From positions 1-29,897 of the IMG/VR virus record IMGVR_UViG_3300047494_000277: a stretch of DNA of 29,897 nt; one strand, 5' to 3'. Shown here piece by piece: positions 1-29,897 of this stretch. How positions within the stretch are numbered: position 1 is the stretch's first letter; each line of letters opens with the position of its first letter. Made by a program: the position numbers and the translations under genes. Below the pieces are notes generated by a model. The model was not told the DNA's origin and did no database searches. It worked only from the letters and a program-made list of their open reading frames with translations. Source of the stretch: a virus.

Positions 1-1260
1 GTGACAAAATTGCAGGCGGTGTCGTTGTTCGCGGGGTGTGGCGGCTTCTGCGAGGGCATGGAGCTTGCGGGGATAGACATCAAGGTCGCCGTCGAGTGGG
101 ACAAGTACTCCTGCGAAACCTACCGGGCGAACTTCCCTCGGACGCCCCTCTTCGAGGGCGATATCCATGATTTCCTTACGGGCACCGGCGCGAAACACCG
201 CAAGGAATACGGCCTGTCGGCGATCGACATCGTGTTCGGCGGCCCACCCTGCCAGGGCTACTCTCAGATTGGACCGCGCGACCTGACGGACGACCGCAAC
301 GAGCTTTACCTTCAGTATGCCCGCATCGTGAGCACACTGAAGCCGCGTATGTTCCTCATGGAGAACGTGCCGAACCTCCTTCTCATGGAGAAGGGCCACT
401 TCCGTGACGCCATCCTCCTGCACTTCGCGAGCATGGGTTACAGCAACACAACGTTCCTGAAGGTGTCGGCTGCCGATTTCGGTGTGCCGCAGACCCGTGA
501 GCGCGTCTTCTTTTTCGGTACACGTGACGACGTCGATCTGCCTGTCGACCTGCGTTCGTATGCCAACGGAGTTCTCGGCAAACTCAAGGTTAAGACGCCT
601 GTGACGGTCTGGGAGGCCATCGGCGATCTGCCGTCCGGGGTCGTCCATAGCGGGCATACGATGCCGTATCCGGCCGCCGTGTCCTTGTCGGATTTCCAGA
701 AGCTCATGCGGCTGGATGAAGGGCAGGCTCCCTACTCGCAGGCGGCCAAGCGGCGCCGCGCTCTCGGAAAATCGGAGGTGGTGCTGCACAACCACCACAC
801 TAAAGAAATGCAGAGCAAGCGGGCGAACCTGATCTCGTTCCTGAAGCCCGGCATGAAAGCCGACTCCTTGCCGAAGGAAATCTGGGACGGCGCGCGGCCG
901 GAGAAATGGCGCCGCCTGCATCCTGATCTCCCGAGCTACACGATCCTAGCCCAGATGCACCGGGATCTGTCGGAGTGGGTGCATCCCAAGCTCGAGCGAT
1001 GGATAACCGTCCGAGAGGCTGCACGCCTGCAATCCTTCCATGACGGCTTTATCTTCAAGTCGTCCGAGTGGCAGATGCTGAAGCAAATTGGTAACGCGGT
1101 TCCGCCTCTTCTAGCGTTCGCCGCGGGTAAGATGGTCACCGCAATCCTTCAGGCAGCCGACGGAAAAGTCATTGCGGACCTTGCACCGGCACAGAAGTCC
1201 CTTCCGATCAAGCTGCCTCCTGCACGCAGCCGCCGTGTCACCTTGGATGCCGTTCTGTGA
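1..1260 (+). CDS. DNA (cytosine-5) methyltransferase, Dcm family
   Basis: Transfers a methyl group from S-adenosylmethionine to C5 of cytosine in DNA. The conserved blocks appear in order: SAM-binding SLFAGCGG near residues 8-15 (motif I), catalytic GGPPCQGYSQ with Cys84 (IV), ENVPN at 121-125 (VI), QTRERVFFFG at 164-173 (VIII), WITVREAARLQSF at 334-346 (IX) and KQIGNAVPP at 361-369 (X). The target-recognition region lies between VIII and IX, about residues 180-330. At 419 aa it has the usual length and all key residues, so it should be active. The reading frame opens with GTG at base 1; upstream sequence is not visible, so a longer N-terminus cannot be excluded, though motif I sits at the normal distance. 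Its stop overlaps the next gene's GTG start by 4 nt (GTGA), implying one operon with the DUF262 and HEPN genes. Its likely role is self-protection for that cassette; the recognition sequence cannot be read off. Confidence 0.95.
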   Translation: MTKLQAVSLFAGCGGFCEGMELAGIDIKVAVEWDKYSCETYRANFPRTPLFEGDIHDFLTGTGAKHRKEYGLSAIDIVFGGPPCQGYSQIGPRDLTDDRNELYLQYARIVSTLKPRMFLMENVPNLLLMEKGHFRDAILLHFASMGYSNTTFLKVSAADFGVPQTRERVFFFGTRDDVDLPVDLRSYANGVLGKLKVKTPVTVWEAIGDLPSGVVHSGHTMPYPAAVSLSDFQKLMRLDEGQAPYSQAAKRRRALGKSEVVLHNHHTKEMQSKRANLISFLKPGMKADSLPKEIWDGARPEKWRRLHPDLPSYTILAQMHRDLSEWVHPKLERWITVREAARLQSFHDGFIFKSSEWQMLKQIGNAVPPLLAFAAGKMVTAILQAADGKVIADLAPAQKSLPIKLPPARSRRVTLDAVL

Positions 1261-2525
1261 GCGGCACCAGCGACGAGGACGATGCCGTTAGCACGCCAGA
1301 TGAGGATGCCGCAGCGGTCTCGGAAGCCACGCCCGAGGCGACCGAGACGGGAGTAGCTGACCAGACGGCTTCCGTCACTTGGTTTGCCGCAGAGCAGGAG
1401 GAAGACGCCTCAGCGTCCTTCAAGGATTACGAGGTCACCGCCAGCCCGAACGACTTCAACATCACCACTATCGTAAACTTCGTGAAGTCGGGCGCGGTCA
1501 AGATTCCGGGGTTTCAGCGGAACTACGTTTGGGACATCAAGCAGGCATCAAGGCTGATCGAGTCCATCCTCATCGGGCTTCCGATCCCACAGATATTCCT
1601 CTACCAGGAAGCCAAGAACAGTTTCCTCGTGGTCGACGGCCAGCAGCGACTGATGTCGATCTATTATTTCGTGGCTGGCCGTTTTCCAAAAACCTCGAAA
1701 AGGCCGATGCTGCGCCGGATCATGGCCGAGAAGGGCCAGCTGCCGGAAGATATCCTCGGTAGCGACGAGTATTTCACGAAATTCAACCTACAGCTTTCTC
1801 CCAAGACAGGTTCGCCGTCACGCTTCCATAAGGTGAATTACCAGACGCTCGGCGAAAACAAGATGGACTTCGACCTCCGGACCATCCGGAACATCGTCAT
1901 CAAGCAGAGTTCGCCGCAGGAAGATCCGGACACCTCGGTTTTCGAGATTTTCAACAGGCTGAACACCGGCGGCGTCAATCTCCGTCCGCAGGAGATCAGG
2001 TCATCTCTCTACCACTCTGACTTCTTGCAGGCCCTTCACCGGGTGAACCTCAATCCGGTCTGGCGGAAGCTGATTGCCCTCCCGGATCCAGACCTCCACG
2101 ACAAAGACATCGAGATCCTATTGCGCGTGTTCGCGCTGGTCGCCGACGGAGATCAGTATGCTGAACCGATGAGCGGGTTCCTGAGTGCGTTCGCTAAGAA
2201 AGCCCGCAAGCTTCCGGCACCCCGGATTGCTTACATGGAGGCTCTTTTCGATGCCTTCTTCACGATGGCGAAGGACATACCGCGGGAGAGCTTCGCGGTC
2301 GCAGAGTCCGGCCGGTTCAACATCGCTGGTTTCGAAGGTATCTTCAGGGCCGCCTGCACCCCCGCGTTCAACGCGAACAACCTGACCGTGGCGCAGCTGA
2401 CCGATGCAAAGGTTCTCGAAGTGCGTTCTGACCCGGGCTTCGTAGCGGCCACACAGGAAAGCGTAGGGCGCACCGCATACGTGAAGCAACGCGTGGTTCG
2501 GGCGATGGCCGTCCTCGGCGTTTAA
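1257..2525 (+). CDS. DUF262 (ParB/GmrS-like N-terminal) domain protein
   Basis: 422-aa protein with a DUF262 domain. Residues 1-58 are an acidic, low-complexity leader. The domain proper starts near 66: KIPGFQRNYVW at 82-92, then DGQQRL at 127-132, the nucleotide-handling motif shared with ParB/sulfiredoxin-fold proteins, then FNRLNTGGVNLRPQEIR at 232-248, a hallmark of the family. The C-terminal third is helical and shows no DUF1524 HNH motif, so unlike GmrSD or SspE it carries no obvious nuclease of its own. It overlaps the methyltransferase stop by 4 nt and is followed 5 nt later by a HEPN gene, which could supply the nuclease. In known DUF262 systems this domain senses or hydrolyses nucleotides and gates a toxic nuclease; that role here is inference. 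The GTG start is set by the coupling overlap, and a start further inside the acidic leader is possible. Confidence 0.88.
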   Translation: MSGTSDEDDAVSTPDEDAAAVSEATPEATETGVADQTASVTWFAAEQEEDASASFKDYEVTASPNDFNITTIVNFVKSGAVKIPGFQRNYVWDIKQASRLIESILIGLPIPQIFLYQEAKNSFLVVDGQQRLMSIYYFVAGRFPKTSKRPMLRRIMAEKGQLPEDILGSDEYFTKFNLQLSPKTGSPSRFHKVNYQTLGENKMDFDLRTIRNIVIKQSSPQEDPDTSVFEIFNRLNTGGVNLRPQEIRSSLYHSDFLQALHRVNLNPVWRKLIALPDPDLHDKDIEILLRVFALVADGDQYAEPMSGFLSAFAKKARKLPAPRIAYMEALFDAFFTMAKDIPRESFAVAESGRFNIAGFEGIFRAACTPAFNANNLTVAQLTDAKVLEVRSDPGFVAATQESVGRTAYVKQRVVRAMAVLGV

Positions 2526-2530
2526 CGTCG

Positions 2531-3118
2531 ATGAGCGTCGAGGCCATTGAGGCGTTCTATCAGGGACACGCTGAACTCATCGAATACCTGATCAAGAACG
2601 GTGAGATCACCTACGCTTCGGACGCCAACGACAATTTCCGGCGATCCCTGATCCTTGCCGTTGCCAGTCATTTCGAGGCCGAGATATCGACGATCGTCCG
2701 CGCTCTGCCTGGGCATCATTCGAAGAACAACCCGATGCTGGTGGCACTCGTGGATCAGAAAGCGGTCTCGCGACAGTACCATACCTATTTTCAGTGGGAC
2801 GGAACGAACGGAAACAGCTTTTTCGCATTGTTCGGACCGGCCTACAGGGCGGCCTGCGTGAAGAAGGTCAAAGATGATACCAAGTTCGACCAGTCGGTTA
2901 GAGCGTTCCTGAGTCTCGGAAGCACCCGAAACCTGATCGTTCACCAGAACTTCGTTGAGTTCTCCGTAGAGAAGACACCCCAGGACATAATTGAGGAGTT
3001 CCGGCGGGCGCAGGAGTTCGTAGATTACGTGCGGGCTTCCCTCCTGCCGCCGTTGCCGGACGAGGGAGAGCCTGTGGTGGTCCCGTCCGAACCAAGCAGC
3101 CCTATAGCAGGTAATTAG
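2531..3118 (+). CDS. HEPN-domain protein (MAE_28990/RiboL-PSP-like), putative RNase
   Basis: 195-aa mostly helical protein. The diagnostic element is R133-N134 followed by L-I-V and H138, the R-x4-H signature of HEPN ribonucleases, set in a helix (STRNLIVHQNF). Residues 1-60 form the first helical pair. The C-terminal 35 residues are proline- and acid-rich and probably disordered. HEPN proteins of this kind act as metal-independent RNases in toxin-antitoxin and abortive-infection systems. It begins 5 nt after the DUF262 stop with only a weak upstream ribosome binding site, so translation is probably coupled. The pairing of a nuclease-less DUF262 protein with a HEPN protein and a methyltransferase suggests a three-part defence module. 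The family subtype is my recognition from the motif, not from a search. Confidence 0.75.
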   Translation: MSVEAIEAFYQGHAELIEYLIKNGEITYASDANDNFRRSLILAVASHFEAEISTIVRALPGHHSKNNPMLVALVDQKAVSRQYHTYFQWDGTNGNSFFALFGPAYRAACVKKVKDDTKFDQSVRAFLSLGSTRNLIVHQNFVEFSVEKTPQDIIEEFRRAQEFVDYVRASLLPPLPDEGEPVVVPSEPSSPIAGN

Positions 3119-3228
3119 CCATCCTCCCGTTCGGCCAGCGTCCGAGAACGTGATTGATAATTCAGCACGGACGCCGAATTCATGGTTCATGCGCCGGGTC
3201 ATACGGCCGCCGCGTTTGCCCTAAACGC

Positions 3229-3279
3229 AAAAAGACCCCGCCCGCCCCGGGGTAACCGGAGCAGGCGGGGTGTCTTTTA
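3229..3279. terminator. Bidirectional intrinsic terminator between the defence cassette and the phage late operon
   Basis: Arms AAAAGACCCCGCC and GGCGGGGTGTCTTTT pair with a two-base bulge, enclosing a GC-rich centre that itself contains CCGG self-complementarity. Read from the left it ends in TCTTTTAT; read from the right it ends in TCTTTTTG, so both converging transcription units can stop here. It lies about 110 nt after the HEPN stop and immediately after the last - strand small reading frame. Confidence 0.85.
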
Positions 3280-3363
3280 TTCGCGGGGATCGTGAGGTCG
3301 GCAGGCCATCCACAGCAGGCGGAAGACCATGACCGCCGCGAGCACGGTGAGGATGGCGGCCAT
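3277..3363 (-). CDS. Predicted 28-aa single-span membrane peptide at the end of the lysis operon
   Basis: Too short for normal gene calling. From the ATG at 3363 it reads 28 codons to TAA at 3277. The product has a hydrophobic stretch (ILTVLAAVMVF, residues 4-14, then RLLWMAC) and a charged, proline-containing tail. A GAAAG element sits about 10 nt upstream as a weak ribosome binding site; a second ATG at 3367 is out of frame with it. It follows the spanin gene by 55 nt and its stop lies inside the terminator stem, so it would be the last gene of the late transcript. It could be an accessory lysis peptide, or a chance reading frame. Confidence 0.35.
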   Translation of the reverse strand: MAAILTVLAAVMVFRLLWMACRPHDPRE

Positions 3364-3385
3364 TCATTTCACTTTCTAATGGATG

Positions 3386-3412
3386 TCGTATGAACTCCAG
3401 GAGTTCACACGA
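3386..3412. repeat. Near-perfect inverted repeat centred on GAACTCC-A-GGAGTTC
   Basis: A 15-bp perfect dyad (3392-3406) is extended outward on both sides by GT(A/G)T. It lies between the Rz1 stop and the 28-aa reading frame. As RNA the loop would be only about 3 nt with no U-tract, so it is not a good terminator. As DNA it looks like a dimeric protein site or a recombination-related site. No function is assigned. Confidence 0.55.
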
Positions 3413-3418
3413 TCGCCA

Positions 3419-3760
3419 TTAACGGGCTGCCGGAAGCGGCGCCTTGGGGTCCACCGGGGTCCGGATGGCTAGATCGTGGAGCGTGTGATCCATGTCGAAG
3501 CAGTCATCGTAGAGCTTGTAGAGGACGGCGATCAGCTTCACGGCCTGATCGGCGTCCAGGTCACCATTCTCCTTGATGATTGCCGTCGGCGTCGGCGGAG
3601 CTACCGGGCATACAAACTGGTCAGCGCTCTCCTTGGTCATCGCAGGCTGAGCTTCCTGGACGACCGTCAGCTTAGGAATATCGAGCTGGCTAGTGCATCC
3701 GGCTACCAAGCAAAGAGCGAGCAGCAGGGGAAAGACGGCAGTTGACTGACGGGTTGGCAT
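3419..3760 (-). CDS. Outer-membrane spanin lipoprotein (Rz1-like)
   Basis: 113-aa lipoprotein beginning at the ATG at 3760. The signal peptide is Lys/Arg-poor but contains an FPLLLALCLVAGC core with a lipobox (LVAGC), predicting cleavage before Cys22 and lipid attachment at the outer membrane. Several prolines follow (APPTPTA), as is usual for o-spanins. The mature part is longer than lambda Rz1. The gene starts inside the 3' end of the i-spanin gene in another frame (71-nt overlap), the classic Rz/Rz1 arrangement. It joins the inner-membrane spanin across the periplasm to fuse the membranes in the last step of lysis. A longer in-frame opening to 3871 exists but would hide the signal peptide, so the internal start is preferred. 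Confidence 0.82.
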   Translation of the reverse strand: MPTRQSTAVFPLLLALCLVAGCTSQLDIPKLTVVQEAQPAMTKESADQFVCPVAPPTPTAIIKENGDLDADQAVKLIAVLYKLYDDCFDMDHTLHDLAIRTPVDPKAPLPAAR

Positions 3761-4115
3761 TGACGGCCTCCAATTTGGCTTGAAGCTGAGCTGCGCGGTC
3801 CTTGGACTTCGCGGCGTTGGTGTTGGCGGCTGCGATCTCGGCTTGGACCTGATCAGCCTTCTTCCGGTCATTCACGAGGTTCGCTTCGACAGTCGCGAGC
3901 GCTGTATCCCGCTGGATGGTCAGCACGGCGCGGGCCGCATGATCCTCAGCCGCCGTCTCCACGAAGCTGTTGAGTCGGTAAGCCCCGTAGCCGATGCCTG
4001 CGACCAGGACGGCCGCCCCGGCCAGCTTGAGATACAGGCCGATGGGGTTCGCCACGCTGGTCGTGACGCCCAGAACCGGCTCGGCGACCGCCTCCACGTC
4101 TTTGATGATGTCCAT
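3690..4115 (-). CDS. Inner-membrane spanin (Rz-like)
   Basis: 141-aa protein with one transmembrane segment at about residues 27-47 (LKLAGAAVLVAGIGYGAYRL) and a long alanine/glutamine/lysine-rich coiled coil at about 55-118, facing the periplasm. Size, topology and overlap with the downstream lipoprotein gene fit an i-spanin rather than any sequence-specific signature. The ribosome binding site AGGAG overlaps the stop of the holin candidate (CCTAGGAG), with the ATG at 4115. It partners with the Rz1-like lipoprotein encoded in the overlapping frame. Confidence 0.8.
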   Translation of the reverse strand: MDIIKDVEAVAEPVLGVTTSVANPIGLYLKLAGAAVLVAGIGYGAYRLNSFVETAAEDHAARAVLTIQRDTALATVEANLVNDRKKADQVQAEIAAANTNAAKSKDRAAQLQAKLEAVNANPSVNCRLSPAARSLLGSRMH

Positions 4116-4125
4116 TGGTTTTCTC

Positions 4126-4422
4126 CTAGGAGGCTGGCGGGGCCAGGGATGGCAGGGCGCTGGTCGGAACCGACGTCGCGAGTGCCGCCTGCGCGTCGGC
4201 CAGCTGGAGGTCTTTCCGCGCGCCGGATGCAGAGGCTCCCATCCAGTACGTGCAGACCTGGCAAGCCAGAGTGGCGAGCGTGCCGACGAGGATGTTCGCG
4301 ATCTGCGAGTTGGCCGTCGGGATCGCGGTGGTGACCACGAACAGCACGACGGCCGCGAACGCGATCAGAATGATGGCCGACAGGACGATGGGGCCGTAGG
4401 CGTGCGGGGGCCTCGGGGGCAT
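4126..4422 (-). CDS. Putative holin
   Basis: 98-aa protein with two hydrophobic segments, about residues 11-33 (IVLSAIILIAFAAVVLFVV) and 42-60, the second followed by YWMGASASGARKD. A segment ending in YW-(L/M/F)-G-S/A-S with a basic tail is common in small phage holins of the two-span type. It sits between the endolysin and spanin genes, where a holin is expected, and has a strong AGGAGG site five bases before the ATG. Its job would be to permeabilise the inner membrane on schedule so endolysin can reach the peptidoglycan. The role is inferred from topology and position. Confidence 0.7.
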   Translation of the reverse strand: MPPRPPHAYGPIVLSAIILIAFAAVVLFVVTTAIPTANSQIANILVGTLATLACQVCTYWMGASASGARKDLQLADAQAALATSVPTSALPSLAPPAS

Positions 4423-4437
4423 ATCAGCCTCCTGTGT

Positions 4438-4656
4438 TCAGAGTGATTTCGACGCCGGGGGCCTGCTGTGCTCAGGCGGACGGGCGCAGGCGGACAGCGC
4501 GCTTCTCAGCAGCCCTGCCACCATTTTGTCGGTCGCCAGATCGATCTTTGCCGCCGCCGCATCATCGAGAAGCCTGTGGATCTCGTAGGCACCCGCCAGG
4601 ACGGTAACCATCGGAAGAAGAACCAGGACCACCAGGAGAAACTGGCGCGCCCTCAT
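4438..4656 (-). CDS. Small membrane-anchored lysis-region protein, unknown
   Basis: 72-aa product with an N-terminal signal anchor (FLLVVLVLLPMVTVLAGAY, residues 6-24) and an amphipathic helical remainder with a basic/proline-rich end. Its ATG overlaps the endolysin stop as ATGA (4653-4656), so it is translationally coupled and very probably real. It could be a second small holin, an antiholin or another lysis modulator; nothing in the sequence decides this. The holin candidate follows 16 nt downstream. Confidence 0.6.
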   Translation of the reverse strand: MRARQFLLVVLVLLPMVTVLAGAYEIHRLLDDAAAAKIDLATDKMVAGLLRSALSACARPPEHSRPPASKSL

Positions 4657-5432
4657 GACAGAGCCGCCTTGGCTGCGTTGGCGGCGGCCACGCGCTGGGC
4701 ATAGCCGAGCATAGCGGATCCGTTCACGCCCTTGGTGACGGCTGCAAGGTTCCAGGCTTCCAGCGCAGGTAGCAGCTTGCGGAAGGTGAAATACCAGACG
4801 CCTGACATCGCGGCGCCCTCGACCGTCGTGCAGTAGGTTGCCGCGTCTTCCACGGTCATCCCCATGCTGGCGGCAAACGGCGTGTATTCAGCGCGGCCCG
4901 TGAGCTGCACCAAACCTTTACCGGCGAACCGCCAGCCGTCTCCGGAGGCTTCGTCGCCGTTGCCGAGACGGTTGCTGTAGACGCAGTTCGCCAGCTTCTC
5001 GGGGTTTCCGACGTAGGGGGCGGCTGCTGCTTCATTGGCGAAGTGCGAGGGGAAAACGGCTACGAGGCGGGATGCATGCGTGTAGTTCAGGTTTTCCGAA
5101 ATCTCGGAGAACGCCGACCCGGCTTCCTGTGCAAACTGCCCGAGTTCGCCAGCCACCACGTTTACAGACGTCGAGCCGTAGAAGGCGAACGCCTTATCCA
5201 GCGCGGCCGTCCACGCATCGATCTTGGCAGGCGCAATGTGCGGGGCCGCCGCGAGGATGGCCGCCTCGAGGTTCGGGATGCCGGGCGCTGCGGGTGCCGT
5301 AGCGACATCGGCGACCGGAGCTGGGTCGGCATCCACTGCGCCGGGTGCGGCGTCCGGCGCAGGCTTGGGTGCCGGAACCGGAGCGGCGACCGGGTGAATG
5401 ATGTTGTTGAACCAGGTTACGATGTCGTTCAT
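4653..5432 (-). CDS. Endolysin, GH19 chitinase-like muramidase
   Basis: 259-aa peptidoglycan hydrolase. Residues 17-51 are a proline/alanine-rich linker after a short N-terminal helix. The catalytic domain (about 55-259) has FAQEAG with Glu103 in the place of the GH19 proton donor, a following SENLNYT block (112-118), and GWRFAGKGLVQLTGRAEY (166-183), the strongly conserved GH19 signature. No signal peptide is evident, so export would depend on a holin. The ATG at 5432 is chosen over the GTG at 5441 because a GGAG lies 8 nt before it. It is the first of the tightly linked lysis genes and is coupled to the next by an ATGA overlap. The long Pro/Ala linker before the domain is unusual for a phage endolysin and may be a spacer. 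Confidence 0.85.
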   Translation of the reverse strand: MNDIVTWFNNIIHPVAAPVPAPKPAPDAAPGAVDADPAPVADVATAPAAPGIPNLEAAILAAAPHIAPAKIDAWTAALDKAFAFYGSTSVNVVAGELGQFAQEAGSAFSEISENLNYTHASRLVAVFPSHFANEAAAAPYVGNPEKLANCVYSNRLGNGDEASGDGWRFAGKGLVQLTGRAEYTPFAASMGMTVEDAATYCTTVEGAAMSGVWYFTFRKLLPALEAWNLAAVTKGVNGSAMLGYAQRVAAANAAKAALS

Positions 5433-5454
5433 TGCAGGCACTCCAGAATCAGAA

Positions 5455-5481
5455 AGGGCACCGCCGTTTCCGGGGTGCCCT
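5455..5481 (-). terminator. Stem-loop with GAAA tetraloop upstream of the endolysin gene (possible attenuator)
   Basis: On the - strand, AGGGCACC and GGTGCCCT pair; an inner CCG-GAAA-CGG continues the stem after a one-base bulge and closes with a GNRA loop. TTTCTGATT follows. This looks like a weak intrinsic terminator or processing hairpin placed 23 nt before the endolysin ATG, possibly tuning lysis gene expression. Confidence 0.5.
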
Positions 5482-5512
5482 CATGGGTTGGTCTTCAGTG
5501 GCGGCTGGCGGC

Positions 5513-5731
5513 CTACGTATTTCCGGAAATCCGGTGCGCCGGAGCCGGGAGGCTGTCCTTCAGGGCGTCGATGGTGTCGTGACGGCGCATGCTCCCGTGC
5601 ATCGCTGCGACCAGGCTTGCGGTGATCACGGCGATATCGACGGGCGATAACTCGATCAGAAGCCGCACCTTGTTCACGCTGACCTGCATGATCGCGCCCT
5701 CGGCGACGGGGAATACGTTGATGTCCGCCAT
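5513..5731 (-). CDS. Hypothetical 72-aa phage protein
   Basis: I do not recognise this protein. It has a beta-like N-terminal half (MADINVFPVAEG, then QVSVNKVRLLIEL), a helical middle (DIAVITASLVAAMHGSM) and a basic C-terminus. The ribosome binding site is strong: GGAGG five bases before the ATG at 5731. It lies between the acyltransferase and the endolysin and is transcribed with them. There is no signal peptide and no clear membrane span. Confidence 0.65.
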   Translation of the reverse strand: MADINVFPVAEGAIMQVSVNKVRLLIELSPVDIAVITASLVAAMHGSMRRHDTIDALKDSLPAPAHRISGNT

Positions 5732-5783
5732 GTGTGCCTCCGTAATCCGGCCGTCGGTCGAGGCAGGGGAATCCGTGCCGAAC

Positions 5784-6842
5784 TTAGGCGGCGAGCGGTG
5801 CGGTCGACCGGCGGATGCGGAGGCTGGACAGCTTCATCCCCGGGACTTCGATCCACCTGTGCGTGCAATACGAGATGACTGCTGTGACGGTCAGGTAGAC
5901 CGCGATAGATCCGGTGACCGACATCGATCCTTTGGCCGCCATAGCCGCGCTGAGGACGAGCCAATGAACCAGGTAGACGCTGTAGCTCCGAGCGGAGACC
6001 CAACGAACCAGCGGCCCGACGATGCCGAGGCTTCCCATGCGCAGGGCCGCCGCGACGATAAGGGCGCACCCCGCGGCGGCCGTCGTCAGTGTTCCGGGTT
6101 GCCACTGAGTCGAGGTGCTCAGCATTCCGCAGGCGTAAGGCGCCCATGCAATGGCGATCAGCGAGATCCCGGCGACCAGACAGGCGGCGGGCTTCCGGAA
6201 AAGTGCGGATCCCTGCCGCTCGAGCTGCGCGAGAACGACACCAATGCCGATGCCGTCAATGTTCAACAGGGCGACGTAGTAGGACTGGCTCTGCCCGTAG
6301 GTCAGCCACCGCAGAATAAGCGGGACGACAAGGAAGCAGATGATGACCGGCCAGACTGCGCGTCGTCCGAGGAAACGAGCGGAAACCAGCAGGGTTGTAG
6401 CAAACAGGAGGTAAAACGCTTCCTCAACTGTCAGGCTCCAGCTCGTTCCCATAAAGGCGCCGAGGGCGGAATGCGGGATTGGCGATGTCAGGTTCTGCGT
6501 CATGGTCGCGAACCGTGCGATCTCGGAGATATCCGCGTCAGCGAGGTAAGCCGCGACCGAGAGGATGGCGAAATACAACGGCAGCGTCCGGACCCAGCGG
6601 CGGCACATGAAATTCAGCCAGACGCCCGGGGTAGCGGTGTCGACCAAGTTTAGCAGGATGCGGCCGATAAGGTATCCGCTGAGCGCGTAAAAGGCTTCAA
6701 CGGCGATGCCTCCAAGTGGGAAGACCCATGATGGCGTGCCACCTTCGCCGGTTATCAGGACAGAGGCGTGGAAAAAGACGACGGTCAGCACCGCGACGGC
6801 GCGGATCAGGTCGAGTCCTTGAGAGCGGGTAGATACCTGCAT
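5784..6842 (-). CDS. Acyltransferase 3 family membrane protein (OafA/YrhL-like)
   Basis: 352-aa integral membrane protein with about ten hydrophobic segments. Family features are all present: LDLIRAVAVLTVVFFHA at residues 10-26 with the conserved Arg14 and catalytic His25, FYALSGYLIGR at 51-61, RRWVRTLPLYF at 81-91, and TSWSLTVEEAFYLL at 133-146. These enzymes move acetyl or other acyl groups from the cytoplasm onto O-antigen, exopolysaccharide or peptidoglycan sugars. In prophages they typically alter the host surface and block superinfection (lysogenic conversion), the likely role here. GAGGGA lies about 7 nt before the ATG. It starts 16 nt after the A1-like gene and so probably shares its transcript, rather than having the separate promoter expected of a lysogenic gene. 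Confidence 0.9.
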   Translation of the reverse strand: MQVSTRSQGLDLIRAVAVLTVVFFHASVLITGEGGTPSWVFPLGGIAVEAFYALSGYLIGRILLNLVDTATPGVWLNFMCRRWVRTLPLYFAILSVAAYLADADISEIARFATMTQNLTSPIPHSALGAFMGTSWSLTVEEAFYLLFATTLLVSARFLGRRAVWPVIICFLVVPLILRWLTYGQSQSYYVALLNIDGIGIGVVLAQLERQGSALFRKPAACLVAGISLIAIAWAPYACGMLSTSTQWQPGTLTTAAAGCALIVAAALRMGSLGIVGPLVRWVSARSYSVYLVHWLVLSAAMAAKGSMSVTGSIAVYLTVTAVISYCTHRWIEVPGMKLSSLRIRRSTAPLAA

Positions 6843-6858
6843 GATGCCGTCCCTCGGT

Positions 6859-8643
6859 TCAGGCTGCGACCGAGTAGGCTTTCACGCGGATACGGGGCCT
6901 CTCGACCATGTGGTTATCGTTCTTCGTGGCTCTCCACTTCGGACCGCGCATCGTGACAATTGCCCGTTTTCCATTCGGGTAAGTGATCACCAGGCTGTGG
7001 GACCAAGACGACGGGCCGCGGTTGTAGGTCATGTCGAGATCTCCGGAGACGCCGGACGACATGTTGCCTCCCCAGATACCTGCTGCGTGGGTGTGAGCTG
7101 AGATCGTCCGCATACCGATGACGCGGTATCCTTTGGTCGATCCGCGGCTCCCGTTGACGCCCCGGTGACCGTGCAAGGAGTTCTCAATCCCGCCGCTCTC
7201 CGGGCAGGTGATGAAGGACTCGTCCTCCCGCAGGAACCGGACGCTACCCAGCGCGGGCGCCTTTTCGCGGACGGCGGCCTCGAACGGCAGGAACTCCGCG
7301 CCGCTCTCGATGGACTGGAATATCTTGTAGTTCCAGTAGTGCCAGTAACGCTGGTTGCCCCTGTCCTTGTGGCCTTCCGCGCGCTCGAGCCATGTCATGA
7401 AAGCCTGATCATGATTGCTCTCGACCACGACGGTCTGGCACCACGGACGGGTCGCCGACTGTAGGAAGGCGGCGCACTGCTCCATGCCCTCCTCGACGCT
7501 CTCGTCCCGCTTGGCGTATTGCCGTGCAAGGAAATACGGGCTGTCGACGTTGTGGTGATTACGCACCGTGAAGTCTGTCAGGTCATGGATGAACTGGTAT
7601 TTCGGCTTCAGCGCATCGAGCATTCCGCCCGGAGCCCAGATCGCATCTTCCAGCGCGCGGTCCGTGAACTTCTCCCGGTGGATGTCGCCCGGCGTGATCG
7701 CCTCGATGTGTGAGGCATGCGATCCGGTCGGGGTGTAGACGCGGTCCAGATCCTGAAAGCAGCCGTCGGAGGTCGCGTTGATCTGCCGGACGAACCAGGA
7801 TCCGTCCTCCTCCACTTCTACGACCAGGGCGCCGAGGATGTGGTGATGTTCGGCTTTCTGCCCGGCTTTGCGGGGGATGTAGTTCGACAGGGTGACTGCG
7901 CCGGTGGTGTAGAGGAACCGCGCCGCGGAACCCTTCATCGACGCCATCGGCCGCATTTCGTGCTTGGTGTGTCCAAAGATCCCGGAAGATGTCTTGGTGA
8001 AGGATTCCAGCCCGGATAGAGGGTCGACCGCGCTCGGCGAGATGTTCATGTCGGCGCAGAGCACGAGGTCCGGAGCCAGTCTGATTGTGCCGGTGACCAC
8101 GTTTCCTTGGATGGCGGGATCGTACCAGCTGCTCTCGCCCTCGACGAGAACCTCGTGCGGCTTGCCGTAGGCGTTGGCGTTGTAGGAACAGCGGACCACC
8201 AGCAGCCGGGCATTGCGCTCCGCCTGATAGGTCGCCATCGATGCCAGGAAGTCGGCATGAACGAAGGTGTTGTTCTGGGCCAGGGCGACCAGGTAGACGC
8301 CCGACTTGCCGACCCTGATCTCGCGGGCCTCAGGAGCCTCGTATGTGCCGCCTGCGACGGGCTTCTCAGGCTTCGGTGCCTTCTCGGTCTTCGCGGTCTG
8401 CGGCGATCCCTCAAGGACCGGAGCTTTCGGCCCGGTCAGCAGGGCAGCGATCATCCTCTGGCTTTCCACCAGCGAGGCCATCATCTCCTCGACCGTCGAA
8501 GTCTTCGGTGTGATCGGCGCGACTTTCTTGTATCGCTTGAAGAATGTCGTCTTGGCCATCCCGGCCGCCGCTGCCGCTGCGCTTATCGTGCCGTGCGTCT
8601 TGACGAGAGCCGCGTAGTCTATGCTTTCAGTGGCATCCCGCAT
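6859..8643 (-). CDS. Phage T5 A1-like protein: calcineurin-type metallophosphoesterase with N-terminal helix-turn-helix
   Basis: 594-aa protein. Residues 15-40 (GTISAAAAAAGMAKTTFFKRY) read as a helix-turn-helix of the kind that matches non-identical DNA. A disordered Lys/Pro stretch follows at 70-100. The large C-terminal domain carries metallophosphoesterase motifs in order: GDIH (D320, H322), HDLTD (D354/D357), SNHD (N410, H411, D412), HGHRG (H491-H493) and SAHTH (H517, H519). That order fits a two-metal nuclease/phosphatase of the calcineurin fold. The layout resembles the A1 protein of phage T5, which is needed for host DNA degradation and for completing DNA entry; this assignment is from memory of the family, not a search. 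GGAG lies 9 nt before the ATG. A regulatory gap of 129 nt precedes the gene, and the acyltransferase follows 16 nt after it. Confidence 0.72.
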   Translation of the reverse strand: MRDATESIDYAALVKTHGTISAAAAAAGMAKTTFFKRYKKVAPITPKTSTVEEMMASLVESQRMIAALLTGPKAPVLEGSPQTAKTEKAPKPEKPVAGGTYEAPEAREIRVGKSGVYLVALAQNNTFVHADFLASMATYQAERNARLLVVRCSYNANAYGKPHEVLVEGESSWYDPAIQGNVVTGTIRLAPDLVLCADMNISPSAVDPLSGLESFTKTSSGIFGHTKHEMRPMASMKGSAARFLYTTGAVTLSNYIPRKAGQKAEHHHILGALVVEVEEDGSWFVRQINATSDGCFQDLDRVYTPTGSHASHIEAITPGDIHREKFTDRALEDAIWAPGGMLDALKPKYQFIHDLTDFTVRNHHNVDSPYFLARQYAKRDESVEEGMEQCAAFLQSATRPWCQTVVVESNHDQAFMTWLERAEGHKDRGNQRYWHYWNYKIFQSIESGAEFLPFEAAVREKAPALGSVRFLREDESFITCPESGGIENSLHGHRGVNGSRGSTKGYRVIGMRTISAHTHAAGIWGGNMSSGVSGDLDMTYNRGPSSWSHSLVITYPNGKRAIVTMRGPKWRATKNDNHMVERPRIRVKAYSVAA

Positions 8644-8700
8644 TTCCAGGCACTCCGTAGTCCGAGAGTGCGATTAAATCACTGCTCCGAAACAAAAACC

Positions 8701-8782
8701 TAGCAACTCGAAGCATTTGTAAACGCATTACTTTTGAAAGCTTGCGTTTCGCAGTCAAAAGCGATGTTTCGTTTACAATCCG
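8701..8782 (-). promoter_or_regulatory. AT-rich, dyad-rich control region upstream of the A1-like gene
   Basis: This gap is visibly more AT-rich than its surroundings. TTGTAAACG (8717-8725) is answered by CGTTTACAA (8770-8778), and a nested pair AAACGCA (8721-8727) / TGCGTTT (8743-8749) lies inside. CTTTTGA-type blocks also recur on both sides. TTGACT on the - strand (8753-8758) could be a -35 element, but no convincing -10 is spaced correctly. The structure suggests an operator or promoter controlling the A1-like gene and acyltransferase separately from the tail operon. Confidence 0.45.
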
Positions 8783-9393
8783 TCTGGATTTCCCGCTGTG
8801 CCGGTTGTCGAGACGCTTCCGCTGGCGACGACGGTGAAGGGGATATCCGGGAAATCGAACCGGAGCGGCCACCAGGAGCCGTCGCGGAAGACCCCGTATC
8901 TGTGGATCTTGTAGCTGCCGGGTGCTGCGTCCGCCGGGAGCGACAGGAATGCGAACAGATGCCCGCATCTGTGGGCATCACCAGAAAAATGGGAGATCCG
9001 AGAGACGACAGCGGTATCCTGCGCCCCGTGGTCTTCCACATGCACCAGGCTGACGTGCGCGGTGTAGGCGGCCCCGGCGTCGGCGCAGAAGGATGCCTCC
9101 CAGCCTACACGGTCGGCGGCGTGAAACACCGTCTCCAAATGTCCTTCGACAGGCTTCCCCTCGGCGTCCTCCACTACCGTCAGCGGCGCAATCACGCCGT
9201 CGGAGGCGGAGTAATACCTCACGTCGAAATACCTCAACCGGAGAGCGTTGTATCCGGTTAGGACCGTCGTCAGAAAGAAGAAGATCGTCGAGAAACGCTT
9301 GAAATCGGCCCAGGCGCGCGCAACCACGACTTGCCTGACCGACAGGGGCATCGACTGTATTTCAGTCGCCCTGCGCTGCTGATTTCCACTCAT
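8773..9393 (-). CDS. Membrane-anchored protein with exported beta-rich domain, unknown
   Basis: 206-aa protein I do not recognise. A basic N-terminus is followed by one hydrophobic segment at about residues 34-51 (FSTIFFFLTTVLTGYNAL). The remainder (52-206) is rich in beta-type sequence with regular aromatic residues and two cysteines, and probably faces the periplasm. The ATG at 9393 overlaps the stop of the preceding gene (ATGA), with AGGA about 9 nt upstream. It lies in the pocket of small unknowns between the tail fibres and the A1-like gene, where phages often keep host-interaction genes. A superinfection-exclusion role is possible but unsupported by motif. Confidence 0.6.
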   Translation of the reverse strand: MSGNQQRRATEIQSMPLSVRQVVVARAWADFKRFSTIFFFLTTVLTGYNALRLRYFDVRYYSASDGVIAPLTVVEDAEGKPVEGHLETVFHAADRVGWEASFCADAGAAYTAHVSLVHVEDHGAQDTAVVSRISHFSGDAHRCGHLFAFLSLPADAAPGSYKIHRYGVFRDGSWWPLRFDFPDIPFTVVASGSVSTTGTAGNPDGL

Positions 9394-9737
9394 TCGAAAA
9401 GGTCCTTAACGGCGTCTACCAGGAGACTTGTGTGAAGCAGCAGCTGCGCCCCGGCGTAGCCAAGGCCGAGCCTCCACAGCCATTTGCATAGGTGCTCGAT
9501 GAGGTGACGCTTGATTGTCGCCCACGCGGCCGCTTTGGCGGTCGCCGACGCCGCGCGGACTTCCGCCAGGACGCGGAGCACAACCGCATCGGGCAACGTT
9601 CCGAGAGCGGTGTCCGTGCGGGTGGAAAGCATCTCAAGAACACCGGCGATCCGATCCAGCCGAACAATCAGTGCATGGAGTTCTTCCCGCAGAGGACGCA
9701 TGTCGTCCGTCGCGGCACGGGCAAACGGGTTTTTCAT
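9390..9737 (-). CDS. Hypothetical 115-aa protein with helical stalk and C-terminal hydrophobic segment
   Basis: I do not recognise it. Residues 14-75 form a long amphipathic helix or coiled coil (leucine, valine and alanine heptads). Residues 84-108 are hydrophobic and tryptophan-rich (CKWLWRLGLGYAGAQLLL) and may insert in the membrane. Its stop overlaps the next gene's ATG by ATGA, so the two are translated together and may form one membrane complex. There is only a weak ribosome binding site before the ATG at 9737. Confidence 0.55.
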   Translation of the reverse strand: MKNPFARAATDDMRPLREELHALIVRLDRIAGVLEMLSTRTDTALGTLPDAVVLRVLAEVRAASATAKAAAWATIKRHLIEHLCKWLWRLGLGYAGAQLLLHTSLLVDAVKDLFE

Positions 9738-9796
9738 TTGGTCACCGGGTAAATTATGGGTGGCCGGGATGCGCCCGGTGGCAGCACGCCTGCGGA

Positions 9797-9931
9797 CTAC
9801 AGGGAGCCGGTCCGCAGGATTGGTAGTAACTCGATGACCAGGACGCCGATCAGGATGGCGGCGATCAGGAACCGGATGACCGGCCCGAAGGCGTTCGGAT
9901 CATCCTCGGGCCTTGGGGACCGCTTAGACAT
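9797..9931 (-). CDS. 44-aa single-span membrane peptide
   Basis: This short gene reads from the ATG at 9931 to TAG at 9797. The product has a charged start (MSKRSPRPEDD), a membrane span at about residues 19-39 (IRFLIAAILIGVLVIELLPI) and a short tail. Its ATG overlaps the stop of the preceding 82-aa gene by 8 nt (ATGTCTAA), the same coupling seen between neighbours. Size and topology fit a pinholin, a holin regulator or another small membrane protein, but nothing decides which. Confidence 0.55.
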   Translation of the reverse strand: MSKRSPRPEDDPNAFGPVIRFLIAAILIGVLVIELLPILRTGSL

Positions 9932-10172
9932 CTTTGGCGACGACAGCGACCACGGCGGCGACTGCCACGGCGGCGGTCAACTCCGGGGCGACGACAACCG
10001 CCACGACGGTGGCACCTGCGGCCTCCGCAGGGTGGGCTTCAACTTCGGAGATGGCCTTGGCCTCGAGGGTATCCGCCTCGGCGACGACTTCGGACTTCGA
10101 CAGGCCGAGTTCCTTCTCGACGAAGGCTTCGATTGCGACGAGGTCGGCTTTGATGGTGGAGAGAACGGTCAT
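9924..10172 (-). CDS. Hypothetical 82-aa protein with helical head and Ala/Val-rich hydrophobic tail
   Basis: I do not recognise it. Residues 1-50 are an acidic amphipathic helix region. Residues 53-80 consist almost wholly of Ala, Val and Thr (ATVVAVVVAP and onward), hydrophobic enough to be a tail anchor. AAGGAA lies 8 nt before the ATG at 10172, a good ribosome binding site. The stop overlaps the 44-aa membrane peptide's start. Phages of related type often carry small Ala/Val-rich proteins near the tail-fibre end of the operon. Confidence 0.55.
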   Translation of the reverse strand: MTVLSTIKADLVAIEAFVEKELGLSKSEVVAEADTLEAKAISEVEAHPAEAAGATVVAVVVAPELTAAVAVAAVVAVVAKDV

Positions 10173-10200
10173 GATGCGTTTTCCTTGTTCTTGGGGTTAA

Positions 10201-10572
10201 TTAGGGGGTGAGGATCACCGCGGCGCGGGCGGCGGTAAGGACGCCGTCCGATACCAGTGCAGACACCCACGAAGTCGTCTTCGCGTCGGTCAGGTCGACC
10301 TTCGGGTTGACGCAAAGCTGGGTGATGAAGGTGGCAACGACGGCGTCGGTCTGCGCCGCTCTGTGCGCCGCGATGTCTTCGATCTCGGTAAGCCGGGCGA
10401 GGAAGTCGGCGCAAGAGATCACGGACGGCCGTGGCGAGAAGTGTGAGCCGTCCCATACGAAGCCGAGTTCGACCGCATAAGGCAGGTTCACCCAGATGGC
10501 GCCAGCCGGGATTGGGCTCGGGGCCGTCTCCTGGAGGAGGACGACCGCGTGTTTTTGGATTTCTGCCCACAT
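10201..10572 (-). CDS. Hypothetical 123-aa protein following the tail fibre gene
   Basis: Unrecognised soluble protein. The N-terminal half (WVNLPYAVELGFVWDGSHF) is beta-like with aromatic residues. The C-terminal half is helical and alanine-rich. AAGGAA lies 9 nt before the ATG at 10572. Its position directly after a tail fibre gene suggests a fibre assembly chaperone, but the sequence does not show the usual Tfa features, so this is only positional. A 133-aa reading frame over the same bases in another frame is Arg/Pro-rich and was rejected as a shadow. Confidence 0.6.
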   Translation of the reverse strand: MWAEIQKHAVVLLQETAPSPIPAGAIWVNLPYAVELGFVWDGSHFSPRPSVISCADFLARLTEIEDIAAHRAAQTDAVVATFITQLCVNPKVDLTDAKTTSWVSALVSDGVLTAARAAVILTP

Positions 10573-10646
10573 CTATTGGGTTTCCTTAAAGCAGGAGGGC
10601 CGCGCCGCCTGTCGGCGCACGGTTGGCTTGAACGGCTTGGTTGCGG

Positions 10647-11690
10647 CTATCCGAGCATCGTAGTCGGCACGGACTCGATCCACTGCTCGCAGGTCACGTA
10701 GCGCGGGGTGCTCGAGTTGTTCCATTCGTAATCAAGGGTGCTGTAGCTGTCGCAGCCGAACCCGGCTTTGGCGTAGACACCCGAGGCACCGAAAGGAAGT
10801 TTCTGGCCGAGCTGATACCAGTCGACTCCGTTAAACGAGTATGCGAGAGCGATGCGCGCCGGATCTCCGCCGGTGGCCACCAGATCCGGCGTCCCGACGA
10901 TCAATGAGAACCACATGAAGTCGGCATTGTTAACGTAGATGGTTTCTTGAAGGGAATTCCCGGTGCCGATGTAGTCGTTATTGACCGAGATATTCAGCGT
11001 CCCCGCAGTGTTCCAGCAAAACGTCAGCAATTGCCCGGTGCCGCTCTCGACATAGAAGCCCGTGTTGTTCGCCTGTCTGGCGTTATTCGGATTGAGGATC
11101 TTGGCGATATACCGCTTCGGGCTTGAAGGGATCGGTTTCATGAGCGCGCTGTAGTTGTGCGCGTAGCTTGTGATCGTCGGCACATGGATGGTGATCGTTC
11201 CGGCCGCCGACTTTGCGCCACTCGTCCCGGAAGCGAAATTCGTCTCAGTGAAATCGGTGTATGCGGGCGTGACGTAAGATGGCCCACCTCCGCCACCGCC
11301 TGTGGAAGCGATGACATTACCGGTGATGCTGATATTCGCTCCCGCCGTGTATGGCAGGTCCCCCGCTCCGAGGACGACGGCTCCGGTGCCGTCGGGAAGC
11401 ACCCCGTTGACTTTCTTGACGGTCCCGCCGGGGATCGTGAGAGCGACGTTGCCGCTGCCGTCTGGGTGGATCTCGTTGATAGTCTGGACCGCTGAGGCGG
11501 CCGTGGCTGTCACCTCCGCCAAAGCAGCCAGGACAGCCGCCAGACCGGCGCTCGCGGTGTTCGAAACCGAACCGGCCTGCTGAGCGGTGGTGACCGCCTG
11601 GGAGGCAAGCGCGATGACCATGAGGAAGTCGGAGTTCAGCTTGGCGGCATACAGCTCGTCGCCTGCGCCGTAGTTGACGAAGTCTGTCAT
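10647..11690 (-). CDS. Tail fibre / receptor-binding protein
   Basis: 347-aa structural protein. Residues 1-70 are helical and Ala-rich and probably attach to the baseplate or partner fibre. Two short collar-like repeats follow (HPDGSGNVALTI and LPDGTGAVVLGAGD), typical of phage side-fibre shafts. A six-glycine hinge precedes a C-terminal beta-sandwich-like domain of about 200 residues with many aromatic and Asn residues, a plausible glycan- or receptor-binding tip. The ATG at 11690 is preferred over an opening 12 codons upstream because GAGGG lies before it; that site is inside a 7-bp hairpin. It is downstream of the tail spike in the same operon. Confidence 0.75.
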   Translation of the reverse strand: MTDFVNYGAGDELYAAKLNSDFLMVIALASQAVTTAQQAGSVSNTASAGLAAVLAALAEVTATAASAVQTINEIHPDGSGNVALTIPGGTVKKVNGVLPDGTGAVVLGAGDLPYTAGANISITGNVIASTGGGGGGPSYVTPAYTDFTETNFASGTSGAKSAAGTITIHVPTITSYAHNYSALMKPIPSSPKRYIAKILNPNNARQANNTGFYVESGTGQLLTFCWNTAGTLNISVNNDYIGTGNSLQETIYVNNADFMWFSLIVGTPDLVATGGDPARIALAYSFNGVDWYQLGQKLPFGASGVYAKAGFGCDSYSTLDYEWNNSSTPRYVTCEQWIESVPTTMLG

Positions 11691-11697
11691 TTTCGAA

Positions 11698-11732
11698 GCC
11701 CTCGCGGATGGGCACGCCGCTCCCACGAGGGC
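11698..11732 (-). promoter_or_regulatory. Hairpin that can hide the tail fibre ribosome binding site
   Basis: On the - strand GCCCTCG (11726-11732) pairs perfectly with CGAGGGC (11698-11704) across a 21-nt loop. The second arm holds the GAGGG ribosome binding site, 8 nt from the ATG at 11690. The arrangement could restrain fibre translation. Confidence 0.4.
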
Positions 11733-11760
11733 AGCCGAATGCAGGAATGGGAAAGCCGGT

Positions 11761-11792
11761 CTGCGGACGCCCGGTGTTCAGGGCGTCCGCAG
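11761..11792 (-). terminator. Perfect 12-bp stem-loop after the tail spike gene
   Basis: CTGCGGACGCCC and GGGCGTCCGCAG pair without mismatch around an 8-nt loop, starting 4 nt past the spike stop codon. No U-tract follows on the - strand, so it may stabilise the upstream mRNA end or act as a weak or factor-dependent terminator, lowering fibre expression. Confidence 0.6.
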
Positions 11793-11796
11793 AGGG

Positions 11797-13896
11797 TTAG
11801 TCAGTCGTGTGGTTGATGATGTCGCCCCGGGTGTCCAGGAACGTCAGCAGCGTCGCCAGCACGGCCACCGTGGCACCGGACCTTGACCCGGTGATCTCCA
11901 TAGGAGCGACCGGGGTGTGGCCATTGATCCCGATGTTGGTGAGCTGGATCGAAGGAACGGTCACCAGCCCCGCGGTGTTGTCGATGTTGAAGGGCCTGGT
12001 CTGCAAGGCACCGCCGACGTAGCGGTCGACGTGATAGTTCTTCGCAGGATCGACACCAGCCACGAACGTCGCGACGCCGTCCGTATTGTGGACCGTCACG
12101 GTGCTGTTCGATGCCGGAGCCGAGAGCACGATGCCCGCGTCGGAGTTGGTTGTGACGATGTTCATGCCTCCCAGCGCCAGGCTGCCGACAGGAAACCCAA
12201 TCATGCAGCCGTGAGCGGCGGCGGCGCCAGAGATCGACGGAGCCGCAGATCCCCAGTTTCCGCCGACGAAGATCAGCTGGCCGCCGCACTCATTCAGGAC
12301 GACCGGGGCATAGGCGGTGTTCCAGACGAACTGGCCGCCGTGCCATGTGCAGGACGACATTTGCGGGCTGTCCGACTGGATGCAGATATCCACCACTTCG
12401 ATGTCGATGCCGAAGAAGGAGTTGCCGAAGCTGTAGTTCACGAATTGGATTCCGATGTGGGCGTTGCCGTAGCTTCCGTAAATGTTGCTGAAGCAGACAC
12501 CGGCGAACTGGGCAGCCGTACCGATACCGACGCCTCCGCAGTTGCAGGTGAGTTCGATATCGCTGTTGACGACGTAGTTCAGGCGGGCAGCAGCGGCTCC
12601 GGTCGGCGAGTTGTTGTTGATGACCAACTCAATATCGAACAAATTGAACGCGTCCGGGTAGGTCGAGGTGGACGTGTTGTATTCGCGACCCATCTGGAAG
12701 GTGATCCCGCCAGACTTGCTTCCCTGAATGCCGTAGCCCTTGAAGGTCGAGTAGAAGGCATCACCGGATCCGGCCGAGCAAATCATAAGCATCTGCGGGC
12801 TGCCGGTGCATGCCGATACGTCCAGGACGGTGCTTTTGCCTCCTGCACCGTAGAGCGAGACTCCGGTGTGAGCTGATGCCGCGACATCCTGGATGATCTG
12901 GACGCCGGACAGGATCGCTCTTCCGGGCGGCATGCGCCCCTCGATGCCGAGAGTGTTGATGGCGTTCCAGAAGTTCATGTATGCGGCCGTGTCATCGGTC
13001 ACGCCGTCGAAACGGCATTCGAAGTCAGCCTTGGCGTCAAGCCATCCGTCGAGTTTTGCACCGGCATTCGTCAGGACCGAGTTCACTGCCGAAGACTGAT
13101 ACTTGGCATTCCGAGCCGTGACGTTGTTCTGCACCACGTTCTGGACGAACTGAGTGGTGGCGATCGACGTGCTGTTGTCGGTGTAGGACACCGTCGGTGC
13201 CGTCGGCGTTCCCGTCAGGGCTGCGGATTGCAGGCTGGCGAGGTTCTGGAGCTTGGTCCGGACGAACGGCGCGCCGGGATACTCCATGATGTCCGACTGG
13301 ACGACGAAGGTCTCGCCAGCGCGGACCGTGATGATCCAGATGCCTGTCCAGCCCGCATCGACGGCCGGAGTCGCCTGGGTTCCCACGATGGCAGGCGCAC
13401 CGGCCCGCAGCTGGAACTCGCAGAACTGCGCGCGCGTCGTGTTCTGGGCCGCGCCGGTGCCGTTGGGTCCTGGAAGCGGCTGACCGGGCGCGGCGGCGTT
13501 GTAGTACGAGATCACGCGCGGATCGGTGTCGAGAAAGCCCCATGTGCATTCGATCAGGTAGTTGATCGCCTGTCCTGCGACGGTCGGCGCGGCAAGTGCG
13601 AACGACACCGGATCCAGGTTAATGCCGAACTTCTGCAAGGCGCGCATGTCGGAGTTCAGCACGGTACCGATGCCGGTCTGGTCGATCACGCCCGCCTGGA
13701 AGATGGCTCCCGGCGCGACGACGACGCCGATGCCGAGCGGTGCCGGGGTGCAGTCCAGGCCGTCGAGCACCGTGGAGGTGCCGAAGACGAACTTGGCGAG
13801 GGTGCCGTCCATGACCTCGGAGCGGCGCTGAATGTTCAGCAGGTCGGAGGCGCGCGGGATCGCACCAACGCTGGTGAGTACCTGTCCATCGGTCAT
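11797..13896 (-). CDS. Tail spike / tail fibre with pectate-lyase-like beta-helix
   Basis: 699-aa protein. Residues 1-215 are a beta-rich attachment region, followed by the fibre element LTGTPTAPTVSYTDNSTSIATTQF near 228-250, common in phage tail fibres. FDGVTDDTAAYMNFW at 296-310 is the entry motif of pectate-lyase-3-type right-handed beta-helices, and the next 300 residues show the Gly/Asn/Ile turns of that fold. Such spikes bind and often cleave host capsule or O-antigen. The extreme C-terminus (near 666-699, with ITGSRSG and an LATLLTFL helix) resembles the short trimerising ends of other fibres. AAGGA lies 8 nt before the ATG. Which polysaccharide it binds, and whether it is enzymatic, cannot be seen. 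Confidence 0.82.
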   Translation of the reverse strand: MTDGQVLTSVGAIPRASDLLNIQRRSEVMDGTLAKFVFGTSTVLDGLDCTPAPLGIGVVVAPGAIFQAGVIDQTGIGTVLNSDMRALQKFGINLDPVSFALAAPTVAGQAINYLIECTWGFLDTDPRVISYYNAAAPGQPLPGPNGTGAAQNTTRAQFCEFQLRAGAPAIVGTQATPAVDAGWTGIWIITVRAGETFVVQSDIMEYPGAPFVRTKLQNLASLQSAALTGTPTAPTVSYTDNSTSIATTQFVQNVVQNNVTARNAKYQSSAVNSVLTNAGAKLDGWLDAKADFECRFDGVTDDTAAYMNFWNAINTLGIEGRMPPGRAILSGVQIIQDVAASAHTGVSLYGAGGKSTVLDVSACTGSPQMLMICSAGSGDAFYSTFKGYGIQGSKSGGITFQMGREYNTSTSTYPDAFNLFDIELVINNNSPTGAAAARLNYVVNSDIELTCNCGGVGIGTAAQFAGVCFSNIYGSYGNAHIGIQFVNYSFGNSFFGIDIEVVDICIQSDSPQMSSCTWHGGQFVWNTAYAPVVLNECGGQLIFVGGNWGSAAPSISGAAAAHGCMIGFPVGSLALGGMNIVTTNSDAGIVLSAPASNSTVTVHNTDGVATFVAGVDPAKNYHVDRYVGGALQTRPFNIDNTAGLVTVPSIQLTNIGINGHTPVAPMEITGSRSGATVAVLATLLTFLDTRGDIINHTTD

Positions 13897-13952
13897 GTCG
13901 GAAATCCTTGGGGGTGCGCGCCCGCGGAGGCGCAGATGTCTTGAAGCGGCCG

Positions 13953-14672
13953 CTAGACCATCCGGCTGTGGTCCAGGATGAAGTTGACGCTCAGGCGGTC
14001 GCCGTTCGGCGGCACGTTGGCGATGTGGAGAAGCGCGATGTGCGAGATCGGCATGCAGTCGAGGACCGCGTCGCGGATCTCCTGGTCGGGGATGCCCTGG
14101 AAGTCGGCGTCCGAGATGTATTCGATGGCGCCCATGTCGTAGCCGCCGATGGAGCCGTCGTAGCCGTCCACGCCCGGGACGCCGCCGGAGGCTGGCCTGT
14201 AGGCCGTGATCAGCACCTGGAACGGCATGTCCATGGAGCCGTAGCCGCCCGCTACGTCGTAGCCGCAGCCGCCGATGTCATAGCCGCCCGTGTCGGTGGT
14301 GTTCCCCGGCTCGAAGATGTCCGGCTTCACTCCGGTGAGCGACAGCAGTTCGGCGATCAGACCGGCCCGGGTCGCCCGTTCCCGCAGAAGTTCGCGGCTG
14401 ATCCGTCCCCGGAAGTGGGTGTCGGTTTCTGCGTCCTTCCGGTAGAGGCGGCCCTGGAAGTAGTCGTTGGCCAGCAGGTTGAGCTGCTCCCCGGAGGCCG
14501 TGGCGAGCCTGTCCTGGCCGTAGACCGCCTGAAGCTGATCCCAGCTCTTGGCGTAAAGCTCCGCAGGGCCTGTCAGCAGCCTGTCGAGGTTCGGCGCCAC
14601 ATCGGGAACCCACCCGGCCGGGAAGGTCTCACGCATGCGCGCCAGCATGTCCGCACGGTCGCCGATGGCCAT
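13953..14672 (-). CDS. Baseplate/tail protein, gpI-like (P2 I or Mu gp48 position)
   Basis: 239-aa protein placed directly after gpJ, where P2-like and Mu-like phages encode gpI or its equivalent, which links the baseplate to the fibres. The N-terminal half is helical (ADMLARMRETFPAGW, then LLANDYFQGRLYRK). The middle and C-terminal parts have a striking series of Gly-Tyr-Asp motifs at residues 130, 137, 170 and 177, two pairs each 7 residues apart. The ATG lies 1 nt from the gpJ stop, so translation is coupled. The function is mainly positional. Confidence 0.65.
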   Translation of the reverse strand: MAIGDRADMLARMRETFPAGWVPDVAPNLDRLLTGPAELYAKSWDQLQAVYGQDRLATASGEQLNLLANDYFQGRLYRKDAETDTHFRGRISRELLRERATRAGLIAELLSLTGVKPDIFEPGNTTDTGGYDIGGCGYDVAGGYGSMDMPFQVLITAYRPASGGVPGVDGYDGSIGGYDMGAIEYISDADFQGIPDQEIRDAVLDCMPISHIALLHIANVPPNGDRLSVNFILDHSRMV

Positions 14673-14673
14673 G

Positions 14674-15795
14674 TCAGTTCACCGTGATCGTGCGCAGCTT
14701 GCAGATCCCGTTCTTGGGAGGCTGCACGTCCGCGACACCGCCGTTCAGGAGGATGTTGCCGATGTTCGAGATCAGGCTGGACGCATTGAAGGTCAGCACC
14801 GCCAGCCGGGCGTAAGGCATGATCTGCCCCACGGTCAGGCCGTTGATGTAAGTGGCGATAGCCGTCTGGACCGGGCCGATGAGCGAGGCTTTGTCCGTGC
14901 CCTCGGCGGTGATTGTCATGAAGACGTCCACCCACGTGATCGCGGGCGGCTGCACCGAGAAGGTGGAGCAGACCGGGCGGACACGGTCGACCGCCAGATA
15001 GATGGCTGACTCCAGTTCCGGCGGCAGCGTGCCGTCGGCCTGGGCGGCGGTGACCACGAAGTGACCCAGCCGGTAGGCGCCCGCCTCGTCGATGTTCTCC
15101 ACGACATCGTAGGCGATGCCCTGCTGGACGCTTTCGATGGCCTCGTCGACGGCGGTGACGGTCGCCCTCTCGAGGCTGGCGATGAAGTCGGCGAACCGCT
15201 TCTTCAGCGCGTCGTCTGATTCGACGTCCAGGCCGCCCGTCATGGGTGCGGCGTTCGTCGCCTCGTTGATGCCCGCGATGCTGCCGAGGAGGCTGACCGC
15301 GCCGGTGATGACGTTGCCGACGATCCCGGGTGTCGTGCAGACGACCGGGACATTGACGGAAACCGTGCCCACCGGGACGACGTAGCCTCCGGCGGAGGCC
15401 GAATAGAGGGAATTCAAGGGGTCGATGCCGACCGCGTAGGAGAGCGACCCGTCCCCGGTCCGGATGAGAACCCCGATGGGGACGGTGGCGGACGTGACGG
15501 CCGCGAAGCGGCTCAGGGTCACCGTCCCGGAGGCGGCGACCGCGGCCAGGCGCGCCTGCCCGAACTGGGCGACGAAAGTGTCCACGTCGGTGCCTGTCGA
15601 TGTCGTCAGGCGTCCGGCTGTCTCGATCTGAAGGGCTTCGACCTGGAGCCAGAGCGCGACGCCCTGGTTGGCCTGTAGGATAGCTTTGACGAAGCTGCCG
15701 TCCGTCGTGGCATCGACCGGAGCCGACGCGTAGCCTTCGACGGCCGCCGACATGTCCGACTGCATCGTGGTCTGGGTCTGGAGCGCGAGATCCAT
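14674..15795 (-). CDS. Baseplate assembly protein J (P2 gpJ / Mu gp47 family)
   Basis: 373-aa baseplate wedge protein. The N-terminus (DGSFVKAILQANQGVALWLQ) and GTDVDTFVAQFG block are followed by the beta-rich core with VPIGVLIRTGDG and GIVGNVITGAV, all typical of the gpJ family, then ESDDALKKRFADFIASLERAT (about 200-220), the most conserved block. It forms the wedge that holds tail fibres around the spike and triggers sheath contraction. GGGAGG overlaps the end of the gp25 gene, 6 nt before the ATG. It lies between gp25 and gpI genes, the canonical order. Confidence 0.9.
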   Translation of the reverse strand: MDLALQTQTTMQSDMSAAVEGYASAPVDATTDGSFVKAILQANQGVALWLQVEALQIETAGRLTTSTGTDVDTFVAQFGQARLAAVAASGTVTLSRFAAVTSATVPIGVLIRTGDGSLSYAVGIDPLNSLYSASAGGYVVPVGTVSVNVPVVCTTPGIVGNVITGAVSLLGSIAGINEATNAAPMTGGLDVESDDALKKRFADFIASLERATVTAVDEAIESVQQGIAYDVVENIDEAGAYRLGHFVVTAAQADGTLPPELESAIYLAVDRVRPVCSTFSVQPPAITWVDVFMTITAEGTDKASLIGPVQTAIATYINGLTVGQIMPYARLAVLTFNASSLISNIGNILLNGGVADVQPPKNGICKLRTITVN

Positions 15796-15798
15796 GGC

Positions 15799-16167
15799 TC
15801 AGCCTCCCAGGCCGAAGGCGACCAGGCCGGAAACCCCGGTCGGCGCGTAGGTGAATTGGACCCGCAGGTAGAGGGCGCTCACGCCGTCGCTGGTGATCGT
15901 GATGACGGGCGGCGGATCCTGTCCGACGTCGGCCTCGAGAGCGCACTGCTGGACCACGATGGCCCGGATGCTCGCCTCGTGGATCGGCGTCATGACGAAG
16001 GTCGGCAATCCGGCGCCGTAGTTGGCCGCCCAGACGTTGCCGCCCAGATTGGTCATGAAACGCCGGAGCAGCCTCTGCTCGACCTGAGTGACGCCCTCGA
16101 CCGTCGCGAGGTCGCCCGAAAGCGCGTACGAGATGTCCTGACCCCAGATGTGGTCGATATCTGCCAT
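15799..16167 (-). CDS. Baseplate wedge protein, gpW/gp25 family
   Basis: 122-aa protein with the size and pattern of the gp25-like (lysozyme-fold relative) wedge proteins: an N-terminal beta strand with GDLATVEGVTQVEQRLLRRFMT, then LGGNVWAANYGAGL, then the helix-strand end. In P2, Mu and T4 the homologue joins gpJ to the sheath and nucleates sheath assembly. It has a strong GGAGG site 5 nt before the ATG at 16167, within an imperfectly exposed hairpin. Stop and next start (gpJ) are 3 nt apart. Confidence 0.8.
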   Translation of the reverse strand: MADIDHIWGQDISYALSGDLATVEGVTQVEQRLLRRFMTNLGGNVWAANYGAGLPTFVMTPIHEASIRAIVVQQCALEADVGQDPPPVITITSDGVSALYLRVQFTYAPTGVSGLVAFGLGG

Positions 16168-16171
16168 GGGG

Positions 16172-16206
16172 GCCTCCGGGGACGGGATCGAGCCAGCCGC
16201 GGAGGC
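16172..16206 (-). promoter_or_regulatory. Hairpin enclosing the gp25 ribosome binding site
   Basis: GCCTCCG and CGGAGGC pair perfectly over a 21-nt loop. The arm nearer the ATG contains the GGAGG ribosome binding site. The geometry (7-bp arms, 21-nt loop, hidden ribosome binding site) is the same as at the tail fibre start. Confidence 0.4.
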
Positions 16207-16218
16207 GGAGGTCCTGGG

Positions 16219-16776
16219 TTATTCGGGATCCTGATGGTCGTTGAGACCTGCGGTATCCCCGTGGGAGTCGACATCGCGGTGCGCGTTGTAATTGCCGCGC
16301 AGGCGATCCAGGCTCCCGTGCTTGTCGTAGACGTCGCCGTCGACGATGAGGTCGCCTTTGACCCGGAGCTTGCCGTCCTGTCCGACGTGGAAGGCGAACC
16401 CGTTCAGGCCGGTGATCAGCAATTCGCCGTTCTGCGCCGGTGCATTCGTGAAGGGCGATTTCGCCGGACCGGAAGTTTCCGATTTACTGGAGTAAAGCAG
16501 GCCGACGACGATGCCTTCCTGCGCGTCTCCGTGCGGGAAGGTTACGTGCGCCTGTTCCCCGGCGGCGGGCGGAATGCTGATCTTGATCGCGCCCACCGAC
16601 AGCGCCCCGTAGGGCATCCATGCGGAGAGCGCGGACCCCGGCCGGATGATGACGCGCAGGAGGTGGTTGGCTGCATCGACATCGGCGATCTCGCAGTAGC
16701 GGGGCTGCGCGGATCTGGAGTCCAAACGTGCGGCGCGACCGGCGAGCGCGCTGAAGAGGTGCTCGTCGTGGCTCAT
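16219..16776 (-). CDS. Baseplate spike / assembly protein gpV (Mu gp45-like)
   Basis: 185-aa central spike protein. Residues 25-100 form the OB-fold-like part (CEIADVDAANHLLRVII, then AGEQAHVTFPHGDAQEGIVVGLLY). Residues 115-150 are the beta-helix stem (KLRVKGDLIVDGDVYDKHGS). The last 25 residues are His/Asp-rich (HRDVDSHGDT, DHQDP), fitting the metal-holding needle tip of this family. It punctures the outer membrane on sheath contraction. GGAAA lies about 7 nt before the ATG. It is flanked by the hub gpD and wedge gp25 genes, the usual order. Confidence 0.85.
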   Translation of the reverse strand: MSHDEHLFSALAGRAARLDSRSAQPRYCEIADVDAANHLLRVIIRPGSALSAWMPYGALSVGAIKISIPPAAGEQAHVTFPHGDAQEGIVVGLLYSSKSETSGPAKSPFTNAPAQNGELLITGLNGFAFHVGQDGKLRVKGDLIVDGDVYDKHGSLDRLRGNYNAHRDVDSHGDTAGLNDHQDPE

Positions 16777-16837
16777 CCGATGTTTTCCGATATGCTACAG
16801 GAATACTACAGGCTCTCTCCAAAAGCAAGGAAAGCCG

Positions 16838-18178
16838 TTACGCGGATGTCGTAATCTTTGTGACCCCGCCGGGGCTTTCGTTCTTCGCGGTGACTGACTC
16901 GGTCAGCCCTTTTTCCGACAGGTTCCTGACGATATCGAAGACGTAATAGTCCTGATCCCATCCGGCGCCGTAGCCCGCGAGGGTGACCATGCGGCGCGGT
17001 TCCAGATCGAGTTCGCCAGGCATCTCAACGGTGATCTTCCGCTCGTGCAAAGTCGCTTCCAGAAGCTTGGCCTGCGCCAGCTCGAGGGCCGCCTCATGGG
17101 TCAGTCCGGCGCGCTCGATGATGTAGCGGTGAACACCTTTCTGGGCGGGCGGCGGCGCCGTGTCGTTGTGCTGTGCCGGGCCGGGCGTACTGAAACCCTG
17201 CAATCCGGCGAGCGGGTTGTCCTTGGCACTGGGTTTCTCGTCCACGCCGAGGCCCGCGAGAGGATCGGTTCCGGCGGCCTTGCCGCGCTGGACCTTCTCG
17301 GCTGGCACAACGGCCTTCGAACGCCGGGCGATGACCTGAAACTGACCGGCGTGGTTTCCCGACCAGGACCGGACGACGACCTCGATGTCCTTGGCCCGGG
17401 TCATGTCCCGTTCTACTTCGACGGAGTTGGAATTCAGGACAGGGCAGCCGTTGACGGTGCCGCCGGGCTGGGAGGTGACCTTGCCCTGCACAAACTGGAG
17501 AAGGAATTTCTCGCCTGATGAGTCCGTGTATTTCTTGAAGTGCAGCGTGCGGCCGCGGACCCAGGTGGCGTAGCCCTCGTATTGCTGGGCGAGGAAACAG
17601 AGCAGGTCCCACTGGTTGCTGGCGTGCGAGAACTCCGCAGTGGAGACGCCGCCGGTGCTGTGCTCGTAGAACTTGCCGACGAACCCGTCGGTCGGATCGA
17701 CGTCGGCGGTAAGGTTGTGCTGCTTGGCGAACATGATGGCGATGTCGGACGCCTTCATGTTGGCGTAGCTGTCGACGATCTGGGTTTCGATCAGGTCGCC
17801 GGTGAAATCCCTTCCGTCCAGGGTGACCGTGTTCGCCGGGCGGTTGATCCGGATCCGGGTCGCTTTCCCGGTGAGCAAGGATTTCCAGTCGGCGGCGCCT
17901 TCGGCCGCTCCGTCCGGGATGAAGCCGAACAGCAGTTCGACCTCGAACTCGTCCTGGCTTCCCCAGAAATCCACGCCGCGCTGGACATCCGGCCCGAGGG
18001 CGACGACGGCGCTCCATGTGTCGGCGGCGAAGTAGTTGTTGGATGTCACCCTCGCCGAGTGAACCGCGACCACCTGGCCGCCGACCAGCAGCCGCGCGCG
18101 GGGCCGCTGGACCAAGGACTTGTCGAAGGACTTCTTGCCCGACGTCGTTGTCCGGGGAGGATTGGGGGAGAACGTCAT
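16838..18178 (-). CDS. Baseplate hub protein gpD (late control D family)
   Basis: 446-aa hub protein that connects tail tube to spike. Residues 25-290 have the hub fold: TWSAVVALG, VELLFGF, TVTLDGRDFTGDLIE at 117-131, and LTADVDPTDGFVGKFYEH with WDLLCFLAQQYEG at 190-202, matching gpD/gp44-like hubs. Residues 298-347 are a flexible Pro/Gly insert with two PLAGL copies (306-310 and 322-326), followed by the conserved GLTHEAALELAQAKLLEA segment and C-terminal beta domain. GGAG in the end of the gpX gene lies 8 nt before the ATG. Confidence 0.85.
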   Translation of the reverse strand: MTFSPNPPRTTTSGKKSFDKSLVQRPRARLLVGGQVVAVHSARVTSNNYFAADTWSAVVALGPDVQRGVDFWGSQDEFEVELLFGFIPDGAAEGAADWKSLLTGKATRIRINRPANTVTLDGRDFTGDLIETQIVDSYANMKASDIAIMFAKQHNLTADVDPTDGFVGKFYEHSTGGVSTAEFSHASNQWDLLCFLAQQYEGYATWVRGRTLHFKKYTDSSGEKFLLQFVQGKVTSQPGGTVNGCPVLNSNSVEVERDMTRAKDIEVVVRSWSGNHAGQFQVIARRSKAVVPAEKVQRGKAAGTDPLAGLGVDEKPSAKDNPLAGLQGFSTPGPAQHNDTAPPPAQKGVHRYIIERAGLTHEAALELAQAKLLEATLHERKITVEMPGELDLEPRRMVTLAGYGAGWDQDYYVFDIVRNLSEKGLTESVTAKNESPGGVTKITTSA

Positions 18179-18181
18179 AGG

Positions 18182-18379
18182 TCAGGCTCCGTCGAGCGGC
18201 AGGCCGTCCCCGGTGGTCGAGGGATCCGGATCCGGTATCGTCAGCGTGGTGACACCGGAAATCCTCGGATCGGTGATCTGGTTAGCTCTGGCGATCCTCC
18301 ACCACTGCGAGGCGTCGCCATACTGGGCGGCCGCGACGTGGAACAGCGTCGTCGCCGTGACGGTGACAGTCCTTGCCAT
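18182..18379 (-). CDS. Tail protein X-like (LysM-type) protein
   Basis: 65-aa protein with a single LysM-like unit: LFHVAAAQYGDASQWWRIARAN, then a DPRISGVTTLTIP end, as in P2 gpX. These small proteins sit at the tail tube-hub junction and assist baseplate assembly. GGGAGG lies 6 nt before the ATG, and the stop is 3 nt from the hub start. Length and position between the gpU-like and gpD genes match the family. Confidence 0.85.
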   Translation of the reverse strand: MARTVTVTATTLFHVAAAQYGDASQWWRIARANQITDPRISGVTTLTIPDPDPSTTGDGLPLDGA

Positions 18380-18391
18380 GGTGTGCCTCCC

Positions 18392-19201
18392 TCAGCTGGC
18401 GGCGGCGGCCAGGCTCTTCTGGCTGCGGGCCAGATATCCGGCGGCCGTGGCAGCGGTAGCCAACGCTTGGGCGTTCGTGGTGGCCGACTGGACCCGGTAG
18501 GCCGATGTCGCCACCAGGCCGTGAGCCGCGTTCGTCACGGATGTCAGGCCGCCGAGGTTTCCTTCGGCGACGGCGCGGACGCCTCCGGTCAGGGTCTGCC
18601 CTGCGGACAGGTATCCCGACGCTGTGGCGGCCAGAGACGGCGAGATGGCACCGATGACCGGCAGAGCCTGCCGGGCCGATTGGATCGCGTCCTGGGCCGT
18701 CTGCATGGCCGGAGCCAGCGCGGACAGACCGAGGGAGTCGGAGATGTCGGCGCCGAGCTTTTGCAGGAACCCGAGAGGAGCCTGGGCGGCCGGGCTTGGG
18801 ATGACGTGCGCCACGATGTGGTAGGGCACTTCGTAGCCCATGCGCTGATAGTCGCAGTCGCATGTCTCGATGACGATCTGCCGCGTGAAATCCGCCCAAG
18901 TCAGGGTCACCGGCTGCCCGGCGACCCTCAAAGCGTCCAGACGTCGGGCGATGGCGACGGCACCGTAATCGCGCAGGGTGCCGCTGAAATCGATGTTCCG
19001 GTCGAAGGCGCCCATCAGGTCGAGGACCAGAACGCCGCCCGGCAGTTCCTGCCGGGTGACCTTCTGGGTGCCGCCGAAAGGCATGGTGGTCGGAGCGTTG
19101 CGGCCGGACAGCGCGATGCCGCCGATGACAACGCCCGGCTTGCCGCCGGTGATCAGATTGATCAGCGACCCGCCGATGGAGAACAGCGCCCCGATGTCCA
19201 T
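18392..19201 (-). CDS. Tail/baseplate protein in the gpU / Mu gpN position
   Basis: 269-aa protein directly after the tape measure gene. The N-terminal half (about 30-135) is beta-rich: MPFGGTQKVTRQELPGG, DLMGAFDRNIDFSG, RRLDALRVAGQPVTLTWADF and GYEVPYHIVAHV, in keeping with an LysM-like or gpU-like tail adaptor domain that organises tube end or baseplate. The C-terminal half is Ala/Ser-rich helix with little signature. Similar proteins in myovirus-like phages sit between tape measure and gpX. The exact family is not certain. GGAGAAG lies 3-8 nt before the ATG. Confidence 0.65.
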   Translation of the reverse strand: MDIGALFSIGGSLINLITGGKPGVVIGGIALSGRNAPTTMPFGGTQKVTRQELPGGVLVLDLMGAFDRNIDFSGTLRDYGAVAIARRLDALRVAGQPVTLTWADFTRQIVIETCDCDYQRMGYEVPYHIVAHVIPSPAAQAPLGFLQKLGADISDSLGLSALAPAMQTAQDAIQSARQALPVIGAISPSLAATASGYLSAGQTLTGGVRAVAEGNLGGLTSVTNAAHGLVATSAYRVQSATTNAQALATAATAAGYLARSQKSLAAAAS

Positions 19202-19212
19202 GGTCTTCTCCG

Positions 19213-21381
19213 TCAGATTGGCATCGGGGATCCGGCCGTCCGCGCGGTCCGGGAGCCGTCGAACCCGCTGTAAGAGGAGTCCGGCAGCGTGGCAGCCCGC
19301 ACCTGGCGTTTGGTCACCGACTGGTGGACCACGTCGCCGTCCAGATACATCACGTTGGTCACCTGAACCGTGTTGTCGTTTCGGGCGGGCGGGACATACG
19401 AGGAATGATGCACGATTACCGGCGCAGCGATGGCCGCAGGCAACCCGGCATTCATGTTGTTGAGCAGCTTGTTGAGCTGCTCCGGTGACATCGGAGGCAG
19501 CGGGCCTCCGGGGCCGGGAGCGGGAAGCGGTGCAACCGGAAGCCCGTTGAGCAAAGCCCCGAGTCCGCCGTCGGGAGCCACGCCCGGAGGCAGCGGCGCC
19601 CCGCCCGAAGGTGGCAGCATGCGAAGACTGCGATTGCGATCCCGGTGATCGGTCAGGTCCGGTGTGGTCCCGTTAACCGCCGCCTGGGCACGCCGGTTAC
19701 GTTCGTCGAGCGTCTCCGTCGGGTTGATCAGGTTCAGAGGGTTATGGTCGGTCACCCATCCGGGGATCTTCTCAAAGGCGTCGAACAGGGCCTGGATGCC
19801 GACGGCCAGAGCCTTCAGCCCCTTTTCCCCTGTAAGGTATTCAAGCGCACCCATGATGGCACCGCCGACCACGAACACCTCCAGCGCACCCGATAGCATT
19901 GTCACGCCGACGACGATCGATCCGAGGCCGATAACGACGGCTCCGAACGCGACAGCGCGGCTTTCCCAATCCTTGATCGCCTGCGCGTTGGCAGGATCCT
20001 GAACGTAGGCCGTCCACTCCTTGAGGGTCTTCGTCCAGCTGGTCAGCATCTCCATCGCCGTATCCATCGACTTGTCGCCGAGGGCGGCCAGAAGGTCGGT
20101 GAACGAGTTGGTGAAGGTATGAAGGACTGTTCCGGGATCCTCCTTCCTGATTTGGCCCGCCGTCTTCTCGATCGGATGCGTCTGAACGTACGCCTCCATG
20201 TTCTTGGAGAAGAGTTCTAGCAGCGGGATGAGCGCGTCGATCTCGCCCGCTTCCCTGGCGGATGTCCCGGAGGAGAACGAGGAGGAGATGACGTCCCTCG
20301 CGCTCACGGGAGCATGACGGGGATCGTGGGCCTGACGGTACTCCCGCGCGGACTGGATGTGCTTGCCCAGCCATTCGTACTGGTTCGCGTCCAGCCCCGC
20401 CTTGTCGTCGACCGCGCCCGCGTCGAACTTGAAGCGGCCGTTTCCCATCGTGTGGATCAGCTGATGGCCTTGGGCGTCTCTGGCGTGGATCCAGCCGTTC
20501 CTGATCAGCTGCGCAAGCACGGCCTTCGTCATGATGCCGGATTCCATCTGCCGGGACATCGCGCTGACGGCGGTGCCGAGCTTGGTGTTCCTCATGGCCT
20601 GGCCAAGCTCGGTGCCCCAGCCGTAGAAGCCCTCGGTGCTCATCGCACCCATGTTCGAGGCACCGCCGCTCTGGACCTGTGCATAGTAGTCGGTGGGCTT
20701 CTGGCGGCCTTCCGTCAGGTTGAAGCCTGCGGCCATGTGGCTCAGTTCTTCGCGGACAGCGTCCCGGTTGATGGAGTGGTCAGGATTGTAGAGCTTGTGC
20801 CGCGCCTCGAGAACTTTGACCGCGGCGACGACCTGCTCCTTGGAAACCCCGTGGCCCTTGCCGTCCATGGACATGGTCGTCTGGAAGTCGGCGAACAGCG
20901 GCGACAGTTCCGCCACCTCGTGTGCGTTCTGCACGGCGCCGTACAGGAAGCCCTGAAGCTCCATGTATTGGGTGGTCGTCTGATCCCCGCGGCTTTTGGC
21001 CAGCGCGTCAGCCGCCGCCCTCATTTCGGCAATACCATCGGGTGAGGCACCGGCAAGAGACGCCTGCAAACTCGCGCGGCGCTGCTCCGCCGTAGGCTCC
21101 CATACCCTTTCGACGGCCGCTTCCGCCGTGTGAATGCCACCGAGAGAGCTGACTGCCGACGAGAAGTTGGACGCCATGCTCTTCATGCGGGAGAACGCGG
21201 CCTCCATCCGGGTTACGTGCCCGTGGACCTTCTCCATTCCTTCGCCGGTTTTCCCCAATGCGGTGTCGATCCCGCCGACGGCAGTCTTGATCTTCGAGAA
21301 CTCGGCCAGAAGCTTCGTCAGCTCGCCGAAAATGGCGTTGTCGACCGTGAGCTTGATGCCAACCACATAGGCGTCGATCAT
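19213..21381 (-). CDS. Tail tape measure protein
   Basis: 722-aa protein that sets tail length and helps DNA pass the inner membrane. It begins with the usual tape-measure opening (TVDNAIFGELTKLLAEFSKI) and a long helical region. A hydrophobic stretch lies at about residues 476-516 (AVAFGAVVIGLGSIVVGVTM and onward), followed by a Pro/Gly-rich linker at about 589-634 and a C-terminal region with an NDNTVQVTNVMYLDGD strand pattern. The ATG at 21381 is chosen because GGA lies 8 nt upstream and because the longer opening to 21987 overlaps the HK97 gp10-like gene in another frame. By the usual ~1.5 angstrom per residue it predicts a tail of roughly 110 nm. Confidence 0.88.
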   Translation of the reverse strand: MIDAYVVGIKLTVDNAIFGELTKLLAEFSKIKTAVGGIDTALGKTGEGMEKVHGHVTRMEAAFSRMKSMASNFSSAVSSLGGIHTAEAAVERVWEPTAEQRRASLQASLAGASPDGIAEMRAAADALAKSRGDQTTTQYMELQGFLYGAVQNAHEVAELSPLFADFQTTMSMDGKGHGVSKEQVVAAVKVLEARHKLYNPDHSINRDAVREELSHMAAGFNLTEGRQKPTDYYAQVQSGGASNMGAMSTEGFYGWGTELGQAMRNTKLGTAVSAMSRQMESGIMTKAVLAQLIRNGWIHARDAQGHQLIHTMGNGRFKFDAGAVDDKAGLDANQYEWLGKHIQSAREYRQAHDPRHAPVSARDVISSSFSSGTSAREAGEIDALIPLLELFSKNMEAYVQTHPIEKTAGQIRKEDPGTVLHTFTNSFTDLLAALGDKSMDTAMEMLTSWTKTLKEWTAYVQDPANAQAIKDWESRAVAFGAVVIGLGSIVVGVTMLSGALEVFVVGGAIMGALEYLTGEKGLKALAVGIQALFDAFEKIPGWVTDHNPLNLINPTETLDERNRRAQAAVNGTTPDLTDHRDRNRSLRMLPPSGGAPLPPGVAPDGGLGALLNGLPVAPLPAPGPGGPLPPMSPEQLNKLLNNMNAGLPAAIAAPVIVHHSSYVPPARNDNTVQVTNVMYLDGDVVHQSVTKRQVRAATLPDSSYSGFDGSRTARTAGSPMPI

Positions 21382-21392
21382 GGGTTGGATCC

Positions 21393-21878
21393 TTACTTGT
21401 CGTCGAAGTCGACTTCGTGATGTCCGGTCGCCGGAGGTGACTGGGACGCCAGCGCGTAGGCGACATATGTGCCGACGGTGTTGACGAAATTGCGCGTGTG
21501 CCTGCGTCCGGCCGGACCGAGGAAAGGCCGGGGCGGCAGGTTCTTCTTCGGGTTTCCGTTTTCCTGCGCGCCAGCATACGGGCTGTCGGAGCCGATGGTG
21601 GCGGAAGTGGGCGTGGTCCTGTAATGGATCGAATCCCGCAGCGCGCCGGTCACGAGGAGCGGATCGTTGGGGGTGTGCCCCGCCTTCGCGCGCAACTCCT
21701 TGGTGATGTCCTTCAGTTCGGGCCAGCCGTCCTGATAGGTGCCGAGGCTGTATTTGGCCTCCTCCTTGATCTCGGATGCGACGGTCTGGAGCGCGATGCG
21801 CTGCGCCTTCCTCATAGCCGCCGGACGGGTCTTCATGTGGGTTATGAAGGAGTCCATGTCGCCGAAGGACATTGTCAT
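21393..21878 (-). CDS. HK97 gp10-like / Mu gpG-like tail completion protein
   Basis: 161-aa protein. It has the helical N-terminus (AMRKAQRIALQTVASEIKEEAK), the W-x-x-L block (GWPELKDITKELR), the LVTGALRDSIHY segment at about 87-98, the SDSPYAGAQENG element and PPRPFLGP, which together mark HK97-gp10/virion morphogenesis proteins. These seal the head-tail junction or assist tail completion. The ATG at 21878 has GGAGG 8 nt upstream and overlaps the stop of the frameshifted chaperone frame as ATGA; a longer opening to 22157 is Arg/Pro-rich and overlaps that frame, so it is rejected. Its placement between chaperone and tape measure is atypical, as most phages put it among the neck genes. Confidence 0.82.
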   Translation of the reverse strand: MTMSFGDMDSFITHMKTRPAAMRKAQRIALQTVASEIKEEAKYSLGTYQDGWPELKDITKELRAKAGHTPNDPLLVTGALRDSIHYRTTPTSATIGSDSPYAGAQENGNPKKNLPPRPFLGPAGRRHTRNFVNTVGTYVAYALASQSPPATGHHEVDFDDK

Positions 21879-22512
21879 TCGTCTGCCTCCGCCCAGTCGC
21901 CGGTCTGCCAGTCGAATACGCCGCCTTCGAACATCCCGAACCGGATGCAGAAAGCCGCCCTCTCCTGGTCCTCGAGGCTGCACGCAAGGTCGAAGTCCAG
22001 CCCGTTCTTCACGAGCCACAGGACTTCGCCGATGACGTGGTTCTCTACGATCCGGCGGATTGCTCCAAAGGGTCGGGACCGTCAGGAACCTCCTCGTATT
22101 CCTCACCGGCGGCGATGGCGGCTTCCTTGGTGGCGGCCGCCAGTTCGCGGGCCTCATTCAGCGCCTTGGCGGCGTCCATGATGACTTTCACCTCGGCAGC
22201 CTGGTCCTGCATGATGACCGCCAGCCCTTCGTCGCCGATGCGCTTCATGCGGTCGTCGATCTGGTCCTGGTTCTTGGGGAACGGCATGAAGACGCCGTTG
22301 ATGTGGGAGACGCCCGCAGCGGCTGCGGACATCCAGTAGACGCGCTGGTTGTCGCAGTGCTCCGAGCCGATGGCGCGGTAGAGCTTCAGCTGATCAAGCG
22401 CCGTCAGTTTGCGGATTGTCAGCTTCTTGCCTGTGGCGTCGATCAGGATCTTGGGCGCCACGGCGTCCTTGATGATGCGCTGCGACGGGGTCAGGTCGGT
22501 TTCGTCGGTCAT
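21875..22512 (-). CDS. Tail assembly chaperone, -1 frameshift fusion product (G-T / E-E' type)
   Basis: Predicted product when ribosomes slip -1 at CCCTTTG (22066-22072). The first 149 residues are those of the chaperone, then a 63-residue extension follows in a frame with no usable start codon of its own. The extension runs from GAIRRIVENHVIG through VLWLVKNGLDFDL to ERAAFCIRFG and FDWQTGDWAE, and ends at TGA 21875, overlapping the next ATG. The endings of chaperone extensions in other phages have a similar W/FDW pattern. Total is 212 aa. In lambda and P2 the extended form binds the tape measure while the short form coats it. Slippage efficiency cannot be estimated here. Confidence 0.75.
22045..22512 (-). 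CDS. Tail assembly chaperone (short form)
   Basis: 155-aa acidic helical protein placed between tail tube and tape measure genes, the usual chaperone position. It has a beta-like start (KILIDATGKKLTIRKLTALD), a helical core (LKLYRAIGSEHCDNQRVYWM), and a Glu/Ala-rich tail. GGAG lies about 6 nt before the ATG at 22512. The reading frame ends at TAG shortly after a CCCTTTG slippery site, as in lambda G and P2 E. It keeps the tape measure soluble during tail assembly. Confidence 0.8.
   Translation of the reverse strand: MTDETDLTPSQRIIKDAVAPKILIDATGKKLTIRKLTALDQLKLYRAIGSEHCDNQRVYWMSAAAAGVSHINGVFMPFPKNQDQIDDRMKRIGDEGLAVIMQDQAAEVKVIMDAAKALNEARELAAATKEAAIAAGEEYEEVPDGPDPLEQSAGS
22066..22072 (-). promoter_or_regulatory. 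-1 programmed ribosomal frameshift site CCCTTTG
   Basis: In the chaperone frame the bases read C-CCT-TTG, which fits X-XXY-YYZ exactly (X=C, Y=T, Z=G). A -1 slip gives CCC-TTT and enters an open frame of 65 codons that has no start codon and runs to the next gene. The zero frame stops 18 nt beyond the heptamer. Confidence 0.75.
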
Positions 22513-22524
22513 TGTCCGCTCCTG

Positions 22525-22962
22525 TTATCCGATGGTGACGCGGGTTGAGGCGAAGAACTCCACGGTCTGCTTCACCGACTTGCCGCGAGACCAGTCGCCT
22601 GCGTCCGACAGCGACATGGCGACTTCACCCATCTGGAAGATGGACTGGCTACCGTCGATCTCGTTGACGTACTGGGTCAGCGTTCCGGCCCCGAGATCAC
22701 CGTTGGCGAGGAAGCCCGCCTCGATGGCGTTGGCGAGCAGGTCGGCGGCCGGAGATGCGCGCTCGATCTCGAACGAGCCTTCCCAGCCCATCGGGACGTG
22801 GAGTTCCAGCGGCGCACTGTTCAAAGGCTCGATGGATGCCTTCTTGATGCGCTGCTTGATTTTGAACCCGGTGACCTTCGGGAACTCGATGAGGCCGAAG
22901 GGTCCGGAGGCGACGACTTCGCAGTCGTTACCCAGGTTAAAGGGCTTACGTTGTGCAGCCAT
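22525..22962 (-). CDS. Tail tube protein
   Basis: 145-aa protein directly downstream of the sheath, with the size and composition of contractile tail tubes. It is mainly beta-strand (ECVV-type strands near 13-20, FKIKQRIKKASIEPL, LELHVPMGWEGSFEIERAS), with a helix in the middle (ADLLANAIEAGFLANG) and a C-terminal strand (VKQTVEFFASTRVTIG). It polymerises into the hollow tube through which DNA passes. GGAGG lies about 8 nt before the ATG at 22962. The assignment rests on size, fold pattern and sheath-tube-chaperone order. Confidence 0.78.
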   Translation of the reverse strand: MAAQRKPFNLGNDCEVVASGPFGLIEFPKVTGFKIKQRIKKASIEPLNSAPLELHVPMGWEGSFEIERASPAADLLANAIEAGFLANGDLGAGTLTQYVNEIDGSQSIFQMGEVAMSLSDAGDWSRGKSVKQTVEFFASTRVTIG

Positions 22963-22991
22963 TGAAGTGGCCTCCGTCTATGGTTGGGAAA

Positions 22992-23008
22992 CGGACGCCG
23001 AGCGTCCG
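22992..23008 (-). terminator. Short stem-loop between sheath and tube genes
   Basis: CGGACGC and GCGTCCG pair around a 3-nt loop, followed on the - strand by TTTCCC. Next to it TCCGT can pair with ACGGA, which overlaps the tube ribosome binding site, so two mutually exclusive folds exist. It could adjust the sheath-to-tube ratio. The stem resembles the 12-bp stem at 11761-11792. Confidence 0.4.
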
Positions 23009-23031
23009 CCTTTTGGTTGGCGGCGCGCCGA

Positions 23032-24564
23032 TTAGCTGCCGATGGTGACGGAGGCTCCGCCCTCGTAGTCGACGACGAACTTCTCGATGATGCCCAGGTA
23101 TTGGCACTGGGCTTTCATGTAGAGGTAGTTCAGGCCGGTCGTGCTCTGCGGGTTGTTCTTCGCGTTGCACTGCACGAACCACGGCTGGGATCCGTCCAGG
23201 CTGCCGATCTGCTCGTTCTTCTGGAGCAGCGCGAAGAATGCGTTTACCTCCGCGTTCGCCTGACGGAGCACTTTCGGCGAGATCGTCCGGTGGACATACT
23301 TGCCGGTGATCGCGAGCAGGCTCTTCGCGACGAAGTTTGTCATCGTCGTGTAGCTGAGGCTCTGCCGGGTCTGGTCGCTCGACGTGTTGTGAGCGATCCG
23401 GACGGCGAAGTAGGAGCCGCCGGGAGCCGGGGCCGTGATGACGTCGACGCGACCGCGGGTCAGCGCCTGGAGTTCCGCGTAGGAGTAGCGGCCGATCTGC
23501 GAGGCGCCCGGCGCACCGACCTTCTGGGTGCCTGCGACCGAGTTGAGCTGCTTGTTGCCGGGCACCTGCTCAGGCGAGAGAGCCACGGCCTTTCCGGCGG
23601 CCACACCCTGCGGGGAAACCAAGCGCAGGACGCCGTTGGTCTGGTCGTTGAACCAGATCCAGTCGCCCGCCAGGCACCAGACGCGCCAGTCATCGACACC
23701 GGCGGCCGCGAGGCGCGCCGTGGCGTCGGTGACGACGATCTCGCCCGCAGGCCCGCAGACGACGGCCGCCGAGGTCTCCTGAAGCGCGAACGCGCCCTGT
23801 GTGCTCCACTCGGTGGAGTCGTCGGCGTCGGCGAGCAGGAAGTATGCGCAGTTCTGGTTGGCCAGCGCATACATGCCGGTTCCCAGCGTGATGTCGCCCA
23901 CCAGCGTGGCTGTCGTGATGGTGGTTGCCCCGTCGGTGCCGCCGGACAGGCTGAAGGATCCGAGAGTGGGGATCTCTCCCGCTGCGGCAACCAGGTTGTC
24001 GAAGACTTCCGGCTGGCGGTTGGCGGCGGACACCACCAGGCGCCACGTTCCGACCTTGGCACCGGGGGCGGACGCGACAGCGATGGTGTCGCCGTAGCTG
24101 CCCGTGAACAGTGCGGTGACGATGCCGGTGGCGGGGTCGATCCGGATCAGGCGGCTGGCATTACCGATCACACCGATCCCCGAGTTGACGGCGGCAGCCG
24201 CAGCGTTCCAGGCGACCTGCTGCGCCACGAGGGTGGCGTTGAGGATGGTGTGGGACGCCTTGACGTCGGTGCCGTCGGTGACGCGGACGCCGCGGAAATC
24301 GGACGCGCCCTCCTGCCCGGCGAGATAGGCATGGGTGCCGAGGTCGTACTTGCGGGCCTGGATGGCTCCGAAGTTGGAGACCAGGCCGGACATGTCGCCG
24401 AACAGAACGGGCGTGTTGACCGCGCCCCATGAGGCGGTGCCGACGATGCCGAGCGTGCTCGACGGCACACCGGAAGCATAGGGCTGCGGCGGGGTGATGC
24501 CGATGTAAGCGTCCGGTACGTCGATGGCCGACAGGTTCATCGTTCCAGTGTCGAAAATGGGCAT
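23032..24564 (-). CDS. Tail sheath protein
   Basis: 510-aa contractile sheath subunit. N-terminal GVPSSTLGIVGTASWGAVNTP and the FGDMSGLVSNFG segment are typical of sheath N-termini. The middle is the variable insertion domain, and the C-terminus shows the conserved core: GRVDVITAPAPGGSYFAVRIAH, then a TTMTNFVAKSLLAITGKYVH segment and the final YLGIIEKFVVDYEGG strand region. Its presence shows the phage is a myovirus-type. AGGAAA lies 4-9 nt before the ATG. It is transcribed upstream of the tube gene. Confidence 0.92.
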   Translation of the reverse strand: MPIFDTGTMNLSAIDVPDAYIGITPPQPYASGVPSSTLGIVGTASWGAVNTPVLFGDMSGLVSNFGAIQARKYDLGTHAYLAGQEGASDFRGVRVTDGTDVKASHTILNATLVAQQVAWNAAAAAVNSGIGVIGNASRLIRIDPATGIVTALFTGSYGDTIAVASAPGAKVGTWRLVVSAANRQPEVFDNLVAAAGEIPTLGSFSLSGGTDGATTITTATLVGDITLGTGMYALANQNCAYFLLADADDSTEWSTQGAFALQETSAAVVCGPAGEIVVTDATARLAAAGVDDWRVWCLAGDWIWFNDQTNGVLRLVSPQGVAAGKAVALSPEQVPGNKQLNSVAGTQKVGAPGASQIGRYSYAELQALTRGRVDVITAPAPGGSYFAVRIAHNTSSDQTRQSLSYTTMTNFVAKSLLAITGKYVHRTISPKVLRQANAEVNAFFALLQKNEQIGSLDGSQPWFVQCNAKNNPQSTTGLNYLYMKAQCQYLGIIEKFVVDYEGGASVTIGS

Positions 24565-24626
24565 GGGGTTTCCTCTCGGCTCGCCTCATCGGCGGCAGTT
24601 TCGTTGTCCGGATGGAGGCGGAGTGG

Positions 24627-25463
24627 TCAGCCGTCGGTGGAGACGATGTCGCCGCGCGCGGTGGTGACGGTGTTGGAGACCCACAGGATCGAGGGGGCCT
24701 GCATGGTCTGGGTAGCCGCGTATTCGACCGAGAAGATCAGGTCTCGCTGCCAATCCGCCGCTTTGACGGTTGCATCGTTCGTGAGCGTTCCACGGTAGCG
24801 GACGCGGCCGCAGGTCTCGTCCGGCAGGTCGATCCAGTCCTCGGAGGTGATCGCCAGATCGATGGCTTTGGACACCCTGTCCCGCAGCGCTCTGCTCGGC
24901 GCGTAGATGACGAGACGGAAGACGTCCTCCTGGCGGCGAGCCTCACGCTGGAGGGTTCCCCATCCGGCGACGCGGGCCGCAATGCGCGGAAATCCGACGC
25001 ACTGGATGCTGGAGCCGGTGGCAGCCGAACCGGGGATCATCGCAGCCATAGCGGCCGCCGCCTCGTTCGGGCCGTCGGTGGCTGCGAGTGCGGCGGTGAA
25101 CGTCACGGCGGATGGCCCGCCGAGGCGGATACCCACGGACTGCGCTACGCCCGCCGCACCGGAGAACGTCGCGGTGTCCGCTGCCACGGTCACAGTCAGC
25201 GTTGCGACGGGCGGGGCGATCTCTTCCCAGTCATTGTCGAAACGAGTGCGGTCGGCACTGGAGTTTTTATCGGCGTTAACAGAGACAAAGACGTTTCCGG
25301 CCGCCAAAGCTGCGTCCAGGGCGGCCGAGAGCGGAAATCCGCGCCGGATCTCGACGTTTGCTCCGACGATCGAGTTGGCGAGGACGTAAGGACCGCCGCC
25401 CGGATAGCAGGCCGCACCAGCCGCTATGACCAGTGCGTCCTCGACATCCGCTTGATCCGGCAT
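24627..25463 (-). CDS. Putative tail terminator / neck protein
   Basis: 278-aa protein upstream of the sheath. The N-terminal part (about 1-75) and the C-terminal region have the helix-strand composition of tail terminators (VFRLVIYAPSRALRDRVSKA, then RVRYRGTLTNDATVKAADWQ, DLIFSVEYAATQTM). An Ala/Thr/Val-rich beta domain sits between (about 85-125). A protein in this place would cap the tail and connect it to the head. I cannot name the family with confidence. GGAG lies 9 nt before the ATG, and it starts 12 nt after the preceding gene stop. Confidence 0.55.
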   Translation of the reverse strand: MPDQADVEDALVIAAGAACYPGGGPYVLANSIVGANVEIRRGFPLSAALDAALAAGNVFVSVNADKNSSADRTRFDNDWEEIAPPVATLTVTVAADTATFSGAAGVAQSVGIRLGGPSAVTFTAALAATDGPNEAAAAMAAMIPGSAATGSSIQCVGFPRIAARVAGWGTLQREARRQEDVFRLVIYAPSRALRDRVSKAIDLAITSEDWIDLPDETCGRVRYRGTLTNDATVKAADWQRDLIFSVEYAATQTMQAPSILWVSNTVTTARGDIVSTDG

Positions 25464-25474
25464 GGCTGGCTCTC

Positions 25475-26137
25475 CTAGGCAGACTCAAGAGCCACGGCCA
25501 GCCGCCAACCGAGATCGGTCAGCTCGGCGCCGGAGATCACCATCCTGCGGTTTTCGAGATCCAGAAGAACATCGCTGGCCCGCAGCATGACGCCGGGGAT
25601 GGCTGGCAGGAGGATCTTGAACCATGGAAGCTTGATGTCATCCGGCAGGTTCGCATCACCCCGGTCGCCCTTGGTGCCTTCGAGCAGGCTACAGGGCCAC
25701 GCTGTGAACAGCGGAAGCTCCTGGGCTTTCTCGTCACCGCTGGGCGGCTGGGGACCAAAGCCGGTGGTCGTATTAACGTTGCTCGGGCGAAAGCCTGAGA
25801 CGGTAGCGTTGCAGGCTACGCAGGACGGCGGGAGCAATGCCTGCTGCGGGTGCATGAAGTATGTGCCGCCCGGACCGACCAGGTAGTCGCTGCCCCGAAC
25901 CTGTGTGGGATCGATCTGCGGAAACCATACCGGGGAACCATAGAGATTGGGCTTAACCGCCCTGTTCGGCGATGACAGCATCACTGCTGGGAGAGTTGCC
26001 ACCAGATTGCCGGGGACCACGGGAGCGGTTGCATCCGGCGCCCGATAGATCAGGTGCGGAGCACCAAGGACTTCGGCAGCCGCAGCGTAACCATAGTCGA
26101 TTGCCGACTGGATTTCCTGCCACAGGGCGATGTCCAT
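25475..26137 (-). CDS. Hypothetical neck/tail protein, 220 aa
   Basis: I do not recognise a domain. A helical start (MDIALWQEIQSAIDYGYAAA) is followed by a beta-rich Pro/Gly-containing body with two Cys (CVACNA, about 106-111) that could pair or bind metal, and a C-terminal ISGAELTDLGWRLAVALES element. It lies between the head-tail connector genes and the terminator candidate, so a head-tail joining role is likely by position. AGGTG lies about 5 nt before the ATG. Confidence 0.5.
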   Translation of the reverse strand: MDIALWQEIQSAIDYGYAAAAEVLGAPHLIYRAPDATAPVVPGNLVATLPAVMLSSPNRAVKPNLYGSPVWFPQIDPTQVRGSDYLVGPGGTYFMHPQQALLPPSCVACNATVSGFRPSNVNTTTGFGPQPPSGDEKAQELPLFTAWPCSLLEGTKGDRGDANLPDDIKLPWFKILLPAIPGVMLRASDVLLDLENRRMVISGAELTDLGWRLAVALESA

Positions 26138-26163
26138 GCGGCACCTCAGAAAGATATCGACTT

Positions 26164-26179
26164 CAGATCAGGCGATCTG
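26164..26179 (+). promoter_or_regulatory. CAGATC-AGGC-GATCTG dyad before the counter-oriented small gene
   Basis: Perfect 6-bp arms around a 4-bp centre, located 37 nt before the ATG of the + strand small gene. It lies in the only spacer of this operon that separates opposite strands. It could be an operator or part of a promoter; no convincing -35/-10 pair is seen. Confidence 0.35.
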
Positions 26180-26215
26180 GCCATATGGGGTTTCATCATA
26201 CAAAAGGAGAAAACG

Positions 26216-26389
26216 ATGATGAACCCGACTATCTTCCGAGATCCGGAAGGCACTGAAGAGATGAAACGCCTGCGCGACATAGTGGAACGTGGCCTCGGCC
26301 AAGAACCCTATGAAGTCACTGGCATCAAGGCTGGCCCTGATGGTGATCTTCTGCTGACCCTCACGCCGAAGGAGGTGTCCGCCGACTGA
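26216..26389 (+). CDS. Moron-like small gene, 57 aa, on the opposite strand to the late operon
   Basis: This is the only + strand gene inside the late operon. From the ATG at 26216 it has a very good ribosome binding site (AAGGAG, 6 nt upstream; a second ATG follows at once). The product is compact and charged: MKRLRDIVERGLGQEPYEV reads as a helix, then GIKAGPDGDLLLTLTP as a beta hairpin. A longer in-frame opening from 26054 lacks any site. Its TGA stop abuts the reverse-strand stop of the neighbouring gene (TGATCA, 26387-26392), a tight convergent fit. Late-operon genes set backwards with their own signals are usually morons, carried by the lysogen for a benefit unrelated to virion assembly. 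Function unknown. Confidence 0.7.
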   Translation: MMNPTIFRDPEGTEEMKRLRDIVERGLGQEPYEVTGIKAGPDGDLLLTLTPKEVSAD

Positions 26390-26764
26390 TCAGACTACGA
26401 ATGCACCGGGGATGTAGATCGAGAGGAACGGACCGCTGGAGATGCCCAGCGTGCCGCAAAGGCGCAGCCGGAGATCCCGGTAAATCCCTTCTCGTTCTCT
26501 CACCTCGGCGGCATTCCGCTTGAAGACGGCCGCCTCGTTGATGGAGAGCTTTGCGCGGGTCGCCGGAATGTCTGCTTCAAGCAGATACAGGTTCGTCAGG
26601 AACGTGCTCCGGACGACATCGATGTAGTCCTGCGTCAGAGCGGCCAGGGCGACAACGACAGGATCGGGTTGCAGGGCGGCAGATGGAGGGCCGTAACCGC
26701 AGTAGCGGCGGACCGCGACGGTCTCAGCTGACGTTAGCGGCCCGCTTGTTACGCTTCCCGACAT
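26390..26764 (-). CDS. Head-tail connector/adaptor-like protein
   Basis: 124-aa helical protein with an opening (LTSAETVAVRRYCGYGP) and a later pattern (LEADIPATRAKLSINEAAVFKRNAAEVREREG) that recur in small neck proteins of myovirus-like phages; recognition is by pattern, not by a named family. It likely bridges portal and tail. It starts 41 nt inside the preceding gene in another frame, an overlap that is large but allowed in phages. It is followed by the convergent + strand gene, whose stop abuts its own. Confidence 0.6.
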   Translation of the reverse strand: MSGSVTSGPLTSAETVAVRRYCGYGPPSAALQPDPVVVALAALTQDYIDVVRSTFLTNLYLLEADIPATRAKLSINEAAVFKRNAAEVREREGIYRDLRLRLCGTLGISSGPFLSIYIPGAFVV

Positions 26765-26978
26765 TGACGGTCTCCTCGGTGTCGGCAGGCGTCAGTTCCA
26801 GAGTTTCCGGTTCCGCGTGGACGATGACCGCGTGCCCTGCGGACACCCACGCATCGTGCGCGGCATGCCTGCGGGGAACGTCGATCTCGGATGTCTGGCC
26901 GGGGGCCATGATCACATGAAGCCCGGCCAGCGTGACGAAGCCCCGAGGGGCTCTCGCCAGGTTGGTTACGGTCGCCAT
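26724..26978 (-). CDS. Small neck/head protein, 84 aa
   Basis: Unrecognised. Beta-rich N-terminal half (RGFVTLAGLHVIMAPGQTSEI) followed by an acidic/basic tail (TVNVGKRNKRAANVS). It begins 2 nt after the major capsid stop, with only a weak site, so translation is likely coupled. The size and place are those of small proteins commonly found just after the capsid gene in this class of phage. Confidence 0.6.
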   Translation of the reverse strand: MATVTNLARAPRGFVTLAGLHVIMAPGQTSEIDVPRRHAAHDAWVSAGHAVIVHAEPETLELTPADTEETVNVGKRNKRAANVS

Positions 26979-26980
26979 GA

Positions 26981-27940
26981 TCAGGAAACGGCGTCCATGT
27001 AGCGGAAGGCGCCGGGGCGACGAACGTCGACGCCGCCGATGCGGAAGCGGCCGGGAACCTCGAACACCCAGGCGGACTTCTCACGCGCGTTGCCGAACTG
27101 GTAGGGCATCGGCATGTGCATCTTCACGACGGACTTGTCGTTGGTGTAGGCGATCGCACGGCCGATCATCGCCGACGGTGTGCTGCCAGAGCCTGCGTTA
27201 TCGAGGCCACGGACGCCGCGGATCTTCAGCGGGCGGTCGGTTTCCACGGTGTAGGTGTTGGACTTGCGGATGTACTCAAGCAGCGTCATCGCGCTGTAGG
27301 CGTTGAACGGGGTGACCGACAGGTAGGCGTAGACCGCAACCGGGAGAAGCAGCGTGTCAGCCAGCTCGACGGTGTTGGATCCCGTGTAGACGCCGGTGAT
27401 CAGGCCGTTCACGTCCGCCAGGATCTCGGGCGGCGTCTTCTGCAACCAGCTGGTCACACCGGCGACGGACGGAGCCGCCACGACGGTGACGGACGGGCTG
27501 TTAAACAGTCCGGTGAAGCCCTTGGACACGTCGCCCGTCATGGCAACGTCGTCGATGAAGCGCTCAGCGACCCGGCGGGCTGCGACGCCCTTGTCGACGG
27601 TCAGCGGAATGCCGAGCATCTTGGCCTGCGCCAGCTCTTCCTCCGAGTACTCGTAACCGATGGTCGCCATGTGGACGGGCGTCGCGAACTGGGCGCGGGT
27701 CACATCGGCCAGCGGAACGTCACCGGCGTTGGACGAGGCCCACTGAGCCTGGCCGACGATGTCGCCGGAGAAGTACATGACCGAGGTGGCCCACTGCTTC
27801 GCGGAGGTGTCCACGGGCAGGATCGCCGGATAGCGGATCTCCGGGTACTTGACCTGGTAGATTTCCGGCTCGATGTGGGCCAGCTGCGGGATCAGGAACG
27901 AAAGCGCCGCTTGAGCGCTGTCAAAAACATTTACGCTCAT
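26981..27940 (-). CDS. Major capsid protein (DUF2184-like, HK97-fold)
   Basis: 319-aa coat protein. Sequence signs of the family include HIEPEIYQVKYPEIRYPAIL and GYEYSEEELAQAKMLGIPL, then AARRVAERFIDDVAMTGD near residue 130-148 and GLDNAGSGS. The late part (VVKMHMPMPYQFGNAREKSAW, then VPGRFRIGGVDVRRPGAFRY) is the characteristic beta end. Pro-capsids of this kind are matured by the DUF2213 protease encoded upstream. AGGA lies 9 nt before the ATG at 27940, preferred over the opening nine codons further up. Next to cement and protease genes in the canonical order. Confidence 0.85.
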   Translation of the reverse strand: MSVNVFDSAQAALSFLIPQLAHIEPEIYQVKYPEIRYPAILPVDTSAKQWATSVMYFSGDIVGQAQWASSNAGDVPLADVTRAQFATPVHMATIGYEYSEEELAQAKMLGIPLTVDKGVAARRVAERFIDDVAMTGDVSKGFTGLFNSPSVTVVAAPSVAGVTSWLQKTPPEILADVNGLITGVYTGSNTVELADTLLLPVAVYAYLSVTPFNAYSAMTLLEYIRKSNTYTVETDRPLKIRGVRGLDNAGSGSTPSAMIGRAIAYTNDKSVVKMHMPMPYQFGNAREKSAWVFEVPGRFRIGGVDVRRPGAFRYMDAVS

Positions 27941-27992
27941 AGCGCGAAGTCCTTCATGTTCGGCCACCGGGATCTCCGGTCAGCCCTGGGGT

Positions 27993-28457
27993 TTAGGAGA
28001 GGCGGATCTTCACGAGCGCGCCGGAAGCGACGCTGTCGTCGAAGAGGGCGCCGGGGATCGCGGTGTCGCCGGAAGCAACGTCCGTGTAGAGGCCGCCCGC
28101 CGTCAGGTAGACCTGCTGCCCGGCGACGGTTACCGAGGATGCAAGCACCCACACGACGCCCTTCGTGATGATGCCAGCGGTATCACCCTGCTGGTACGTC
28201 ATGCCGGACGCAGCCAGCGATCCGCCGGTCATCGTGAACGGGAGGGCGTTCTTCTCGACGATGGAGATCCCGCGGAATGCGGTTCCCGGTGTGGCGGTCA
28301 CCGAGTTGTCGAGGGCGCCCTGGAAAACCGGCACGCCGAAGGCGAGCGTGGCGTCCTGGACAGTCCTGGAGATGACGTTGCGCGTCTCCATGTTCGCGAC
28401 CATGCCCGCGAAAGCGGCCGTGTATTCGCTGTTGTACGTGGTCTGAATCGGGGGCAT
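27993..28457 (-). CDS. Capsid cement/decoration protein (DUF2190-like)
   Basis: 154-aa protein. Pattern: YTAAFAGMVANMETRNVISR then DATLAFGVPVFQGALDNSVT and a beta-rich rest with YQQGDTAGIITKGVVWVLAS, typical of structural cement proteins that lie between protease and coat genes. It would bind the outside of the capsid and stabilise it after expansion. AAGGA lies 8 nt before the ATG, within the end of the protease gene. Confidence 0.78.
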   Translation of the reverse strand: MPPIQTTYNSEYTAAFAGMVANMETRNVISRTVQDATLAFGVPVFQGALDNSVTATPGTAFRGISIVEKNALPFTMTGGSLAASGMTYQQGDTAGIITKGVVWVLASSVTVAGQQVYLTAGGLYTDVASGDTAIPGALFDDSVASGALVKIRLS

Positions 28458-28458
28458 G

Positions 28459-28983
28459 TTAGGCGTCCTTTGCGTTGAGGGTGAGGTGCGCGGACTGCAT
28501 CCACAGGACGTGCTTGTCGTAGGCGCTGAGTGCGTCTTTGACCGGCGCGTTCGCGATGATCGCGGCGCGCGCGGGGTCGGCGTCGGCGACGACGGCGGTG
28601 GCCGTCAGCGTGTCGAATGCGGCCCCGATGTACGCGTCGTCCTTGGCTGCGACCTTGTCGCCGAGCTTCAGGGTGACGGCGGCGCGACGGATGTCCGCAT
28701 CAGACTTGCCCGCGACGTCGAACGCGGCGCCGAGGATCGTCCTAGCGGCGTCGATGACGGCGGTCCGGGAAGCGATGGCGGCATCAAGCGCGGCGGCGTC
28801 CATGACCTTCGCGTTCGCGGCGGCCAGCTCGGCGAGGTGGGTCGCCTTCAGGCCGTCGATCTCGCCGTCCTTGGCGGAAACCCGCTTGACGGCTTCAGCG
28901 AGGGCGGACTGCATGGAAACGATGGCGGCTGCGCCCTCGTCAGTGGTTTCAACGGCAACGCCGTCAAGGATTACGGTCTTCAT
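28459..28983 (-). CDS. Nested in-frame scaffold protein (C-terminal part of the protease gene)
   Basis: Within the DUF2213 gene, the Met at residue 184 is preceded by a good ribosome binding site: GGAG five bases before the ATG at 28983. Translation from here would give a 174-aa separate protein rich in Ala, Asp and Lys with a long coiled coil (about residues 30-100), which is how scaffolding proteins look. Lambda (C/Nu3) and other phages use this plan. The separate product is inferred, but the site is too good to ignore. Confidence 0.55.
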   Translation of the reverse strand: MKTVILDGVAVETTDEGAAAIVSMQSALAEAVKRVSAKDGEIDGLKATHLAELAAANAKVMDAAALDAAIASRTAVIDAARTILGAAFDVAGKSDADIRRAAVTLKLGDKVAAKDDAYIGAAFDTLTATAVVADADPARAAIIANAPVKDALSAYDKHVLWMQSAHLTLNAKDA

Positions 28984-29532
28984 GTTGGCTCCTGGGTTTT
29001 CGGTGTCGCCGACGCGGCATTCGGAGCCAGCGCGACCTTTGGTAACGAGGGCGATGTGATTGCCCTTGATGGCGGTCATCACTGCGTCGAAGGCTTCGCC
29101 GTCGGCGGTGATTCCGGCCGTGAAGTCGATGTCGCAGGTGTAACCGGCGGAAAGCTCGCGCTTGCCGCCCCGGACGGCCTCGATTGCCGAGGCATCCGAG
29201 ATCATCATCGGGATCCGCACGAACTGGCCGTCCCGAAGGACTTCGTTGCCGGTCTGCCCGCGCGAGTAGAGTTTCCAGTTCGTGGCGTCGACCAGCACCG
29301 GCGGGTGGTCATCCGTGATCGGCGCGTGCGCGAAGGAAGCCAGCGAGTCCTCGGAGAAGACCTCTTCGTCGCTGCGGTAGACGCGGACGCGGTCCAGATC
29401 CGGGCGTCCGAGTTCACGGCCGAGGTAGGTCATGATCCCGGTGCGGGCGATCTTGGCGTCGGCGACCATGTAGCCAGCTCGGGTCATCCGCGTATCGCCG
29501 AGCGTCACCGCGTCAAAGAGCTGCACCATCAT
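28459..29532 (-). CDS. Capsid maturation protease / scaffold fusion (DUF2213)
   Basis: 357-aa protein. The N-terminal protease domain (about 1-182) has the herpes/prohead-type catalytic set, with His76 in TDDHPP, Ser128 in RELSAGYTCDIDF and His159 in KGNHIALVTKGRAGSECR, all in family positions. The C-terminal part (184-357) is Ala-rich coiled coil and acts as scaffold. It cleaves scaffold and coat during capsid maturation. The start overlaps the portal stop (GATGAATGATGG); ATG 29532 or 29529 is possible, with the latter better spaced from GGGAG. It lies between portal and cement genes, the usual order. Confidence 0.85.
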   Translation of the reverse strand: MMVQLFDAVTLGDTRMTRAGYMVADAKIARTGIMTYLGRELGRPDLDRVRVYRSDEEVFSEDSLASFAHAPITDDHPPVLVDATNWKLYSRGQTGNEVLRDGQFVRIPMMISDASAIEAVRGGKRELSAGYTCDIDFTAGITADGEAFDAVMTAIKGNHIALVTKGRAGSECRVGDTENPGANMKTVILDGVAVETTDEGAAAIVSMQSALAEAVKRVSAKDGEIDGLKATHLAELAAANAKVMDAAALDAAIASRTAVIDAARTILGAAFDVAGKSDADIRRAAVTLKLGDKVAAKDDAYIGAAFDTLTATAVVADADPARAAIIANAPVKDALSAYDKHVLWMQSAHLTLNAKDA

Positions 29533-29897
29533 TCATCTCCCGGTGCCGAAGCCGTCTTGGTCAGCGTGTTGGGGTTCTTGACCTGCGAGCCGTCTCCGGC
29601 CGGGGCGACAACCGGGATCGGCTTGGTCACCTGGCGGCCAGCGGCGATCTCGGTCTCAAGAGCGGCTTCCAGCCCCGGATAGGTTCCGTCGATGACCAGC
29701 TGGCTCTGTGTGGCGAGCGCCAGCGCCATGAACGGCACCAGCCCGGTGGCGAGGACGACCTGCGTCGCCTGCGCCTTCTGGAGAGCGACGGCGGCCTTTT
29801 CGGCATCCGTCAGCTGCCAGAGCGGGTTCCAGGTGTAGTCGAGGCTGTCCGGAGTGGATCCGACCGCATGACGCTTCAGAACGCGGTCCAACCGGTT
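29529..29897 (-). CDS. Portal protein, C-terminal fragment (DUF1073-like), cut by the window edge
   Basis: Only the last 122 residues are present; the frame continues past the right edge. The pattern DYTWNPLWQLTDAEKAAVAL then KAQATQVVLATGLVPFMALA, and a later GLEAALETEIAAGRQ, matches the C-terminal end of DUF1073-type portals. A portal gene at the head of this operon, followed by DUF2213 protease, cement and coat genes, agrees with the assignment. There is no start codon to choose in the window; TTG at 29891 is inside the frame, not the start. The portal forms the dodecameric DNA gate at the capsid vertex. Confidence 0.75.
   Translation of the reverse strand, partial: NRLDRVLKRHAVGSTPDSLDYTWNPLWQLTDAEKAAVALQKAQATQVVLATGLVPFMALALATQSQLVIDGTYPGLEAALETEIAAGRQVTKPIPVVAPAGDGSQVKNPNTLTKTASAPGDE

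Follow-up and report, generated by a model that had tools for sequence, protein, structure and literature searches.

The question raised by this locus is whether a DNA methyltransferase, a DUF262 protein and a HEPN protein, encoded one behind the other at the edge of a virus record and beside phage late genes, form a single new defence machine or a junction of two modules of kinds already known. The whole stretch of DNA analysed, here called the window, is this virus record of 29,897 bases. The cassette is two known kinds of module joined, not one new machine. We consider it probable that a PD-T4-2-like DUF262–HEPN module stands behind, and overlaps, the methyltransferase of a type II restriction–modification (R-M) system of the Cfr10I/Bse634I kind, that the whole is phage cargo, and that restriction–modification acts first with the HEPN protein as backup. 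The features on which the argument rests are the following:

1–1260, plus strand: C5-cytosine DNA methyltransferase (MTase), 419 aa, GTG start at the contig edge (PF00145, 5e-64)
1257–2525, plus strand: DUF262 (GmrSD_N, ParB/Srx-type fold) NTPase-like protein, 422 aa (PF03235, 5e-32)
2531–3118, plus strand: predicted RNase of the HEPN_RiboL-PSP family, 195 aa (PF18735, 8e-16), with R133-N-x3-H138
3223–3422, no strand assigned: block common to a related phage (85% identical to L084 15459–15261), with a terminator between the cassette and the late operon
Rest of the window, minus strand: late-operon genes for endolysin, DNA transfer protein, tail fibre, baseplate, sheath, head protease and major head protein

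The MTase and DUF262 genes overlap by four bases (GTGA), and the HEPN gene starts five bases past the DUF262 stop codon, in agreement with the preliminary description of three genes that overlap or nearly do so. Its gene identities, namely an intact C5 MTase, a DUF262 protein with DGQQR but without DUF1524, and a HEPN protein with R-N-x3-H, are likewise borne out by the Pfam matches and the motifs. The C5 DNA methylase match covers profile positions 2–320 of 324, and the MTase motifs are complete (F10xGCGG, P83-C84-Q85, E121NV and QIGNAVPP). The GmrSD_N/DUF262 match spans residues 70–252; Pfam matched no second domain in any of the three cassette proteins, hence DUF1524 is absent. The cassette, conserved motifs included, is far beyond chance.

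In the DUF262 protein, the motifs QR (87–88), DGQQR (127–131) and FxxxN (232–236) show no variation in 47 non-redundant relatives; in DUF262 defence proteins these motifs are tied to NTP use (PMC12137116). The AlphaFold (AF2) model (pLDDT 84) is disordered over the first ~55 residues and contains solely helices after about residue 226, and the betabetaalpha nuclease fold of DUF1524 was not found in it. When the model was compared with the PDB by Foldseek, BrxU and ParB led the list, weakly, with no match below 0.001. In the HEPN protein, E49, Y83, R133 and H138 are invariant in 50 non-redundant relatives, and the AF2 model (pLDDT 93) is all-helical. An Rx4-6H motif within an all-helical fold is what a HEPN RNase would be expected to have, so RNase activity is predicted from the sequence and the model. 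A phmmer search of the PDB with this protein hit nothing but designed ankyrin proteins, which have no relationship to HEPN, over ~25 residues, and a Foldseek search of the PDB with its model gave no match below 0.001, HEPN entries appearing solely amid noise.

The conservation of the DUF262–HEPN pair was examined by scanning 84,980 prokaryote genomes with an alignment of five HEPN relatives, which yielded 46 confirmed loci. It should be noted that all but one of the five seeds already came from such pairs and that the pattern QYH[TA][LY]F[DQN]W limits the scan to this HEPN subfamily; the association with DUF262 was nevertheless not built into the scan, whose seeds were HEPN proteins alone. In 44 of the 46 loci, which are spread over many phyla, the gene immediately 5′ of HEPN encodes a DUF262 protein, mostly at a distance of a few bases. 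Every pair locus examined on viruses and plasmids showed the same arrangement, often with overlapping genes; it was seen in E. coli prophage contigs, the Akkermansia phage Chambord, and plasmids of Exiguobacterium, E. coli and Kocuria. In the viral contigs, a search with the single HEPN protein confirmed nothing and the alignment-based search succeeded. These data support DUF262 plus HEPN as a conserved two-gene unit.

Several neighbourhoods deserve mention in their own right. The E. coli prophage contigs (L007, 5077–7738) hold the pair as a lone insert amid phage genes, with no MTase. On the E. coli plasmid (L012, 2975–5593), a PemIK toxin–antitoxin pair lies immediately 5′ of a distant DUF262–HEPN pair. 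DUF262 genes about 35% identical to that of the window also occur on numerous plasmids of Salmonella and E. coli.

Such a pair has a characterised counterpart. PD-T4-2 consists of a DUF262 protein and a PF18735 HEPN protein (PMC10952713), and its removal from the native strain greatly increased T4 plaquing (Vassallo et al. 2022, PMC9519451). The window resembles it in that a DUF262 protein without DUF1524 matches the PADLOC profile PD-T4-2_A over its full length (2.9e-34) and is directly adjacent to a PF18735-type HEPN protein. It differs in that the DUF262 protein scores higher against NsnA (7.5e-49), the HEPN protein falls below the threshold of the PADLOC profile PD-T4-2_B and gives no match, and an R-M MTase is attached. 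We therefore class the pair as PD-T4-2-like rather than as PD-T4-2; in favour of the kinship, PD-T4-2_B does match 17 of 45 HEPN relatives (best value, 7e-7). Judged by these profile comparisons, the pair is a divergent relative of PD-T4-2; a search of 149 Enterobacteriaceae genomes with PD-T4-2_B supplied no authentic PD-T4-2 for comparison.

This relationship bears on the earlier proposal that the nuclease role had passed from the DUF262 polypeptide to a separate HEPN RNase. Such a shift can fairly be inferred, as the DUF262 protein lacks DUF1524 and the HEPN protein beside it has invariant catalytic residues; it is not new, because both the composition of PD-T4-2 and the 2013 listing of RiboL-PSP-HEPN in an "operon with ParB" (Anantharaman et al. 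2013, PMC3710099) precede it. Table 1 of the same paper lists MAE_28990 HEPN operons with a ParB nuclease and a DNA methylase, so an operon combining these three kinds of gene was already on record at that time, but the window HEPN belongs to the RiboL-PSP family (PF18735) and not to MAE_28990.

Two other known systems share the DUF262 component. The window protein matches the NsnA profile of Menshen (NsnABC) along its length, but Menshen is described with an OLD-family nuclease (PMC10952713), and by the PADLOC profiles and that description the visible neighbours are instead the MTase, the HEPN partner and phage late genes, with no OLD-family nuclease gene in the visible DNA. GmrSD, BrxU and SspE, the type IV and phosphorothioate-sensing DUF262–DUF1524 nucleases, have in common with the window a DUF262 domain with DGQQR, and for BrxU also the weak fold match; in the window, however, neither Pfam nor the AF2 model reveals the DUF1524 nuclease that together with DUF262 defines GmrSD type IV systems, and the effector is a separate predicted RNase.

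The relation of the MTase to the pair is of a different nature. Ten of the 46 genome loci have a C5 MTase no more than 4 kb away from the pair, and none was found at 4–8 kb in the fetched DNA, some loci being shortened by contig ends; this difference shows that the clustering is real though optional. The fetched flanks of the other 36 pairs contain no C5 MTase. The co-occurrence check of the three families suggested in the preliminary description thus gives a divided answer, strong for the DUF262–HEPN pair and only occasional for the MTase. The pair-associated MTases belong to several families, with ~25–37% mutual identity apart from near relatives, and are accompanied by endonucleases of the EcoO109I, BpuJI, NaeI or Cfr10I/Bse634I types, or by Vsr. 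On the DUF262 tree, the presence of an MTase changes 7 times, at least 4 of these changes being forced by well-supported branches, which indicates that the association was gained or lost repeatedly.

For the window MTase, the relatives are informative. In three of the four with visible upstream DNA, a divergent Cfr10I/Bse634I-type endonuclease gene lies 5′ of the MTase. The closest relative, L016, carries in a row a Vsr-like gene, the divergent Cfr10I/Bse634I endonuclease, the MTase (69% identity), DUF262 (65%) and HEPN (51%). The same divergent endonuclease is found in L097 (MTase 68%) and in the Clavibacter plasmid L099 (MTase 53.5%), neither of which has a DUF262–HEPN pair, and the fourth relative, L098, has neither the endonuclease nor the pair. 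Pfam confirms the Vsr of L090, and the Vsr-like genes in L016 and L097 were assigned by visual comparison with it. From these comparisons, a Cfr10I/Bse634I-type R-M system is the probable source of the window MTase, which would be its modification half: it is 53–69% identical to the MTases of L016, L097 and L099. The window departs from a plain system of this type in the DUF262–HEPN pair added downstream and in the endonuclease, which it does not contain. Base 1 of the window is the GTG start of the MTase, and all DNA 5′ of it is unseen; the predicted endonuclease would therefore be off the edge, and we infer that it, and perhaps Vsr too, lies just beyond the left end of the contig. A search of viral contigs with the L016 endonuclease as query found no relative.

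Cfr10I and Bse634I cut R|CCGGY (PMC6344858), and avoidance of this site by the phage was considered. RCCGGY occurs 58 times against 80.5 expected, which is slightly low, but the other three CCGG flank classes are low too, and we do not count this as evidence. As a separate observation, an MTase 58% identical to that of the window (L073, 1–1236) likewise starts exactly at the edge of a virus record, which fits trimming of proviruses at gene boundaries.

These findings allow the alternatives concerning function to be weighed. The preliminary description had proposed that the three genes are one system in which methylation marks self DNA; in its full form, the MTase marks self and the DUF262 protein gates the HEPN RNase according to whether it detects methylation, so that the whole is an RNase version of restriction–modification. 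In favour of this, the genes overlap in the window, the DUF262 proteins BrxU and SspE are readers of modified DNA (PMC10952713), and in a separate clade (L010 3727–6537, L030 5742–8537 and L038 3500–6309, from an Akkermansia phage and two MAGs, of Kiritimatiellota and of Clostridiales) a single MTase family is retained directly upstream of the pair, with parallel identities of the three proteins (MTase 64–76%, DUF262 75–82%, HEPN 67–73%), no endonuclease being annotated beside the MTase of the Akkermansia phage. Against it, most pairs have no C5 MTase in their fetched flanks, the partner MTases come from several families, and the family of the window MTase occurs with Cfr10I/Bse634I endonucleases where the pair is missing. 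We thus regard a single three-gene system as unlikely for the window, and its MTase family's going with that endonuclease in three of four relatives, two of them without the pair, speaks against an MTase dedicated to the cassette. Slightly more doubtful is the specific mechanism of a methylation-gated RNase, in which the DUF262 protein would read the C5 methylation of its own operon and restrain or release HEPN, giving an R-M effector that cuts RNA rather than DNA. On sequence comparison, the Akkermansia phage, Kiritimatiellota and Clostridiales clade is the most promising place for a genuine three-gene system and motivates such gating better than the window does.

Alternatively, the pair could be a toxin–antitoxin module for maintenance, in which DUF262 neutralises a HEPN toxin and there is no dedicated sensing of phages. 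The small size of the two genes, their overlap or adjacency and their presence on plasmids, prophages and islands would suit such a role, and HEPN proteins are frequently toxins (PMC3710099). Yet the invariant QR, DGQQR and FxxxN motifs of DUF262, linked to NTP use in defence proteins (PMC12137116), the nature of the nearest characterised relative, PD-T4-2, as a phage-defence system, and the clustering of R-M genes around the pair all speak for defence, and we find this reading improbable, the least likely of those considered here.

The remaining question concerns location. As the preliminary description had it, the cassette adjoins a phage late operon: the recognised genes in the rest of the window lie on the minus strand and belong to the late operon of a contractile-tail phage. 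Between the two is a terminator stem of 16 pairs (3235–3271) with a T-run on each side, that is, on both strands. The virus record L084/G536, 34 kb long, shows 91% identity to the window across positions 4282–10160. Directly past the same terminator block, where the window has the cassette, this record encodes a ParB-like protein, a PAPS reductase, an SNF2 helicase and others; like the cassette genes, these are convergent with the late operon. Since late operon and terminator are common to both while the genes at that place differ, the position is probably exchangeable, and the cassette is probably exchangeable phage cargo sharing the terminator.

It is also conceivable, though doubtful, that the three genes are host chromosomal genes at a prophage boundary and not phage cargo, a reading that concerns location only and fits any mechanism. 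The end of a late operon often adjoins the attachment site. The record starts exactly at a gene start, as we would expect of trimmed proviruses in IMG/VR, and L016 has the same cassette in a chromosome near GMP synthase. On the other side, the 91%-identical phage runs past the same terminator into phage-type genes rather than an integrase or host genes, which makes the cassette junction internal to at least one phage of this group. No integrase was identified among the genes scanned in the window record or L084/G536, and for this reason an origin at a prophage edge keeps some probability.

Taken together, the data are best explained by a PD-T4-2-like pair joined to a Cfr10I/Bse634I-type R-M system, for which we propose the following course of events. 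The R-M pair would first restrict unmodified DNA. The DUF262 protein, most likely an NTP-driven sensor by analogy with its relatives (PMC10952713, PMC12137116), would form a complex with HEPN and sense a DNA state associated with infection, and its binding or hydrolysis of NTP would free or activate the HEPN RNase. The latter would then cut cellular RNA and halt the cell, providing an abortive backup against phages that escape restriction. Counting against this explanation are the four-base overlap of the MTase and DUF262 genes and the stable triple of the second clade, which leave room for a dedicated MTase; the lack of a PD-T4-2_B match, the position of the endonuclease outside the window, its lack in L098 and the weak Foldseek matches also weigh against it.

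The DUF262–HEPN pair is a widespread, sequence-conserved module, present in many bacterial phyla, in an ANME-2 archaeon and in phages, of which PD-T4-2 is the only tested example that we found. Such pairs have repeatedly become attached to diverse type II R-M systems, and the novelty here is that a PD-T4-2-like pair is closely linked to type II R-M, several times independently. Whether the pair acts alone, as a backup to failed restriction, or by reading the mark of the MTase is now a testable question. The locus also carries a warning: where an MTase adjoins a defence pair at the end of a contig, it may come from a truncated R-M system.

Two further observations concern the phage records themselves. 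At the far end of the L084/G536 record (L090, 1–4007; G536:C1), an R-M-like group comprises an AAA_15 ATPase, Vsr, a 295-aa protein and a C5 MTase; the 295-aa protein has no clear family match and is possibly the endonuclease. Within the late operon of the window, at positions 5784–6842 on the minus strand, lies a gene for an O-acetyltransferase (Acyl_transf_3, phrog_3333), also present in L084, which is a possible serotype-conversion gene.
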